Assembly: GCA_016125405.1 (NCBI GenBank) | Contig: WGLW01000006.1 | Span: forward strand, 1 to 64,000 | Direction: 5' to 3' | DNA: 64,000 nucleotides | DNA from: Alphaproteobacteria bacterium | Lineage (GTDB): Bacteria > Pseudomonadota > Alphaproteobacteria > Caulobacterales > Hyphomonadaceae | Shown here: piece after piece, positions 1 to 64,000 of the stretch | Numbering within the stretch: the stretch's first letter is position 1 | Layout: each line of letters starts with the position of its first letter | Notes under the pieces: generated by a model | Told to the model about the DNA's origin: nothing | Seen by the model: the letters and a program-made list of their open reading frames with translations, nothing else | Database searches by the model: none | Made by a program: the position numbers and the translations under genes

Positions 1-223
1 CGGTCCCCGGAAACACTCCTGCGCCTGGAGGGGTTAGCTCATTCACGCAAGGCTCATCACGCTCGACCGCATCGCCGCCGCTTCGTGGAACAGGGTGCAC
101 GACTGCCCTCCCGCAACGGCGATGGCTCTCAAGATAGGGAGACGCCAATGCGGTCGGATAAGTATTTTCCCGCAGCCGATGGCGGCTGGGAATATCCGGG
201 CTTGTGTGGGGGACAGACCTGCT

Positions 224-304
224 GGACCCCGGCCTTCGCCGGGGACGCGGAGACAGAGAGCGCCTCACATCTCATCCGCTCATTCCGGCGAAGGCCGGAA
301 TCCA
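224..304. repeat. Paired palindromic intergenic repeat (REP-like)
   Basis: Two hairpins face each other. The first has a 7-bp stem (227-233 with 238-244) and a CTTC loop. The second has an 8-bp stem (282-289 with 294-301) and a GAAG loop. The second is nearly the reverse complement of the first, including the flanking CTGGA/TCCAG bases, so the unit is an inverted pair. Repeats built on the motif GGCCTTCGCCGG are common between genes in alphaproteobacterial chromosomes; calling this one REP-like is inference from shape. The rest of 1-463 shows no convincing gene: the open frames there are short, overlap on several frames and run through the repeat. Confidence 0.6.
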
Positions 305-463
305 GGGCGGACCGGGAGACATGTGCGGGGCTTTGGGCCACGAGCCTGCTGCGTCATTCAAAACGGCCAGAGAATGCTATCCCAACCCGGCCCCGCCTAC
401 AGAGGCTTCGGGAATCCGGCGTCATTCCCGTTTGAATGAACCTTTGCGTCGCGTTCCGTTGAA

Positions 464-637
464 CTACAACAAACGTACGTAGAGCCCCGACAGGACAAGC
501 ATCAGAACGATCACGATCACCGCCGTCCAAGTTCGCGGTCCGTACGGATAACCGCTATACCCGCAGACAGGACATTTTTGTTTATCCCGCTGTATTGAAG
601 CATTGCAGCGTGGACAGGTTGGCGAGCGATCAATCAT
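464..637 (-). CDS. Small zinc-ribbon membrane peptide (57 aa)
   Basis: A 57-residue frame opens with CxxC at residues 8-11 and a second CxxC at 22-25, the spacing of a small treble-clef or zinc-ribbon knuckle. A GYPYGPRTW linker follows. One hydrophobic helix, about residues 38-52 and rich in V, I and L, precedes a short basic tail. This suggests a cytoplasmic zinc ribbon tethered to the inner membrane. The ATG at 635-637 has no strong ribosome binding site, so the start could differ. No family name or function is recognised. The four ordered cysteines plus a clean membrane segment make a chance frame unlikely, but expression is unproven. Confidence 0.55.
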   Translation of the reverse strand: MIDRSPTCPRCNASIQRDKQKCPVCGYSGYPYGPRTWTAVIVIVLMLVLSGLYVRLL

Positions 638-1046
638 GTTGCGCGGCAGACGGATATCGGAACCTAATGATTACGAGGATACACTCCCGCACGTTGCTTC
701 CAAGGCTTCGATTGGACTGCTCGACCAGCCAATAACGGCGGTTCATCATCAATGATGAAGGCGAACGTTATGTCTATATGTCTATCGGGCCGACCGGCAT
801 CCCCGGTTGTGTTTCGGCATCAAGACCTTTGCAACTGAGCTGCGTGTATCTCAACCGCAAAAGAGACACGGCTAACCGCGAGCCGCCTCCGCAGGGAAGG
901 ACTGTCCCTACGTACAGGTCCGCCGGCCTAGGGCGGCGCCGCAGCGCGCCGTGACGTTTCCAGCCCGGCAGCGCCGATGGCGCGCGCTCAGCGTGCTGAT
1001 ATGATCGGCGTGCGTGATACCGCGCGGGATGTTGGAGGGGACTAAA
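638..1046. other. Intergenic region without a convincing gene
   Basis: About 400 bases separate the zinc-ribbon peptide from the lipoprotein gene. The only structure seen is a short direct repeat (TATGTCTA, near 770-785) and a possible promoter-like TGATATGAT near 999-1007 upstream of the lipoprotein. An open frame from about 748 to 930 has no start, ribosome binding site or recognisable domain. Confidence 0.4.
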
Positions 1047-1574
1047 ATGAGATACCTGATTTTGATGGCCGGACTGTCACTGGCGGCCTGTTCGCCCGCG
1101 CCGTCGGAAACCGCCAACGCGCCGGCGCCGGCTGCAACGCCGATGATCTCTGAAGCTGACGCGATCGCCATGCTCAACAAGGTTCCAGCCGCGCTGATCG
1201 CGGGCGACGTCGAGGGTGCGGTTGGTTTGTTCACGCCAAACGCGGTGCTGGTCGACATGTCGTCGAACGATCTCATCACGACCAAGGAAGCCAATCTGGC
1301 CGCAACTTCGGAGTTCCTGAAGGCGGGCGTCAGCAAGCTGCTGGTCAACAGCCAGACGGCGCAGGTTCTGGATGCCGATACGGCAGTTGTCACCAGCATC
1401 ATGACGGGCGAAATGTCAGGTGGCGGCACGCCATCCCAGATGACGTTCCGCGTAACGGACGTGCTGGAGAAGCAGGCGGACGGCAAATGGCTGATCGTCA
1501 ACGAGCACGCCTCGCAGGCGCCCCAGCCGGTAACCGAGCCGCTGCCGGTCATCGGCACAATTCCACCGCAATAG
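1047..1574 (+). CDS. DUF4440/SnoaL-like lipoprotein
   Basis: This 175-residue exported protein has a short signal peptide ending in the lipobox LAAC (Cys15), so it is probably lipid-anchored in the envelope. After an Ala/Pro-rich linker, residues about 35-165 read like an NTF2-fold SnoaL/DUF4440 domain: a helix with SEADAIAML, then LFTPNAVLVDM, and a final strand with ADGKWLIVNEHAS. Such domains bind small ligands or are enzymes; no specific substrate can be assigned. The start was placed at the ATG preceded by GGAGGGG at 1034-1040. An earlier frame opening at 1014 lacks a site and would spoil the signal peptide. Confidence 0.75.
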   Translation: MRYLILMAGLSLAACSPAPSETANAPAPAATPMISEADAIAMLNKVPAALIAGDVEGAVGLFTPNAVLVDMSSNDLITTKEANLAATSEFLKAGVSKLLVNSQTAQVLDADTAVVTSIMTGEMSGGGTPSQMTFRVTDVLEKQADGKWLIVNEHASQAPQPVTEPLPVIGTIPPQ

Positions 1575-1596
1575 GCCGGGCGCCTTTGGGCTCAAC

Positions 1597-2400
1597 CTAG
1601 AACCGCGAGCCCGGCTTCGACAGGAAGGTCTTTTCCGCCGTGCTGGAGACGCGGCCAAGGATGCGGTTACGGTGGGGGTACCGGCCGAAGCGGCGGATGA
1701 CGGCGGCGTGGCGGCGGGCGTAGTCGAGGGCGTTGAGGAAGGCGGCGCGCTGTTCGCCCGGCGCGATGGCGGCGAGTTCACTGAATTTCTCGACGGAGAG
1801 GCGCTGGCAGGTCGAACTCTCGGCATGCTCAAGCGGCATGTAGAGGAACCAGCGCTCGATCGGCGCCAGCTTGCGGTCTTCGCCCGAGGCGATGGCGGCG
1901 CGTGCGAGGGACAAGGCCATGTCATCGTTCTCAAACGCTGCAGGCGTGTCCCGGAAGATGTTGCGGCTGAACTGGTCGAGCACGATGATCGCGGCGAGCC
2001 GTTCGCGCGGGCCGCGGGCCGCCCAGCGCTGCGCTTCGCCGGCGCTCAGCCGCGCGAGGATATCCAGAAAGCGGTGGGCGATCAGGCGGTCGGTGTCGAA
2101 CGATTTCTGGAACCAGAGCCGCTGGCGCTCCGCGATCAGTCCGGGGCGGGAAGCTGCATAGCCAAACCAGAAATGCAGCACCGAACCGGGCGTCTCGTCG
2201 ATGTCGGCGCGCGCATAGGCCGGCGACATCGGATCGTCGTCCTCGAACGCGACGCCCTCCGGCGGCGCGTTGTAGCGCAGGCGGGTTTCGATGATCTCGG
2301 CTTCGGTTCGTGGCAAGGTGGCGGCTGGATTGCCAACGGGCGAGGAGGGCGGAGCGTCGTCCGCCGGAAAAACCTCGGCCATGGGCTTGTCGACGGTCAT
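1597..2400 (-). CDS. DUF924 family protein
   Basis: The product is 267 residues. From about residue 72 it matches DUF924: VLHFWFG, then LWFQKSFDTDR, the conserved VLDQFSRNIFRDTPAAF, and WFLYMPLEHAES near the middle. The family is all-helical and of unknown biochemical role. The first 70 residues are a Pro/Asp-rich extension ahead of the domain, not usual for the family; internal starts such as the Met at residue 7 would shorten it only slightly. The gene begins directly after the ubiG stop with no gap, so the two are probably one transcript and translationally coupled. Confidence 0.85.
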   Translation of the reverse strand: MTVDKPMAEVFPADDAPPSSPVGNPAATLPRTEAEIIETRLRYNAPPEGVAFEDDDPMSPAYARADIDETPGSVLHFWFGYAASRPGLIAERQRLWFQKSFDTDRLIAHRFLDILARLSAGEAQRWAARGPRERLAAIIVLDQFSRNIFRDTPAAFENDDMALSLARAAIASGEDRKLAPIERWFLYMPLEHAESSTCQRLSVEKFSELAAIAPGEQRAAFLNALDYARRHAAVIRRFGRYPHRNRILGRVSSTAEKTFLSKPGSRF

Positions 2401-3174
2401 TCAGGGGCTTCGCGCGGCTGCCAGCATGTAGTTGACGCTTGTGTCCGACGTTATCGACCAGCGGTCGGTGAGCGGCGAATACGAGACGCCCGTTGCAGGT
2501 TCGACATCAAGGCCGGCGCCGACGAGGGCGGCGCGCGCTTCTTCCGGCGTCACGAATTTCGACCAGTCGTGCGTGCCCGCCGGCAGCCAGCGGAGCACGT
2601 GCTCGGCGCCGACGATGGCGAGGGCGAACGCCTTGGCCGTGCGGTTGAGGGTCGCGACGATCATCAGTCCGCCCGGCTTCACCAGGCTGGCGCAGTCGGC
2701 AAGGAAGCGGGCCGGGTCGGCGACATGTTCGACCACTTCGAGTGTCAGGACGATGTCGAAGGGGTGCTCGCCGCCGGCGATCAGGCCCTCAACGGTTCCC
2801 ACGCGATAATCGACGGAGACGGCGCCGGCTTCGGCATGGACCAGGCCGGTCTTGATGTTGGCGTCGCCGGCGTCGATGCCCGTGACCTGGCCGCCAAGAC
2901 GGGCCAGCGGCTCGGCCACAAGGCCGCCGCCGCAGCCGACGTCGAGTATCCTGAGCCCGGAAAGCGGCGTCCGCGACGTATCGTCCAGCCCGAAATGGGC
3001 GATCGCGCGCTCGCGGATCCAGGCGAGCCGGACGGGGTTGAACTTGTGCAGGGGGGCGAATTTCCCGGTCGGAGACCACCAGTCCGCCGCCATCGCGCGG
3101 AATTTGTCGATTTCCGCCGGGTCGACGCTGGGCGCCTCGGGAATTGTCTCATCACGCAGAAGGGTCTTGCCCAT
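2401..3174 (-). CDS. ubiG: Ubiquinone biosynthesis O-methyltransferase
   Basis: UbiG carries out both O-methylations of ubiquinone synthesis using S-adenosylmethionine, at the inner membrane face. The 257-residue length is normal. Motif I LDVGCGGG lies at about residues 77-84, followed by the acidic ribose-binding GIDAGD, then FDIVLTLEVVEHV. The UbiG-typical N-terminus contains AADWWSPTGKFAPLHKFNPVRL, and HDWSKFVTPEE with a C-terminal NYMLAA complete the match. It is divergent from lysC across 171 bases and leads a two-gene transcript with the DUF924 gene. Confidence 0.95.
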   Translation of the reverse strand: MGKTLLRDETIPEAPSVDPAEIDKFRAMAADWWSPTGKFAPLHKFNPVRLAWIRERAIAHFGLDDTSRTPLSGLRILDVGCGGGLVAEPLARLGGQVTGIDAGDANIKTGLVHAEAGAVSVDYRVGTVEGLIAGGEHPFDIVLTLEVVEHVADPARFLADCASLVKPGGLMIVATLNRTAKAFALAIVGAEHVLRWLPAGTHDWSKFVTPEEARAALVGAGLDVEPATGVSYSPLTDRWSITSDTSVNYMLAAARSP

Positions 3175-3345
3175 TGGACTTCTTTGCTTAATTCGTCTGC
3201 CGGTCCCCGCCGGGGCGTCACGAATGCGGTTTCCGTTTTGGCGGATCGCGCACTAGAAGATGTCGTCGTCGGGGGATCGAGGTCAATGCACGGGCGTGCG
3301 GGGCCGCTAGGACAGCCCTGTGAGTAAAAGGACGGAAGCGCGTAG

Positions 3346-4596
3346 ATGAAGCGCCTGGTTTTGAAATTCGGCGGTACGTCGGTCGCCAATCTCGAGCGGA
3401 TCGCCCATGTCGCCGAGATTGTGGCTGCCCGGTATCAGGAATGTCCGGCGCTGGCCGTCGTCGTGTCCGCGATGTCGGGCAAGACCAATGAACTCGTGGA
3501 ATGGACCAAGGAAGCCGCCGGTCCCGCGCTGCATGGGGCCGAGTATGACGACGAATACGACGTGGTGGTCGCTTCCGGCGAGCAGGTGACGGCGGGGCTG
3601 CTGGCGCTCGCCCTGCGCAAGCGCGGACTGAAGGCGCGCTCCTGGCTGGGCTGGCAGCTGCAGCTCAAGACGGACACGGCGCATGGCAAGGCGCGCATTC
3701 TCGGCTGCGACAACCCTGCGTTTCAGAAATCGGTCGACAGCGGCGAGATCGCTGTGGTCGCCGGCTTCCAGGGCGTTGACGATCACGGGCGTGTCGCGAC
3801 GCTGGGCCGCGGCGGATCGGACACCAGCGCGGTGGCCGTGGCGGCGGCGCTCAAGGCGGGGCTTTGCGACATCTATACCGACGTCGACGGCGTCTACACG
3901 ACGGACCCGCGCATCACGCCCAAGGCGCGGCGGCTCGAAAAGATCTCCTATGAGGAAATGCTCGAACTCGCCTCGCTTGGGGCGAAGGTGCTTCAGACCC
4001 GTTCGGTCGAACTGGCGATGAACCACCGGGTGCCCGTGCGGGTGCTGTCGAGCTTCGAGGGCCCCGTGGCCCAGCCCAATTCGGGCACACTGGTATGCGA
4101 TGAGGAACAGATCGTGGAAAAGCAGGTCGTCTCGGGCGTCGCCTATTCGAGGGACGAGGCCAAATTCACCCTGATCGGCGTTGACGACCATCCGGGCGTC
4201 GCGGCGATCATCTTTGGCGAACTGGCCGACGCTGGCGTCAACGTCGACATGATCGTGCAGGCGAGCGCCAAATCCGAGGGACGCCAGAACATCGTCTTCA
4301 CCGCGCCGGACCGTGATGCGGCGCACGCCGGCGCCGTGCTGGAAAAGGCGCGCGACAAGATCGGCTATCAGGGTCTCAACGTTGCGCGCGACGTCGCCAA
4401 GGTGTCGGTGATCGGCGTGGGCATGCGCAGCCATGCGGGTGTCGCCAAGACCATGTTCCAGGCGCTTTCCGCGAAGGGCATCAACATTCAGGTCATTTCG
4501 ACCTCCGAAATCAAGATTTCTGTGTTGATTGACGCGAACTATACCGAACTGGCGGTGCGCGCGCTGCATACTGCCTACGGACTGGACGCAGATTAG
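3346..4596 (+). CDS. lysC: Aspartate kinase
   Basis: This enzyme phosphorylates aspartate, the first step toward lysine, diaminopimelate, threonine and methionine, and it supplies aspartate semialdehyde (after Asd) to the carboxyspermidine route encoded further along. The 416 residues contain the kinase signature KFGGTSV near the start and GRGGSDTSA near residue 165. They end in two ACT domains (about 265-416), where lysine or threonine feedback normally acts. The length fits the monofunctional alpha-type enzyme. ptsP follows 47 bases downstream (17 bases if an earlier start is used), a common alphaproteobacterial arrangement. Confidence 0.96.
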   Translation: MKRLVLKFGGTSVANLERIAHVAEIVAARYQECPALAVVVSAMSGKTNELVEWTKEAAGPALHGAEYDDEYDVVVASGEQVTAGLLALALRKRGLKARSWLGWQLQLKTDTAHGKARILGCDNPAFQKSVDSGEIAVVAGFQGVDDHGRVATLGRGGSDTSAVAVAAALKAGLCDIYTDVDGVYTTDPRITPKARRLEKISYEEMLELASLGAKVLQTRSVELAMNHRVPVRVLSSFEGPVAQPNSGTLVCDEEQIVEKQVVSGVAYSRDEAKFTLIGVDDHPGVAAIIFGELADAGVNVDMIVQASAKSEGRQNIVFTAPDRDAAHAGAVLEKARDKIGYQGLNVARDVAKVSVIGVGMRSHAGVAKTMFQALSAKGINIQVISTSEIKISVLIDANYTELAVRALHTAYGLDAD

Positions 4597-4643
4597 AGTC
4601 GACGCGAACGAGATTGGGGCGGGGGGCCCCGAACGGAGCGGCA

Positions 4644-6935
4644 TTGAGTGATCGCGGCAGATCTGGCGACAAGGGAATGACGCCCGCCCGCCCCCCTGCG
4701 GGTGGCGGAGCCCGGCTTCTGCTCAGCCGTCTGCGGGCGCTCATGGCCAACCAGGCGCAGGACCCGCACCGCCTGGACCGCGTGGTCGAACTCATCGGCA
4801 ACACGATGGTGGCGGATGTCTGCTCGATCTATCTGTCGAGCGAGGACAAGTCTCTCCTGCTGGTGGCGACGCAGGGCCTCGCCAAGGAAGCCGTGGGACG
4901 CACGCGGCTGGCCGAGAACGAGGGCCTTGTCGGCCTGGTGTCGGCGACGGCGCGGCCGCTCCGCCTGACCGACGCCTTTTCCCATCCGCGCTTCTCCTAT
5001 CGTCCGGAGACGGGCGAGGATCCCTTCCACTCCTTCCTCGGCGTGCCGATCCTCCGCGGCGGCCGCGTGCTGGGCGTGCTGGTGGTGCAGAACCGCACCG
5101 AGCGCGCCTATGACGACGAGGAAGCCGAAGCGCTGCAGACCGTGGCGATGGTGCTGGCCGAGCTGGTTTCGGCGGCGGCGGACCAGCTGTCCTCGGGCGT
5201 GCGCCAGACGCGGCCGGTGGCGATGACCGGGCGGACGCTCAACGAGGGTCTCGCGATCGGCAAGGCGCATCTCTACGACCCGGTGGTGCCCCCCGCGCGC
5301 CTCTTCGCCGCCGACCCGGATGCCGAGGAGCAGCGGCTGAACGATGCGCTGGAGGCTCTTCGCACGTCGATCGACGCGATGCTGACCCGCGCCGGCCCCG
5401 TTCTGTTCGGTGAAAGCCGCGATGTGCTCGAAACCTATCGCCTGTTCGCCCATGATCCGTCCTGGGCGGGACGGCTTGTGGAGGCGGTGCGGAGCGGCCT
5501 CTCGGCGGAGGCGGCGGTCGACCGGGTGCGCCGGGAGCACCGGGCGCGTCTTGAAAGCGCGCGCGACGGTCTGCTGCGCGAACGCCTGCACGATCTGGAA
5601 GATCTCGAAAACCGCCTGTTGCGGCAACTCGACGGCAATGACGGGGGCGGCCGCGAGGCGCCGCCGGGCGCGGTTCTGGTGGCGAGCCGGATCGGGCCGG
5701 CCGAACTGCTGGAATACCGCGACGCTGATCTTGCCGCCGTCGTTCTGGAGGAAGCCGGCGCGGGCAGCCACGCGGCGATCGTCGCGCGAGCGATGGGCGT
5801 GCCGGCGATCGGCGGGCTGACCGGCCTCGTCACCCGGGTCGAGGATGGCGACACGGTCGTGGTCGACGGGGAAAGCGGCACGATCCAGATCCGGCCCGCC
5901 GCCGACATGGTGGCCAACTACCAGGCGCGCATCGCCATTTCCGACCAGAAGCTGGAAGAGCTGGCGCTGCTGCGGGACCTGCCTGCCAGGACGGTCGACG
6001 GGGTCGAGGTCGACCTGATGATCAATGCGGGGCTGTCGTTCGATCTCGACCATCTCGACGAGGTGGGCGCCAAGGGCGTCGGACTGTTCCGCACCGAATT
6101 CCAGTTCATGGCGTCCGAGACGATGCCGGGTCTCGACGAGCAGGCGACCTTCTATCGCTCCGTGATCGAGCGGGCGGGCGAACGGCCGGTGGTGTTCCGG
6201 ACGATCGACCTTGGCGGGGACAAGGTGGCGCCGTTCATGGGCCGCCGCGAGCGGGAAGAAAATCCGGCTCTCGGCTGGCGGGCGCTGAGGATGGCGCTGG
6301 ACCACCCCTATTTCTTCCGCCGCCAGCTTAGGGCCCTGATCCGGGCGTCGCGCGGCGGCACGCTGCGGCTGATGTTCCCCATGGTCGCAACGGTCGAGGA
6401 ATTCGACGCCGCCAGGAAGTTGCTGGACGCCGAGATGGACTGGGCGGTCAAGTTCGGGCGCGACCTGCCCAACCGCGTTTTCGTCGGCGCCATGGTGGAG
6501 ACGCCCTCGCTGGCGTTCTCGATCGACAAGCTGAAGGGCAAGGCGGATTTCCTGTCGGTCGGCACCAACGATCTGATGCAGTTCTTCTTCGCGGCGGACC
6601 GCGACAATGCCCGCGTAATCTCGCGCTATGACATTCTCAGCGCCCCGGCGATGCGCCTGCTGCTGAGGATGCGCCAGCGGGCGGACGAGGCCGGGCTGCC
6701 GATCACCGTGTGCGGCGAAAGCGCCGGGCGCCCGCTGGAGGCGTTGATGCTGATGGGCCTGGGCTACCGGCGCCTGTCGATGCAGGCGTCCCGGATTGCG
6801 CCGATGAAACTCCTTATCCGTTCGGTGGATATGTCGGCCCTGACGCCGCGCGTGCAGGCCGCCGTGGAAGGCGGCGAGGGGACCATACGTAACCAAATGT
6901 TAAGTGTGGCCCATGAATTCGATTTGATGATTTAG
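4644..6935 (+). CDS. ptsP: PEP-protein phosphotransferase of the nitrogen PTS (EI-Ntr)
   Basis: EI-Ntr takes phosphate from PEP and passes it to NPr, starting the regulatory nitrogen phosphotransferase chain. An N-terminal GAF domain (about residues 30-165) senses a signal, glutamine in studied cases. The phosphohistidine domain has GSHAAIVARAMGVPA with the active His near residue 376. The PEP-binding barrel shows LFRTEFQFM and SVGTNDLMQFFFAADRDN. The start is uncertain: TTG at 4644 has GGAG five bases upstream, ATG at 4677 has a poor site, and TTG at 4614 is also in frame. It sits just behind lysC. Confidence 0.92.
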   Translation: MSDRGRSGDKGMTPARPPAGGGARLLLSRLRALMANQAQDPHRLDRVVELIGNTMVADVCSIYLSSEDKSLLLVATQGLAKEAVGRTRLAENEGLVGLVSATARPLRLTDAFSHPRFSYRPETGEDPFHSFLGVPILRGGRVLGVLVVQNRTERAYDDEEAEALQTVAMVLAELVSAAADQLSSGVRQTRPVAMTGRTLNEGLAIGKAHLYDPVVPPARLFAADPDAEEQRLNDALEALRTSIDAMLTRAGPVLFGESRDVLETYRLFAHDPSWAGRLVEAVRSGLSAEAAVDRVRREHRARLESARDGLLRERLHDLEDLENRLLRQLDGNDGGGREAPPGAVLVASRIGPAELLEYRDADLAAVVLEEAGAGSHAAIVARAMGVPAIGGLTGLVTRVEDGDTVVVDGESGTIQIRPAADMVANYQARIAISDQKLEELALLRDLPARTVDGVEVDLMINAGLSFDLDHLDEVGAKGVGLFRTEFQFMASETMPGLDEQATFYRSVIERAGERPVVFRTIDLGGDKVAPFMGRREREENPALGWRALRMALDHPYFFRRQLRALIRASRGGTLRLMFPMVATVEEFDAARKLLDAEMDWAVKFGRDLPNRVFVGAMVETPSLAFSIDKLKGKADFLSVGTNDLMQFFFAADRDNARVISRYDILSAPAMRLLLRMRQRADEAGLPITVCGESAGRPLEALMLMGLGYRRLSMQASRIAPMKLLIRSVDMSALTPRVQAAVEGGEGTIRNQMLSVAHEFDLMI

Positions 6936-7049
6936 ATTGTGGTAATCCTGTCCCAACCCTAGATAATCGTAATCTTCTGTTAGGGCGGGTGGGCGTAGTT
7001 CGGAAGGGTCGTCCGGCTGGGGACGGGGCCTTCCGTTTCGGAATTTTGT

Positions 7050-8447
7050 ATGAGCGGCGTGGCGAAAGACGAAACCAACTCTCCCGAAACGACTGAAAAT
7101 GCGGCCGCCTCCGCGGCAGACGGCTCGCCTGTTTCCGAATCAGGCGCATCGGGCGAACCCAGCCAGGACCAGCCGCTGCTCTCCGATCCGACCGCAGGGG
7201 ATGAGCCGCTTCCCGAACTGAAGATGCCCGACCTCAAGGCCCGCGAGGCCAAGCCCGATTTTCGTGCTGACCGGAAGGCGGAAAAGGCTGCGCGCCGCGC
7301 GCCTCACCTTCGCGTCGTCGCCGACAATGATGGGGCGGAAGAGCACGCCGAGCCTGAACCCGTCGCCCAGCGCATCGGCGCCGCCATGCGGGCGCAGCGC
7401 CTTAGCCTGGGCTATGACCTCGAAACGGTGAGCAAGGAGACGCGGATCGCTGTCTCCCACCTGCGCGCCATCGAGGACATGACGCCGAACGTCATCGGCC
7501 AGCCGGTCTATGTGAAGGGACATATCCGCACCTTCGCGCGCCACCTCAAGATGGATCCGGACGCCGTGCTCGCCCAGTACAAGGACGAGTGCGCCATCCT
7601 CGCCGATCCCGAAAAGCAGGATATCGCCCCGCCGGTGACGACCCGGAAGCTGCCGGTTGCTGTGCCGGTGCTTGGCCTTCTGGTCATCGCCCTGGTGGGC
7701 GCAGGCGGCGTCTACTTCCTGACCTACAACGGCCAGTCGCCCGCGCCTTCCGGCGCCACGGCCGCCGCACCCGGACCGGCCGGCATTACGCCCATGCCCG
7801 ACGCCTTGTCTGTTCCGATCGCTCCGCCGCTGCACATTGTTGCGGTGAAGGAAGCGCGCATCGAGGTTCGCGGCGCAGACGGCACCAAATTCCTCGCGCG
7901 GGTGTTCGAGCCCGGCGAAAGCTATTCGCCACGCGTCGGCGCCGGGTGGACCGTGACCACCAATGACGGCTCGGCTTTCGAATGGCGTCTTGGCGATGAA
8001 TCGCTCGGCCTGTTCACGCCGGACGGCGGCCCGGTCTACGCCCAGAGCGTGGACCTCGCGATGAAACGCGAACCTGTCGCTCCGCCTGTGGTGGACACGC
8101 CGCCGCCCGCGCCGGTTGCGCCGTCGGCGGCCGAAACGAACGCCCGCGTCTCGACGCCTGCCGCTTCCGGAGAGGCGACTGCTACGACGCCTGCGAAACC
8201 GAAGCCCGCCGCGACCGCCCCCGCGGGCGGGCCGCCGCCGATGTCCGCAGCGCGGATTACGCCCAAACCCAGGGCGAAACCGCCGGCCCAGATCACCTCG
8301 GCCGCGCCCGAAACCACAGACGCTGCGGCGCCATCCGCGCCGGCGCAGATCGGCACGGCGCCGGTTCCGACCGCCGCGCCCGCTCAGGCGAAGACCCCGG
8401 CGGCTGTCACCGATCCGTCATTGCTGGCGTATCCGCCCCCCGGCTGA
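7050..8447 (+). CDS. RodZ-like helix-turn-helix membrane protein
   Basis: The 465-residue protein has a disordered N-terminus. A RodZ-type HTH (about 105-180) shows QRIGAAMRAQRLSLGYDLETVSKETRI and the typical PVYVKGHIRTFARHL. One membrane helix (about 201-226) and a periplasmic DUF4115 domain (about 261-332) with ARVFEPGESYSPR follow. A Pro/Ala-rich tail ends it. RodZ links MreB to the wall elongation machinery; the HTH in that family binds MreB rather than DNA. The position directly upstream of ispG is the usual one in alphaproteobacteria. The long N-terminus and Pro-rich tail are lineage features rather than signs of transfer. Confidence 0.88.
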   Translation: MSGVAKDETNSPETTENAAASAADGSPVSESGASGEPSQDQPLLSDPTAGDEPLPELKMPDLKAREAKPDFRADRKAEKAARRAPHLRVVADNDGAEEHAEPEPVAQRIGAAMRAQRLSLGYDLETVSKETRIAVSHLRAIEDMTPNVIGQPVYVKGHIRTFARHLKMDPDAVLAQYKDECAILADPEKQDIAPPVTTRKLPVAVPVLGLLVIALVGAGGVYFLTYNGQSPAPSGATAAAPGPAGITPMPDALSVPIAPPLHIVAVKEARIEVRGADGTKFLARVFEPGESYSPRVGAGWTVTTNDGSAFEWRLGDESLGLFTPDGGPVYAQSVDLAMKREPVAPPVVDTPPPAPVAPSAAETNARVSTPAASGEATATTPAKPKPAATAPAGGPPPMSAARITPKPRAKPPAQITSAAPETTDAAAPSAPAQIGTAPVPTAAPAQAKTPAAVTDPSLLAYPPPG

Positions 8448-8561
8448 TCCCGGTTTTCGCTTCGTTCGCAGGCGCGACTGCGCCGCATTGTCCCTGTGCC
8501 GGGACGGGCGCCTTTACGGATTGGCGAAGTCGGGCCAAATCCTTGGTGACGGAGCCCAGTC

Positions 8562-9695
8562 ATGAGCGCTGACATCAATCATATCCGGCCCTGGCGCACG
8601 ATCGTGCGGCGCAAATCGCGCAAGATCCGCGTCGGCAATCTCTTTGTCGGCGGCGATGCGCCCATTCTCGTCCAGTCGATGACCAACACGCCGACTTCGG
8701 ACGCCAACGCGACCATCGCGCAGATCCGGCGGCTGGAAGAGGCGGGCGCGGATGTCGTGCGGGTGTCGTGCCCGGATGAAGACTCGACCGCCGCGATGCC
8801 GGCCATCGTCAAGGCCGCGAAGGTCCCGATCGTTGCGGACATCCATTTTCACTACAAGCGCGGCATCGAGGCGGCGAAGGCCGGCGCCGCGGTGCTGCGG
8901 ATCAATCCGGGCAATATCGGATCGCCTGCGCGGGTGAAGGAAGTGATCCAGGCGGCGAAGGATCATGGCTGCTCGATGCGCATCGGCGTCAACGGCGGCA
9001 GTCTTGAACGGCACCTGCTGGAGAAATACGGCGAGCCGTGTCCCCGGGCGATGGTGGAAAGCGCGCTCGATCATGCCCGCATCCTCGATGACCACGACTT
9101 CCACGAGTACAAGATTTCGGTGAAGGCCTCGGACGTTTTCATGACGGTGGCGGCCTACCAGCAGCTGGCGGACGTGACCGATGCGCCGCTGCACCTTGGC
9201 GTCACCGAGGCCGGGGGATTGCGGACAGGATCGGTCAAATCCTCGATCGGCATGGGCAGTCTTCTCTGGGCCGGGATCGGCGACACGATCCGGGTGTCGC
9301 TTTCGGCGGACCCGGTCGAGGAGATCAAGGTCGGCTTCGACATTCTCAAGTCGCTCGGCATCCGCACGCGCGGCGTCAACATCGTCTCGTGCCCGTCCTG
9401 CGCGCGGCAGGGGTTCGACGTGATCTCCACGGTCGAGAAGCTGGAACAGCGTCTGGCGCACATTTCCGAGCCGATCTCGCTGTCGATCATCGGCTGCGTG
9501 GTCAACGGGCCGGGCGAGGCGGCGATGACCGATCTCGGGTTCACCGGCGGCGGCAAGGACGCCGGCATGATGTATGTCTCCGGCCGCCCGGATCACAAGC
9601 TGTCGAACGCCGACATGATCGACCGCATCGTGGCGCAGGTCGAGGCGAAGGCCGAAGCGATGCGGGCGGCGCGCGAAGCCCGGGCCGCGGAATAG
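8562..9695 (+). CDS. ispG: 4-hydroxy-3-methylbut-2-enyl diphosphate synthase
   Basis: IspG converts MEcPP to HMBPP in the MEP isoprenoid pathway and holds a 4Fe-4S cluster. The 377 residues carry cluster cysteines in CPSCARQ (about 276-279) and [10 protein letters not shown] (about 311). [20 protein letters not shown] near the N-terminus and [31 protein letters not shown] are family landmarks. The length matches the short bacterial form without the plant-type insert. It lies 114 bases behind the RodZ-like gene. Confidence 0.97.
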
Positions 9696-9720
9696 GACGC
9701 CCGGGGGCGGGGGAGTGCAT

Positions 9721-11028
9721 ATGCCAAGCTGGATCGGTCGGACGGGCGCCGTGGCGTTCGCGCTCGCCATATCGGCGTGCACGCCGCTGGGCCTCAACGT
9801 GGTCAGCACCAATGTCGCTTCGAAGCCGCCGGCTACGCCGCCGGTGCTGGGCGCGTTCGAGGGCGATCCGCCGGTCGCCAGCGTGGCCGACTGGCGCGAC
9901 CGGCGCGAACCGGAACTGCGCGCGGCGTTTGAAAAATATGTCTACGGCCCGGTCCCCACGGAACTGAAGGGCTCGGAGATCAGCCGCCGCGTGGTCGATC
10001 CGGCATTTGCGGGCGGCGCCGGCGTGCTTGAGGAAATCGACGTGCGCGTGGGGCAAGGCGCAAACGCGCCGACCTATCGCATCGCGCTGGCCCTGCCAAA
10101 GACCGCCACCGCATCCTCGCCCGCGCCGTTGATCCTGGAAGAGAATTTCTGCGGCAATCCGGGGACCATGGATTCGAAGCTGCTCACGCCGCCGGCGACG
10201 AGCTGGTCGTGCGACGACCATGGTGCGATCGGCGCTGTGATCCGGCTGATCTTCGGCAAGTACATCACGCATGGGCCCGACCGGGAAATCCTGCAGCGCG
10301 GCTACGCGTACGCCACGGTGTTTCCATCGGAGCTGGTCGACGACAGTTCGAAACACGCGCAGGCGGGGCTCGACAGGTTCGCCGCGCAACTGCCTGAGGG
10401 CAGGCGGCCCACGGGCGCCATTGCGGTGTGGGCCGCGACGTTCGGCTATTCGCTCGACGTGCTGGAGACAGATCCCCGGATCGACGCCTCGCGCACGGCG
10501 GCGTTCGGACATTCACGTCACGCCAAGGCGGCCTTGCTGGCGGGCGCTTTTGATCCGCGCATCGCGGCTGTGATCGCGCACCAGTCGGGCAAGGGCGGGG
10601 CGACGCTGACGCGCGCCTATGCCGGCGAGAGCGTCAAGTCGATCACCAAGAGCTATCCCTACTGGTTCTCGCCCGCCTACAAGACCTATGCCGGAAAGGA
10701 GACGGCGATCCCCGTCGACCAGCACCAGCTGATAGCGATGATGGCGCCGCGGCCGGTGTTGCTGGGCAATGGATGGCGGGATGTCTGGTCCGATCCCAAC
10801 GGGTCGTTCCGGGCTGCGGTCGGCGCCGAAGCGGTCTACCGGCTGATGGGCGTCGACGGACTCATGCAGACGATGATCGGCGACACAAAAAAGCGCGGCG
10901 AGATCGATTTCTACATGCGCCCCGGCGCCCACGGTATCCGCGTGATGGACTGGGACTACTTCCTGGACTGGCTCGACAGGTGGCTGAAGCCAGGCGTTTC
11001 GGGCGGCCCCATTCAGGCCAGCAGGTAG
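9721..11028 (+). CDS. CE15 glucuronoyl esterase-like lipoprotein
   Basis: The 435-residue alpha/beta hydrolase is exported, with lipobox ISAC (Cys20), so it is likely anchored in the envelope. The nucleophile motif GHSRHAK (Ser265) resembles the GHSRxGK of bacterial CE15 glucuronoyl esterases, and AHQSGKGG follows at the expected distance. MAPRPVLLGNGWRDVWSDP and the C-terminal GAHGI (His404) complete the picture. CE15 enzymes cleave the ester between lignin alcohols and glucuronoxylan. One Gly of the motif is Ala here. No other xylan genes are nearby, so the true substrate is open. The ATG follows GGGAG by five bases; a GTG two codons earlier is possible. Confidence 0.8.
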   Translation: MPSWIGRTGAVAFALAISACTPLGLNVVSTNVASKPPATPPVLGAFEGDPPVASVADWRDRREPELRAAFEKYVYGPVPTELKGSEISRRVVDPAFAGGAGVLEEIDVRVGQGANAPTYRIALALPKTATASSPAPLILEENFCGNPGTMDSKLLTPPATSWSCDDHGAIGAVIRLIFGKYITHGPDREILQRGYAYATVFPSELVDDSSKHAQAGLDRFAAQLPEGRRPTGAIAVWAATFGYSLDVLETDPRIDASRTAAFGHSRHAKAALLAGAFDPRIAAVIAHQSGKGGATLTRAYAGESVKSITKSYPYWFSPAYKTYAGKETAIPVDQHQLIAMMAPRPVLLGNGWRDVWSDPNGSFRAAVGAEAVYRLMGVDGLMQTMIGDTKKRGEIDFYMRPGAHGIRVMDWDYFLDWLDRWLKPGVSGGPIQASR

Positions 11029-11471
11029 ACGATCTCGACCTCCGTCTGCGCCGGATCTGGCGTTGGATCGCCATAGATTTCCCAGCTATGCGAACCGATC
11101 TTCCGCCCGCTGGCGGCGACGGCCGCGTGCAGTGCGGCGTGGCTGGCGCCCATTCCGGAATAGGCGCCGCGATGCACGATCATCGCAGCCTCGCCGGAGG
11201 GCGTCTGAACGCAGATGACGTCGCCCTCGCCCTCGAAAGGCCGGGACACTTCAACGCCGAAATCGACATTCATCCCCTCAGCCGGATTGGGGACATGGTG
11301 GTAGAGAAAGACATTGTGGCCATCCGTCCGCAGACCCGGATGCGCGGTCAGGTACGCCCAGACCTTGTCGAGGGCTGGTTTGAAGGCCGCCGGCACGTCC
11401 GGCATCTTCACATGAACCCGGACCGCGGCGAGCGTGCGCGGCAGCACGGTGGCGAACATCACCTGGGTCAC
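11013..11471 (-). CDS. GyrI-like small-molecule-binding domain protein
   Basis: This 152-residue protein is a stand-alone effector-binding domain of the GyrI/SOUL type. It shows the two-part beta-alpha-beta pattern: VMFATVLPRTLAAVRVHV, the middle block NVFLYHH and MNVDFGVEVSRPF, and the ending SHSWEIYGDP with a final EVEIVYLLA strand. These domains bind hydrophobic or cationic small molecules, and some are hydrolases. A GTG start preceded by GGGGGAGGAA was chosen; an ATG four codons on is also possible. Its 3' end overlaps the end of the CE15 gene by 16 bases, tail to tail. Confidence 0.72.
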   Translation of the reverse strand: MTQVMFATVLPRTLAAVRVHVKMPDVPAAFKPALDKVWAYLTAHPGLRTDGHNVFLYHHVPNPAEGMNVDFGVEVSRPFEGEGDVICVQTPSGEAAMIVHRGAYSGMGASHAALHAAVAASGRKIGSHSWEIYGDPTPDPAQTEVEIVYLLA

Positions 11472-11618
11472 TGAGTGTTCCTCCCCCTGATTTGCGGGCG
11501 ACGCTAGACCTGCCGTGCCGCGCACGCAAACGCGACGTCACGGTTGAGCGTCCCAAGATTTTGCTGGCGTTCCACAGCCGAACCTTCCTAGCCTTGGACG
11601 GCTTCAGGGGAGGCAGGG

Positions 11619-12056
11619 ATGGTTCAGCTGCACACGATCATGGCGCCGGTGTTGGCGCTGATTGTCTGGACATTCGTGATGTGGGTGTGGATGTACGCCA
11701 CGCGCATCCCCGCCATGCAGAAGGCGGGCGTCGATCCGGCGAAGATCAAGGGCCAGGAGACATACGGCCTGCTCGCCGGCATTCCGGCCCGGGTGCACTG
11801 GGTGGCGGATAACTATAACCACCTGCACGAGCAGCCGACGGTTTTCTACGCGCTCTGCACCTACAGCTATCTGGTCGGCGCCCGGGAGGGGCTCGTCCTG
11901 TGGCTGGCGTGGGGCTATGTGGCGATTCGCGTCGTGCACAGCGTCGTCCAGGCGACCAGCAACTATGTGCCCCTTCGCTTCGCCCTGTTCGCGCTGGGGT
12001 CGGCCTGCCTGATACTGATGACGGCCCGGAATGTCTGGGCGCTGCTCCACAGCTAG
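11619..12056 (+). CDS. MAPEG family membrane protein
   Basis: The 145-residue protein has four hydrophobic helices: about 5-28, a middle pair, and about 118-140. Between the first two lies a MAPEG-like loop with NLHEQPT-like sequence [13 protein letters not shown] and, later, [18 protein letters not shown] proteins include glutathione S-transferases and eicosanoid enzymes; bacterial members mostly have unknown substrates. A strong AGGGGAGGCAGGG precedes the ATG directly. prfA starts 56 bases downstream. Confidence 0.85.
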
Positions 12057-12112
12057 GCGCTCTGGACCTCCAACGCCGGCTGTCGCATACGGACGCCTCG
12101 TCAGAGGACCCC

Positions 12113-13198
12113 ATGGCCAACCTGCCTGAAACACGCCTGCGCCAGATGATTGACCGCTTCGACCAGGTCGAGGCGCGCATGGGCGTGGCCAGCGATCCCA
12201 AGGAGATCGTCAAGCTGTCGCGCGAGCACGCCGAGCTGAAGGCGATCGCGGAAAAGGCGAAGGAAGTTCTCGCCCTGCGCAGCCAGATCGCGGACGCCGA
12301 CGCGCTGATCGCCGACGCCTCCGCTGACCGCGAGATGGCCGACATGGCGCGCGAGGAGCGGGCCGACCTGCGCGCGCGCCAGCCCGGCCTGGAGCACCAG
12401 ATGCAGCTGATGCTGCTGCCCAGGGATGAGGATGATGCGGCCAGCGCCATGCTCGAGGTGCGCGCCGGCACGGGCGGTGACGAGGCGGCGCTGTTCGCCG
12501 GCGATCTCTTCCGCATGTACCAGCGCTACGCGCAGGCGCACGGCTGGCAGGTCGAGGTCGTCTCCGCGACCGAGGGCGATGCGGGCGGCTACAAGGAAGT
12601 GATCGCCGAGGTGAATGGCGTTGGCGCATTCGGGCGGCTGAAATTCGAAAGCGGCGTCCATCGCGTCCAGCGCGTGCCGACCACGGAGGCCTCGGGCCGG
12701 ATTCACACCTCGGCTGCGACAGTCGCGGTGCTGCCTGTGCCGGAAGAAGTGAACATTGTCGTGAAACCGGAGGACATACGCCTCGACACGATGCGCGCTT
12801 CGGGATCGGGCGGCCAGCACGTCAACAAGACCGACTCCGCCGTGCGCATCCTGCACATCCCGACCGGCATCATCGTGACGTCGTCGGAAAAATCCCAGCA
12901 CTACAACCGCGCCAAGGCGATGGAAGTCCTGAAGATCCGGCTTTACGAGCGCGAACGCGAAGCGAAGGATTCGGCGCGGTCCGCCGCGCGCAAGTCGCAG
13001 ATTGGATCGGGCGACCGTTCAGAGCGGATCCGCACCTACAACTTTCCGCAGGGCCGCGTTTCCGATCACCGCATCAACCTGACGCTCCATAAACTGCCGC
13101 AGGTTCTCGAGGGCGACGGGCTCGATGAACTGCTCGACGCACTGCAGGCAGAGGACCAGGCCGAACGGCTCGCCGCGATGGATCAGGAAGGCGCGTGA
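12113..13198 (+). CDS. prfA: Peptide chain release factor 1
   Basis: RF1 ends translation at UAA and UAG. The 361 residues contain the catalytic GGQ at about 233-235 in [15 protein letters not shown] and the conserved [21 protein letters not shown]; the RF1 stop-codon region [18 protein letters not shown] is present. The ATG at 12113 with AGAGGA upstream gives the family length. prmC, whose product methylates the GGQ glutamine, lies two genes on, and the three genes overlap by one to four bases, so they are likely one operon. Confidence 0.97.
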
Positions 13199-13968
13199 TG
13201 AACGGCCGGATCGCCTCCCTGTGGCGCCATCCGGTCAAGGGGCTGACGCCGGAACCGCTGGACGAGGTCTCGCTGAGCGCGGGCGAGTATTTCCCGAATG
13301 ACCGGATGTACGCCGTCGAGGTCGGCCCGTCGGGTTTCGATCCGGACAATCCCCAGTTCGTTTCCAAGATGCGGTTCGCCGTGCTGGCGCGCTTCCCGGA
13401 GCTGGCGCGTGTGAAGACGCAGATGAACGACGAAACCGGCCGGCTCGGCATTGGCGACGCGGCCGGGTTTGGCGTCGAGATTCCGGTCGGGGATGAGGCG
13501 GGGCGCGAAGCGCTGGCGCGGTATCTTCAGGCGTTCCTCGGGGCGGAGGCGGATGCGCCTTTGAACGTTCTGGTCGGCCCGGGCGGTCACCGTTTCACCG
13601 ACAACAAGCAGGATGGGTTTGTGTCGGCGATCAATCTCGCCAGCATCCGGGCGATCGAACAGGCGATCGGCGAAGCGGTCGATCCGCGGCGGTTTCGCGC
13701 CAATGTCTATTACGACGCTGGAGAGCCCTGGATCGAGGATGGGCTCGTGCGCGGCGACGCTGTGGCGGCGGGCGGCGCGCAGCTCAAGGCGATGAAATCC
13801 ATCACCCGGTGCATCGCAACCCACGCCAATCCGGAGACGGGTGAGCGCGACATCGACATGCTGGACGTGCTGCAGCGCGCCTTCGGCCGCAACACGCTGG
13901 GACACTATTTTTCGGTGCGCGAAGGCGGCCGCGTTGCGCGCGGCGATACCTTCGCGCGGATGTCATGA
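13198..13968 (+). CDS. MOSC domain protein (mARC/YcbX-like)
   Basis: The 256-residue protein has a MOSC_N beta-barrel domain (about 1-100, LWRHPVKGLTPEPLDEVSL) and a MOSC domain. The latter carries the mARC-type stretch SITRCIATHANPETGERDIDML, whose Cys is the likely molybdenum ligand. Such proteins reduce N-hydroxylated compounds with the molybdenum cofactor. The start ATG overlaps the prfA stop by one base; a GTG one codon earlier is the alternative. It is sandwiched between prfA and prmC with overlaps at both ends, which suggests strict co-translation although no functional link is known. Confidence 0.85.
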   Translation: MNGRIASLWRHPVKGLTPEPLDEVSLSAGEYFPNDRMYAVEVGPSGFDPDNPQFVSKMRFAVLARFPELARVKTQMNDETGRLGIGDAAGFGVEIPVGDEAGREALARYLQAFLGAEADAPLNVLVGPGGHRFTDNKQDGFVSAINLASIRAIEQAIGEAVDPRRFRANVYYDAGEPWIEDGLVRGDAVAAGGAQLKAMKSITRCIATHANPETGERDIDMLDVLQRAFGRNTLGHYFSVREGGRVARGDTFARMS

Positions 13969-14822
13969 GCCTTCACTGCACCTGGAGCGACATGCTGGCC
14001 GAAGCGAGCGCCCGGCTGGCGAAGGCCGGCGTCGAGGATGCGCGGCGCGACGCGCGCCTGTTGCTTGCCGATACGCTGGGCGTTGAAACGGGCGAGTTGA
14101 TCCTTCGCGAGATGGATATGATCGATGGCGCTCACCTCGCCGGGTTCGAGGACCGTATCCGGCGACGGCTGGCAGGCGAGCCGGTGTCCCGCATCCGGGG
14201 CTGGCGCGAATTCTATGGCCGGCGCTTCATCGTGACCGGCGACGTTCTCGATCCCCGCCCGGAAACCGAACTGCTGGTGGAGCAGGGTCTCCGGCGGTTG
14301 CCGCCGGGCGGACGCGTGCTGGATCTGGGAACGGGGTCAGGCTGCATTCTTGTCTCGCTACTGGCCGAGCGCGCCGACGCCAGCGGCGAGGGCGTTGATG
14401 CCTCGGATGCGGCGTTGCAGGTCGCTGCGCGGAATGCTGCGGCGCTCGGCGTCGCCGAACGGGCGCGGCTGGTGAAGGGCGACTGGACGTCCGGCGACAT
14501 GGGCGCGTGGGATCTTGTGCTCTCCAATCCGCCCTATGTGAGCGAGGCGGAGTTTCCAGACCTCGCGCGCGAGGTTCGCGAGCACGATCCGCGCATCGCG
14601 CTGGTCGGCGGCGTCGACGGACTTGAGCCCTATCGGACGATTTCAGCGGCCGCGCGCCGCGCGCTGAAGCCCGGCGGCTGGCTGGGCGTGGAGTTCGGCG
14701 CTGGACAGGCCGAAGCGGTGACAGGGCTGATGACCGGCGCCGGGTTTGCCGGAATCGAGGTCTATCGAGATCTTGCCGGTATCGAGCGCGCCGCCTTTGG
14801 CCAGGCCCCCGGGCCGGCCTAG
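13965..14822 (+). CDS. prmC: Release factor glutamine methyltransferase
   Basis: PrmC methylates the glutamine of the GGQ motif in release factors. The 285 residues have a helical N-terminal domain (about 1-85), the SAM motif VLDLGTGSGCILVSLL, and the substrate motif NPPYVSEAEF near residue 188. The following EHDPRIALVGGVDGLEPYR block is also typical. It starts within an ATGA overlap with the MOSC gene and completes the prfA operon. Confidence 0.95.
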   Translation: MSLHCTWSDMLAEASARLAKAGVEDARRDARLLLADTLGVETGELILREMDMIDGAHLAGFEDRIRRRLAGEPVSRIRGWREFYGRRFIVTGDVLDPRPETELLVEQGLRRLPPGGRVLDLGTGSGCILVSLLAERADASGEGVDASDAALQVAARNAAALGVAERARLVKGDWTSGDMGAWDLVLSNPPYVSEAEFPDLAREVREHDPRIALVGGVDGLEPYRTISAAARRALKPGGWLGVEFGAGQAEAVTGLMTGAGFAGIEVYRDLAGIERAAFGQAPGPA

Positions 14823-15007
14823 GAGGCCGCGGGCTTTTGCCCGGAAAATCCACATGAAAAAGGCTTGCCAATTCCCACAAAGACGCTAGCGTCAATCGCA
14901 CGGGCCAGCAGGCGATTCCGATATTGACGCCGCCGGCCGGGGCGCTTCCGCATGGAAGCCCCAATATGTCCCAAAAGGGCTATATTTTGCAGAAACGGGA
15001 TAACTTC

Positions 15008-15613
15008 ATGAAGCGTCAGCGGGGGCGCGGCCGTAAGCCGGGTGGCGGTGGTGGCGGCAATCCGGGCAATCGTTCGCTTGAGAGCAACGGGCCCGAGGTC
15101 AAGATTCGCGGCACGGCCGCGCAGATATTCGAGAAGTACTCGCAGTACGCCCGCGACGCGCAGTCGAGCGGGGACCGCGTGAAGTACGAAAACTATCTGC
15201 AGCACGCCGAACACTATTTCCGCATCATGGCGGCGACGATGCCGCGTGAGCAGCGGATGCAGCAGGCCGAGAACGGCGGTTCGTTCAACGGCGGCGGAGA
15301 CGGCGAGCGCGAGTCCGAAGAGGTCCAGGCGGACGCCCTGAAAGTGGTCGATGAAGCCGCTGACGAAGGCGACGACGACGCCCGCGAGAGCGGCGGCGAG
15401 GCTGAAGCCCGCGAGGACGATGGCGATAACGCCGAAGCCCGCGCGCAGGGCGGCGAGGACCGGGGCGAAGGCGGCCGGTCGCGCCGCCGCCGCAACCGGC
15501 GCCGCAACAATGACGGCGGAGGCCAGGGCGCGGACGGCGAGGGTGGCGACACCGAGGCGCGCTCCGCGCTTGATGCGCTGGCCCACAAGCAGGCGGCGGT
15601 CGCCGGCAACTGA
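15008..15613 (+). CDS. DUF4167 domain protein
   Basis: The 201-residue protein opens with a basic MKRQRGRGRKPGG stretch, followed by the DUF4167 core: SNGPEVKIRGTAAQIFEKY, then ARDAQSSGDRVKYENYLQHAEHYFR, ending about residue 80. The rest is low complexity, acidic first (EGDDDARESGGEAEARED) and then Arg-rich (RSRRRRNRRR). The family is widespread in alphaproteobacteria and of unknown role; the charge pattern suggests nucleic-acid or ribosome contact, which is inference. Starts at 14966 or 14924 would add unsupported residues. A 12-base palindrome GACGCTAGCGTC lies upstream at 14882-14893. Confidence 0.85.
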   Translation: MKRQRGRGRKPGGGGGGNPGNRSLESNGPEVKIRGTAAQIFEKYSQYARDAQSSGDRVKYENYLQHAEHYFRIMAATMPREQRMQQAENGGSFNGGGDGERESEEVQADALKVVDEAADEGDDDARESGGEAEAREDDGDNAEARAQGGEDRGEGGRSRRRRNRRRNNDGGGQGADGEGGDTEARSALDALAHKQAAVAGN

Positions 15614-15648
15614 TCCGGGCGACTAGTGCAGGCCGACTGGCTCTGTTC

Positions 15649-15945
15649 CTAGTGGATGGAATTTTCCGGCGTTTCACCAGACGCAGGCCGTTTCGCGTGC
15701 TCTGCGTCCAGTTCGTCCCTGAGATGTTCAAGGCGAAGTTCGCGCGTCAGCCGGGCCTCTTCGCTGAGATAACGCCGGAATTTCGCCAGCACCCAGATGG
15801 TATAGCCGCACGCGCCCGCCAGCAGCGCCAGCAGCAGGGCGACGCCGAAGCTACCCTTTGAGAGGCTTTCCGAGGCGCCCAGCAGCATGACCAGGCCGAT
15901 CACGCCATTGCCGCCCATGGTGATGATCTGCGCATAGAGCGGCAT
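15649..15945 (-). CDS. Small two-helix membrane protein
   Basis: A 98-residue protein with two hydrophobic helices (about 8-25 and 33-55) and a charged helical tail (RRYLSEEARLTRELRLEHLRDEL) that could form a coiled coil in the cytoplasm. No family is recognised. The frame is open, has clean membrane segments and fills the space between the DUF4167 gene and the VOC protein. Confidence 0.65.
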   Translation of the reverse strand: MPLYAQIITMGGNGVIGLVMLLGASESLSKGSFGVALLLALLAGACGYTIWVLAKFRRYLSEEARLTRELRLEHLRDELDAEHAKRPASGETPENSIH

Positions 15946-16007
15946 GGCGGCATCCCCCTTGGCGGCCTGTCCAGACCCTTGACCGGAGCGGTCCGGGCGC
16001 TGGCGTG

Positions 16008-16376
16008 TCAGGCCATGGTGAAGGCGCAGAGCTTGTTGCCGTCGAGGTCGCGGAAATAGCCGGCGTAGAAGCCGCCGTCGCCGCGCGGACCGGCCGCGCC
16101 CTCGTCCGAGCCGCCAAGTTCCAGCGCCGTGGCGTGGAAGGCGTTGACCTGTTCCGGGCTGGCGAGATTGATCGCCACCATCGAGCCGTTGCCGATGGTC
16201 GCCTTGTTGCCGTCATACGGCTTGGTGACGCAGAACATCGGGCCCTTGGCGAAGCCGTAGGCGGTCGAATTCCCGAAATCCATGGCGCGCTTGCCGCCGA
16301 TCGTGGCGAACAGCGCGTCGTAGTATTCCAGCGCCTTGTCGTAGTTGTTGGTGCCGACCATCAGATAGCCGATCAT
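16008..16376 (-). CDS. VOC family (glyoxalase-like) protein
   Basis: The 122-residue protein is a vicinal oxygen chelate domain: MIGYLMVGTNNYDKALEYYDALFA begins the first beta-alpha unit and a FRDLDGNKLCAFTMA strand ends the second. The FYAGYFRDLDGNKL box is typical of glyoxalase/bleomycin-resistance-like members in alphaproteobacteria. The substrate is unknown. The ATG at 16376 has GGAGGGACTCCC just before it; a longer frame reaching 16415 is not supported. It is divergent from the carboxynorspermidine dehydrogenase gene across 192 bases. Confidence 0.85.
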   Translation of the reverse strand: MIGYLMVGTNNYDKALEYYDALFATIGGKRAMDFGNSTAYGFAKGPMFCVTKPYDGNKATIGNGSMVAINLASPEQVNAFHATALELGGSDEGAAGPRGDGGFYAGYFRDLDGNKLCAFTMA

Positions 16377-16568
16377 GGGAGTCCCTCCGTTCGAGCGCGG
16401 TCGCAAGCGGACCATGCGCGGAAGGCGAGCGCAAGGCCTTGACGGGCGCCATCAAAACGTTGCGTTGGCCCGCTTGCGCGAGGGACCAGACTTGCTATCA
16501 ACCGCCGCACCGGAGGTCTTCCGTGGGCGTCGGGTTTCCCACGCAGCATCGTATGCTGGAGGAACCGC

Positions 16569-17783
16569 ATGGATAGCGTTCTCATCATCGGCGCCGGCGC
16601 GGCGGGATCGGTCACGGCGCAAAAAGCGGCGATGAACCGCGACGTCTTCAAGAAGGTCACGCTGGCCTCGCGCCGGCTCTCGAGTTGCGAGGCCGTCGCG
16701 AAGCTCTGCAAGACGCCGATCGAGGTCGCCCAGGTCGACGCCGACAATGTCGCCGAGACGGTAAAGCTTCTGAAGAAGGTGAAGCCTGACCTGGTGATCA
16801 ACATGGCCCTGCCTTATCAAGACCTGCCGATCATGGACGCCTGCCTCGAAGCCGGCGTGCACTACATGGACACGGCGAACTATGAGCCCCGCGACGAGGC
16901 CAAGTTCACCTACAAATACCAGTGGCCCTACCACAAGAAATACAAGGAAGCGGGCCTGATGGCCGTGCTGGGCTGCGGGTTTGATCCCGGCCAGTCGAAT
17001 ATCTATTGCGCCTATGCGCAGGAATTCCTGTTTGACGAGATCGAGACGATCGACATCGTCGATTGCAACGCCGGCGACCATGGCAAGGGGTTCGCCACCA
17101 ACTTCAACCCGGAGATCAACCTCCGCGAAGTCACCCAGCGCGGCAAATACTGGAAAGAGGGCAAGTGGATCGAGATCGATCCGCTCTCGATCAACTGCAT
17201 GGTCGACTATCCGGAAGTTGGTCCGCGCAAGAGCTATCTGATCTATCACGAGGAAGAGGAAAGCCTCGTGAAGCACATCAAGGGCCTGAAGCAGATCCGC
17301 TTCTGGATGACCTTCGGCGACAACTACATCAAGCACCTCGACGTGCTGGTCGGCATCGGCATGACGCGGATCGATCCCGTCATGTACAAGGGCACGCCGG
17401 TGATCCCGATGGAGTTCCTGAAGGAGCTGCTGCCGCCGCCGTCGTCGCTTGGCGAGAACTACAAGGGCAAGACGTCGATCGGCGTGATCTTCAAGGGGAC
17501 GAAGAACGGCAAGACGAAGCGCACGATGATCTGGAACGTGTCCGACCACGCCAAGGCCTACAAGGAAGTGAAGGCTCAGGCGGTGTCCTACACCACGGGC
17601 GTGCCGCCGGTGGTTGGCGCGATGATGATGTTCAAGGGCGCGTGGAAGGGAAAGGGCGTGTTCAATGTCGAGCAGCTTCCCTCAAAGCCCTTCATGGACG
17701 AGATCGGCAAACAGGGCCTGCCGTGGCAGATGGCCGACATCAAGGTTGCCGATCAGAAAGAGCTGTTCGCGGTTAAGACCTGA
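16569..17783 (+). CDS. Carboxynorspermidine/carboxyspermidine dehydrogenase
   Basis: This saccharopine dehydrogenase-family enzyme joins aspartate semialdehyde to a diamine (putrescine or diaminopropane) reductively, giving carboxyspermidine or carboxynorspermidine. The 404 residues start with the NAD(P) motif VLIIGAGAAGSV. They contain VINMALPYQDLPIMDACLEAGVHYMDTANYEPRDEA and AVLGCGFDPGQSN, which set it apart from lysine-pathway members. The decarboxylase NspC lies just downstream, which confirms the pathway. With ornithine decarboxylase nearby, putrescine is the likely co-substrate and spermidine the likely product; this is inference. Confidence 0.92.
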   Translation: MDSVLIIGAGAAGSVTAQKAAMNRDVFKKVTLASRRLSSCEAVAKLCKTPIEVAQVDADNVAETVKLLKKVKPDLVINMALPYQDLPIMDACLEAGVHYMDTANYEPRDEAKFTYKYQWPYHKKYKEAGLMAVLGCGFDPGQSNIYCAYAQEFLFDEIETIDIVDCNAGDHGKGFATNFNPEINLREVTQRGKYWKEGKWIEIDPLSINCMVDYPEVGPRKSYLIYHEEEESLVKHIKGLKQIRFWMTFGDNYIKHLDVLVGIGMTRIDPVMYKGTPVIPMEFLKELLPPPSSLGENYKGKTSIGVIFKGTKNGKTKRTMIWNVSDHAKAYKEVKAQAVSYTTGVPPVVGAMMMFKGAWKGKGVFNVEQLPSKPFMDEIGKQGLPWQMADIKVADQKELFAVKT

Positions 17784-17792
17784 GAAAGCAAA

Positions 17793-17821
17793 CGCCGCCG
17801 CCCGGGCGACGGACGGCGGCG
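17793..17821. terminator. GC hairpin between convergent genes
   Basis: An 8-bp perfect stem (17793-17800 with 17814-17821) encloses a 13-base loop, ten bases past the dehydrogenase stop and ahead of the convergent small gene. There is no T-run, so it would be at best a weak or factor-assisted terminator. Confidence 0.4.
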
Positions 17822-17858
17822 CTGACGATCTCGAAGACCGACCTGCGTCAGCCGAAGA

Positions 17859-18071
17859 CTAGTTGGCCGGCTTGTCGGTTTTCGCGTCGGTTTTTGTATC
17901 GGCCGCCTTGGCCTTATGGGCATGCGCCTTCTTGTGTTTCTTCACGGTCGGCGCCGCGGTCGTGGTCGACGAGGCGCTCGGCGTGGAGGCGGTCGAAGGC
18001 GTTTGCGGTGCGGCCGACGCAACGCCGGCCAGCGCCAGGGCGGCAGACGCAAGAACGAGAGTGCGGATCAT
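17859..18071 (-). CDS. Small exported Lys/His-rich peptide
   Basis: A 70-residue frame with a clear signal peptide (MIRTLVLASAALALAGVASA, cut after ASA). A Ser/Thr/Pro stretch follows, then a basic tail with KKHKKAHAHKAKAADTKTD. The mature part is about 50 residues, disordered and strongly positive. No family is recognised. The start ATG at 18071 has GGAGATCCC just upstream; the longer frame to 18128 would bury the signal peptide. It lies on the opposite strand between the two polyamine genes. A 7-bp inverted repeat, CGCCGGG with CCCGGCG at 18085-18103, sits directly upstream. Confidence 0.6.
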   Translation of the reverse strand: MIRTLVLASAALALAGVASAAPQTPSTASTPSASSTTTAAPTVKKHKKAHAHKAKAADTKTDAKTDKPAN

Positions 18072-18084
18072 AGGGATCTCCAAT

Positions 18085-18103
18085 CGCCGGGATGATCCCG
18101 GCG
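18085..18103. repeat. Perfect inverted repeat upstream of the exported peptide gene
   Basis: Seven-base arms CGCCGGG and CCCGGCG flank ATGAT. It could be an operator, a leader hairpin for the peptide gene on the minus strand, or a remnant of the GATCCCGG-type intergenic repeat seen elsewhere in the window. Confidence 0.4.
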
Positions 18104-18242
18104 TGGCCTCACACTCGCCAGCGACCATGTCGCGCGCATGTCGCCGGCGTTACGTTGCATACATCCCGGCTTCATCCTGGCGTCATGTTGCCTTAACGGC
18201 GCCGCTGTACGGCCCTGCCGGTAATCATGATAGGAAACAGGC

Positions 18243-19400
18243 ATGACGCACCGCAGCATCCCCGCCGGCATCGCCACGCCCGCCTATGTGGTGGATGTCG
18301 CGAAGCTGAAAGCCAATCTCGCCGCCGCCGACCGTATCCGGAAGGAAGCCGGGGCGAAGGTGCTGCTGGCGACCAAGGCGTTCGCCATGCCGGCGGCATT
18401 TCCCTTCATGGCGCCCTTTCTGGACGGCACGACGGCCAGCGGCGGCTATGAGGCGAAGCTGGCTGCGGAGACGTTCGCGCCGGGTGACGCCTCCAAGGAA
18501 GTGCACGTGTATTCACCCGCCTACACGTCCGATGAGATGACAGGCCTCAAGGGCGTTGCGTCCCACGTCTATTTCAACTCGGCGCGGCAGCTTGCGAAGT
18601 ATCGCGCGCAGGCGAAGCAGCAGGGCCAGTCGATCGGGCTCCGGATCAATCCCGGCTATTCCAACGCCACCCTGGGCGGCGCGCTCTATGATCCGTGCGC
18701 GCCCAATTCGCGCTTCGGCGAGGTTGCGAGCGAGCTTGAGGGGATCGACTGGTCGGGTGTTCATACGCTTCACGCCCACGCCTTGTGCGAGTCGAAGGCG
18801 GACGGGTCGGTCGGACTGATCGAGCACATCGCGACCCACTTCGGCGAATACGTCCGCAAGGTGAAGGCCGTGAATTTCGGCGGCGGACACTTCCTCAACA
18901 AGCCGGGCTATGACGTCGACAAGCTGATTTCGGCGCTGAAGGCGTTCAAGGCGACGTTCGGCGTCGAGACCTATATCGAGCCGGGCGGCGGGCTGGTGGT
19001 GGATGCGGGTTACCTGGTGTCGACCGTGGTGGACCTGCATCGCAACGGCGCGCATCTCGCCATCATGGACGCCTCGGCCTCGTGCCACATGCCGGACGTT
19101 CTGGAGGTGCCCTACCGGCCGGAGATCGCGGGCGCCGGCCAGCCGGGAGAGAAGGCGCATACCTACATTCTCGGCGGCAAGACCTGCATGACAGGCGATG
19201 TAATCGGCGAATACTCTTTTGACGAACCGCTGCAGCCGGGCGACCGCGTGACGTTTCTCGACATGGCGCAATATTCGTTCGTCAAGAACACGACGTTCAA
19301 CGGCGCGCCGCTTCCGGACCTTGCGCTGCTGCACGAGGAGGGGCGCTACGAAGTCGTGCGCGCCTTCGGTTATCGCGATTTCGCGGGCAAGCTCTCATGA
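18243..19400 (+). CDS. nspC: Carboxynorspermidine decarboxylase
   Basis: NspC is a PLP enzyme of the alanine racemase-fold decarboxylase group that removes the carboxyl group from carboxy(nor)spermidine to give the triamine. In the 385 residues the PLP lysine is in LLATKAFAMP (about Lys45). HTLHAHALCES and VNFGGGHFLNKPGYDVDKL are family blocks, and IEPGGGLVVDAGYLV lies in the active site. The length and motifs separate it from ornithine and diaminopimelate decarboxylases. It overlaps the next gene by ATGA. Confidence 0.94.
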   Translation: MTHRSIPAGIATPAYVVDVAKLKANLAAADRIRKEAGAKVLLATKAFAMPAAFPFMAPFLDGTTASGGYEAKLAAETFAPGDASKEVHVYSPAYTSDEMTGLKGVASHVYFNSARQLAKYRAQAKQQGQSIGLRINPGYSNATLGGALYDPCAPNSRFGEVASELEGIDWSGVHTLHAHALCESKADGSVGLIEHIATHFGEYVRKVKAVNFGGGHFLNKPGYDVDKLISALKAFKATFGVETYIEPGGGLVVDAGYLVSTVVDLHRNGAHLAIMDASASCHMPDVLEVPYRPEIAGAGQPGEKAHTYILGGKTCMTGDVIGEYSFDEPLQPGDRVTFLDMAQYSFVKNTTFNGAPLPDLALLHEEGRYEVVRAFGYRDFAGKLS

Positions 19401-20305
19401 CCAGTGGCGTTCCGGACGACGGCGCGCGCTGGACCTTCGCCAGCCGGTCCGGTCTTGGCCTCGACGTGACGACGCAGCCTGACAGTCCGGTGCTGGATGA
19501 ATTCTTCGCCGGATACGACGCCGCTTTCGTGCTGCCGGACGAGAAGGAATATCTCGAAGGCTTTCGCGCCTGTCTCGCGCTCGGGCATCCGCCGATGCGC
19601 GCGCAGCTGCTCAAGCGCTACGGTCCGCATGTGGAGGTCGTGGCGGTTGCCCGGGACGGACAGGGCGGCGCGATGATCGGCGGGCTCAATTTCATCGCCT
19701 ATCCGCTGGCGGGCGACACGGTCTCGGGCAACCTCAACTACATTTTCGTGGCGCCGGCGATGCGCGGACGCGGGTATTTCCGGCGGCTGGTCGCCGCGAG
19801 CGAAGACCTCGCCGCTTCGCTGTTCGACCTCGCCAATCCGCGCGTGCTCACCTTCATCGAGCTCAACGACCCGCTGGTCCTGTCCGACGAAGCCTATGCG
19901 CTCGACAGCCGCATCGCCGGGGTGGACCAGTTCGACCGGCTGGCGATCTGGGCGAGGCTCGGCGCGCAGGTTGTCGATTTTCCCTATGTGCAACCGCCCC
20001 TGTCTGCATATCAGGAAGCGGACAGCGGTCTTGTCTATGCCGTGCTTGGCGCGGAGGGATCGCTCGATCCGCTCCTGCTGAAGGCGCACCTTGAGCGGTT
20101 CTTCGGCATTTCCGTGCTGAAGGGAGAGGACCCGATGTCCGTGCCGGTCGCCGCCCGGCAACTCGCGGCGCTCGAAAGTCTGGCGACGCGCGGCGAGCGT
20201 GTGGCGCTGATCGATCCGATGCCCGGGATTGAAGCCGGGCGCGCCCTTCGTCACGCAGGCGGCGAGCGGCCGGAAAGCTTTCGCGCGTTTCTTCGCCAAG
20301 GGTGA
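19397..20305 (+). CDS. GNAT acetyltransferase in the polyamine operon
   Basis: A 302-residue GNAT-fold protein: after an N-terminal region with YDAAFVLPDEKEYLEGF, the core shows IGGLNFIAYPL and NLNYIFVAPAMRGRGYFRRLV, where RGRGYF is the acetyl-CoA pyrophosphate loop. The C-terminal third (about 200-302) is an unusual extension. Because it starts inside the nspC stop codon, it is almost surely co-translated with it. A polyamine or a precursor is a reasonable substrate guess, but the sequence alone does not show this. Confidence 0.8.
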   Translation: MTSGVPDDGARWTFASRSGLGLDVTTQPDSPVLDEFFAGYDAAFVLPDEKEYLEGFRACLALGHPPMRAQLLKRYGPHVEVVAVARDGQGGAMIGGLNFIAYPLAGDTVSGNLNYIFVAPAMRGRGYFRRLVAASEDLAASLFDLANPRVLTFIELNDPLVLSDEAYALDSRIAGVDQFDRLAIWARLGAQVVDFPYVQPPLSAYQEADSGLVYAVLGAEGSLDPLLLKAHLERFFGISVLKGEDPMSVPVAARQLAALESLATRGERVALIDPMPGIEAGRALRHAGGERPESFRAFLRQG

Positions 20306-20361
20306 TAGCGGGCGGCGCATTCCCGTTCTAGCTTCTGCCAGGCGAGGCGAAGGGGTGAGGG

Positions 20362-22302
20362 ATGACAGAGAGCGGACGTTTCGAGACGGCCGAGGACCGG
20401 ACGCTCTACTGGACGGCATCCTTCTACATCGCGCCCCCGAAATTTCCGCAGGACGTGCAGGCCGCACTGGCGACGGGTCTTGCCGTCCCGATTGACGATG
20501 CGGCGAGCTTGCGCTCGATTCAGGCCGGGCACGCGCCGTCGCTCAAGCTCAGCGAGGCCATCGAACCGCTTTTCAATGACATTTCTGACCGCGAGCGCCT
20601 GGGGCGCGTGGACGACTATCTCCTGGCTGTGGGGGATGGCGATCCCTGGCTCGACACCGGGATCGAGACGCCCGCCGTGATCTCGTGGGAGACCGAAGGC
20701 GTCCGTTTCGAAGCCTCGCCCGGGGCGATCGGTCCGCAGCCCACGCGAGTGCGACGCTTCTGGTATGTGCACAAGAACGGCGCGGTGTCGTGGCACGTTT
20801 CATTCCGCGTCAATTATGAGCACTCGCCGGCGCATTTCTATTTTCTGTCGATGCTTCAGAAGGCGCTGTCGCCCAAGGAGTTCCTGCCGGCGGACGGCCA
20901 TCGGATCCGCCCGTCGCTCAAGGTGCACGCGCCGCCTCCGGAAGGAACCGGAATCGCGCCGCTGGATGAGGTGCGGATCGGCGGCCGGCCCTTCTGGGTC
21001 GCGATGGCGGCCTGGTTCGCCGAGGATGCCCCGATCCTGCTGGACCGCCTTATCCGCTCCGACGACTGGCGAAAGAAGAACGCCGACCTTCTGGCGGATC
21101 CCTTCGGCGCGCTGATCGAACGTGAGCCGCTGCTCGAGACGCCGGGCCTGATGATGCCTCGGGCCCGCTATACATTCTTCTTCAAGGACAGGGAGTTTTT
21201 CCGCCGGCTGTTGCCGCCGATCGATCCGGCGACGTCACGCCCGGTCCCGCGCGCGGCGATGGTGCAGGAGCCGTGCTATCAACCTCTGCTGGCGCAGATC
21301 GAACTTCGCCAGCAGGCCAATGAAGAACTCGTGCATCTCGACGCCGGGTACTGGACGTGGATCACCACGCGGCCGGATTACCAGGCGGCGCGGCTTGCCA
21401 ACCCGACGGCCATGGAAGCGCGGCGGAAAACCATTCCGGCGTGGGAAGACGATGCGCGTCCGGACTGCCTGATCTACCTGTTTCTATCGGGCTTCAACCA
21501 GAACATAATCGACTTCATGAACCAGGACGCTTCGGAAATCCTGGACTCCATCGATCCGATCTATCCCTCCAACGAGAACCAGGAGACCGAACGGTTCTTC
21601 GTTCGCTTCGCCAGCGCGCGGGCGCTGACAAGCTATGTGCGAACCTCGCGCAGCCTCGAAACCGGCAACGACTATATCGGCATGTGCCCCTATGCCTTTC
21701 TCATTCACGTGCTGGCGCTACACAACGAGTTTCTTGCGCGGGACTACGAGGCGGCCACGCATCGTCTGATCGACACGGTCGAACGGCTCAACGACGCCCG
21801 GCGGCTGAACCGGGCGGCCGAAGCGTTTTACGCGTTCCGCACCGGCGCGTTCGCCGCCTATTTCGAGGACCGCTACGAGAACGTGTTCCGGTACGACACC
21901 GAGGCGGATGTCTTCGCCGCCGTGGAGCAGCGCCGCGGCACGCAACGCAAGACCGAGTATCTCGATGCGGTTGTCGGCAATCTGGAACGCCAGACCGAGG
22001 ACCTGCAGGCGCGCATCCAGAAGCGCGAGGATCGCGCGATCACCTATGCGATCGGCGCGGTCGGCGCGTTCGGCCTGTTCGCGCTCAGCCTGCAGATTGA
22101 CGACATGCTGCCCGGGGAGCTTGGCGAAGCGCTCAAATGGCCGCTGATCTGGATCGCGGTTGTTGGCTCCGCCATCGTGATTTCAATCGTTGCGATTGTC
22201 GCCGGCGGCGATCTGGTGCGGGAATTTGGCGAGCTGTTCGCGCCGCGCGTCGAGACCGAGACGCCGAGACTGCGAAGCAAGGCGCGCCGGAAGCCATCCT
22301 AG
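20362..22302 (+). CDS. Unknown 646-residue protein with two C-terminal membrane helices
   Basis: No family is recognised. The first 450 residues are a soluble mixed region with aromatic blocks such as LYWTASFYIAPPKFP and VRRFWYVHKNGAVSWHVSF. A long helical part (about 465-560, including LDAVVGNLERQTEDLQARIQKREDRAI) then leads into two membrane helices (about 561-583 and 594-617) and a basic tail. That late architecture, a long helix entering a two-helix hairpin near the C-terminus, recalls CorA-type channels, but the GMN signature is absent. It follows the acetyltransferase by 56 bases with AGGGGTGAGG before the ATG, so it likely belongs to the same transcript. Confidence 0.7.
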   Translation: MTESGRFETAEDRTLYWTASFYIAPPKFPQDVQAALATGLAVPIDDAASLRSIQAGHAPSLKLSEAIEPLFNDISDRERLGRVDDYLLAVGDGDPWLDTGIETPAVISWETEGVRFEASPGAIGPQPTRVRRFWYVHKNGAVSWHVSFRVNYEHSPAHFYFLSMLQKALSPKEFLPADGHRIRPSLKVHAPPPEGTGIAPLDEVRIGGRPFWVAMAAWFAEDAPILLDRLIRSDDWRKKNADLLADPFGALIEREPLLETPGLMMPRARYTFFFKDREFFRRLLPPIDPATSRPVPRAAMVQEPCYQPLLAQIELRQQANEELVHLDAGYWTWITTRPDYQAARLANPTAMEARRKTIPAWEDDARPDCLIYLFLSGFNQNIIDFMNQDASEILDSIDPIYPSNENQETERFFVRFASARALTSYVRTSRSLETGNDYIGMCPYAFLIHVLALHNEFLARDYEAATHRLIDTVERLNDARRLNRAAEAFYAFRTGAFAAYFEDRYENVFRYDTEADVFAAVEQRRGTQRKTEYLDAVVGNLERQTEDLQARIQKREDRAITYAIGAVGAFGLFALSLQIDDMLPGELGEALKWPLIWIAVVGSAIVISIVAIVAGGDLVREFGELFAPRVETETPRLRSKARRKPS

Positions 22303-22317
22303 AGAAGGCTTCCGGCG
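22285..22317. terminator. 11-bp hairpin at the end of the 646-residue gene
   Basis: Arms 22285-22295 and 22307-22317 pair perfectly over 11 bases, around the stop codon of the membrane-protein gene and ahead of the convergent ornithine decarboxylase stop. No T-run follows on either strand, so it may block RNA decay or act with Rho rather than end transcription alone. Confidence 0.5.
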
Positions 22318-22344
22318 GCCAGCATCGGAAAGTCCGATAGAGGA

Positions 22345-23559
22345 CTAGACCGCGCGTTTGCGGCGGGCGCGGAACTGGACGACCTTGCCCGTGCGGGCAG
22401 GGCGAGCCACAGGTCCGTACATCGAGGCCCAGGGCGCGTCCTTCACGGTGGCTTCGTCCGTATCGCCATAGCCGTTGAAACGCGTCGTCATGGCGACGCC
22501 ATAGGCGCCGAGCATGCCGATCTCGATGTAGTCGCCCTCGCGGATGTCCGCCGGCAGATGGAAGGGACCTTCCATCGCATCCAGCGAATCGCAGGTCGGA
22601 CCATAGAGACGGTAGTCCCGGTATTCGCCCTCGAACTCGCCGTCCGCGCGCAGGGCCTTCACAGGGAAGGGCCATTTGCAGTGGGCGGCGTCGAACAGGT
22701 TGCCGTAGCTGCCGTCGTTGATGTGCAGCGCGCCATCCTTCACCAGCTCGACACGGGCGAGGATAGAGGTGGATTCGGCCACAAGCGCGCGGCCGGGCTC
22801 GCACCACAGGTCCGCGTTCATCAGGACGGGCATGTCCTCGAAGGCTTCGCGGATCACGTTCATGTAGAGCTGCAGATCCGGCGGGGCCATGCCGGGATAG
22901 GCGCTGGGGAAGCCGCCGCCGACATCGACGACGTCAACCGTCACGCCCGCATGCACGATGACGCGCGAGGCCAGCTCCATCGCATCGCGATAGGCCGACG
23001 GGCTCATGCACTGCGAGCCGACATGGAAGGACACGCCGAGTTCATCGGCAAAGCGCCGCGCCTTCGAGAGCAGGGCCGGAGCCGCGTCCTCGTCGATGCC
23101 GAACTTGCCGCTCAGCTTGTAGGTGGCGTCTGCGTTCGAAACCGAGAGCCGCACGACCAGCGTGAGATCGCGCGCGCCGCCCGTGGCGGCGACGATCTTC
23201 TCGAGCTCGGCTTCGCAGTCGAGCGCGAAGATGCGCACGCCGTGCTCGAAGTACGACCTCTCGATCGCCTTGCGCGACTTCACCGGATGCATGAAGGCCA
23301 TCTTCGCGTCCGGATAGCGGGACGCGATGAGCTGGACCTCAGCCTCGGAGGCGACGTCGAACCAGCGAAGCCCGGCCGCGTACACGGCGTCGAGCGCCCA
23401 TGGGGAAGGGTTCGCCTTCACGGCGTAGAGCACTTCGCCCGGAAATTTTCCCTGGAACCAGGTAGCCGCTATCGAAACCCTTTCCGGCCGCACGCATGCG
23501 ACAGGCTTTTCTGGGAGTCGATCCCGGACCAGGTCCAGGGGCGTTTGATACGTGAGCAA
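22345..23559 (-). CDS. speF: Ornithine decarboxylase (type III PLP, alanine racemase fold)
   Basis: It converts ornithine to putrescine, the likely diamine for the nearby dehydrogenase. The PLP lysine is in VLYAVKANP. The phosphate loop VDVGGGFPSAYPG, CEPGRALVAES and the catalytic cysteine block GPTCDSLDAM are all present; specificity for ornithine over lysine is inferred. The frame extends upstream to an ATG at 23772, but residues there look non-coding and fold as RNA. The TTG at 23557-23559 was chosen because AGGGG lies ten bases before it and the N-terminus then has family length (404 aa). TTG 23592 and GTG 23646 are alternatives. The symbol follows the alphaproteobacterial naming of this enzyme. 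Confidence 0.85.
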   Translation of the reverse strand: MLTYQTPLDLVRDRLPEKPVACVRPERVSIAATWFQGKFPGEVLYAVKANPSPWALDAVYAAGLRWFDVASEAEVQLIASRYPDAKMAFMHPVKSRKAIERSYFEHGVRIFALDCEAELEKIVAATGGARDLTLVVRLSVSNADATYKLSGKFGIDEDAAPALLSKARRFADELGVSFHVGSQCMSPSAYRDAMELASRVIVHAGVTVDVVDVGGGFPSAYPGMAPPDLQLYMNVIREAFEDMPVLMNADLWCEPGRALVAESTSILARVELVKDGALHINDGSYGNLFDAAHCKWPFPVKALRADGEFEGEYRDYRLYGPTCDSLDAMEGPFHLPADIREGDYIEIGMLGAYGVAMTTRFNGYGDTDEATVKDAPWASMYGPVARPARTGKVVQFRARRKRAV

Positions 23560-23770
23560 TTCACGTAAACCCCTGTAAGTTGTTGAACCCAATCCGGCGT
23601 TAGTACGGGCCTTCAACTCGTTAAGTCTGCCTCTCAACCCGCACACGTCATCCAAACCCCACCCTTCTTGCGAAGGAAAACCCGGGAAGTTCAGACGCCA
23701 CGTGGAATCAAGGCGCAGAGCCTCGAGCCGATGTCCGCCGGCAAGCGCGATATAGGGCCATAGGGCCGGC
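23536..23770 (-). promoter_or_regulatory. Structured leader of ornithine decarboxylase (speF-motif candidate)
   Basis: Read on the minus strand, this stretch holds three hairpins in series. The first is a 5-bp stem with a GCAA tetraloop (23672-23676 with 23663-23667). The second has GTTGAA pairing TTCAAC (23612-23617 with 23582-23587), extended by CCC/GGG. The third is a 40-base inverted repeat (23536-23575) whose outer arm CAGGGG/CCCCTG contains the AGGGG ribosome binding site and whose apical loop contains the TTG start. An AT-rich stretch at 23771-23788 is a possible promoter. A conserved RNA called the speF motif is known upstream of alphaproteobacterial ornithine decarboxylases; identity with it is inferred from position. 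Confidence 0.6.
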
Positions 23771-23975
23771 ATGTAAATAATTTCTTTCGGCCCTTCAGTG
23801 ACTTGCCGCAGAAGCCGCTCGTTGCGGCGTTTGCGGCTGTCACATGACAGTGCGTGATGGCCGCGCGGGTTTGGATCGTCGGGCGCAGGGTACTGATTCG
23901 CCGTCCGATTTGCGCTTTCGCGCCCTTGCCCCGCTGCCTAAGGTGACCCGTGCAGGTTGAAGGGGATCAACGGAG

Positions 23976-26801
23976 ATGACACACGCCCGAACGCTTGGCC
24001 TCCTGGCCGCGGCAGCCTCTCTGGCGCTGGCTTCATGCTCGACAACGGCCGGCGGCGCCGCCGCGGCGTTACCGGCGGGCGTTTCGGACGCATCCGGTTC
24101 TCCGCCCCCGGCGCAGGCGGCGGCGGCCGATCCGGTCGTCTCCGAACTCGCGGCGATGAAGCTCGACATTCCCTACACGAAGTATGTCCTGAAGAACGGG
24201 CTGACCCTGATCGTCGCGCCGGACACCAAGACGCCGACCGTGACCTTCCACATCTGGTATCACGTTGGCTCGAAGGACGAACCGAAGGGCCGGTCGGGTT
24301 TCGCCCATTTGTTCGAGCACCTGATGTTCAACGGGTCCGAGCACTTCAACGACGACTTCTTCAAGGCGACGCAAAAGGTCGGCGCAACCAACCAGAACGG
24401 CTCGACCACGACGGACCGCACCAACTATTTCCAGACCGTGCCGAAGGAGGCGCTCGACACCATCCTCTGGCTCGAATCCGACCGGATGGGATACCTCCTC
24501 GGCGCCGTCGACCAGCACCGGCTCGATGAGCAGCGCGGCGTGGTGCAGAACGAGAAGCGGCAGGGTGAGAACCAGCCCTACGGCCTCGTCAACAACCACA
24601 TCACCGCTGCGATCTATCCCGACGATCACCCCTACGGGCACACGGTGATCGGCTCCATGGACGACCTCAACGCCGCCAAGCTCGATGACGTGCGCGACTG
24701 GTTCAAGACCTGGTACGGCCCCGCCAACGCCGTGCTGGTGCTGGCCGGCGACATAACGCCGGAGGAGGGCAAGGCGGCGGTCGAGAAATACTTTGGCGAG
24801 ATACCGCCCGGTCCGCCGCCGTCCCATCCCAAGGCGTGGGTGGCGAAGCGTACCGGCGCCCAGCGCGAGACGATGTACGATCGCGTCGCCGCGCCGCGGA
24901 TCTACAAGGTCTGGAACGTGCCCGAGCTGGGCGATCCGGACGGCGAACTGCTTGACGTCGCCGCCTATGCGCTGGCGGGCGACAAGAACGCGCGGCTGAC
25001 CAAGCGGCTGGTGCATGACGAGCAGGTCGCCACCAACGTTTCGGCCTTCAACAGCCAGAGCGAGATCGCAGGCCAGTTCCGCGTCGTCGTCACAGCCAAG
25101 CCCGGCGCAGATCTCGGCCATATCGAAGCGGTGGTCCAGGAAGAGATGGACAAGCTGATGGCTTCCGGTCCGACGCAGGACGAACTCGACAAGATGAAAG
25201 TGCAGACCGTTTCCGGCATCGTCCAGGAGATGGAGCGCACGTCCAGCAAGGCCGGGCTGCTGGCGACGTGGGAGACCTATCTGGGGAACGCCGGCGCCTG
25301 GAAGGACTCGCTCAAGCGGACGGAGGCGGCCCAGCCGGCGACGGTCGCGGCGGCGGCCCGCAAATGGCTGAGCGACGGATCCTACACGTTGACCGTGCAG
25401 CCCTTCGAGAACTTCGCCGCGACCAGGACCGGGGTCGATCGCAAGACAATGCCCCTGCCGGGCAACATCGCCGACACGACGTTCCCGAAATACCAGACCG
25501 CCACGCTGTCCAACGGCATGAAGGTGATGCTGGCCGAACGTCATGACGCGCCCACGGTTACGGTGCGCATGGCGGTCGATACGGGCACGCCCGCGGACTG
25601 GGCGTCGATTCCCGAGGCGACCGGCAACCTGTCGGTAGGCCTGATGGACGAGGGCACGACCAGCCGCAGCGCGCTGGAGATCGCCGACCAGCTTGATCGG
25701 CTGGGCGCGACATTGTCCGTCGGTGGCGGAGGGGAAACCTCAAACGTCCAGGTCACGGCGCTGACGCCGACGCTCGACCAGGCGCTGGACATCTTCGCCG
25801 ACGTCATCCGCAACCCGGCCTATGGCGAGGCGGACTTCAGGCGTGTTCAGCAACAGCAGGAAGAATCCATCCGCCAGGCGATGCGCAACCCGAACTACAT
25901 GGCGACCTATGTCATGGCGAAGGAGTTGTGGGGCGCCGACCATCCCTATGGTCGGGTCGCGACGCCGGACGATATCGCGAAGATCAGCCGCGAGGACGTG
26001 ATCGCGTTCCACAAGCGCTGGTTCGGGCCCAACAACGCCGTGATCGTCGTGGTCGGCGATACGACACTGACGGAGATGACGCCGAAGCTGGAAGCGGCGT
26101 TCAAGGGTTGGGCGCCGGCGCCGGGCAAGCGCGCCGATGTCGCGCCGGGTGTGCGGCCTTCCAGGTCCAAGGTGTTTCTTGTCGACCGCCCCGGCTCGGT
26201 GCAGTCGGTCATTCTTGTCGGCGGTGTTGAGGCGCCGCGCGACCCTGCCGAGGACCAGAAGCTGTCGGCGTTCAACGCGCTGTTCGGCGGGAACTTCACA
26301 AGCCGCATAAACATGAACCTGCGCGAGGACAAGCACTGGTCATACGGCGCGCGGACCGGCATCAGCGGCGGTCTGGGCCCGCGCGACTTCGTGGTGACGG
26401 CGCCGGTGCAGACCGACGCCACCAAGGGCGCGCTGATCGAGTTGCGCAAGGAGCTGAAGGACGTGGTCGGCGCCCGCCCGCCGTCCGGCGATGAGGTGGA
26501 AGCCGCCAAGACCAACGCGATACTGGGTCTTTCGAGCCGTTGGGAAAGCAATGCGGCGGTCGCCAACTCGCTGGCGGAGATGGCGATCTTCGACCTTCCT
26601 TCCGACTATTTCGACACCTACGCCGCCGGATACCGCAAGGTTACGACGGCGGACGCGGAAGCGATGGCGAAGAAGCTGATCCCGAACCAGAACCATGTCT
26701 GGGTGATTGTCGGCGACCGGTCCAAGATTGAGGCCGGCGTGCGCGAGCTCAACCTCGGCGATCTCACCATCCTCGATTCCGATGGGAACCCGGCGTCCTG
26801 A
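23976..26801 (+). CDS. M16 family zinc peptidase, double-domain lipoprotein
   Basis: The 941-residue protein has a lipobox (ALASC, Cys21). It contains two M16 units: the first (about 60-480) carries the active HLFEH at 111-115 with the distal Glu at about 193, and the second (about 495-940) lacks HXXEH and is the usual inactive half. Together they form the clam-shell pitrilysin fold that degrades peptides. Envelope anchoring suggests a role in clearing periplasmic peptides. AAGGGG lies ten bases before the ATG. It is divergent from the ornithine decarboxylase leader. Confidence 0.92.
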   Translation: MTHARTLGLLAAAASLALASCSTTAGGAAAALPAGVSDASGSPPPAQAAAADPVVSELAAMKLDIPYTKYVLKNGLTLIVAPDTKTPTVTFHIWYHVGSKDEPKGRSGFAHLFEHLMFNGSEHFNDDFFKATQKVGATNQNGSTTTDRTNYFQTVPKEALDTILWLESDRMGYLLGAVDQHRLDEQRGVVQNEKRQGENQPYGLVNNHITAAIYPDDHPYGHTVIGSMDDLNAAKLDDVRDWFKTWYGPANAVLVLAGDITPEEGKAAVEKYFGEIPPGPPPSHPKAWVAKRTGAQRETMYDRVAAPRIYKVWNVPELGDPDGELLDVAAYALAGDKNARLTKRLVHDEQVATNVSAFNSQSEIAGQFRVVVTAKPGADLGHIEAVVQEEMDKLMASGPTQDELDKMKVQTVSGIVQEMERTSSKAGLLATWETYLGNAGAWKDSLKRTEAAQPATVAAAARKWLSDGSYTLTVQPFENFAATRTGVDRKTMPLPGNIADTTFPKYQTATLSNGMKVMLAERHDAPTVTVRMAVDTGTPADWASIPEATGNLSVGLMDEGTTSRSALEIADQLDRLGATLSVGGGGETSNVQVTALTPTLDQALDIFADVIRNPAYGEADFRRVQQQQEESIRQAMRNPNYMATYVMAKELWGADHPYGRVATPDDIAKISREDVIAFHKRWFGPNNAVIVVVGDTTLTEMTPKLEAAFKGWAPAPGKRADVAPGVRPSRSKVFLVDRPGSVQSVILVGGVEAPRDPAEDQKLSAFNALFGGNFTSRINMNLREDKHWSYGARTGISGGLGPRDFVVTAPVQTDATKGALIELRKELKDVVGARPPSGDEVEAAKTNAILGLSSRWESNAAVANSLAEMAIFDLPSDYFDTYAAGYRKVTTADAEAMAKKLIPNQNHVWVIVGDRSKIEAGVRELNLGDLTILDSDGNPAS

Positions 26802-26866
26802 CCTGCCACGCGGAGCCAGCCCGGACGGTTGAGGTCCGACGGATGAAGTCTGTCAGCCTGTAACGA

Positions 26867-27598
26867 TCAGGGCTTCGGCGCGGCCGGCTCGGGCGCCTTG
26901 TCCTTGGCCGGTTCCTTGCCGGCGTCGGCGGGCGTCGCCGGCGCATCGGGCGAGGCCGGGGCGGGAGCTGCGCCGTCAGCAGGAGCCGCGGGAGCGGCGC
27001 CATCGGCAGGCGCCGCGGCGTCGGCCGGGGCCGTTGCTTCCGGCGGCAGCGGATCTGGCAGGGGCTCAGGCTCGCCGCTCGTCAGCGTGCGCAGATAGGC
27101 GATCAGGTTGATCCGGTCGTCCTGCTTCTTGAGGCCGACGAAGTTCATCGCCGTATCGGGCACCATGGCCTTCGGACGCTTGAGATAGACGTCGAGCTTT
27201 TCGTAGGTCCACTTGCCGCCGACGCCCTGCATGCCTTTGGGGGCGGCCGTGTATTTGAACCCGGGATAGGAAGCGACATCGCGATCGATGATGCCCCAGA
27301 GCGGCGGGCCCTGCACGATCTTGCCGTCATTCGCTTCGGAATGGCACTGCTGGCATTTCACGGCGACCTGCTTGCCCGCGTCGACGCTGGCGTTCCGCAG
27401 CAGCGTGCCGTAGTCCACCGGGCCTGCCGGCTCTTCGGAGCCAGGCGTTTCGGAGGCTGCTTCCTTCACCTCGACGAAATAGCCCGCCTTGTCGTGTTTG
27501 GTTTCCTTGAACGGGACGCGGGAGAACTGGCCAAGGCCGATCACCAGCAGACCCGTCGCCAGGACGCAGAACGCCACCTTGTTGAAGCCCAGATCCAT
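26867..27598 (-). CDS. Membrane-anchored cytochrome c (CycM/c552-like)
   Basis: A 243-residue class I cytochrome c. One N-terminal membrane helix (about 7-24) is an uncleaved anchor, followed by a linker and the haem motif CQQCH at 82-86. The GPPLWGIIDRDVASYPGFKYT block and the Met ligand in DTAMNFVG match the CycM family, which carries electrons from the bc1 complex to terminal oxidases. The final 60 residues are an Ala/Pro/Asp tail not needed for the fold. It lies divergently beside pheA, as in related genomes. The ATG at 27598 gives the anchor directly at the N-terminus. Confidence 0.92.
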   Translation of the reverse strand: MDLGFNKVAFCVLATGLLVIGLGQFSRVPFKETKHDKAGYFVEVKEAASETPGSEEPAGPVDYGTLLRNASVDAGKQVAVKCQQCHSEANDGKIVQGPPLWGIIDRDVASYPGFKYTAAPKGMQGVGGKWTYEKLDVYLKRPKAMVPDTAMNFVGLKKQDDRINLIAYLRTLTSGEPEPLPDPLPPEATAPADAAAPADGAAPAAPADGAAPAPASPDAPATPADAGKEPAKDKAPEPAAPKP

Positions 27599-27811
27599 CG
27601 CTTGAACCCTGCTGTATGTCCCGCAGGGTTTCCCCGCGGGAGCGCCCGTCCCGGCGTCCGGGCGCGATTCGCACCCGCCGCAATAGCGGCGCTTTCTGAC
27701 ACGCCAGCGGATGGCCCGCAACACATGGACGACGGGCGGAATGACGCATCGTCGCACCCCCGCCTCAGGGAGCGGTTGCTCTTGGCTCTACCGCCGGGGC
27801 ATACACGCTGA

Positions 27812-28672
27812 ATGAGCGGACGCATCGCATTTCAGGGGGAGTTGGGCGCCAACTCCCATATCGCCTGCCAGGAGACCTATCCGGGGCTCGAGCCGCTGCC
27901 GTGCGCCACGTTCGAGGATGTCTTCCAGGCCACCGCCGCAGGGGAGGCCGATCTGGCCATGATCCCTGTGGAGAACTCGATCGCCGGCCGTGTCGCGGAC
28001 ATTCACCACCTCTTGCCGACCTCGCCGCTGCACATCATCGCCGAGCATTTCATGCCGATCCGGTTCCAGCTGATGGGCCTCAAAGGGTCCCGGCTGGCGG
28101 ACATCAAGGCCGCTCACAGCCACATCATGGGGCTGGGCCAGTGCCGCAACTTCCTGCGGCAACACGGGATCGCGGCCCGCGTCGCCGCCGACACCGCCGG
28201 CGCCGCCCGCGAAGTGGCCGAACTCGGCGATCCGACGCAGGCGGCGATCGCCCCCAGGCTGGCGGCCGAGGTCTACGGCCTCGACATCCTGGCCGAGAAC
28301 ATCGAGGACGCGGCCCACAACACGACCCGTTTCGTGATCATGAGCCGCGAGGCCAGCATTCCGGAACACGCCTCCGGCAAGGCCTGGGTCACGGCGTTCA
28401 TATTCCGCGTCCGCAACGTGCCGTCAGCGCTCTACAAAGCGATGGGCGGGTTTGCGACGAACGGCGTCAACATGACCAAGCTGGAGAGCTACCAGATCGG
28501 CGGCGCGTTCACGGCGACGCAGTTCTATGCGGAGGTCGAAGGGCACCCGGACGATCCGGCGCTGCAGCGGGCGCTGGAAGAACTGGGCTTCTTCTCAAGC
28601 CAGGTTCGTCATCTCGGCGTGTTTGAAGCGAACCCTTACCGCGGCGAGGCGGCGGCGCGCCTGCCGGGCTAG
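27812..28672 (+). CDS. pheA: Prephenate dehydratase
   Basis: This enzyme makes phenylpyruvate from prephenate for phenylalanine. The 286 residues begin with IAFQGELGANSH and contain MIPVENSIAGRVADIHHLL. The catalytic TRF occurs in AAHNTTRFVIMS, and a C-terminal ACT domain (about 190-280, with KLESYQIGGAF) gives phenylalanine feedback. It is the monofunctional type with no chorismate mutase domain. Confidence 0.96.
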   Translation: MSGRIAFQGELGANSHIACQETYPGLEPLPCATFEDVFQATAAGEADLAMIPVENSIAGRVADIHHLLPTSPLHIIAEHFMPIRFQLMGLKGSRLADIKAAHSHIMGLGQCRNFLRQHGIAARVAADTAGAAREVAELGDPTQAAIAPRLAAEVYGLDILAENIEDAAHNTTRFVIMSREASIPEHASGKAWVTAFIFRVRNVPSALYKAMGGFATNGVNMTKLESYQIGGAFTATQFYAEVEGHPDDPALQRALEELGFFSSQVRHLGVFEANPYRGEAAARLPG

Positions 28673-28764
28673 CCTGATGTAACCTCGGGCGGCGCATGCC
28701 CGAATGGTCCCTGTGCAGCTGGCGGGCGTGGTCGCCCCCGGTCCGACATGATCAGGGGATCACG

Positions 28765-29241
28765 ATGTCCGCCATGACCACCCGTTTCTTCCGTCCATTC
28801 GTGCTCGCCGGTTTTGCCGCGTTGCTCGTCGCACCGCTTGCGCCGGCGGCGTTTGCTGAAAAGCCGCCGGTCTATACGCCAGCATTCTCGAACGTGGCGC
28901 TCGAGGGCTACGACGCCGTCGCCTATTTCAGGGAAGGCAAGCCGGTCAAAGGCGACAAGGCCTTCTCGACGGTTTGGAACGGCGCCGAGTTCCGGTTTGC
29001 AACAAAGGCTGACCTTGATGCGTTCGTTCGCGAGCCTTCGGTCTACGCGCCCCAGTATGGCGGTTACTGCGCATGGGCGGCGGCGCAGGGCAGGACCGCC
29101 AAGGGCGATCCGGAATTCTGGAAGATCGTCGATGGCAAATTGTACCTGAACTACAGCCGCGACATTCAGCGAAAATGGGAAGCCGATATTCCCGGTTTCA
29201 TCGCTAAAGCTGACAAGAATTGGCCACAATTGCTAAAGTAG
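28765..29241 (+). CDS. Exported YHS-domain protein
   Basis: A 158-residue protein with a signal peptide cut after AFA and a YHS-type domain: VALEGYDAVAYFREGKPVKGDKAFSTVWNGAEFRF, then YGGYCAWAAAQG. This subfamily is common in alphaproteobacteria and is thought to bind metal or sit near respiratory proteins, but no role is established. The single Cys in GGYCAW is the conserved one. The start at 28765 has AGGGGATCACG before it; an in-frame opening at 28696 lacks a site. Confidence 0.85.
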   Translation: MSAMTTRFFRPFVLAGFAALLVAPLAPAAFAEKPPVYTPAFSNVALEGYDAVAYFREGKPVKGDKAFSTVWNGAEFRFATKADLDAFVREPSVYAPQYGGYCAWAAAQGRTAKGDPEFWKIVDGKLYLNYSRDIQRKWEADIPGFIAKADKNWPQLLK

Positions 29242-29495
29242 AGAGGCGGCCCTTCTACTTAGTGTTGCTTGGCGGTCACCTACCAATTGTTAATGCCGCG
29301 CAACTCTGGAACTGGTTTGTCTACTGACGATTTTAGCTCTCATATCGACCCGTGCTGGGTGGGTAGTGTGGGCCGCGCGGGCCAATCCTTTCGGGGCGAG
29401 GCCGCTCGGTTCTGAGTAGCAACCTGAGCAGGCCGTTACCTGTCGGAGCACGCATTCCGGCCGGAACCTGCTCCAGTCAAACTGGAGTTCTCCCC
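29242..29495 (+). promoter_or_regulatory. Long leader of the small barrel gene with a hairpin over the ribosome binding site
   Basis: The 254-base gap carries no gene. Just before the ATG, CTCCAG (29471-29476) pairs with CTGGAG (29482-29487) around a five-base loop; the second arm contains GGAG, the only good ribosome binding site, eight bases from the start. A wider arm pair, GAGCAGG and CCTGCTC, lies around it. The fold would hide the site until melted or opened. Confidence 0.5.
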
Positions 29496-29966
29496 ATGAA
29501 ACTGAAACTCGCCCTCGCGGCGGCGACCATGCTCTGCGCCCCGGCGCTCATGTCCGCTCAGGCCCAGGAAGCCAACGTCTACCTGAACGGCGGCTACACG
29601 CAGTTCGACGGCAAAGGCGCCGATCCGGGCGCGCTTACCGGCCGCGTCGGCGTCGGCTTCGGCAAATACTTCGCCGTCGAAGGCGAAGGGTCCGTCGGCA
29701 TCCACAAGGATAGCGGCGTGAAGCTCGACAGCGAGATCGGCGCCTATGGCGTCGCCAAGCTGCCGATCGGTCAGCGCTTCGACATCTTCGCGAGAGCGGG
29801 CGCCGCACGCACCGACTTCTCGCCGGGCGGTGATGATTCCGGTTTCGCCTACGGCGCCGGCGGTGATTTCTTCTTCACCGACCACGACGGCATCCGCGCC
29901 GACTGGACGCGCCACGACTACAACGATCTCGATTCCTATTCGCTCGCCTACGTGCGTCGCTTCTAG
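29496..29966 (+). CDS. Small outer-membrane beta-barrel protein
   Basis: A 156-residue protein with a signal peptide (cut after AQA). Alternating strands follow, such as NVYLNGGYTQFD, LTGRVGVGFGKYFAVEGEGSVG and YGAGGDFFFTDHDGIRADWTRHDY, and it ends on a terminal Phe (SYSLAYVRRF), the usual barrel-assembly signal. About eight strands are expected, as in the OmpW/OmpX-like or Opa-like porin families. The role is unknown; such proteins are often abundant and envelope-stress regulated. A strong terminator follows. Confidence 0.85.
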   Translation: MKLKLALAAATMLCAPALMSAQAQEANVYLNGGYTQFDGKGADPGALTGRVGVGFGKYFAVEGEGSVGIHKDSGVKLDSEIGAYGVAKLPIGQRFDIFARAGAARTDFSPGGDDSGFAYGAGGDFFFTDHDGIRADWTRHDYNDLDSYSLAYVRRF

Positions 29967-29990
29967 GATTTTCAGGACGTGAAATGAAAG

Positions 29991-30020
29991 CGCCCCTGCC
30001 GAAAGGCGGGGGCGTTTTTA
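29991..30020 (+). terminator. Rho-independent terminator
   Basis: A 10-bp stem with one G-U pair (29991-30000 with 30005-30014) encloses a GAAA tetraloop and is followed directly by TTTTTA. It ends the barrel-protein transcript 25 bases after its stop, just before the convergent nudC. Confidence 0.9.
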
Positions 30021-30034
30021 TTCGCGGTAACGGG

Positions 30035-31003
30035 TCAGCCCTGATCCAGCCAGGCCATGATGACATGGTGGGCGATGGCGACCGGCATCGGGCCAAACGC
30101 CTCGGGATGACGGCCGGCCATCATGTCGGCGATTTCCTGCCGGCTGAACCAGCGGGCGTCCTCGATTTCCGTTTTGTCGACGGTGACGTCTTCGCTCGCA
30201 GCCTCGACGATCAGCCCGATCATCAGCGAGGACGGGAACGGCCAGGGCTGGCAGAACAGGTATTTGACGGCGCCGGTGCAGCGGACGCCGGATTCTTCCA
30301 GCACTTCGCGCGCCGCCGCCTGTTCGATGGTTTCGCCCGGCTCCACAAATCCGGCGAGACACGACCAGAAGCCGGGCCGCCAGGCGGCCTGACGGCCCAG
30401 CAACGCCCGGTCGCCCCTGACCACCAGCATGATCGCGACAGGATCGATGCGGGGAAAATGCTCGGTTCCACATTCGGGGCAGGCGCGTTTCCAGCCGGCT
30501 TCCTCGACGCGGGACTGCTCGCCGCAGACGCTGCAGTAGCCGTGCCGCCTGTGCCATTCGAATATCGCCCGGGCCGTGGCGGCTGCACCGCTGTCGAAGG
30601 CGTCCATCCCGCCGGCGGCGATGCGGAAATCCTCGAACACGCCAAGCCCCGCAATCGGCGAGGCGTCAAGGTTGAACGACCCGGCCAGGTTCAGCGCGAA
30701 GACCGGCGAGCCTTTTTCGGTCTCGCCCAGAAAGAGACGCGTGGCCTTTGGCGCCAGCATCCCGGCCTGCGGTCCCAGCCAGAGGATGGGGCGACCGGGG
30801 GGCAGGGCGGCGCCGATCGCCTGTGGCGTGGCCGGCGGGCCCGCTCCTTCCACCAGCGGCAGTCCGTCTCGCATCAGCAGGACGCGGACGTTGTCCGAGG
30901 CGAACGCCTTGTCCAGCCAGGCCGGATCGCGGCGATGATGGGCGGCGCGATCGATGCCCGCGCCGACAAGCGGGATGGCGCGCTGGGCGTCGTCAGATGG
31001 CAC
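30035..31003 (-). CDS. nudC: NAD(H) pyrophosphatase, Nudix family
   Basis: NudC splits NADH (and NAD) to NMN(H) and AMP and can remove NAD caps from RNA. The 322 residues have a zinc ribbon (Cys157, 160, 175, 178), a complete Nudix box at 218-240 (GFVEPGETIEQAAAREVLEESGV) and the family signature QPWPFPSS at about 252-259, which separates NudC from other Nudix enzymes. The GTG at 31001-31003 begins four bases after the TIR gene stop, with AGGA a little far upstream. An ATG at 31069 would lie inside the TIR gene and adds a non-family N-terminus. Confidence 0.92.
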   Translation of the reverse strand: MPSDDAQRAIPLVGAGIDRAAHHRRDPAWLDKAFASDNVRVLLMRDGLPLVEGAGPPATPQAIGAALPPGRPILWLGPQAGMLAPKATRLFLGETEKGSPVFALNLAGSFNLDASPIAGLGVFEDFRIAAGGMDAFDSGAAATARAIFEWHRRHGYCSVCGEQSRVEEAGWKRACPECGTEHFPRIDPVAIMLVVRGDRALLGRQAAWRPGFWSCLAGFVEPGETIEQAAAREVLEESGVRCTGAVKYLFCQPWPFPSSLMIGLIVEAASEDVTVDKTEIEDARWFSRQEIADMMAGRHPEAFGPMPVAIAHHVIMAWLDQG

Positions 31004-31007
31004 GGGA

Positions 31008-31985
31008 TCAGATCTTCCTGATGTTGGAGCGAAAGGCGCGCAAAGCGCGCCAGCCGCCGAGCATGGCATAGATAGAGAATGCGATCACCGTGAAGAAGAC
31101 CCATATCAGAATCAGTCCGGAAACGGCGCCGGCGACGTTTTCCGGCGCCACAGCGCCGGCGGCGGCGGCCGCCGCCGTCGCGATCACCACCAGGCCGACC
31201 AATATGCCGGTGGAGATCAGGTATTTGCCCAGCGCCGCGCCCACTCCCCGCCTGCGCAGATAATAGCGGATCGGGAACGCCACTGCGCCATAGAGGGCGA
31301 CCATGATCAGGCAGGCGAGCCCGATGGTCGCCAGCCGATGTCCGGCGGTCGCGCCAGCGGCGCCATCGGGTCCGAGCGCGCGGAAGACCGTCAGCCCGAG
31401 GACCGGAACCAGGACCAGCAGGTCGATCCATTTGAACGGCAGAACGTCGCGGGCTGGCACGCGCCGCCCGCCAGCAGTCATCTTGCCGATATAGACCGCC
31501 GCCGTCGCGGAGGGCTGGATTGGAAGTTCGTCGTTCGCAGCGCTGGCCGCAACCGGCGCGCCATTTTCCGGTATCGCTGCCGCGGCGGCTTTGGACGTGA
31601 GCGCAATCAGATGGTCGACCAGGTCGTCCACCTTCGAGGCGGGATCAGGCCATGCTTCGATCCAGTTGCGGTCGGCGAGGTCGTAGAGACGGGCGCCGCG
31701 CGGCTGCGTGTCTTCGATCAGCACCGGCACGATGGGCTTGCCGAGGCCGTCGGCGACCGCCAGCTCCTTCTTGAGCTGATGCGAGCCGTTGCTGGCTCCG
31801 GAAAAGAAGACGACGAGGGTGGCCGATTCCGTCAGCGCCTCGCGTGCGGTTTCACGCCAGTCCGCGTCGCCATCGATGTTTGCATCATACCAGACCGTGA
31901 CGCCGCTGCCTTCGAGGCGGCGCACGACCTGCGCCACCAGTTCCCTGTCGCTGCGCTGGTAACTGACGAAAAAGTCGAATTTCAT
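31008..31985 (-). CDS. TIR-domain protein with four membrane helices
   Basis: The 325 residues comprise a TIR domain (about 1-130; FDFFVSYQRSDRELV, GVTVWYDANIDGDADW, LVVFFSGASNGSHQLKKELAVAD). A linker leads to four hydrophobic helices at about 187-205, 218-236, 254-278 and 286-308. The Glu in LKKE (Glu74) sits where the catalytic Glu of TIR NADases lies, so NAD cleavage is possible. Bacterial TIR proteins act in phage defence, in host interaction or as scaffolds. The start is the ATG at the first TIR strand; upstream codons are not supported. nudC follows almost without a gap. Confidence 0.85.
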   Translation of the reverse strand: MKFDFFVSYQRSDRELVAQVVRRLEGSGVTVWYDANIDGDADWRETAREALTESATLVVFFSGASNGSHQLKKELAVADGLGKPIVPVLIEDTQPRGARLYDLADRNWIEAWPDPASKVDDLVDHLIALTSKAAAAAIPENGAPVAASAANDELPIQPSATAAVYIGKMTAGGRRVPARDVLPFKWIDLLVLVPVLGLTVFRALGPDGAAGATAGHRLATIGLACLIMVALYGAVAFPIRYYLRRRGVGAALGKYLISTGILVGLVVIATAAAAAAGAVAPENVAGAVSGLILIWVFFTVIAFSIYAMLGGWRALRAFRSNIRKI

Positions 31986-32099
31986 GTGCAACCCCAACGC
32001 CCGCCGCACGCAGCGATTAACGCTAAAGCATAGGTCGTCGGCGGCAATAGCCGGGGAATTCCCCGCGTTTGCCGCAGGTTGGGCCGCGGCCGCCCGGCC

Positions 32100-32133
32100 T
32101 TGCCATCGGCCTGTAAAACCATGATATGAAGCC
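32100..32133 (+). promoter_or_regulatory. Promoter of the SRP RNA
   Basis: TTGCCA (32100-32105) and TGATAT (32122-32127) are 16 bases apart and would start transcription near 32134, where the base-paired RNA begins. Confidence 0.55.
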
Positions 32134-32230
32134 CTGCAGGCTGGCGGTGGACGAGCCGCTCGCCAATCCGGTCAGGTCCGGAAGGAAGCAGCCGTAACGA
32201 GTTTTGCTCGGGTCGTCGCCAGTCTGCGCC
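32134..32230 (+). ncRNA. ffs: Signal recognition particle RNA, small bacterial type (4.5S)
   Basis: The universally conserved core, GGTCAGGTCCGGAAGGAAGC at 32170-32189 followed by AGCC, contains the GGAA tetraloop and the internal loops bound by Ffh. The outer stem pairs 32136-32146 with 32217-32227 (11 bp, one G-U), giving a single long hairpin of about 97 bases, the small-type SRP RNA. With Ffh it targets inner-membrane proteins to the translocon. Location just upstream of dnaX is a frequent bacterial arrangement. The exact ends are estimated from pairing. Confidence 0.93.
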
Positions 32231-32310
32231 ATTCCAACAATCCACAGACGCAATCCGCCCGCCCAGCTTAGCGGTTGGCGTCGCGCGCCGGGCTGGGCCA
32301 TATAGGGGCC

Positions 32311-34167
32311 ATGGCTGCGAAGAAACCCCCGAAACCGCCGGAAGACGGGCAGGAGGCTGGTCCTGAAGATGGGCCGGCGCTGTTCGCCGAGTCCGGCGGG
32401 CCGCCGGCCTATCAGGTGCTTGCGCGCAAATACCGCCCCCATTCCTTCGAGGATCTGGTGGGGCAGGAGGCGATGGTCCGCACGCTGACCAACGCCTTCA
32501 AGACCGGCCGCATCGCCCATGCCTTCATGCTCACCGGCGTACGCGGCGTTGGCAAGACAACCACCGCCCGCCTGCTCGCCCGCGCACTGAACTACGAGAG
32601 TGACACAATCCACCAGCCTTCGATCGAGGCGTTGCAGGTGGAAGGGCGCCATTGCCGGGCCATCATCGAGGGCCGGCACATCGATGTGCTGGAACTCGAC
32701 GCCGCCTCGCACACCAAGGTCGAGGAGATGCGGGACCTCCTGGACGGTGCACGCTATGCGCCGGTTTCAGCGCGGTACAAGGTCTACATCATCGACGAAG
32801 TTCACATGCTTTCGACGGCGTCCTTCAACGCGCTGCTAAAGACGCTCGAGGAACCGCCTCCGCATGTGAAGTTCATCTTCGCGACGACGGAAATCCGCAA
32901 AGTGCCCGTGACCGTGCTGTCGCGCTGCCAGCGGTTCAACCTGCAGCGCTTCACGCCCGAGGCGCTGGCCGAACACCTCGCCAATATCTGCCGGAAGGAA
33001 AAGGCCACGGTCGCGCCCGAAGCGCTGGCGCTGATCGCCCGTGCGGCGGAAGGGTCGGCGCGCGATGCGTTGTCGATCCTCGATCAGGCGCTGGTGCAGG
33101 GCGGCAAGAGCAATGTCGGCGCCGAGGCGGTGCGCGAAATGCTCGGCCTGGCGGACCGCTCGCGCGTGCTTGATCTTCTCGACAAGGCCATCGCCGCCGA
33201 CCACAAGGCGGCCCTTGAGGAGGCGACGGCCCTGCTCGACGCCGGGGCGGATGCACCGGTGCTGGTCAAGGACCTGCTGGATGCGATGACCGAGGTGTCG
33301 CGCGCCAAGGCGCTGGGCGAGGCTTACGCCTATGCCGGTCCGGCGGACTGGGCGCAGCGGACGCAGGCCATGGCGCAGAAACTGTCGCCTGCGCAGGCCT
33401 CGCGCATGTGGAAGCTCCTGCTGCAGGGATTCGAGGATTGCACGCGCGCGCCGGACCCGCCGGCAGCGGCTCAGATGGTGGTGTTGCGCCTCGCCGCGGC
33501 TGCGGCGCTGCCGCCGCCGGAAAACGCCGGCAAGGCGCCAACCCCGGAAAAGCGGGCGGGCGCCGCGCCTGAGAGCGTCGGCGCCCGGGGGGAAAACCGG
33601 CAGGACGCGCGCAGGGCCGAGACGGCGCCGCCAGTGGCGATGGCGGTCGGCGACGACCTGCATCACGCAACGGACGGTCCCGGCAAGCGGCTCGCCTCGC
33701 TGAACCAGATCATCGCCGAGCTGGATTCCCAGCGCCGGATCGACCTGCGCTACGAGATCGAGACCTACGTCCGGCCCGCCGAGATCGACTACGGGCATTT
33801 CCACTATTCGGCGGCGCCCGGCGCACCGGTCGATCTCTCGATGAAGCTGCGCTCCTGGCTGGAAGCGACCACGCATGTCGAATGGGAGGTTATCCAGTCG
33901 GACGATGCCGGCGCCGAAAGCGCGGCCGAGCAGCGCGCGCGCAGGAAACGCGAGATCTTCGAGGCGGCCGAAGCCCATCCCCGCATCGCCGAGGCGCTGA
34001 AGGCCTTTCCCGGTTCACGCATCCTGCGCGTGGACGAACCCGGCGACGACGACCTGGACGAAGCCGCCGGCGAGACCAATGTCATACACGTGGACTTCGC
34101 ACCGCGCGATCTTGCGCCGGACCCTGTCGACTATGTCCATCCGGAACCCGAGGAGGACGACGATTGA
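32311..34167 (+). CDS. dnaX: DNA polymerase III tau/gamma subunit
   Basis: DnaX is the clamp-loader ATPase subunit and tethers polymerase cores. The 618 residues have VLARKYRPHSFEDLVGQEA, Walker A GVRGVGKTTTARLLAR, Walker B YIIDEVHML and the SRC block VLSRCQRFNL. The usual four-Cys zinc module between Walker A and the DAASHT box is missing: only one Cys remains, in GRHCRAI. A similar loss is recalled for Caulobacter DnaX. The C-terminal third (about 405-618) is the lineage-variable tau region. The ATG at 32311 is used; the frame opens earlier at 32275 without support. Confidence 0.95.
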   Translation: MAAKKPPKPPEDGQEAGPEDGPALFAESGGPPAYQVLARKYRPHSFEDLVGQEAMVRTLTNAFKTGRIAHAFMLTGVRGVGKTTTARLLARALNYESDTIHQPSIEALQVEGRHCRAIIEGRHIDVLELDAASHTKVEEMRDLLDGARYAPVSARYKVYIIDEVHMLSTASFNALLKTLEEPPPHVKFIFATTEIRKVPVTVLSRCQRFNLQRFTPEALAEHLANICRKEKATVAPEALALIARAAEGSARDALSILDQALVQGGKSNVGAEAVREMLGLADRSRVLDLLDKAIAADHKAALEEATALLDAGADAPVLVKDLLDAMTEVSRAKALGEAYAYAGPADWAQRTQAMAQKLSPAQASRMWKLLLQGFEDCTRAPDPPAAAQMVVLRLAAAAALPPPENAGKAPTPEKRAGAAPESVGARGENRQDARRAETAPPVAMAVGDDLHHATDGPGKRLASLNQIIAELDSQRRIDLRYEIETYVRPAEIDYGHFHYSAAPGAPVDLSMKLRSWLEATTHVEWEVIQSDDAGAESAAEQRARRKREIFEAAEAHPRIAEALKAFPGSRILRVDEPGDDDLDEAAGETNVIHVDFAPRDLAPDPVDYVHPEPEEDDD

Positions 34168-34490
34168 AAGACCTTTCCGACATCATGCGCCAGGCGCAGG
34201 AAATGCAGGCCAGGCTGGCCGAGGCGCAGGAGCGCATGGACAAGCTCACCGCAGACGGCGCCGCCGGCGGCGGCCTTGTCACCGTACGCCTCAAGGGCAA
34301 GGGCGAACTCGATAGCCTGAAGATCGATCCCAGCCTGCTGGCGCCGGGCGAGGCCGAAATCCTCGAAGATCTTCTCAAGGCCGCGCACGCCGATGCGCGC
34401 CGCAAGCTGGATGACGCGATGGCCGACGCCATGCGCCAGGCCACCGGCGGCATGTCCGGCATGATGCCGGGCTTCAAGCTACCCTTCTAG
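34164..34490 (+). CDS. YbaB/EbfC nucleoid-associated protein
   Basis: A 108-residue protein of the YbaB/EbfC family: KDLSDIMRQAQEMQARLAEAQERM, then GGGLVTVRLKGKGELDSLKIDPSLL and a Met-rich end. The family forms DNA-binding dimers. The start is a TTG within TTGA, overlapping the dnaX stop by four bases, and is supported by AGGAGGA six bases upstream, so translation is coupled to dnaX. recR, which commonly follows, is absent here. Confidence 0.93.
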   Translation: MKDLSDIMRQAQEMQARLAEAQERMDKLTADGAAGGGLVTVRLKGKGELDSLKIDPSLLAPGEAEILEDLLKAAHADARRKLDDAMADAMRQATGGMSGMMPGFKLPF

Positions 34491-34612
34491 CCGTCTCTTG
34501 CTTTTCTTCGATCTGTCTTGACCCGCGTCAAGCGACCGGCTCCCGGACCTGCCAGCCTGTAATTGGGCGTGCTGGCGGGCGACGCCAGAACAATGGCGCC
34601 AGGGTGATCAGG

Positions 34613-35074
34613 ATGACGCTTCTGTCCAGGCAAGACCGGGTGCTGAAACACGGCGGACGGCGAAGCGCGATTCCGGCAATGCTGCTCGGCGTCGCAACAA
34701 TTCTCGTCTTGTCCGCGTGTTCACCGGCGCGATTCCGTGAACCTCAGGCTCCGGGCGCCGCCGCCGATCCGGCCTCACAGACGGATTCGCACGAAGACGC
34801 ATCGAATCAACCGACGGATATGGCGGTCTATCGCGGCGCGGGTATTGCGCATCTTGGATGCCCGCAATGCCACGATATCGGCGTCGTGGGGGCCGGTCCG
34901 CTGACCCAGTCATCGGCGCCCGCATTTGCGGCCGTCGCCAATCGGGAAGGCATGACGGCGGCGCACATCGAGCAGTGGCTCACATCATCGCATCCGACGA
35001 TGCCCAGCTACTACTTCGGCGAGCCGACGGTGAGCGATCTTGCCGCGTACATCATGTCGCTGCGCAAGCACTGA
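34613..35074 (+). CDS. c-type cytochrome lipoprotein
   Basis: A 153-residue protein with an unusual basic N-terminus, then a hydrophobic segment and lipobox LSAC (Cys36). Residues 77-150 form a mini class I cytochrome c: haem motif CPQCH at 83-87 and a likely Met130 ligand in PTMPSYYF, followed by SDLAAYIMSL. It is likely anchored in the envelope as an electron carrier; its partner is unknown. The ATG at 34613 is used; GTG at 34604 is in frame. Confidence 0.85.
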   Translation: MTLLSRQDRVLKHGGRRSAIPAMLLGVATILVLSACSPARFREPQAPGAAADPASQTDSHEDASNQPTDMAVYRGAGIAHLGCPQCHDIGVVGAGPLTQSSAPAFAAVANREGMTAAHIEQWLTSSHPTMPSYYFGEPTVSDLAAYIMSLRKH

Positions 35075-35090
35075 GCCGCTGCTTTCAAGA

Positions 35091-35807
35091 TCAACCCGGT
35101 TTCTTGAACTTCAGCAAAAACTGATCCGTCTTGCCGCGGATCGACGGGTCGAACACGTTCCTGGAGTGATCGTCCGCCGGATTGGCGAGGATGTCGCTCT
35201 CGCCATCAAGCACAAATCCTGCAGCCTGCACTTCGGCCTTCACCGCCGCCTCGTCGATCCGGTGCAGCGTGTCGGTGTCCTTGAGGCCCGAACCGGCGGG
35301 GGCGGCGTGGTCCAGCACGATAAAGACCCCTCCGGGTTTCAGCGCCGCGAAGACGGCCTTGTTGAAGGCGGCGACGTCCGCAGGCCCCATGAACTTGTCG
35401 TGCAGGTCGTGATAGTTCTGCCGGATGAACACCTCGTCCACGCCGGAGGGCAGGCCGGGTGAATTGATCGGCGCTGTCGCGACGACAACATTCGAGGTGT
35501 CCGGATTGGCGGCGACGGACTTCATCATCGTCAGCACGTCCGGGTGAACCTTCACCACCTCGTCGGGCTCGAAGGCGTAGACCTTGCCGGTTGGCCCGAC
35601 CGCCTTGCTGAAGGCCCGCGCGAAGCGTCCGGCCACCACATCGACGACCGTGTCGCCCGGCTTGACGCCGATGAAGGCGATCACTTCCGGTCCCTTCAGT
35701 GACGGATCCGTAAGGGCATCGGCCGGCGCCTGCGCCATCGCTGCGGGCGCCAGCCCTGTGACCAGCGCCGCCATCGCTGTCGCCGCCATCATCATCCTGA
35801 ATGTCAT
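35091..35807 (-). CDS. Exported methyltransferase-like protein (COG4798-type)
   Basis: A 238-residue protein with a clear signal peptide (cut after AMA) followed by a class I methyltransferase-like fold: IAFIGVKPGDTVVDVVAGRFARAF, then VYAFEPDEVV and FNKAVFAALKPGGVFIVLDHAA. Exported relatives are common in proteobacteria. Motif I lacks the usual GxG, which questions SAM binding, and SAM is not expected in the periplasm, so catalysis is doubtful. The ATG has AGGGGAATGAC before it. The AraC gene lies 77 bases upstream on the same strand and may regulate it. Confidence 0.8.
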   Translation of the reverse strand: MTFRMMMAATAMAALVTGLAPAAMAQAPADALTDPSLKGPEVIAFIGVKPGDTVVDVVAGRFARAFSKAVGPTGKVYAFEPDEVVKVHPDVLTMMKSVAANPDTSNVVVATAPINSPGLPSGVDEVFIRQNYHDLHDKFMGPADVAAFNKAVFAALKPGGVFIVLDHAAPAGSGLKDTDTLHRIDEAAVKAEVQAAGFVLDGESDILANPADDHSRNVFDPSIRGKTDQFLLKFKKPG

Positions 35808-35884
35808 GTCATTCCCCTGATCAACCGGGTCGCGCCCGGCGAAATCGCGACGCGCCATGGCGTCTCCAACGCACCCATCATACC

Positions 35885-36718
35885 TCATTCCAGAGGAATC
35901 CATATCTCTACGCCGCCTTCGCCGGTGCGCGGATTGAAGGCGGGCTTGTGGCGTTCCAGAACCGGCGCCTCGGCCGCCTTGCGGCCTGTATCGGACAGCG
36001 CCTCGTTCCAGATCGCCAGGTAGGTCTCGGGTATCTTCGCGATGTGACGGTCGTGGCTGAAGACAGCATAGGTGCGCGCCGGGATCTCCAGCTGCGTCAG
36101 TTCGGCCGGCGCATCGCCAAAGCGGGTGACTTCAAGAGCGGCAATGTAGTCAAAGCCGCATTCGTCGTCGGTATCCATGGTCACGCCGATCGGCATTCCC
36201 GGATTTATTGCAGGGATGCTCTCCATGAAAGGGGAAAAGCGTTGCCACAACGCCGGGATGCCATGCGTCGAGGGACCCGCGGGAAATCGGCCGCGCATCC
36301 CGACGATCAGGATGCGGGGTTCATCGACGATGCGCGCCGCCGGAATGGAGCGGGGCTGGAAACGATCGAGATCGAGCGCCGGCGAGAGCGGCAGCCCCTC
36401 GGTGGTTCCGCGTTCGCGCACCGCCTCGGGTGTCGATCCGAACTGCTCGCGGAAAGCGCGAGTAAAGGCTTCGTGCGAACTGTAGCCGGCGCTGAGCGCA
36501 ACCTGAAGGATATCCGGCGCGCCGTTCGCCAGCGCTTCGGCCGCGTGACTGAGTCTGCGCGCGCGCAGATATCCGACCACGGACTTGCCCGTGGCCGTGG
36601 CGAATGCGTGGGCAAGGTGCGAGCGCGAGACGCCGCAATCTTCGGCCAGCCGCGCCAGGGTCAGCGGCTCGTCCATGTTCCGTTCAATGATCCAGGCGGC
36701 TTTCTGTGCAATCGACAT
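35885..36718 (-). CDS. AraC-family regulator with GyrI-like effector domain
   Basis: The 277 residues begin with a double HTH (about 8-105: LTLARLAEDCGVSRSHLAHAFATATGKSVVGYLRARRL and ILQVALSAGYSSHEAFTRAFREQFG). A GyrI-like ligand-binding domain (about 125-277) follows with ILIVGMRGRFP and ending GGVEIWIPLE. This is the Rob/BltR-like order, DNA-binding first, that responds to cationic or hydrophobic compounds. GAGGAGAC precedes the ATG at 36718. It is divergent from the DUF992 gene and upstream of the methyltransferase-like gene, both possible targets. Confidence 0.9.
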   Translation of the reverse strand: MSIAQKAAWIIERNMDEPLTLARLAEDCGVSRSHLAHAFATATGKSVVGYLRARRLSHAAEALANGAPDILQVALSAGYSSHEAFTRAFREQFGSTPEAVRERGTTEGLPLSPALDLDRFQPRSIPAARIVDEPRILIVGMRGRFPAGPSTHGIPALWQRFSPFMESIPAINPGMPIGVTMDTDDECGFDYIAALEVTRFGDAPAELTQLEIPARTYAVFSHDRHIAKIPETYLAIWNEALSDTGRKAAEAPVLERHKPAFNPRTGEGGVEIWIPLE

Positions 36719-36973
36719 TCGCGGGTCTCCTCGGGCGAGCGCCCCTGATAGCGCGCAAGCCGCCCGCGCGTTTGATTGAAAGTCCGGCGCGACCGGAAAA
36801 ATGACAATCGCTCCATGTCGATCTGCCTTGCGACGGAACTGGATTCGTCCGGAACCGACCGTCGCCAGCGCACGTTTCCTCATGCACACGGCCGGAAGAT
36901 CGACAGTGAAGATCGATGATCCGGCGCAGGTTTTCGCCGTCCCCGAGGGGAGCGGGGAACAAAGGAGATTATC

Positions 36974-37456
36974 ATGTCGAAGATTCTTGGCGCCGCCATA
37001 GGCGTAGGCTTGCTTGCCGCCAGCGCCGGGCTGATGCCCGCCAACGCCGCCGGTGTGAAAGTCGGCGTGTTGAACTGCAATGTCGATGGCGGCTGGGGTT
37101 ACATCCTCGGGTCATCCAAGGAAGTGCACTGCAGCTACGTGCCGAAAAACGGGCCTGCCGAACACTATGTCGGATCGATTTCCAAGGTGGGCGTCGATGT
37201 CGGTTACACCAAGGGCGGCGTCCTGATCTGGGACGTCATCGCGCCGAGCAGCAGCCTCAAGCACGGCGCCCTTGAAGGCGAATACGGCGGCGTGAGCGCC
37301 AGTGCGACGGTTGTCGTGGGTGCGGGCGCCAACGTCCTGGTCGGCGGGTTCGACAAGTCGGTCGCGCTTCAGCCGATCAGCGTCGAAGGGAATACCGGTC
37401 TCAACATCGCTGCGGGCGTGACCGGACTGAAGCTGAAGTCCGAGCCGAGCGACTGA
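36974..37456 (+). CDS. DUF992 family exported protein
   Basis: A 160-residue protein with a signal peptide (cut after ANA). The DUF992 pattern follows: VGVLNCNVDGGWGYILGSSKEVHCSY, VGSISKVGVDVGYTKGGVLIWDVIAP and the Gly/Ala-rich GGVSASATVVVGAGANVLVGG. These proteins are periplasmic and alphaproteobacterial with no known activity. AAAGGAG precedes the ATG. A terminator follows. Confidence 0.92.
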   Translation: MSKILGAAIGVGLLAASAGLMPANAAGVKVGVLNCNVDGGWGYILGSSKEVHCSYVPKNGPAEHYVGSISKVGVDVGYTKGGVLIWDVIAPSSSLKHGALEGEYGGVSASATVVVGAGANVLVGGFDKSVALQPISVEGNTGLNIAAGVTGLKLKSEPSD

Positions 37457-37476
37457 GGCTAGATGAAGGAAGATGG

Positions 37477-37507
37477 AAAAGCCCCGCTGTCCTTCGCGGG
37501 GCTTTTT
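37477..37507. terminator. Bidirectional Rho-independent terminator
   Basis: An 11-bp stem (37477-37487 with 37496-37506) encloses an eight-base loop. It has T-runs on the plus side and A-runs on the other, so it can end both the DUF992 transcript and the convergent small membrane-protein transcript. Confidence 0.92.
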
Positions 37508-37522
37508 CGCATGTCGCCACGA

Positions 37523-37819
37523 TCAGTCCTTGCCGGGATCGCGCCACAGATCCAGGCGAAAGAAATCGCCGAAGGATGGCGGGGCGTCCGCATCGCGCTT
37601 CTTCTTCGGGGCGGGCCGGATGCGGCGGTACATGCGAAAGCCCAGCACAAGCATCACCAGGATCGCCGCCCCGCCAAACACGTAAGGGCTGGTCTGCCGT
37701 CCAAGCGCGAAATTCACCACCGCCGTCATGCCGCCTGGAATGAACAGGAGGCCAAACGCAATGATCGGAACCGCGAAAGCGATGATCAGCGCGATGATCT
37801 CGATGGGCTTGAAATACAT
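37523..37819 (-). CDS. Small two-helix membrane protein
   Basis: A 98-residue protein with helices at about 6-33 and 46-62 and a basic Pro/Lys-rich cytoplasmic tail (RRIRPAPKKKRDAD). No family is recognised. It ends at the shared terminator and lies divergently upstream of fmt. Confidence 0.7.
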   Translation of the reverse strand: MYFKPIEIIALIIAFAVPIIAFGLLFIPGGMTAVVNFALGRQTSPYVFGGAAILVMLVLGFRMYRRIRPAPKKKRDADAPPSFGDFFRLDLWRDPGKD

Positions 37820-37906
37820 GTCGGCTCCTCAAATACCTGCCTAACACACCTTGAACCCGAATGTCTTGGCTGGCGGGCGGCGAGGCGCCGCTGCTAGAAG
37901 GTCGGC

Positions 37907-38839
37907 ATGACCTTGCGCCTCGCCTTCATGGGTTCTCCCGAATTCGCCGTTCCGGCGCTGATCGCCATTCTGGAAGCGGGGCACGAGATTGCGTGCGTCT
38001 ATTCCCAGCCGCCGCGTCCGGCGGGGCGCGGCAAGGCGGACCGCAAGACCGCCGTTCACCTCGCCGCCGAAGCGCGGGGCCTTGAGGTTCGCACGCCGCT
38101 CAATTTCAAGGGCGAAGAAGATCGTGCGCGGTTCGCGGCGCTGTCGCTCGACGCCGCTGTGGTCGTGGCCTACGGATTGCTGTTGCCGCGCGCGATTCTC
38201 GATGCGCCGAAAGCGGGATGCTTCAACCTGCATGGCAGTCTGCTGCCGCGATGGCGCGGCGCGGCGCCCATCCAGCGCGCCGTCATGGCGGGCGATGATG
38301 AAACCGGCGTCCAGGTGATGAAGATGGAGGCCGGTCTGGATACCGGCCCCGTCATGCTGACGGCGCGCACGCCGATTTCGCCGACAGACACGACGGGCGA
38401 CGTACATGACCGGCTCTCTCGTCTGGGCGCGGGGCTGATTGTTGAGGCGCTCGCCCGGATTGAGGATGGATCGGCGCGGCTTGTCCCCCAGCCGGAGGAG
38501 GGCGTCACCTACGCCGCAAAGATCCTGCCGGAGGAGACGCGGATCGACTGGTCGCGGCCCGCGCGCGAGGTCAGCGCACACCTGCGTGGGCTTTCTCCCC
38601 AGCCGGGCGCCTGGTTCGAATGGCCGGGCGAGAAGGGCGAGGTCCGCATCAAGGCGCTCAATGCTGTCGTCGAGGAAGGGTCCGGCGCCCCCGGCGAATT
38701 GCTCGACGAGCGTCTTCTGGTGGCCTGCGGGACCGGCGCCGTCCGCCTCACACGCTTGCAGCGCGCCGGAAAGGGACCGATGAATGCGGATGCGTTTCTG
38801 AGGGGAGCGCCAGCGCCGGCGGGACGGAGGCTGCGATGA
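37907..38839 (+). CDS. fmt: Methionyl-tRNA formyltransferase
   Basis: Fmt formylates the initiator tRNA. The 310 residues open with [14 protein letters not shown] and hold [21 protein letters not shown] around the formyl-donor site, with the catalytic Asn-His pair. [13 protein letters not shown] is present, as is the C-terminal OB-fold. The def gene usually paired with it is not adjacent. AGAAGG precedes the ATG. It overlaps the acetyltransferase by ATGA. Confidence 0.96.
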
Positions 38840-39342
38840 TCGACAAGTTCACGGTTCGCGATGCCCGTGCAGAGGAGGCGGCGGACATCGGCGGCCTCAA
38901 TACGCGCGCGTTCGGATGTGAAGACGAGGCCCGCATTGTCGAGAGGCTGCGGAAGGATGGCGACGTCCTGATGGAGCTTGTCGCCACCATGGACGACCAG
39001 GTGGTCGGCCATGCGCTGTTCTATTCTGTCGGCGTGTTTCAGCGCCTGGGCGCCTGCGGTCTTGGCCCGATGTGTGTCGATCCCTGGGTGCAGCGCGAGG
39101 GTATCGGGGCCGGTTTGCTGGATTATGGTCTGGCCAACCTCAAGGCCTGGGGCGTGCCGCTCGTCTTCGTGCTTGGCCATGCCGACTACTATCCGAAGTT
39201 CGGTTTCAAGGTGTCGACCACCGACCCCTTCGATACGCCGATCAAGGGACCGAACTTCATGGCGGTCCGCTTGCGTCAGGGCCCGCCCATGGCAGGCAAG
39301 CTGATCTTTCCGGCCGCCTTCGGGATTCCAAGAAGTGCCTAG
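38836..39342 (+). CDS. GNAT N-acetyltransferase (YhbS-like)
   Basis: The 168 residues match the YhbS-type subgroup: [21 protein letters not shown], then [36 protein letters not shown] (the acetyl-CoA loop QREGIG) and [21 protein letters not shown]. The substrate is unknown. It is co-translated between fmt and truA, overlapping both. Confidence 0.88.
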
Positions 39343-40078
39343 GTACAAACTGACGCTGGAATACGATGGCTCCCCGTTCTCGGGATGGCAGCGCCAGGCC
39401 GATCATCCGTCCGTGCAGGAGGCGCTGGAGACGGCGGCGGCGGCTATCGAAGGCGCGCCCGTCGAGGTGGCGGGAGCGGGGCGGACCGATGCGGGCGTAC
39501 ATGCGCTCGGGCAGGTGGCGCATCTCGATTTTTCAAAGCCACTCCGCGCCGACAAGGTTCGCGACGCGCTGAATGCGCATCTGCGCCCGCATCCCGTCGC
39601 GGTGCTGGAGGCCGAACTGGTCGACGATGCCTTTCACGCCCGCTTTTCGGCGACCGGGCGGTCCTACGTCTATCGCATCCTCAACCGCCGGCCCGATCTT
39701 GCGCTCGATCGCGGCCGGGCCTGGCGCATCGCCACGCGCCTCGACGCCCAGGCGATGCACGAAGCGGCCCAGGCCCTGGTTGGCCGGCACGACTTTTCGA
39801 CGTTCCGCGACAGCCAGTGCCAGGCCGATACGCCGGTCAAGACATTGAACGCGATTTCAGTATCAAGGCGTGGCGAAGCCATCGACATTCACTGTTCGGC
39901 GCGGTCGTTCCTGCATCGCCAGGTGCGCTCGATGGTTGGTTCGCTTGTCGAGGTTGGACGCGGCCGCGAGGATACAAGCTGGATTGCCGAGATCCTGAAG
40001 GCTGCAGACCGCACGCGATGCGGTCCCGTCGCGCCGGCCGAAGGACTCTATCTCGAAAGCGTCAGCTACGATCAGTAG
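39335..40078 (+). CDS. truA: tRNA pseudouridine(38-40) synthase
   Basis: TruA modifies the tRNA anticodon stem. The 247 residues start with [18 protein letters not shown], and the catalytic Asp is in [37 protein letters not shown] is also present. The GTG start overlaps the acetyltransferase end by eight bases. Its own end overlaps the convergent tamB end by seven. Confidence 0.95.
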
Positions 40079-43000
40079 TCTTTCTTCCAGCGCACGCCGA
40101 TGCGCGTGTCGCCATTGGCCTGGGCGCCGGACGTGACCGAGAGATTTTTCGACGGCTCCCATTCCACCTGCGCGCCGAAGCCGCCCGTGCCGCCCGCGCC
40201 AACCTGAAGATAGACGTCGTCTGTGATGTATTTTCCGGCTGAGGCCGTCGCCCCGGTGTCGTCCGCCCCGATGGATACGCGATCAAGGCCGGTCGCCTGA
40301 CGCAGCAGGCCGGCAGGATCGAACGCTGCCTGTCCGCCCGCCAGTTGCGCGAGGCCCGCCGCCAGCTGGGCCAGTTCGATTCCGCTGAGCTGTGAGGCCG
40401 ACTTGCCGAAGATCACCCGCGCGAGGATTTCGTCCTGAGGCAGCGACGGCGTCGATTCCAGCGTGAAGACCGGCTTCAGGGGTGAGCCCGTCACGTGGAC
40501 CTGTGCATTGACGTCGGTGGCGTCGCGCGAGGCTGAAATATCAACGCTGGCCGCGCTGACGGGGCCATTGAAATGCACCGATCCGGAATCGAACGCGAAC
40601 CGCCGTCCCGCCAGATCGAGCGTGCCGCGCACCAGCGTCGCGTCGCCATCGATCATCGGATTGGCGACCGGACCCGTGACGTGAAGATTGGTCGACCATT
40701 CGGTGTCGAGCCCGCGGCCGAAGACGACGATGCGGCGCGGCGCCGATACCTTGAGATCGAGCCGCACGGGCCGCTTCGGCCCGGGCGCGGCCTCTTCCGC
40801 TGTCTCGTCCTGCACGTTCCTGAAGTTGACGTGGCGAACGTTGGGAAGCGTCGGAATGGCCGCCGCTGCCGGTTGCTCGATCGAAATCCGCGCCTGTGAA
40901 ACCTGGAGATCGCCCGACACCTCGACCGCATCCGGCTTCAGTGTCACGGCGCCATTGCCGGACACCACGGCCGAGCGGTCCTGGCGGCCCAGCGCCCTGA
41001 GATTGGTTGCGGTGAACTTGACGCCGCCTTCCAGCGTCTTGCGCCAGTCGATGTCGCCCTGGCCTGTCAGCGTGCCTCCGGCGCCGTCATTGGCGGTGAG
41101 GTTCGTGATGCGGGCGGAGTTCTGGTCAAAGGAGCCTGCGGCCGCGATGTCTGTGAGATGCAGGCCGGTTTCGCCATGGTCATAAACGCCCTTGGCGATC
41201 GCGAACCCGCCCTGCAGATCCGGTTTTGCGAGCGTGCCGCCCACTTTCACGTTGGCGTTGACCTCGCCGCGCAACGACTGGTCTTCCGGTCCGAACAGGG
41301 CCCAGAGCTGCTCGGCGTGTCCTTCGACCGAGAGGTTGGCCTGCAGCGGCTTTTCGCGGTTGGGCGCGACGTTGAAGCCCTTGCCGTTGCCGAATGGCAC
41401 GATAGCCGCCGCGTTGAGGCGGAACCCTTGTCCGCTGGCGTCGGCCGCAGCCTCGAAGCGGCCATTGCGCAACTGGCCGGTGATGGTCGCCGCGACGGGA
41501 TCGGCCGTCACGCCAGCCGGGTTGGCGCCTGTGACCTTGATGTCGAGATCGGCGACCGGAACGCCGTTCCGGTTGGCGAAGCTCGACGTTCCCGTGATCC
41601 GGCCCTGCACCGGGTTGACGCGGGCGAGCCGGGTGAGGGCGAGAAGGTCGATGTTGGTGACGCCGATGTCGGACGATGCGGTGTCGGCGTTCGACACGAT
41701 CTTGGCGGTCATCTCTCCGTCGAATGCGGCAAGGGCAGCGTTCAGCGACCAGCCGTCCGTTCCGTAAGTCCATTTGGCGGGTTGCCGGGTCGAGAGGGGC
41801 CGGTCGTCGACCTTGCCGTCGAGCGTCGCCTCGCCGGTCCAGCCCTGCGCCGCATGGTTCGCCGTCAATCCAAACCCGAGATCCAGCGCCACGCCCGCCG
41901 TTCCGGCGATATGGCCCGACAGTTTCGCCGTATCGTTGGCGGCGCTGGCCTCGAACGTGATCTTCTGGATGCGCGCTTGCGCCCGGCGCACGTTGTTGGC
42001 CTGTCCGGATGCAGACAGCGTGAGACGGCTGTCCTTCAGCGAGGCCTTGCCGCTGGCGTCGAGATCGCCACGGCTGATGCCGTCGATACCGGCCAGCGAC
42101 CCGCTCGCCTTGAACGATGCGTCGAAGTCGCCGTGATCGTAGGCCAGCAGCGGCGCCGTCAGCGCAAGATCGCCAAGCTGCGCCGACACGTCCGTGAGCC
42201 GGTAGGCCCCGTCGTTTCCGGCGACTTTGCCTGCCGCAACGAGCTTCCGGCCGTCGACGTCTCCGCCGAGTGAAAACTGCCCCGCGGCGGACTTGCCAAG
42301 GTCGAGCTGCGCTGTTCCGGCAAGATCGCTCAGCGTCATCCCGGCCGCTGAAAGTCCGCCATTGGTGAGCCTGAGATTGATCTTCGGCTCGTCAGTCGTA
42401 CCCGAAAGCCCGGCTGTGAAGGTGAGCGAGGAGAGCCGGGCGCCGCCAAGATCGATCGGCCGGCGAAGCGCGCCATTCGCCTGGCCGGTGAGGGCGCCGG
42501 CGTCGCTGATGCGGCCGGTCAGTCTCGCCTGTACGCCGGCGCCTGCAAGCGTCCCCGACTCGATTGCGACTTGGCCGTTGTCCGACACTGCCGAAAGCGA
42601 AATCTCCGGGGACGGGCCAAGCGCCTGCGCGAGCGCCGCGACCCCGGAGGCCACATTGCGGCCGGAAGCCTTGGCGGCAATGCGAATGGGCGCCGCGCCC
42701 GAGGTCCGCGATACGCTCCATTCACCTCGCGCCGATCCCGTGAGCGGCGCAGCATCTTGCAGACGCGCAAGCATCGCCGCGCCGGAGAATTGCATTGCAT
42801 CAGACCGGACGTCGTATGAGCCGCGGCCGGAGGCCGATCCGGCCTGGCCGGTGATCTCGGCCTGCTGGATATCGACTGTGTGGGTGCGGAGGTTGTAGTC
42901 GCCGCGGGTCGAGAGGGTGTAGTTGGCCGGCGCCAGCATGGGCAGGGCGTTGATGCGTCCGCCGGTCAGGCTCGCCTTGGCCGTCTCCCAGCGAATGGCG

Positions 43001-44211
43001 GAGCGTGACATTGCGACCGTAACGGGTGCGCTGGCCTTGGCCGCGCCGCCTCCGGGGAAGGCGAGCCCGGCGACGGCGGCGTCGCCGGTCCACGACCAGT
43101 CGTCCGCGGACTTGACCTTCAGCACGCCCTCGGCGTTCGCATGGCCCTTGAGGGCGCCGGTGATGCGGTCGAGGTCATAGCCGGAGACGCCCAGCGTCAC
43201 CGGCCCCGCAAGTTTCATCCGGTCGAGATTGACGGTCGCGTCTGCGTTGACGGCGCCTGCCGGCGCGGTGATCCTGGCCGTCACGCCCGCGCGTTTCGGA
43301 TCGGCAAGTTTGCCGTCGGCCGTCACGACCACAGGTCCGCCGGAATAATCCTCCAGACGACCGAGCAGCGCCCAGTGGCTGGGCGCCAGCGTCGCCTTCA
43401 GCGTCGCAACGTCCGCGTTGCGCACGAGATTGAATGTGACGACCGGGTCCGTTCCGAAGACGAGGCGGGCGTTGCTGGAAAAGTCTTTGTACGTGCCGGA
43501 GAGGCGCGCGTCGAAATTCACGGCTCGGCCATCCGGCGCCATCAGGATGGTCGCCAGCGCGCCGCCTGCGGGACCCGAGGCCGTCGCGACGCCATTGAGA
43601 GCGCCCTTGCGCGACCAGCTCGCGTCCGCCTTGATCCGGTCGCCCGGTCCGTCCAGCGGCGTCACATCCAGACGTCCAGAGCCTGATCCGGATTCCGCGC
43701 GCGAGAGCGCGCCTCCGACGGTGAAGCTCGCGGCGGGTCCCAGAACGCCGCTGGCGAGCTTCAGTTCGTGGATGCTCAGCGCCTGGAGGTCCAGTCCGAT
43801 ATTCGGTGCGCCGCCTTTCTTCTTCGAGGTCACGGTTGTATGCGGCTGGCGCTCGACCTCGATCGACTTCACGTTGAGCGACTGGATTTCGAGATCGCCG
43901 CCGAAGAGCCTGAACGGCGTCCAGGTGATCTCGGCGTCCTTGGCGCGCAGCCAGACGCCGTTGTCGTCGACAAGCGCGATATCGGCCAGCGTCGCCGCCT
44001 TGAGCGGATCGCCCTTGAGGCCGGAGACGCGTATGACGCCCAGCGGACCCAGCTTGCGGCCGTCGATTTGCGAAACGATGAAGGCGCGGCCGCCGTCGCT
44101 GGTGATCCAGTAACGCAGTCCGACGCCCACCGCGACGAGCGCGACAATCGCCGCCGTCACGCTTGCGGTGATGCGGGCCCAGAGCGGTATGCTGCGTTTT
44201 CCTTCCGCCAT
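40072..44211 (-). CDS. tamB: Translocation and assembly module subunit TamB
   Basis: A 1379-residue inner-membrane-anchored AsmA-like protein. It has one N-terminal helix (about 10-33), a long run of beta repeats (including [20 protein letters not shown] and other LxLxA strands) and the conserved C-terminal TamB domain (about 1050-1379) with [10 protein letters not shown] and [32 protein letters not shown]. It spans the periplasm as a lipid-conducting or barrel-assembly groove and works with TamA. Its ATG overlaps the tamA stop. Confidence 0.95.
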
Positions 44212-46016
44212 CAGAATGCCTGTCCGATGGAGATATAGATCTGGAAGTTGGAATCGCCCGTCCGCTTGTCTAGCGGCGCCGCAATGTCGGCGCGCAGCGG
44301 GCCGAAGCTGGTGTAATAGCGCACGCCGAGACCGGCGCCTGCACGCATGTCTCCAATTGGCGGATCGCGATTTGTGCCGGCCGCGCCTGCGTCGATAAAG
44401 GCGACCCAGCCAAGCGTCTGCGTGGCGCGCCAGCGAAGTTCGGCGCTGGTCTCGACGAGCGACAGGCCGCCGACCACGTTGTTGGCGGAATCGCGTGGCG
44501 ACAGGGATTGATAATCATAGCCGCGCACCGACCCGCCGCCGCCTGCGAAGAAGAGACGATCTGGCGGCGCGCCCGATGGCCCGAGGATCGAGCCGAGCTT
44601 GCCGCGCAGGGCGCCGACCAGCTTGCTGCTGCCGAGATCGGCATAGACGCTGGCTTCGCCGGTCACCTTGGTGAAGCCGATATTGGTGTCGCCGAATGTC
44701 ACGCCCGGTTCGACGGCCAGCCGCGCGCGGACGCCGTTGTGGGGATCGAGAATGTCGCGCACGCCGGTGTATTCCGCCGTGGTGGGCGTGGTGATGATGT
44801 AGACGTCGCGCCGCCCCGTGCCGAGCAGTCGGGTCTGGTCGTCCTCGATGCTGGCATAGCCGGCGGTGACGCCGACAGATCCGCGCAGCCGGTGCGTGAG
44901 TTGTTCGTCGATCGTCGCCGAAAGCGTGCCGCCGAGCTGGTTGAAGGCGTCGGTTTCCTGGTTCTCGATCTTGGCCTGCAACGTCAGGTCGCGGCCGTAG
45001 TGATGACCGACCGCCGGTCGTTTCCAGGCGGTCGTCAGGCTCGAATCCAGCGTCGCCGCCTTGGCGGTCACGCTCAGGCTCTCGCCCCGTCCGAGCACGT
45101 TGCGCAATGTCCACTGACCTTCGAGACCGACGCCTTCGCTGGTCGACGCCGACGCGCCCAATGCGATCGTGTGTCGCTTGCGCTCGGTCACGCGCACATC
45201 GACATCGTGTTCGCTGAGGCCATTGGGTCCGGGCTCGCCCGTTTCGGAGAGGCTGGCCGTCGTGCTGTCGAAGATGCCGGTTGCCGCCAGCCGGTTGCGG
45301 AACTCATCGAGCGTTTGCGGCGAATAGCGCTGTCCCGGCTTCCACGGTTTCAGCACGTCGACGAAGTCGGGCCTGGTTCGTTCAAGTCCGGCGACATGAA
45401 GATCGCCGAACGAAGCGCGCGCGCCCGGCGCCAGCTTGAAGGTGAACTCCATCGTTTGTGCGCGGCCGTCGGCAAGCGCATCGACAGGATCGGCGCGAGC
45501 GTCGGGATAGCCGGCGTTGCGCAACGCCAGCACCAGCGCATCCTGGATCTGCAGTACGGGCGCCGCGCGCGCCGGCACGCCGGTCGCGAGCGGCGACAGG
45601 AGATCATCGAGCTTCGCGCGCGTCTTGTCGTCGATCTCGGCCTGGCCTTCGATCTCGATCTTCGCGGACTCGACGACGAACAGCGGCCCGAGCGTCACCT
45701 GCACCTTGCGCGTGAATGTCTCGGCGCCTTCGGCGGACGGCGTGACCTCTGCGCGGTAATACCCTTCGGACTCGAGAAGCTTCGACACGACGGCCGCCGC
45801 GCGATCGGCCTGACGACGCGCCTCGAACAGGCTGTCGGGCGGTTGCTCCTCGCGCAGCAGCCGCCTGAGGTCAGGCTTGAGCGAGGAGGGGATGCCCGAA
45901 ACCGGCACACGCTCGCCCTGCGCATTCGCCGCCTGGGCGAGCAGCGGCAGCCCTGACAGCACGATCGCTGTCAGGCCAAGCCGAAGCCGGCGCTGCAAGG
46001 TCAGCCAGAAGGCCAT
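44211..46016 (-). CDS. tamA: Translocation and assembly module subunit TamA (Omp85 family)
   Basis: A 601-residue Omp85 barrel with a signal peptide (cut near AQA/ANA). POTRA domains fill about 30-260 (VPVSGIPSSLKPDLRRLLREEQPPDSLFEAR is the first), and a 16-strand barrel follows with the Omp85 loop motif VRGYDYQSLSPRD. It ends in IYISIGQAF, a terminal Phe. It sits in the outer membrane and partners TamB, encoded directly downstream with a one-base overlap. Confidence 0.95.
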   Translation of the reverse strand: MAFWLTLQRRLRLGLTAIVLSGLPLLAQAANAQGERVPVSGIPSSLKPDLRRLLREEQPPDSLFEARRQADRAAAVVSKLLESEGYYRAEVTPSAEGAETFTRKVQVTLGPLFVVESAKIEIEGQAEIDDKTRAKLDDLLSPLATGVPARAAPVLQIQDALVLALRNAGYPDARADPVDALADGRAQTMEFTFKLAPGARASFGDLHVAGLERTRPDFVDVLKPWKPGQRYSPQTLDEFRNRLAATGIFDSTTASLSETGEPGPNGLSEHDVDVRVTERKRHTIALGASASTSEGVGLEGQWTLRNVLGRGESLSVTAKAATLDSSLTTAWKRPAVGHHYGRDLTLQAKIENQETDAFNQLGGTLSATIDEQLTHRLRGSVGVTAGYASIEDDQTRLLGTGRRDVYIITTPTTAEYTGVRDILDPHNGVRARLAVEPGVTFGDTNIGFTKVTGEASVYADLGSSKLVGALRGKLGSILGPSGAPPDRLFFAGGGGSVRGYDYQSLSPRDSANNVVGGLSLVETSAELRWRATQTLGWVAFIDAGAAGTNRDPPIGDMRAGAGLGVRYYTSFGPLRADIAAPLDKRTGDSNFQIYISIGQAF

Positions 46017-46191
46017 TCACCCGAACTTCCCGGCGCACGTCTGCGCCCTTTCCGCGGTCCCTTAAGCAAAGCAAACGGTGCGCCGCGAGTTCCATGCGCG
46101 ACTGCGGATTCACCATGTTGCGAGGCGGGGTCACGCAGCGGGTCAATCGTCGGTCGCTGGAGCCGCCTGAAAACCGGCGGGAAACCGGAGT

Positions 46192-47340
46192 TCAGGCCGC
46201 GGCGAAATAGTTGGCCAGCACGCGGTAATATATCCGGCAAAGCGTTTCGATTTCGTCGACCGGCACATGCTCGTCGACCTTGTGCGCCATGTCGTTCTGC
46301 AGTCCCAGTTCGGCGACGGGACAGTAGTCCTTTATGAAACGTGCATCCGAGGTGCCGCCGCCGGTCGTCAGCGCCGGCTTGCGGCCCGTTTCGGCTTCAA
46401 CTGACGTCACGATCATGTCGGTAAGAAGGCCCGGCTCGGTGTAGAACGGCTCGCCCGACACGCGAAGCTCGGTGGAAACCGTCACGCCGTTCTCGGTCGT
46501 ACCGAGTAGCGCCGTGATGCGCGCCATCAGGTCGTCGCCCGTGTGCTCCGGATTGAAGCGGATGTTGAACTTCGCCATCGCCGAAGCCGGGATCACGTTG
46601 TGCGCCGGATTGCCGACATCGACCGTGGTGATTTCCAGGTTCGACGGCTGGAAGCCCGGGCTGCCATCGTCGAGCGGCATGGCGCGCAGTTTGGCCAGCG
46701 CATCCAGCAGGGCGGGCACGGGGTTGGCGGCCTTGTGCGGATAGGCGGCGTGGCCCTGGCGCCCCACGGCGCGAACGATGCCGTTGAGGCTGCCGCGCCG
46801 TCCGTTCTTCACGATGTCGGCGACCACGCCTTCCGATGTCGGCTCGCCGACAATGCAGTGGTCCAGCTTTTCGCCATCCGCCGCCACCGCCGGCAGGAAG
46901 CGGCGCGTGCCATAGAGGCTGGGGCCTTCCTCGTCGCCGGTGATCAGGAAGGAGATCGATCCCTTGGGCGCGCCATGGTCGCGCACGAACCGGGCCGTTG
47001 CGACCACGAAACAGGCGATCGCGCTTTTCATGTCCGAGGAGCCGCGGCCAAAGAGCTGGCCGTTCCGTATCTCGGCTGCGAACGGGTCTGCGGTCCACGC
47101 CGCCTCGTCGCCCACCGGCACCACGTCGGTATGGCCGGCGAAGCAGAAATTCGGCGCTTCGCTTCCAAGGCGCGCATAGAGATTGTCGACGCCCTCGATC
47201 GGATAGCGCCTCGTCCAGAAGCCCAGGGATTCCAGCGTCCCGGCCAGAACATCCTGGGCCTTGTCCTCGCACGGATTCACGGTCGGGCAGCGGATCAGCG
47301 CCTGGGCCAGCGCCACGGGATCGTCCAGCAGGTCTGTCAT
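46192..47340 (-). CDS. dapE: Succinyl-diaminopimelate desuccinylase
   Basis: DapE releases succinate from N-succinyl-LL-diaminopimelate on the path to wall diaminopimelate and lysine. It is an M20 dinuclear-zinc enzyme of 382 residues: CFAGHTDVVPVGD (metal His and Asp), RGSSDMKSAIACFV, TGDEEGPSLYGTRR and the late TTGGGTSDARF are all present. dapD lies two genes on. Confidence 0.96.
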   Translation of the reverse strand: MTDLLDDPVALAQALIRCPTVNPCEDKAQDVLAGTLESLGFWTRRYPIEGVDNLYARLGSEAPNFCFAGHTDVVPVGDEAAWTADPFAAEIRNGQLFGRGSSDMKSAIACFVVATARFVRDHGAPKGSISFLITGDEEGPSLYGTRRFLPAVAADGEKLDHCIVGEPTSEGVVADIVKNGRRGSLNGIVRAVGRQGHAAYPHKAANPVPALLDALAKLRAMPLDDGSPGFQPSNLEITTVDVGNPAHNVIPASAMAKFNIRFNPEHTGDDLMARITALLGTTENGVTVSTELRVSGEPFYTEPGLLTDMIVTSVEAETGRKPALTTGGGTSDARFIKDYCPVAELGLQNDMAHKVDEHVPVDEIETLCRIYYRVLANYFAAA

Positions 47341-47415
47341 GGGCGAGGGTTTAGCCCGGGCGGCGGGGAAGGGAAAGCAAGGGTTTCAGGGGGGATGCGA
47401 CGGCGCCGTGCGGGT

Positions 47416-47454
47416 TTGCAGCCGGCTGGCCTGCGGGTATGACTCGGTCATACC
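47416..47454. promoter_or_regulatory. Palindromic operator candidate over a predicted promoter
   Basis: GGTATGAC and GTCATACC pair perfectly around TCG (47436-47443 with 47447-47454). The left arm contains TATGAC, which with TTGCAG at 47416-47421 and a 16-base spacer would make a promoter for the OmpA-like gene. It lies in the shared upstream region of dapE and that gene. Confidence 0.45.
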
Positions 47455-47494
47455 GGCCACCGCGCCCGGCAAGGCTGACGACAGGACGTCGAGG

Positions 47495-48892
47495 ATGGCT
47501 GCGCAGCGCAGGATCGCGACACTGGTGACGGCGCCCGCCCGAGCGGAGCAGCCCGACGGTTACGTGCATCCCGCGGCGGCGTTTTACGTCCCGCAGCGCG
47601 ACGCCTTCCGCGAGAAAGCCGAACGGGCGGCGCTGAAGCGGGCCGAGCGCGAGGCGCGGCGCAAGGCCGCGGCGGCGCCCGCGCCCGAACCGGCGCCTGC
47701 CATGCCCGACATGCCGGCGCTGGAGCCGGAAACGCCCGAACCGGCGCCCGTTGCGCCGCCCGTCCGCGAACCCCTGTTCGGGCAGGAGCGGCCGACGGCG
47801 GCGATCATTCCGTGGCCGGTACGGCAGCGGGTGACGGCGACGGCGGAGACGCCTGTTCTTGAGAAGCCGCCATCTCCCGCCCCGTCCGCGCCCGCCAGTC
47901 CCGCAGCGGACCAGTTCGATTCATCCGCCTTCTGGGTCGAGAAGAAACCCGGCGGCGGCGGTTCCGGTGAAGGTCCCGGGGGAGGATCGGGCGGAAGCAA
48001 TGGCGGCGGCGGACGTGGCGACGTCATGCGAGAGAGGGGCTTCAGCCAGGACGATATCGCCGGGCTGGTGATGGTTCTCCTGATCCTGCTTCTCCTCGGC
48101 TGGATGCTCTTCAACCAGTTCGTCAAACCCGGCGCCGGCGAGCGGGCCGCACGGCCGCAGGTCGCCGCGACCGCACCGCCGCCCGCGCCGCCGCCGCCGA
48201 AAAAAGATCCCTTTGCCGGCGGTCCGGTCGATCTGAAACCGAAATCCCCTCCGCCTTCGTCGTCGCCGGAAGACGCATCTGGCGCATCGCCGCAGGCGCT
48301 TCTCGATGCGCCGCCAGAGTCGGAACCCGGCTCCACGGCCTCGTCTGCACCGGCGCCTGCGAAAGCCGCGCCGCCCGTGGCGCCGTTTTCGGCGGTCACC
48401 GCACAGGCTGCGCCATCGCCGCCCACACCCACGGTTGCGCCCGCCGGCGCCACCTGTGCGCCGGGCCGGATGATCCACGCCTACTACTGCACGGCGCGCA
48501 GCGAACTCACGGCGGCGTCCCGCGCCGCTCTCGACAAGGAACTCGCAGACTGGCGCGCGTGCGTTGCGGGCGGCGAAGTCGTCGTTCAGGGATACGCCGA
48601 CACGCGCGGTTCATCCGAGTTCAACGCGGCGCTTGGCGAAAGCCGCGCGACGCAGATGGCGAAGATCCTGCGGGCGCAGGGCTTCAACGTCTCCGAGATC
48701 AAGGGAGTTGGTGAACTTCAGGGCCTTGAGGACGGCCAGAACTGCGCCAACCAGCGCCGCGTCGACATCGGCCTCAAGTCGGAAATCGACGGCGCGACGC
48801 CGAGCCGTGCCTGTGCGCCGCCGAAAGAGGCGGCGCCGCTTCAGTGCGCCGCCGCATCCGGCGGGTCCGCGCCCAGCGACCGCGCGCGCTGA
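47495..48892 (+). CDS. Inner-membrane protein with C-terminal OmpA-like domain
   Basis: A 465-residue protein: an N-terminal charged helix (KAERAALKRAEREARRKAA), a long Pro/Ala/Gly-rich stretch and a single membrane helix at about 188-207 (IAGLVMVLLILLLLGWMLF). A second Pro-rich linker follows, and then an OmpA-like peptidoglycan-binding domain (about 330-425: VVVQGYADTRGSSEFNAALGESRATQMAKILRAQGF). There is no signal peptide, so the first 187 residues should be cytoplasmic and the OmpA domain periplasmic. This layout resembles envelope tethers. The role is unknown. The ATG at 47495 is the best of several starts. Confidence 0.75.
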   Translation: MAAQRRIATLVTAPARAEQPDGYVHPAAAFYVPQRDAFREKAERAALKRAEREARRKAAAAPAPEPAPAMPDMPALEPETPEPAPVAPPVREPLFGQERPTAAIIPWPVRQRVTATAETPVLEKPPSPAPSAPASPAADQFDSSAFWVEKKPGGGGSGEGPGGGSGGSNGGGGRGDVMRERGFSQDDIAGLVMVLLILLLLGWMLFNQFVKPGAGERAARPQVAATAPPPAPPPPKKDPFAGGPVDLKPKSPPPSSSPEDASGASPQALLDAPPESEPGSTASSAPAPAKAAPPVAPFSAVTAQAAPSPPTPTVAPAGATCAPGRMIHAYYCTARSELTAASRAALDKELADWRACVAGGEVVVQGYADTRGSSEFNAALGESRATQMAKILRAQGFNVSEIKGVGELQGLEDGQNCANQRRVDIGLKSEIDGATPSRACAPPKEAAPLQCAAASGGSAPSDRAR

Positions 48893-48916
48893 GCGGCTCT
48901 CGCGAAACGTCCTGTT

Positions 48917-49015
48917 GTCATCCCGGCCGCAGCGAAGCGGAGCGCCGGGACCCATTCCTCTTCCAGTTCCGCCGTTTGATGGCTCCCGGATAACGCTGCG
49001 CGTTTCCGGGATGAC
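48917..49015. repeat. Palindromic intergenic repeat element
   Basis: A 99-base unit bounded by the 10-base inverted ends GTCATCCCGG and CCGGGATGAC, with an inner hairpin (TCCCGGA with TCCGGGA). It lies between the convergent OmpA-like and DUF3052 genes. The CATCCCGG core recurs near 18090 and resembles the paired repeat at the window start in design. Confidence 0.6.
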
Positions 49016-49056
49016 AGCCGAGGGTTCCCTCCGGAATGAGCGGGTAGGGAGGGTGG

Positions 49057-49479
49057 CTAGCCTGCTTTTCGGCGTACCAGTTTGAGGCCGGACCAGTCTT
49101 CATCCACCGCCGCCACCTTCACATCCACCAGTCCCATCGGCAGGGCGACGGCGCGGATGCCATCCTCGGTGAGATCCTTGAACATGGCCGATGTCTTCTT
49201 CGGCCAGGACACCCAGATGATACCGCTCTCCGAGAGGCGCGGTTCAAGGCCGGGAAGCATCGCTTCCAGTTCGGCGGTGTCGCGCACGAACAGATGGATG
49301 AAGGCGTAAAGGCCCGCTGTGGGCGCATCGCCTGTGACGGCGATCGCAGCGCCATCGACAAGCTCGGCATAATTCTCCGGCGGCCTGATGGCGACCGAGC
49401 CCATGTCCGGCTTCCAGCCCAGCTTGGCGAGAAGCGGCTTGCCCGAATTGCCCTCGGCTTTGTCGATGTCCTTCGGCAC
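49057..49479 (-). CDS. DUF3052 domain protein
   Basis: A 140-residue protein with the DUF3052 pattern: LLAKLGWKPDMGSVAIRPPENY, YAFIHLFVRDTAELEAMLPGLEP, then IIWVSWPKKTSA and the ending GLVDVKVAAVDEDWSGLKLVRRK. The function is unknown. The GTG at 49479 is the likely start; the open frame continues upstream into dapD as a shadow. It follows dapD by five bases and is probably co-transcribed. Confidence 0.85.
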   Translation of the reverse strand: MPKDIDKAEGNSGKPLLAKLGWKPDMGSVAIRPPENYAELVDGAAIAVTGDAPTAGLYAFIHLFVRDTAELEAMLPGLEPRLSESGIIWVSWPKKTSAMFKDLTEDGIRAVALPMGLVDVKVAAVDEDWSGLKLVRRKAG

Positions 49480-49484
49480 CGGGA

Positions 49485-50333
49485 TCAGGTCCTGAGCAGG
49501 TCGTTGACGCTGGTCTTGGCGCGCGTGCCGGCGTCGACCTGTTTCACGATCACCGCGCAATAGAGCGAAGGCGCCCAGTTCTGTCCCGGCATCGGCTTGG
49601 TCGACGGACGATTGCCGGCGACCACCACGGAGTAGGGCGGCACTTCGCCGTAAAGCGTCTCGCCGGTTTCGCGGTGCACGATGGGCGTCGACTGGCCGAG
49701 ATAGACGCCCATGCCGATCACCGAGCCTTCGCGGACGATGACGCCCTCGGCCACTTCCGAGCGGGCGCCGACGAAGCAGTTGTCCTCGACGATCACCGGC
49801 TTGGCCTGCAGCGGCTCCAGCACGCCGCCGATGCCGACGCCGCCGGAGAGGTGGCAGTGCTTGCCGATCTGGGCGCACGAGCCAACCGTCGTCCATGTAT
49901 CCACCATCGTGCCTTCGCCGACGCGGGCGCCGATGTTGACGAAGCTCGGCATCAGCACGGCGTCGGGCGCCACATAGGCGCCGCGGCGTACGATGGCGCC
50001 GGGCACGGCGCGGAATTTCGCGGCGGTGAAATCCTCCTGCCCCCAGCCGTCGAACTTGGACGGCACCTTGTCCCACCACGAGCCCGGTCCGGGGCCGCCG
50101 GGGATCAACGTGTTGGGGTTGAGGCGGAAGGACAGCAGCACGGCTTTCTTGAGCCACTCATTGACCGCCCAGCCGCCTTTTCCATCGGGTTCGGAGACGC
50201 GGGCCTTGCCGCTGTCGAGAAGGTCGAGCGCGTCCTCGACGGCCTTGCGCACGGGGCCGCGCGTTTCGGCGCTGAGCGCCGCGCGATCCTCCCACGCTGC
50301 GTTGATGCTGGCGGTCAGGGAAGCCTCGGTCAC
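49485..50333 (-). CDS. dapD: Tetrahydrodipicolinate N-succinyltransferase
   Basis: DapD succinylates tetrahydrodipicolinate, the step before DapC and DapE. The 282 residues have a helical N-terminal domain and a left-handed beta helix of hexapeptide repeats ([56 protein letters not shown]). The GTG start is supported by GGAGAGACC upstream. Confidence 0.96.
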
Positions 50334-50419
50334 GAGAGGGTCTCTCCATTGCTGGGCCCAAGCGCTTAGCGTTTCCGGCGGGGCGCGCCAACCGCTTTCG
50401 GCTCGCCGGCGGCCCGACT

Positions 50420-51151
50420 TTACGCCGCGTCGGCCCTCTTGACGCGCGCAGTCCCCAGAAATTGCGCCAGATCGTCGGCGACATGATGGACGTGCGGCGG
50501 GTGGTCGCCGGGGCCCGCGGGGCGCGCGCCGTCGGGTTCCCGGCTCCAGTCCTTGGTGGAGCGCACGAGGATTGTGGTGAACCCCTTCTCGTGCGCGGGG
50601 ACGAGATTGCGGGCCAGGTCCTCGAACATCGTCGATTTGGCGGGGTCGATTCCGGTCGATTCGAGGAAGCGGTCGTGGGCGGCCGGCTCGTGCTTCGGCG
50701 TGAAGCCCGAGGCGGCGATGTCGATCATGCCGTCGAACAGGTGATCGATCTTCATCCGGCGGGTGACCTGCTCGGCATGCCGCAGCGAGCCGTTGGTGAA
50801 AATGTACCGCCGCCCCGGAAGCGCGGCGAGTTCGGCGGCGATATCCGGCGCAAGGTCCAGCGGCGAGAGGTCGATGTCGTGGACGAAATCGAGGAATTCG
50901 TCCGGTTGAAGCCCGTGAACCTTCATCAGCCCGTTGAGCGTGGTTCCGTGCTTTGCGTAGAAATCCTTCTGCACCCGGCGCGCTTCATCCGGCGGAAGTT
51001 GCAGTGTGCGCGCAACGAATTCCTGGATGCGCGCATCGATGCCGGCGAAGAGGTCGCACGTCGCCGGATAGAGCGTGTTGTCGAGATCGAACACCCAGTT
51101 ATCGACGTGAAGTAGATTGACGAAGTTCGTCGACGTTGTCGCGAAGTTCAT
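50420..51151 (-). CDS. Pyrimidine 5'-nucleotidase (HAD family, SDT1-like)
   Basis: The 243 residues carry HAD motif [22 protein letters not shown], motif II IFTNGS, the Lys in GFTPKHEP and motif [19 protein letters not shown]. The SDT1 subgroup hydrolyses pyrimidine nucleoside monophosphates. The ATG at 51151 sits in an ATGA overlap with the DUF1036 gene and has GGAAGGGTCC ahead. It lies between argB and dapD, as in Caulobacter relatives. Confidence 0.9.
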
Positions 51152-52197
51152 GGACCCTTCCGTTCCGGCGGTCCGAAATTGCGATCGAAAAATTCGTAGA
51201 CGAGTTTGCCGTCTTCCGGAATTGGCGTTTCCGCGAAGTCCGCCTGTTGGTATTTCCGTTGGTCGCAATCTTCACGTCCGATGATGGCGAACTTCGATCG
51301 CGCCGTGCAGAAGGACGTATTGGCGCCAATCAGGTGGCGCGGTCCCTTTGTCGAATCCATTTCCGCATAGACGTAGTGCGGCGTCGCGATAAGGCTCTCA
51401 TCAACCGTTCGTACGCAAGCGCTTGCGTCAAGCGACCACCATCCGCGCGATTCCCATCCGTCCGGTCGTCGACGTGCGATGGCCGCCCATATGCGATTGT
51501 CGGTGCGGTTGCACAGCATCATGCCGACTTCGAGCGACCGGTTGCGCGCAACGTCTTCAAGAACGTCGATGAGATCCACATCGGACATGTTCGCCGGCAA
51601 CTTGTGTTCGGCAAGAAACGTTGCGATGGCCGCACGCGTCTTGCGCGACATGAATCCGTCGATGAGATCTGAATCGGCGCCCGCGTCTTCCAGAAGTCGC
51701 TGCACGCCGGCTGCCTGCGCCGACTGTCCCGGTTTGTTGTAGTAGTCGGTTTCGTGAAAGATCGTCGTCCAGCTGGTCCGCTTGTCGATCTTCACCGCCT
51801 GGAAGCCGCGTTTCGTTAGTCCCATCGCGCTGCACGACGTTGGGCTTTCCACAGAGAACGATCCGTTTGCGTCGACGCAGAGCGGCACATTGCCGTTCCA
51901 CACCCGTTGCCCGCCGCGATGTGCGCTGGATGAACGCGCGAAGACAAAGTCCACACCCGGTTTGAGCGGCGCCGGCATCGCAACCTTGCATTCGCCCGGC
52001 CGCAGTCGCGTCCACCCTTCGACGATGACGCCCCGTCCTTCGGGCCGGCCTGTCGCCGCCTCGAGAATGAAGCTGGTCTGGTTGCAGAGTTGCCAGCCGT
52101 TTGGCTCGGCCTGCGCCGGAGTGATCCACAACGCCAGCACCAGCACAGGCAGGAGGCGCAGGACCAGATTCCTAACGAACAAGCGTTCCCGCGCCAT
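51148..52197 (-). CDS. DUF1036 protein, two-repeat, exported
   Basis: The 349-residue protein has a signal peptide (cut after AQA). Two DUF1036 repeats follow: the first (about 32-140) begins [36 protein letters not shown], and the second (about 225-330) begins [19 protein letters not shown]. Between them is a short helical stretch ([32 protein letters not shown]) that reads like a peptidoglycan-binding-type repeat. Paired Cys in each repeat suggest disulfides. The role is unknown. The gene overlaps argB by 26 bases and the nucleotidase by four. Confidence 0.85.
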
Positions 52198-53095
52198 GCT
52201 CTGTGAACAACTCCATGAGAAGGGCGTGTGGCTTGCGTCCATCGATGATGACCGACGCCTCGACACCCTTTTCCACTGCTTGCATCGCGGTTTCAAGCTT
52301 GGGGATCATGCCGCCCTGCGCGGTGCCGTCGGCGATCAGCGCGGCGGCCTGGCTGCAGGAAAGCTGTTTTATGAGATTGCCCGACTTGTCGAGCACGCCC
52401 ACCACATCGGTCAGCAGCAACAACCGCTTGGCCTTCAGGGCCGCCGCTACGGCGCCGGCGGCCGTGTCAGCATTGATGTTGAAGCTTTTTCCATCCTTGC
52501 CGACGCCGACGGGCGCCACAACGGGAATGAAATCGTCATCGGCCTGTGCGGCGAGAGCGCGCAGCACCGAGGGATCAACCCGGTCGGGTTCGCCGACAAA
52601 GCCAAGATCCACGACGCGCTCAATATTGGAATCCGGATCACGCCGGGTCCGTGTCGCCTTGACCGCCGTAATGAGGTTGGCGTCCGTGCCGGAAAGGCCG
52701 ACGGCCTTGCCGCCGGCGGCGTTGATGGCGCGCACAATCGTCTTGTTGATGCCCCCGGCGAGCACCATCTCGACGATCTCCATCGAGGCTGCGTCGGTGA
52801 CCCTGAGGCCGTCTTCGAATGTCGAGACGATGCCGAGTTTCTCCAGCATGCGTCCGATCTGCGGCCCCCCGCCATGGACGACGACCGGATTAATGCCCAG
52901 CAGCTTCAGCAGCACGACATCCTTGGCGAAGAGCAGGGCGAGCTCCTCGTTCTCCATCGCGTGGCCGCCGTACTTGATGACGATCGTTTCGCGGTCGTAG
53001 CGCTGGATATACGGCAGCGCCTCGGACAGGGTCCGTGCGGTCTGGAAGGCATCGGCCGGGAGTGCGGCTGGATCGGCTGGCGGCTTCTTCGTCAT
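52172..53095 (-). CDS. argB: Acetylglutamate kinase
   Basis: ArgB phosphorylates N-acetylglutamate in arginine synthesis, the source of ornithine used by the decarboxylase elsewhere in this window. The 307 residues have [22 protein letters not shown] and the nucleotide block [13 protein letters not shown]. The length fits the arginine-inhibited form. It leads the argB-DUF1036-nucleotidase cluster with overlapping ends. Confidence 0.96.
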
Positions 53096-53152
53096 GGGCG
53101 GGGTCTAGCCGGTTTCGCCGCCCAGATGAAGGGGCGGAAAACCCGTGGCCCC

Positions 53153-55072
53153 TTAATGCCCGACAATCGGCAACAGGACCGCGCTTGGGGCTGTCGGGCT
53201 GCGGTAAATGCTCTCCGTCGCCTTCTGGTAGTCCGCCGGCTTCGCATTGAAGATATTGGGCACGAACGTTTGCGGGTTGCGGTCGTAGAGCGGGAAAAGT
53301 GTCGACTGCACCTGCACCTGGATGCGGTGACCCTTGAGAAAAACATGATCGACGTTCGGCAGGCCAAACCTGAAATCCTCGATTTTGCCAGGCTTCAGAG
53401 CCTCGGGCTTGTCGAACCCGTGGACATAGCGGCCGCGGAAGATCTCGATGCCGATCGGGAGCTCCAGGCCCGCGGTTTCGGGGTGGTAGGTGTCGCCGTC
53501 GGGATAAACATCGACCAGCTTGACGACGAAGTCGCTGTCCGTGCCGCTGGTGGCGGCATGGAGATCGACTTGCGGCGCGCCCATGATGTGGACGTCCTCC
53601 TTCAGCGGCTCCGTCTGGTAGACAAGAACGTCCGTGCGGTCTGAGACGAAGCGCTGGTCATGCACCAGCCAGGGCTTCCAGACATCGCCGTCACGGACAT
53701 GCACGGGCCGTGGCACGAACGGGACCGGCTTGGCGGGATCGGAAACATAGTCGTCATGATCCGTCTTGCGGCCAGACGGGTTGGTCGTTGGTTTGTCGAA
53801 CCCGAGGCCAAAGCCAGCCTGAAGGTAAAGCGGCGTGAGCCGGCCCATCGGCCATCTCGGCGATTCGTCCCAGCGATTGACGCCGGTCGCATAGGTCAGC
53901 ACAGGCGGCGTTTTCGGATCAGGCGCATCCTTGAGATAATGATCCAGGAACGGTTTCATGTAGCGGACGCGGTAATCCAGCGCCGTATCGCCCGGGAAGA
54001 TCAGCGGGCCCAGGCTCGAGCCATCATAGTTGACGCCGGAATGGCGCCAGGGGCCGATCACCAGGTAGAGCTTGTCGTTGCCCGTGTCCTTGGGTTCGAC
54101 GGCCTTGTAAACCGCCGGGGCGCCATAGGAATCTTCCTGGTCCCACTGGCCGACCACCAGCATGGTTGGAACGCTTAGCGGCCGCGCAGCGAGCCATTTG
54201 TCCACCGCCTGCAGCGACCAGAAATCGGTATAGGCCGGGTTCTGCATCAGCTTCTGAATGAAGGGGAATGTCTCGAGTCCGTACTTGCGCGCGTAGTCGC
54301 CTGCCGAACCGGCAGAAAGGTATTTGAGATAGTCATCGCCGCTTCCGTTCGGCACCGGGTCGTTGTCGCCGGAGTTCAGGGTCATCTCGGTGAAGTAATC
54401 CAGGTTGGGCTGGCGGAAGGCTCCGTTGTGGAACCAGTCGTCGCCAATCCAGCCGTCCACCATCGGGCTCTGCGGAACCGCCGCCTTGAGGGCGGGATGG
54501 GGATTGATCGTGGCCATCAATGTCGTGAAACCGAGATAGCTCGATCCAGTGATGCCTACCTTGCCGTTGCTTTCCGGTACGTTCTTCACAAGCCAGTCGA
54601 TGGTGTCGTAGGCGTCGGTCGATTCATCGACCTTGGTGGAATTGAGCGGCCCACGGATCGGCCGGTTCGTCACGAACTCACCCTCCGATTTGTTTCGGCC
54701 GCGTATATCCTGGTAAACGCGGATATAGCCGTCGTTCACGAACTCCGCGTCCATGACGGGCAGGATATCGACAATTTTCTGGCTCGGCATCCGGGAGGTG
54801 GAGCGGTCCGCATTATAGGGCGTGCGGTCCAGCAGGATCGGCGCGTTATGCGTGCCCTTCTTCATCACGATAACGGTGAACAGTTTCACGCCATCGCGCA
54901 TAGGGATCATTTCGGTGCGCCGGATGTAGTCGGCCTGCGGTCGGACCGGATTCCAGGTGGGGTTCATGTCCGGCGTCATCTGCGTGACCTTGGGCGGGGT
55001 CTGACCAGACGTGGTTCCGGCCAGCGCAAGGCTCAACGCAGCAGCGAGGCCGATCGATCTCCAGCGCGTCAT
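53153..55072 (-). CDS. CocE/NonD-type X-Pro dipeptidyl hydrolase
   Basis: An exported 639-residue S15-family protein with a signal peptide (cut near AGT). It has an alpha/beta hydrolase with nucleophile GITGSSYLGF (about Ser176) and QSPMVDGWIGDDWFHNGAF, and a C-terminal jelly-roll domain (about 430-639) ending in a beta sheet. It resembles alpha-amino acid ester hydrolases and cocaine esterase, which cleave acyl esters or amides; the natural substrate is unknown. GGAGGAAG precedes the ATG. It sits between argB and the ABC exporter, outside the conserved gene run. Confidence 0.88.
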   Translation of the reverse strand: MTRWRSIGLAAALSLALAGTTSGQTPPKVTQMTPDMNPTWNPVRPQADYIRRTEMIPMRDGVKLFTVIVMKKGTHNAPILLDRTPYNADRSTSRMPSQKIVDILPVMDAEFVNDGYIRVYQDIRGRNKSEGEFVTNRPIRGPLNSTKVDESTDAYDTIDWLVKNVPESNGKVGITGSSYLGFTTLMATINPHPALKAAVPQSPMVDGWIGDDWFHNGAFRQPNLDYFTEMTLNSGDNDPVPNGSGDDYLKYLSAGSAGDYARKYGLETFPFIQKLMQNPAYTDFWSLQAVDKWLAARPLSVPTMLVVGQWDQEDSYGAPAVYKAVEPKDTGNDKLYLVIGPWRHSGVNYDGSSLGPLIFPGDTALDYRVRYMKPFLDHYLKDAPDPKTPPVLTYATGVNRWDESPRWPMGRLTPLYLQAGFGLGFDKPTTNPSGRKTDHDDYVSDPAKPVPFVPRPVHVRDGDVWKPWLVHDQRFVSDRTDVLVYQTEPLKEDVHIMGAPQVDLHAATSGTDSDFVVKLVDVYPDGDTYHPETAGLELPIGIEIFRGRYVHGFDKPEALKPGKIEDFRFGLPNVDHVFLKGHRIQVQVQSTLFPLYDRNPQTFVPNIFNAKPADYQKATESIYRSPTAPSAVLLPIVGH

Positions 55073-55096
55073 CCGTCTTCCTCCCGGGCCGTAATT

Positions 55097-55936
55097 TCAG
55101 TTCTTCAGCCGGTACCCCGTTTTGAACATCCAGGCCACTACGCCGAGGCAGACCAGCAGGAAGCCGAACGTGGCGCCCAGGCTCGCGGCGAGGCTGACGT
55201 CCTGGAGCGCGAAGAAGGTCCAGCGGAAGCCGGAGATCAGATAGACGACAGGGTTGAACAGGGCGATGTCGCGCCAGCCCGGCGGCAGCATGTCGATCGT
55301 GTAGAAGGCGCCGCCCAGAAAGGTGAGCGGCGTCACGATCAGCATGGGGATGAAGTTGAGCTGTTCGAAGCTTTGCGCCCAGATGCCGATGGCGAACCCG
55401 AACAGGCTGAAGGTGAAGGACACCAGGAACAGGATGGCGACCATGGCGACGGGATGGAGCACCTGCACCGGTACGAAGAAGTAGGCGGTGCCGAGGATCA
55501 CAAGGCCCAGCATGACAGACTTGGTGGCCGCCGCCCCGACATAGCCGATGACGATTTCGAGGGAAGAAATGGGCGCGGACAGGACCTCGTAGATGGTGCC
55601 CGTGAATTTCGGGAAGTAGATGCCAAACGACGCGTTGAAGATCGAGTTGGTGAACAGCGACAGCATGATAAGGCCAGGCACGATGAATGAGCCGAACGGA
55701 ACGCCGCCAACCTCGTTGATCCGGCTGCCGAGCGCCGAACCGAACACGACAAAATAAAGCGCGGTGGTGATGACCGGTGTGGCGAGGCTTTCGCCCAGCG
55801 TGCGGAACCAGCGGGCCATCTGGAAACGGTAGATCGCCCAGACGCCGTAGGCATTGAAAGCGCCAACCTGCGCGTGCGCGATGTGTGTGACGCTTTCCGT
55901 CGGGCCGGTCGTCGTTGTCGATGTGGTGTCAGCCAT
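55097..55936 (-). CDS. ABC-2 type transporter permease
   Basis: A 279-residue permease with six hydrophobic segments, including [48 protein letters not shown] and [18 protein letters not shown]. It contains the ABC-2 signature around [34 protein letters not shown]. It lies 11 bases behind its ATPase and is the other half of an exporter of unknown substrate, of the daunorubicin/NodJ type. Confidence 0.9.
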
Positions 55937-55947
55937 AAATGCCGTCC

Positions 55948-56874
55948 TCAGGCGTTTTCATGCACAAGATCGACAAAGATGTCCTCGAGGGAGGACGAGT
56001 GCGTGTCGAGATCCCTGAACTGGACGCCCAACTCCGTGAGGCGACGCAACAACGCCGAGACGCCTGTCCTGCCGGACTGGGTGTCGAAGACGTATTCGAG
56101 CTCGCCGCCGTTCTTGCCAAGCGCGAGGTCCCAGTCTTCAAGGCCGGCGGGCAGGGCGGACATGGGCTCCGCCAGATGCAGCGTCAGCTTCTTCTTGCCG
56201 AGCTTCTTCATCAGCTCGGTCTTCTCCTCGACGAGAATAAGCTTGCCCTTGCGAATGACGCCGACGCGGTCGGCCATCTCCTCCGCCTCCTCGATATAGT
56301 GGGTGGTGAGGATGATCGTGACGCCGCGCTCGCGGAGACCGCGCACCATCTTCCACATGTCGCGCCTGAGTTCGACATCGACGCCCGCGGTCGGCTCGTC
56401 GAGAAACAGGATCTCAGGTTCGTGGCTCAGCGCCTTGGCGATCATCACCCGCCGTTTCATGCCGCCCGACAGTTCCATGATCCTGGACTTGCGCTTGTCG
56501 TGGAGCGACAGGTCCTTGAGGATCTGTTCGATAAAGGCCGGGTTGGGCGCGCGACCGAACAGGCCGCGGCTGAAGGTGACGGTGTCCCACACAGTCTCGA
56601 AGGCGTCTGTCGTCAGCTCCTGGGGGACAAGGCCGATCATGGATCGGGCCGCGCGATAATCCCGCTGGATGTTGCGGCCCGCAGCGGTGATCTCGCCTGT
56701 TGAGGGCGTCACAATCCCGCAAACAGCGTTGATCAGCGTCGTCTTGCCCGCGCCGTTGGGGCCGAGCAGCGCGAATATTTCGCCCTTTTCGATTTCAAGA
56801 TCGATATTGGTCAGCGCCGCGAGGCCGCCCTTGTAAACCTTGTTCAGATTGCGAATCGAGAGGACGGGCGGCAT
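55948..56874 (-). CDS. ABC transporter ATP-binding protein
   Basis: A 308-residue ATPase of the DrrA/NodI type. It has Walker [17 protein letters not shown], signature [15 protein letters not shown], Walker [18 protein letters not shown] and H-loop [18 protein letters not shown]. The C-terminal 90 residues are the subfamily's regulatory extension. It forms an operon with the permease. Confidence 0.93.
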
Positions 56875-56985
56875 CGAACTGTCCTCCGGGCGTCAGTCGG
56901 TGCGATTTGGGGGGTTAACCGGGGGATGTCCAGTGCCCGCGGGGCGAAGAATCCTCATGACGCCCTGTCCTGGGGGAGAATTTTC

Positions 56986-57627
56986 TCATGCGAGGGCGGT
57001 GATCGTCGCTCTGAGCTCAGGCAGGCCATCGCCTTTTTCGCTGGACGTGGCGAGCACGTGGGGGTGGGCGGCTGCGTGCGTCTTGAGCTTCGCCTGTGTG
57101 GCGGCGATGGTCTCCGCGATCTCTACCGGCTTTACCTTGTCCGCCTTGGTGAGGACGATCTGATAGCCGACCGCCGCGCTGTCGAGCCGCGCCATCACCC
57201 CGAGATCGACTTCACCGACGCCGCGTCGCGCATCGACCAGAAGGAAGACCCGTTTGAGGCTCGCGCGGCCGCGCAGATAGTCCAGCGTGAAGCGGCTCCA
57301 GGCCTCTACCGACTTCTTCGGAGCTTCGGCGAATCCATAGCCGGGCAGATCGACGAGGTAGAACCGGCCGGCGCCGAGATCGAAGAAGTTGATCTCCTGC
57401 GTACGCCCTGGCGTGTTCGAAGCGCGGGCGAGATGCTTGCGGTTGGTCAGGGCGTTGATCAGGCTTGATTTGCCGACATTCGACCGGCCCGCGAAGGCAA
57501 TTTCCGGCCGGTCGCCGTCGGGCAGGCCGTCGAGCCGCACAACGCCTTTCACGAACGTCACCTCGCCTGCGAACAGCTTTCTCGCGGCTTCGATCTGTTC
57601 GTCGGTAAAGGCGGGCTCGGCGGCCAT
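56986..57627 (-). CDS. engB: Ribosome biogenesis GTPase EngB
   Basis: A 213-residue GTPase needed for large-subunit assembly: G1 [17 protein letters not shown]2/G3 region [30 protein letters not shown]4 TKADKV. It follows yidC by 49 bases, the usual neighbour. Also named yihA or ysxC. Confidence 0.95.
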
Positions 57628-57676
57628 GGCTCGTGATCCGGAACGGCGCCCAGCGTAGCGCCCGAAAGGCGGGGCG

Positions 57677-59503
57677 TCAGGGCGTCTCGGCGCTCTTGGC
57701 CTTGTCGCCTTTGTCGTCCTTGCCGGTTTTGTCGCCCGTCAACCGCCTGTGCAGCTTGCGGAAGAAGTTGTCGATGTCGGTGTCCACGCCGTGGTGGCGG
57801 AGGCTATAATACTGGATGCCGATGGAGATGATGTTCGACGCCACGTAGTAGATCGCGAGACCGGAGGCGATCTGGCTGAACAGGAAGAGGTAGATGACCG
57901 GCATCCAGCGCATGATCATCTTTTGCGTCGGGTCGGTCGGCGGCGTTGTCGTGAGCTGCAGGATGAACATGGTCACGCCGTAGATCGCAGGCCAGGCGCC
58001 GATGGCCAGGAAGCCGCCGATCAGAGGCAGGGTCGTCGGATCCCACGGGATCAGTCCGAACAGGTTGAACAGGTTCGTCGGGTCGGGCGCCGACATGTCG
58101 TTGATCCAGCCGTAGAACGGCGTGTGGCGCATCTCGAGCGTCACCGACAGTGTGTGGAACAGAGAATAGAAAACAAAAACCTGCGGCAGCATGGGGAGGC
58201 AACCTGCGACAGGGTTCACCTTTTCACGCTGCATCACCTTGAGCTTTTCCTGCTGCAGGCGCTGCGGATCGGCGGCGAAACGCTTTTGCAGGCTGTCCAG
58301 CTCCGGCTGCACTTTCCGCATCCGGGCGGTCGTCTTGTACATGTTGAACTGCACCGGGAAGAAGACGATCTTGACCACGGCCGTCAGGGCGAGGATGGCG
58401 AGGCCGAACGAGCCGAACCAACCCTGGAATGTCTGCAGCAGGAAGAAGAACGGCTTGGTGATGAACCAGAGCCAGCTCCAGTCCACGGAATCGACGAAGC
58501 CCGGAATGTGGTCCTGCTTCTGGTATCGGCTCAGCACCGAAACGCGCTTGGCGCCGGCGAAGACTTCGGTCGTGCTGGTCGTCGTCTGGCCGGGCGCCAC
58601 CGTGCGGTCGGATCCCTCGAAGCCGGCGAGGAAGGTCTGAGAGGGGGCGTCCAGCGAGGCGCGCATGGTGACCGGCTCGCCCTGCTGCGGCACGGCTGCC
58701 GCCATCCAGTATTTCGTGGTGAGCCCGATCCATCCCCTGGTGACCTGGGCAAGCAGGGTCTTGCCCTTGTTGAGATTGGCGTAGGACTTGGTCTGGTTGG
58801 TCTTGTCGTCGAACGCGCCGATGGCGCCGCGCAGCGCCTGGGCCTCGGCCCGTGACGCCTTCAGCAGGTCCGGCAGGCGGTGCTGGCGGATCGCAGCAAC
58901 CGAGTGGATGGCGATCGGCGCCGCGCCGGTGTTGGCGACCTTGTCCTCGACCTTGAACATGTAGTCGCTGTCGATCGAGATTTTCCGGTCGATCCGTACG
59001 CCGTCGCCGACCCAGGAGAGTTGAAGGGGATTTTCAGGCGTGAGCGGGCCGGAACTGGTCTGCGTCCATACCGAGTTCTCGTCCGGAAGGCCGCTGGCCC
59101 CCACCCATTTCACCACGGCGTAGAACGCCCGCTCGGTGCCAGCCGGTGAGAGCAGCTGGATTTCACCCTTCGGGTTCCTGGCCCGCTTGTCCTTTACGGT
59201 GTTGTAGAAGCCTTTCAGGGAGACATCATCGATGCGAGCGCCCTTGAGCGAGATCGATCCGTTGACGCCGGGAGCGTCCAGGGGAACGCGTTCAGAGGCC
59301 GATGTCTCTTCCACGACGATCTGGTCGCGCGTGGGAACAGCTGCCGGAACGCTCTGCGTTGTCTGGGTCTGGGCCGCCTGCGCCGCCATCTGGGCCTTGT
59401 GAGCGCGGTTCTGCGGCTCCAGGACGAAGGTGGAGTAGGCCAGCATCATCACGACCATGATGCCGATCGCCAGCATGAAGTTTCGCTGGTCGTTGGATTC
59501 CAT
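57677..59503 (-). CDS. yidC: Membrane protein insertase YidC
   Basis: YidC inserts and folds inner-membrane proteins, alone or with Sec. The 608 residues have an N-terminal helix (about 9-27) and a large periplasmic domain (about 50-350). The conserved core (about 370-580) includes [43 protein letters not shown] and [18 protein letters not shown]. The substrate-groove Arg is in that region. The ATG at 59503 (AAAGGGC upstream) begins the first helix. Operon order rpmH-rnpA-yidC-engB is conserved. Confidence 0.96.
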
Positions 59504-59507
59504 CTGG

Positions 59508-59903
59508 TCAGCCCTTTGTCGGTGGCCGTGGCGCGGTGCGCGAAGGTGGCCGGCTGTCCCCAACCGGGATGCGGCGGCGGAGGCTTAACAACGCGCTTTC
59601 CATATCGTCAAGCAAACGGCTCCAGGAGCAGTCTGCGGTCTCCTGCCGCGCAATGAAAACATAATCAACGCCGGCAAGCCCCAACCGCGGCAGATGGATC
59701 CGGACGGCTTCGCGCAGCCGTCGCCGGGCGCGGTTCCGGACAACCGAGCCCCCGACCTTGCGCGTAGCGGTGAAACCCGCTCCGGCGGCGGGGCGAGAAA
59801 CGGGCCTCAAGCGCCCCTGAACCACCAGAAACCGCCGGCGTTCGGAGGCGCCGCCTGCGACAAACAGGAATTCTCGGCGCGCCGTCAGCCGCGTTACGAG
59901 CAC
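59508..59903 (-). CDS. rnpA: Ribonuclease P protein component
   Basis: The 131-residue protein binds RNase P RNA in tRNA maturation. The N-terminal basic core (LVTRLTARREFLFVAGG, AGFTATRKVGGSVVRNRARRRLREAVR with the RNR motif) and VDYVFIARQETADCSW are the family blocks. The C-terminus has a Pro/Arg tail. The GTG at 59903 is the likely start; the frame extends upstream over rpmH as a shadow. It ends four bases before yidC. Confidence 0.92.
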   Translation of the reverse strand: MLVTRLTARREFLFVAGGASERRRFLVVQGRLRPVSRPAAGAGFTATRKVGGSVVRNRARRRLREAVRIHLPRLGLAGVDYVFIARQETADCSWSRLLDDMESALLSLRRRIPVGDSRPPSRTAPRPPTKG

Positions 59904-59962
59904 ATCATGGTCATTGATGTCGGTTTGAGGAAGAGACGCCGGACCAGTCAGCGGACCGCCGC

Positions 59963-60103
59963 TCAGGCGCTCAGGCGCTTGCGGCCCTTGGCGCGGCGGC
60001 GCGCCAGGATTTTCTGGCCGTTCTTGGTCGCCATGCGCGCACGGAACCCGTGGCGCCGCTTGCGCTTCAGGTTGCTCGGCTGAAAAGTCCGCTTGGTGGC
60101 CAC
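59963..60103 (-). CDS. rpmH: 50S ribosomal protein L34
   Basis: A 46-residue basic protein with the complete L34 signature: [20 protein letters not shown], then [23 protein letters not shown]. The GTG at 60103 has AGGGG eight bases upstream. It begins the rpmH-rnpA-yidC operon; a predicted promoter lies at 60138-60166. Confidence 0.96.
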
Positions 60104-60137
60104 GGCTCACGCCCCTCGTTCCTTCGCGAAGGGGCGG

Positions 60138-60166
60138 GGACTAACCCGCGACCCATACCAAGTCAA
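60138..60166 (-). promoter_or_regulatory. Promoter of the rpmH operon
   Basis: On the minus strand TTGACT (60161-60166) and TAGTCC (60138-60143) are exactly 17 bases apart. Downstream lies the palindrome CCTTCGCGAAGG (60121-60132), followed by a possible longer pairing of GCCCC with the GGGGC that overlaps the rpmH ribosome binding site. Confidence 0.6.
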
Positions 60167-60485
60167 GCGCGAAGCCTGAACCAGGGGGAAATCGGGTCCC
60201 AACCGGCCGGTCCAGCGGTAAATGGCCTTGGCCATTATGTTACTATATTGAGTAATCGGGCCCGGCGGGACGCCGTCAGGCCGTTGAGGAGCCTGAATTG
60301 TGTGGCCGGAAACCCCTGTTCTACGGCCCGGATTCAGACAATAGGTGTGACCGGGCGGGCCGGGGCAAACGGAATTCCGGTCGAGGGCAGTTGAACCCTC
60401 ATGATATCTGGGCGCGATCCACGCGTCAGGACCAGAACTGGGAGCCGCCAGGGGGCGAAGACTGAACAAGTCAGCGAATGTCGAT
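60167..60485. other. Divergent intergenic region, rpmH and sensor kinase
   Basis: No gene is supported. One AT-rich patch (TTATGTTACTATATTGAG, about 60235-60252) is a possible promoter for the plus-strand kinase. No tRNA or terminator is seen. Confidence 0.4.
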
Positions 60486-61913
60486 TTGGGGGTCGCCGCC
60501 GGAATTAATCCTTCGGCGCGCAAGATGCTGTCGTTTTTTACCGGGCTCCGCGGCCGCCTGCTGCTGCTGACCGTCGGATTCATCCTGATCGCCGAACTGC
60601 TGATTTTTCCCCTCCTGGCGGCCAACACGCGCATTGGCTGGCTGCAGGGCAGGGCCCAGGCCGCCCAGATTGCCGCCCTGGCGGTCGAGGCGGCCCCTGA
60701 TGGGCGCGTGAGCGAAGGCCTCTCGCGCGAGCTGCTTTCCCAGGCCCAGGTCGTTTCCGTCGCCGTGCAGGCCGACGATTTCCGCGAGCTGGTCCTGGCG
60801 CCTTCGATCGACATCAAGGGGCCGTTGATCCGGGTGGATCTCAGGGGCGACCCGCCGCCGTCGATCACGGGGGTGTTCGACACCCTGTTTGCGCCCGCTG
60901 GGCGCTTCCTGCAGATCATTGTCACGCCGTCGATGACCAATGACCGGGAGATGGAAATCATCGTGCCGGAAGCCGCCCTGAAGGCGGCGATCATTGGCCT
61001 CTCGCGCACCATCCTGATCGTATCGCTGATCATCTCGGCGGTGGTTGGCGCCATGGTCTATCTCGCCATCTATCGCCTGATCGTTCGCCCCATGCAGGCG
61101 CTGACAGACGCCGTGATCCAGTTTTCCGATGCGCCGGAAGGCGCCGAGATCGATTTCAGGCCGGCGCGGAGCGACGAGATGCGCCGCGCCCAGGTCGCGC
61201 TGCAGGACATGCAGAAGCAGGTGTCCGCCTCCTTCCGGCAGCGCAGGCGGCTGGCGGAGCTGGGCGAGGCGGTGGCCAAGATCAACCACGACCTGCGCAA
61301 CTCACTGTCCGCAGCCCAGATTGTCTCCGAAGGGTTGTCCGAGTCGGAGGATCCGCGCGTGATGCGGGCCGCCCCTCGCCTTGAGCGCGCACTGGAGCGC
61401 GCCATCGGTCTTGCCGAGGCCACGCTGCGATACGGCAGGGCCGACCAGCCGCAGCCGAGGGTCTCCGCGATCAACGTCGTGCCCTCAATCGAGGAAGCGG
61501 CCGCCGAAGCGCTGGCTGGCGTGAAGAACATAGAGTGGAAACTGGAGGCGCCCGAGAGCCTCAAGGCGATGGCCGATCCCGACCACGTTCACCGCATCGT
61601 CGCCAACCTTGTACGGAACGCAGCCCGCGCCATGAACAACCAGAAGGGCCGGAACATGCAGGCGCGCATCAACGCGCGCGCCTTCCGGCAGGACGGCTCG
61701 GTGATCGTCGAAATCTCGGACAACGGCCCCGGCATCCCTCATGCCGTGATGGGCCGGTTGTTCCAGCCCTTCGCCGGCTCCGGCTCGCGCGACGGCGCAG
61801 GCCTTGGCCTCGCCATCGCCCGCGAGCTGGCGCGCGGCATGAAAGGCGAGCTGGAGCTCTCCAGCTCGGATGACACCGGCGCAGCCTTCACCCTCAAGAT
61901 GCCGGCGGCCTAG
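60486..61913 (+). CDS. Membrane sensor histidine kinase
   Basis: A 475-residue kinase with two membrane helices (about 28-48 and 178-200) flanking a periplasmic sensor (about 49-177), then a HAMP-like linker. The H-box EAVAKINHDLRNSLSAAQ has the phospho-His near residue 277. The N-box is NLVRNAARAMNN, and G boxes SDNGPGIP and GAGLGLAIARELA follow. The signal is unknown and no response regulator is adjacent. The start is uncertain: TTG at 60486 is used, ATG at 60525 would still keep the first helix. It is divergent from rpmH and nearly touches the ggt gene at its end. Confidence 0.9.
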   Translation: MGVAAGINPSARKMLSFFTGLRGRLLLLTVGFILIAELLIFPLLAANTRIGWLQGRAQAAQIAALAVEAAPDGRVSEGLSRELLSQAQVVSVAVQADDFRELVLAPSIDIKGPLIRVDLRGDPPPSITGVFDTLFAPAGRFLQIIVTPSMTNDREMEIIVPEAALKAAIIGLSRTILIVSLIISAVVGAMVYLAIYRLIVRPMQALTDAVIQFSDAPEGAEIDFRPARSDEMRRAQVALQDMQKQVSASFRQRRRLAELGEAVAKINHDLRNSLSAAQIVSEGLSESEDPRVMRAAPRLERALERAIGLAEATLRYGRADQPQPRVSAINVVPSIEEAAAEALAGVKNIEWKLEAPESLKAMADPDHVHRIVANLVRNAARAMNNQKGRNMQARINARAFRQDGSVIVEISDNGPGIPHAVMGRLFQPFAGSGSRDGAGLGLAIARELARGMKGELELSSSDDTGAAFTLKMPAA

Positions 61914-61918
61914 TTCGG

Positions 61919-63691
61919 CTACTTCACCGCCTCGATCGCAACGCCCTCGCGGCGCGGATCCGATCCGCCATCAAGATGGTCGCCGCGCGCGACGATGATG
62001 TTGATGCCCGAAACCTCGCCGCTGACTTCCTGGGTCTTGAAGCCCATGTCGGTCAGCGTCTTAAACCAGGCCTTGCCGGTGGGATTGGGTCCCGCAGTCG
62101 TGTCCGACGTTTCAACGCGCACCGTCTGCCCGCGTGCGACCACGTTTGGCAGCGCCGCCGCTTCCTGGGCGGTCTTGCCCCAGTCGAGCACAGCCACCAG
62201 CGTCTTGGCGACATAACCCACGATGGAGTTTCCGCCCGGCGATCCGGTCACCATCAAAAGCTGGCCGTTCCTGTCGAACACGATGGTCGGGGACATGGAC
62301 GAGCGCGGTCGCTTGCCCGGCCCGGGAGCATTGGCCACCGGCTTGCCGCCCAGTGTTGATGGGCGCGCGAAGTCGGTCAGCTGGTTGTTCAGGATGAAGC
62401 CGTTGGTCCAGCGCGAGGAGCCGAACGGCCCCTCGACGGTGTCGGTGAAGGAAACCGCATTGCCGTCGAAATCCACGAACGACATGTGCGACGTGCCGGG
62501 GTTCGGCGTCGTCGTATCGCGCCCCCACATGTCGATGATCGGTTTTCCGTGCAGCACGGCGCCGGGATCGCCCGGCTGCGGGGTGTCGCCCGGTTTGAAA
62601 TCGGTCGAGGCGCGGGCCTCGATGTATTTCGGATCGATCAGGTCCTTGGTCGGAACGGAGACGGCCTCTGCGTCGGCCACATAGTGGTCCCGGTCAGCGT
62701 AGCCGAGCTGGTTGGCGATGACGAAATTGCGCAGTTTCTCGTCTTCGGTTGCGCTGGGATGTTTCTTCTCCAGCGCCCCATAAAGGCCCATGATCTCGTT
62801 CATCGCGACGCCCCCTGAGGAAGAGGGCGGCGCCGAGCAGATCTTGTAGCCTTCATAGTCCTTGCTGCAGAGCGCGGGCACGACCCGGACCTTGTAGTCG
62901 GCTAGATCCTTGAGCGTCATCTCGCCCGGAATGTCGCCGGCGTGAACCGCTGCGACGATGTTGCGGGCAATGTCTCCCGTGTAGAAGGCGGCGGGGCCGT
63001 CCTTCAGGATCGTGCGCAGCGTGTCGGCGTAATCCTTGTTGGTGCGGCGGTCGCCCACAGCCAGCGCCTTGCCGTTCGGAAAGAAATACGGACCTGCCTG
63101 CGGATCCTTGGCAAGTTGCAGGTTCTTGAAGCGCGGCAGGGAGTTGGCGAGCCGCGGCGAGACGATAAAGCCCTCATCGGCAAGCTTGATCGCCGCTGCG
63201 AAGTCCTGGTCCATGGACAGCTTGCCGAACTTGTCGTGCGCCGCCTTGTAAAGCGCTACGGTGCCAGGCGTGCCCACGGACTTTCCGGACATGACGGCGG
63301 TGAAGAACGGCAGCAGCTTGCCTTGCCAGTTGAAGTAATTGGCGTCGGCCGTGGCCGGCGCTTTCTCGCGCGCATCGAACGTGGTGACCGTGTTCGATTT
63401 GCGGTCATAAACCACCATGTATCCGCCGCCGCCCAGACCCGAACTCTGCGGTTCGACCAGCCCGAGGACCGTGTGGGCCGCGATGGCCGCATCGACCGCG
63501 GTCCCGCCCTCTTTCATTACATTGAGCGCCGCCTCGACGGCTCGCTTGTCCGCCGCCGCCGCCATGGCGTGACCTTCGAGACGCCAGCTTCCGGAGGCCG
63601 CTGCGGTCCCGGCTCCGTCTGGCGTCGATGGCGGCGCCGCGCAGGACGCAAGGACGAGAACAGACACGGCGGTCAGCAGGGCAGGACGCAT
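61919..63691 (-). CDS. ggt: Gamma-glutamyltransferase lipoprotein
   Basis: GGT cleaves or transfers gamma-glutamyl groups from glutathione and similar amides, in the periplasm. The 590-residue protein has lipobox LASC (about Cys17). The precursor is self-cleaved before a Thr: PNPGTSHMSFVDFDGNAVSFT contains it (near residue 389), and the downstream PSSSGGVA-type and GSPGGNSIVGYV blocks complete the active site. The ATG at 63691 has AAGGAGCCC upstream. It ends five bases from the kinase gene and is divergent from the peptidase gene. Confidence 0.92.
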   Translation of the reverse strand: MRPALLTAVSVLVLASCAAPPSTPDGAGTAAASGSWRLEGHAMAAAADKRAVEAALNVMKEGGTAVDAAIAAHTVLGLVEPQSSGLGGGGYMVVYDRKSNTVTTFDAREKAPATADANYFNWQGKLLPFFTAVMSGKSVGTPGTVALYKAAHDKFGKLSMDQDFAAAIKLADEGFIVSPRLANSLPRFKNLQLAKDPQAGPYFFPNGKALAVGDRRTNKDYADTLRTILKDGPAAFYTGDIARNIVAAVHAGDIPGEMTLKDLADYKVRVVPALCSKDYEGYKICSAPPSSSGGVAMNEIMGLYGALEKKHPSATEDEKLRNFVIANQLGYADRDHYVADAEAVSVPTKDLIDPKYIEARASTDFKPGDTPQPGDPGAVLHGKPIIDMWGRDTTTPNPGTSHMSFVDFDGNAVSFTDTVEGPFGSSRWTNGFILNNQLTDFARPSTLGGKPVANAPGPGKRPRSSMSPTIVFDRNGQLLMVTGSPGGNSIVGYVAKTLVAVLDWGKTAQEAAALPNVVARGQTVRVETSDTTAGPNPTGKAWFKTLTDMGFKTQEVSGEVSGINIIVARGDHLDGGSDPRREGVAIEAVK

Positions 63692-63784
63692 GAGGGGAGG
63701 GCTCCTTGATTTGCCGGGGGCCAATTCTTGTGCGAACCGGCAGGCGGCCATACAGCACACAGAACAGACACAGAGGCTTGTCAA

Positions 63785-64000
63785 ATGCCAGCCCGTCCCG
63801 GCCCTGCAAACCTGATTACCGACGTCGGCGGCGTGATGGTGGGCAACGCGCACGATTCCGCAGCGTTCACCGGCGTCACCGTCATCCGTCCGGGCGCCCG
63901 CGCGGTGGCGGCCGGGTTCGTCGCCGGCGGCGGGCCGGGCACGCGCGAGACCGACGCGCTCCGCGCCGACGGCCTCGTGGACGCGGTCGATGCGATCGTC
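63785..64000 (+). CDS. P1 family peptidase, partial (cut by window end)
   Basis: The first 72 codons match the N-terminus of DmpA-type L-aminopeptidase/D-esterase: ANLITDVGGVMVGNAHD, then GVTVIRPGARAVAAGFVAGGGPGTRETDAL. These enzymes are self-processing N-terminal nucleophile hydrolases. The frame runs off the window, so the nucleophile is not visible. It is divergent from ggt, another self-processing Ntn-type enzyme. Confidence 0.85.
   Translation, partial: MPARPGPANLITDVGGVMVGNAHDSAAFTGVTVIRPGARAVAAGFVAGGGPGTRETDALRADGLVDAVDAIV

Follow-up and report, generated by a model that had tools for sequence, protein, structure and literature searches.

The closest described precedent for the locus considered here joins two enzyme families that both act on NAD. 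In the published experiments, the bacterial TIR protein AbTir strips nicotinamide from NAD-RNA in vitro, after which NudC yields RNA with a 5'-monophosphate, and the authors of that work propose that this two-step route operates in cells (PMC10937652). They further raise the possibility that NAD-capped RNA is a native substrate of natural TIRs inside the cells that make them, with NudC following downstream (PMC10937652). As reported for the NudC family, the motif QPWPFP[SN]S perhaps confers pyridine-nucleotide specificity, and changes at two prolines of QPWPFP abolish activity in a NudC other than the present one (PMC3283747). Additionally, conflict systems have been described in which a TIR is linked to SLATT, a small membrane-helix module (PMC9503650). 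Among the titles and abstracts shown for the open-licence literature, none reports the pairing of a TIR gene with nudC.

The two enzyme families that act sequentially on NAD-RNA in the published route meet again in the window, by which we mean the whole 64,000-nucleotide stretch of alphaproteobacterial DNA that was analyzed. There is, however, a difference of kind: in the published work the two proteins were brought together in vitro (PMC10937652), whereas here their genes are adjacent and probably translationally coupled in one genome. Specifically, a gene for a TIR domain fused to four predicted membrane helices (TIR-4TM) lies immediately 5' of nudC, and the small SRP RNA gene and dnaX flank the pair (Table 1). 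The reading we place first, with a probability of about 0.38, is that the membrane TIR protein and the coupled NudC jointly break down NAD or NAD caps; the pairing could thereby connect two modes of NAD or NAD-cap breakdown.

Table 1. Coordinates of the features of the TIR-nudC locus within the window.
Feature	Position	Strand	Details and basis
nudC, NAD(H) diphosphatase, 322 aa, GTG start	30035..31003	-	NF001299, domain set, motifs
AGGAAG, candidate nudC ribosome-binding site inside the TIR gene	31014..31019	-	sequence; 10 nt before GTG
TIR-4TM protein gene	31008..31985	-	325 aa; ATG at 31985, TGA at 31010-31008; ORF call
TIR domain, residues 1-136 (Glu74 in QLKKE, DWR at 42-44)	31578..31985	-	Pfam and structural match
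Four predicted membrane helices, residues 187-309	31059..31427	-	hydropathy, predicted models
Basic C-terminal tail RALRAFRSNIRKI, residues 313-325	31011..31049	-	recognizable in 4TM and short forms
ffs, bacterial small SRP RNA, divergent from the TIR gene	32136..32230	+	Rfam RF00169, 63.4 bits
Flanking housekeeping gene, taken to be dnaX	32311..34167	+	ORF from 32275, ATG at 32311

A preliminary description of this DNA had reported a TIR domain that bears the expected Glu and is fused to four membrane helices, and each of these elements stands. To that description are added here the AGGAAG within the TIR gene and the SRP RNA gene with dnaX past it. The window protein matches Pfam TIR_2 (PF13676) at 1e-19, with 71.7 bits against a cut-off of 28, over residues 5-118; Glu74 is in place; and hydropathy and predicted models agree upon the helices. 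Hydropathy analysis locates membrane stretches at residues 187-205, 221-239, 261-279, and 291-309, all after the TIR domain, and AlphaFold2 predicts four long helices past that domain in the whole protein (pLDDT 72.8) as well as four long helices when this part is modeled in isolation (pLDDT 78.0). The same architecture is found in homologs. At one hydropathy threshold, 13 proteins of the 4TM type, including that of the window, display four stretches in eight cases, three in four cases, and two in G020, yet these proteins align across the whole module. When the four-helix part of 12 members was scanned against Pfam, the best match was 0.0069 among the 25 of 26 families listed, which do not include a SLATT model, and a Foldseek search of the four-helix model against the PDB returned nothing at 0.001, a result that is no demonstration of a new fold. 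As a single sequence, the window TIR protein reached 0.44 at best in the PDB, and a scan of genome contigs for its close relatives found none. The resemblance to the TIR-SLATT systems lies in the linkage of a TIR to a small membrane-helix module; as those systems are described, a two-helix SLATT domain is encoded in the gene neighborhood of the TIR, whereas here four helices reside within the same protein (PMC9503650).

With AbTir and other bacterial TIR NAD-glycohydrolases, the TIR-4TM protein shares the TIR fold and a Glu in the expected place. The model of the TIR domain (residues 2-131) matches AbTir (7uxu) with a Z score of 16.8 and an rmsd of 2.0 over 126 residues, and SARM1 (9mw2) with a Z score of 16.1; the top row of the search is the TIR of a Hydra receptor (Z 16.9), tied with AbTir, and the fold alone says nothing of function. 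Fold and sequence family are those of a TIR-domain NAD-glycohydrolase (PF13676, AbTir match), and so is the presence of a catalytic Glu in the alpha-C motif. E74, DWR, and QLKKE are invariant in all 13 of the 4TM proteins for which the TIR part is assembled, out of 14 4TM proteins (G029 has two, and G012 was left out as its TIR half lies off its contig), and in a profile alignment E74 falls upon the Glu in S-R-W-C-L-D-E-L of a plant TIR. Two features distinguish the TIR-4TM protein from AbTir, namely the fused four-helix membrane module and a Gln in place of a Trp. This Gln70 is found in 13 of 13 4TM proteins at the position four before the Glu, which Trp occupies in the plant TIR RPV1; a Trp there is not needed for membership among the TIR NAD-glycohydrolases. 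We take W204 of AbTir to occupy the same position. W204 is reported to influence both the activity and the product form of AbTir, and the W204A change to lower activity without abolishing it (PMC10937652), so that, with Gln70 for Trp, TIR-4TM activity may be weak or may yield linear products. The TIR-4TM protein is probably an NAD-cleaving enzyme, and the invariance of its catalytic motif in 13 of 13 4TM proteins lends the earlier proposal of such an activity the support of inference. Constraint on the protein is similar to that on its neighbor in the sole informative 4TM pair, G003 and G011 (dN/dS 0.152 for the TIR and 0.135 for nudC); in the pair G019 and G028, nudC dN/dS could not be computed and TIR dS was saturated. 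Beyond this locus, TIR_2 is matched four more times in the window genome (on C4, C16, C30, and C54) at E 1e-9 or better, in open frames of 536-735 aa.

The second gene of the pair encodes a NudC in which all of the defining features are present. It scores 200.4 bits against the NCBIfam equivalog NF001299, NAD(+) diphosphatase (cut-off 158), comprises NUDIX, Zn-ribbon, and NUDIX-like domains, and carries the Nudix box GFVEPGETIEQAAAREVLEESG, QPWPFPSS, and Cys4; its relatives of solved structure are NADH pyrophosphatases. In all of this it resembles the known NudC decapping enzyme, from which it departs in that it starts 4 nt past a TIR gene and in that one subclade of its relatives has an altered QPWPFP motif. 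Across 36 NudC sequences of the family, QPWPFP[SN]S is kept in 31, and QPWPF[A/S/N]HS stands in its place in four (G004 on L046, G007 on L063, G008 on L048, and G013 on L045), whose genomes form a single subclade with a support of 0.976. The notion that the altered position corresponds to an activity-critical proline was dropped, since the prolines of the published study are probably the first and second, and the altered one is the third of three (PMC3283747). In G003, where a 4TM TIR adjoins nudC, the Nudix box has Asp for one Glu (REIFEDAG), the sole one of 36 rows to fail the pattern, and this substitution argues against a strict NudC requirement. A separate observation concerns G034 (Hirschia SP140), whose nudC (L032:7863-8795) contains an in-frame TAG at the Gln of QPWPFP, reflecting either a sequencing error or a broken gene.

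At the junction, the TGA stop of the window TIR gene is followed on the minus strand by TCCC and then by the nudC GTG at 31003, so that the four-base interval previously noted is exact in ORF coordinates. Between TIR genes of the 4TM type and nudC, the gap is 4 nt in the window genome (G000), 1 in G010, 4 in G003, 3 in G011, 4 in G012, 6 in G020, and 25 in G023. Seven further genomes of the window genus have a shortened TIR adjoining nudC; in six of them the last base of the TIR stop codon is also the first of the nudC start codon (TAGTG), and in G004 the two are 99 nt apart. A gap of at most 4 nt or a one-base overlap, the geometry of a coupled pair, is therefore found in 11 of the 12 genomes of the genus that have a TIR here. 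Given gaps of 1-4 nt in the five genus 4TM genomes and the overlap in 6/7 short forms, the earlier claim of coupled translation is a probable one, TIR and nudC are a real, conserved, and probably translationally coupled pair, and both are probably carried on a single message. Scans for flanking signals returned no sigma-70 promoter (0.2 expected) and, 3' of nudC, a terminator-like site (29991-30008) of a kind that chance alone would give (1 found, 1.6 expected).

The last codons of the TIR gene contain a further sign of coupling to nudC. AGGA (codons AGG AAG) is found there in 11 of the 12 genus TIR genes at the nudC site, and among the 157 Arg codons of five window genes, 11 are AGG; AGGA is missing in G012, G020, and G023, and is present in G004 despite a nudC start 99 nt on. 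AGGAAG looks like a ribosome site for nudC that has been maintained within the TIR gene. Such a placement would also be expected if a self-contained membrane TIR, an NADase of stress or defense, had landed before nudC, replaced its leader, and supplied its ribosome site. According to this alternative, the gene order persists because nudC expression would suffer if the TIR gene were removed, without any cooperation between the two proteins. Passenger lock-in of this kind fits the synteny almost as well as joint breakdown does, and we regard it as very nearly as probable, though likewise short of even odds.

The distribution of the two genes bears upon both of these accounts. Hyphomonas, Hirschia, and Henriciella are all genera of the Hyphomonadaceae, and among 105 genomes of this family nudC is found in 102 (1e-30), a 4TM TIR in 13 (A1 profile, E 1e-15; two copies in G029), and a 4TM or short TIR in 20, so that nudC is usually without such a TIR, as lock-in of a passenger would allow. 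The 4TM TIR is the direct 5' neighbor of nudC in 7 of the 13 genomes (the window genome, G010, G003, G011, G012, G020, and G023). In three more, all of one genus (G034 and G028, both Hirschia, and G019), the dnaX-nudC interval contains it on the far side of the SRP RNA gene, with one extra ORF besides that gene between TIR and nudC in G028; since the SRP RNA gene intervenes, these three would have no coupled message. The remaining three, G021, G029, and G076, have the 4TM TIR elsewhere, a further point in favor of a passenger, and in these genomes nudC adjoins the SRP RNA gene without a TIR. Two members of the window genus, G002 and G014, likewise lack such a TIR in the stretch from the SRP RNA gene to nudC and have kept nudC, indicating that nudC can do without the TIR. 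With respect to the unlinked copies, the TIR-4TM genes of G029 are in tandem (L037:3335-4441 and 4465-5562), that of G021 is single (L041:8822-9919), and the same two genes, of the TauD-type dioxygenase and enoyl-CoA hydratase type as judged by first residues, lie downstream at both loci.

In the related genomes that retain the TIR-nudC arrangement, at 43-52% protein identity, the dnaX flank is also the same. A merely chance neighborhood of the two genes was rejected in view of this persistence. Adjacency does extend beyond close kin, contrary to the refuting outcome named in the preliminary description: direct adjacency is found in three genera and the shared interval in a fourth, although all of the cases lie within one family. 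The four-helix profile was found in 9 of 299 order genomes sampled, all of them Hyphomonadaceae, and in 1 of 385 class genomes sampled, the window's own; among the genomes sampled, the four-helix module is confined to the Hyphomonadaceae. A survey of 152 class genomes found TIR_2 (1e-9) in 29, nudC (1e-20) in 81, and both in 24. Wide conservation of TIR and nudC as neighbors was rejected on this evidence, as of the 24 only the window's own genome has them adjacent. In none of the other 23 does a TIR lie beside nudC, the two being on different contigs in 19 and separated by at least 65 kb of one contig in four, within a survey that includes some draft assemblies, where closeness at contig ends is possible, and that leaves TIRs weaker than 1e-9 uncounted. 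Elsewhere in the Hyphomonadaceae, nudC-ffs intervals (L075, L079, L080, L064, and L078) hold other genes in the form of large ORFs, and a TypA-like GTPase, as judged by first residues, occupies this interval in G027 and G112; the variety of genes between nudC and the SRP RNA gene indicates that the interval changes often.

The seven shortened TIRs depart from the 4TM form in a patterned manner. All seven have lost at least three helices together with DWR, and the Glu is replaced in four (by Q, Q, M, and L); hydropathy finds no membrane stretch in six and a single one, in the tail, in G004. The loss of anchor and catalytic motif together in one clade suggests that the two served one common activity and that the four-helix module exerts control over the TIR enzyme. 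The short forms also tell against the simple NAD-depletion unit of the preliminary description, as seven genomes have a TIR that is eroded about its active site and still lies beside nudC. Over four pairs, dN/dS of the short TIRs is 0.19, 0.35, 0.21, and 0.35, compared with 0.03, 0.08, 0.13, and 0.06 for nudC of the same pairs, which shows what appears to be continued selection on the short forms, weaker than that on nudC.

These short forms can be read in more than one way. The retention of an exact stop-start overlap in 6/7 of them after erosion of the active site, and constraint below that of nudC (0.19-0.35 versus 0.03-0.13), are what would be expected of a passenger held in place for the sake of nudC expression. 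However, dN/dS values well below 1 and intact frames in all seven suggest that the protein is apparently still selected, and in G004 the TIR ORF has been kept even though the 99-nt gap means that coupling is lost. Nor does a passenger readily account for the altered NudC motif in the subclade with eroded TIRs: of the four genomes with an altered NudC, three have an assembled site, and in these the TIR is without DWR and W32 in 3/3 and without the Glu in 2/3. This co-change of NudC motif and TIR amounts to a single evolutionary event and is no more than suggestive.

The same sub-lineage invites the view that the protein is a regulator with a TIR fold, whose basic tail binds or places NudC and whose catalysis is dispensable, the short forms being a stripped-down version. 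A tail of the R-A-I-R-S-F-R-S-N-I-R-K-L type and some TIR core residues do persist in the seven short forms, and the NudC motif change falls in the sub-lineage that has them. Against this, a related tail is also found in 4TM proteins distant from nudC, part of the tail DNA may double as the nudC ribosome site, and the intact catalytic motif in 13/13 4TM forms argues that catalysis matters there; we consider such a regulator quite improbable.

With regard to evolutionary history, NudC, DnaX, and PheA of 36 genomes were combined in a tree, in which every genome whose dnaX-nudC interval contains a TIR falls to a single side of a split with support of 1.0. This tree was built from the best tblastn pieces (36 NudC, 22 DnaX, 29 PheA) and, being without an outside root, is drawn rooted on a family member. 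The same side also takes in G002 and G014, which have no TIR and whose placement has a support of 0.18, and G007, which is labeled as having none but whose site was not assembled, its nudC ending at a contig edge. The simplest history would comprise one entry in the common ancestor, one shortening inside the window genus, and one loss; alternatively, there may have been separate entries on either side of the SRP RNA gene. Trees of the TIR itself depart in part from the species tree, as the unlinked copies of G021, G029, and G076 stand beside the Hirschia ones, a grouping which indicates that some transfer or movement took place. In the TIR-only tree, the Hirschia TIRs take an intermediate position, with the unlinked copies to one side and the remaining TIRs to the other (support 0.87-0.94).

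For joint breakdown of NAD or NAD caps, a sequence of events can be proposed in full. An ancestor shared by several genera of the Hyphomonadaceae would have acquired a gene for a membrane-anchored TIR NAD-glycohydrolase, inserted between nudC on one side and dnaX with the SRP RNA gene on the other. In three of these genera, the gene would have come to head a two-gene message in which nudC is second and is translated by coupling. The TIR domain, by its presumed topology, would face the cytoplasm with the four-helix module as anchor, and this module would probably gate TIR assembly. A disturbance of the membrane or envelope, the presumptive trigger, would turn on cleavage of the nicotinamide bond in NAD or NAD-capped RNA, upon which the co-made NudC would cleave the pyrophosphate in these substrates as well as in ADP-ribose-type products or caps. 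In this manner NudC would clear the products, giving mononucleotides or 5'-monophosphate RNA that decays. Of these steps, we infer the single message, the NADase activity, the topology, and the membrane triggering, and action of the TIR before NudC is suggested by analogy to the AbTir-NudC route. A more elaborate version, in which the gated TIR and NudC compose a membrane machine for NAD and NAD caps, and the stripped TIR of the sub-lineage became the partner of a motif-changed NudC, appears to us unlikely.

TIR NADases are common defense effectors, and the preliminary description had raised a role in phage defense. An anti-phage abortive-infection module merely using the dnaX-nudC locus would account for the PADLOC matches, which are weak and confined to the TIR domain; the best (1.9e-06) covers positions 16-88 of a 404-position model and so falls short of a full-length defense model. 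Thoeris ThsB is similar in having a TIR domain, with weak PADLOC matches of 5.8e-05 at best, but the TIR-4TM protein differs from it in its membrane module and in a ThsB_TIR Pfam score below the cut-off, and a ThsA partner is not among the immediate neighbors, which are nudC, ffs, and dnaX. Moreover, ORF starts and tblastn with window proteins revealed no adjoining partner sensor or obvious defense genes, and the TIR has long been settled at one locus across related genera. No TIR-4TM relatives were found in the phage, plasmid, and viral contig collections searched. A defense island was rejected as a reading on account of these last searches and the lack of recognized defense genes next door, the phage-defense proposal finds no backing in matches limited to the TIR domain, and an anti-phage module seems to us distinctly unlikely.

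Should the more elaborate version, a membrane machine of gated TIR and NudC, prove to be correct, the gene pair would be the genetic equivalent, in nature, of the two-step decapping carried out in vitro. The window genus provides, in effect, a natural experiment in which relatives without the TIR, with the whole TIR, or with a stripped TIR occur side by side.
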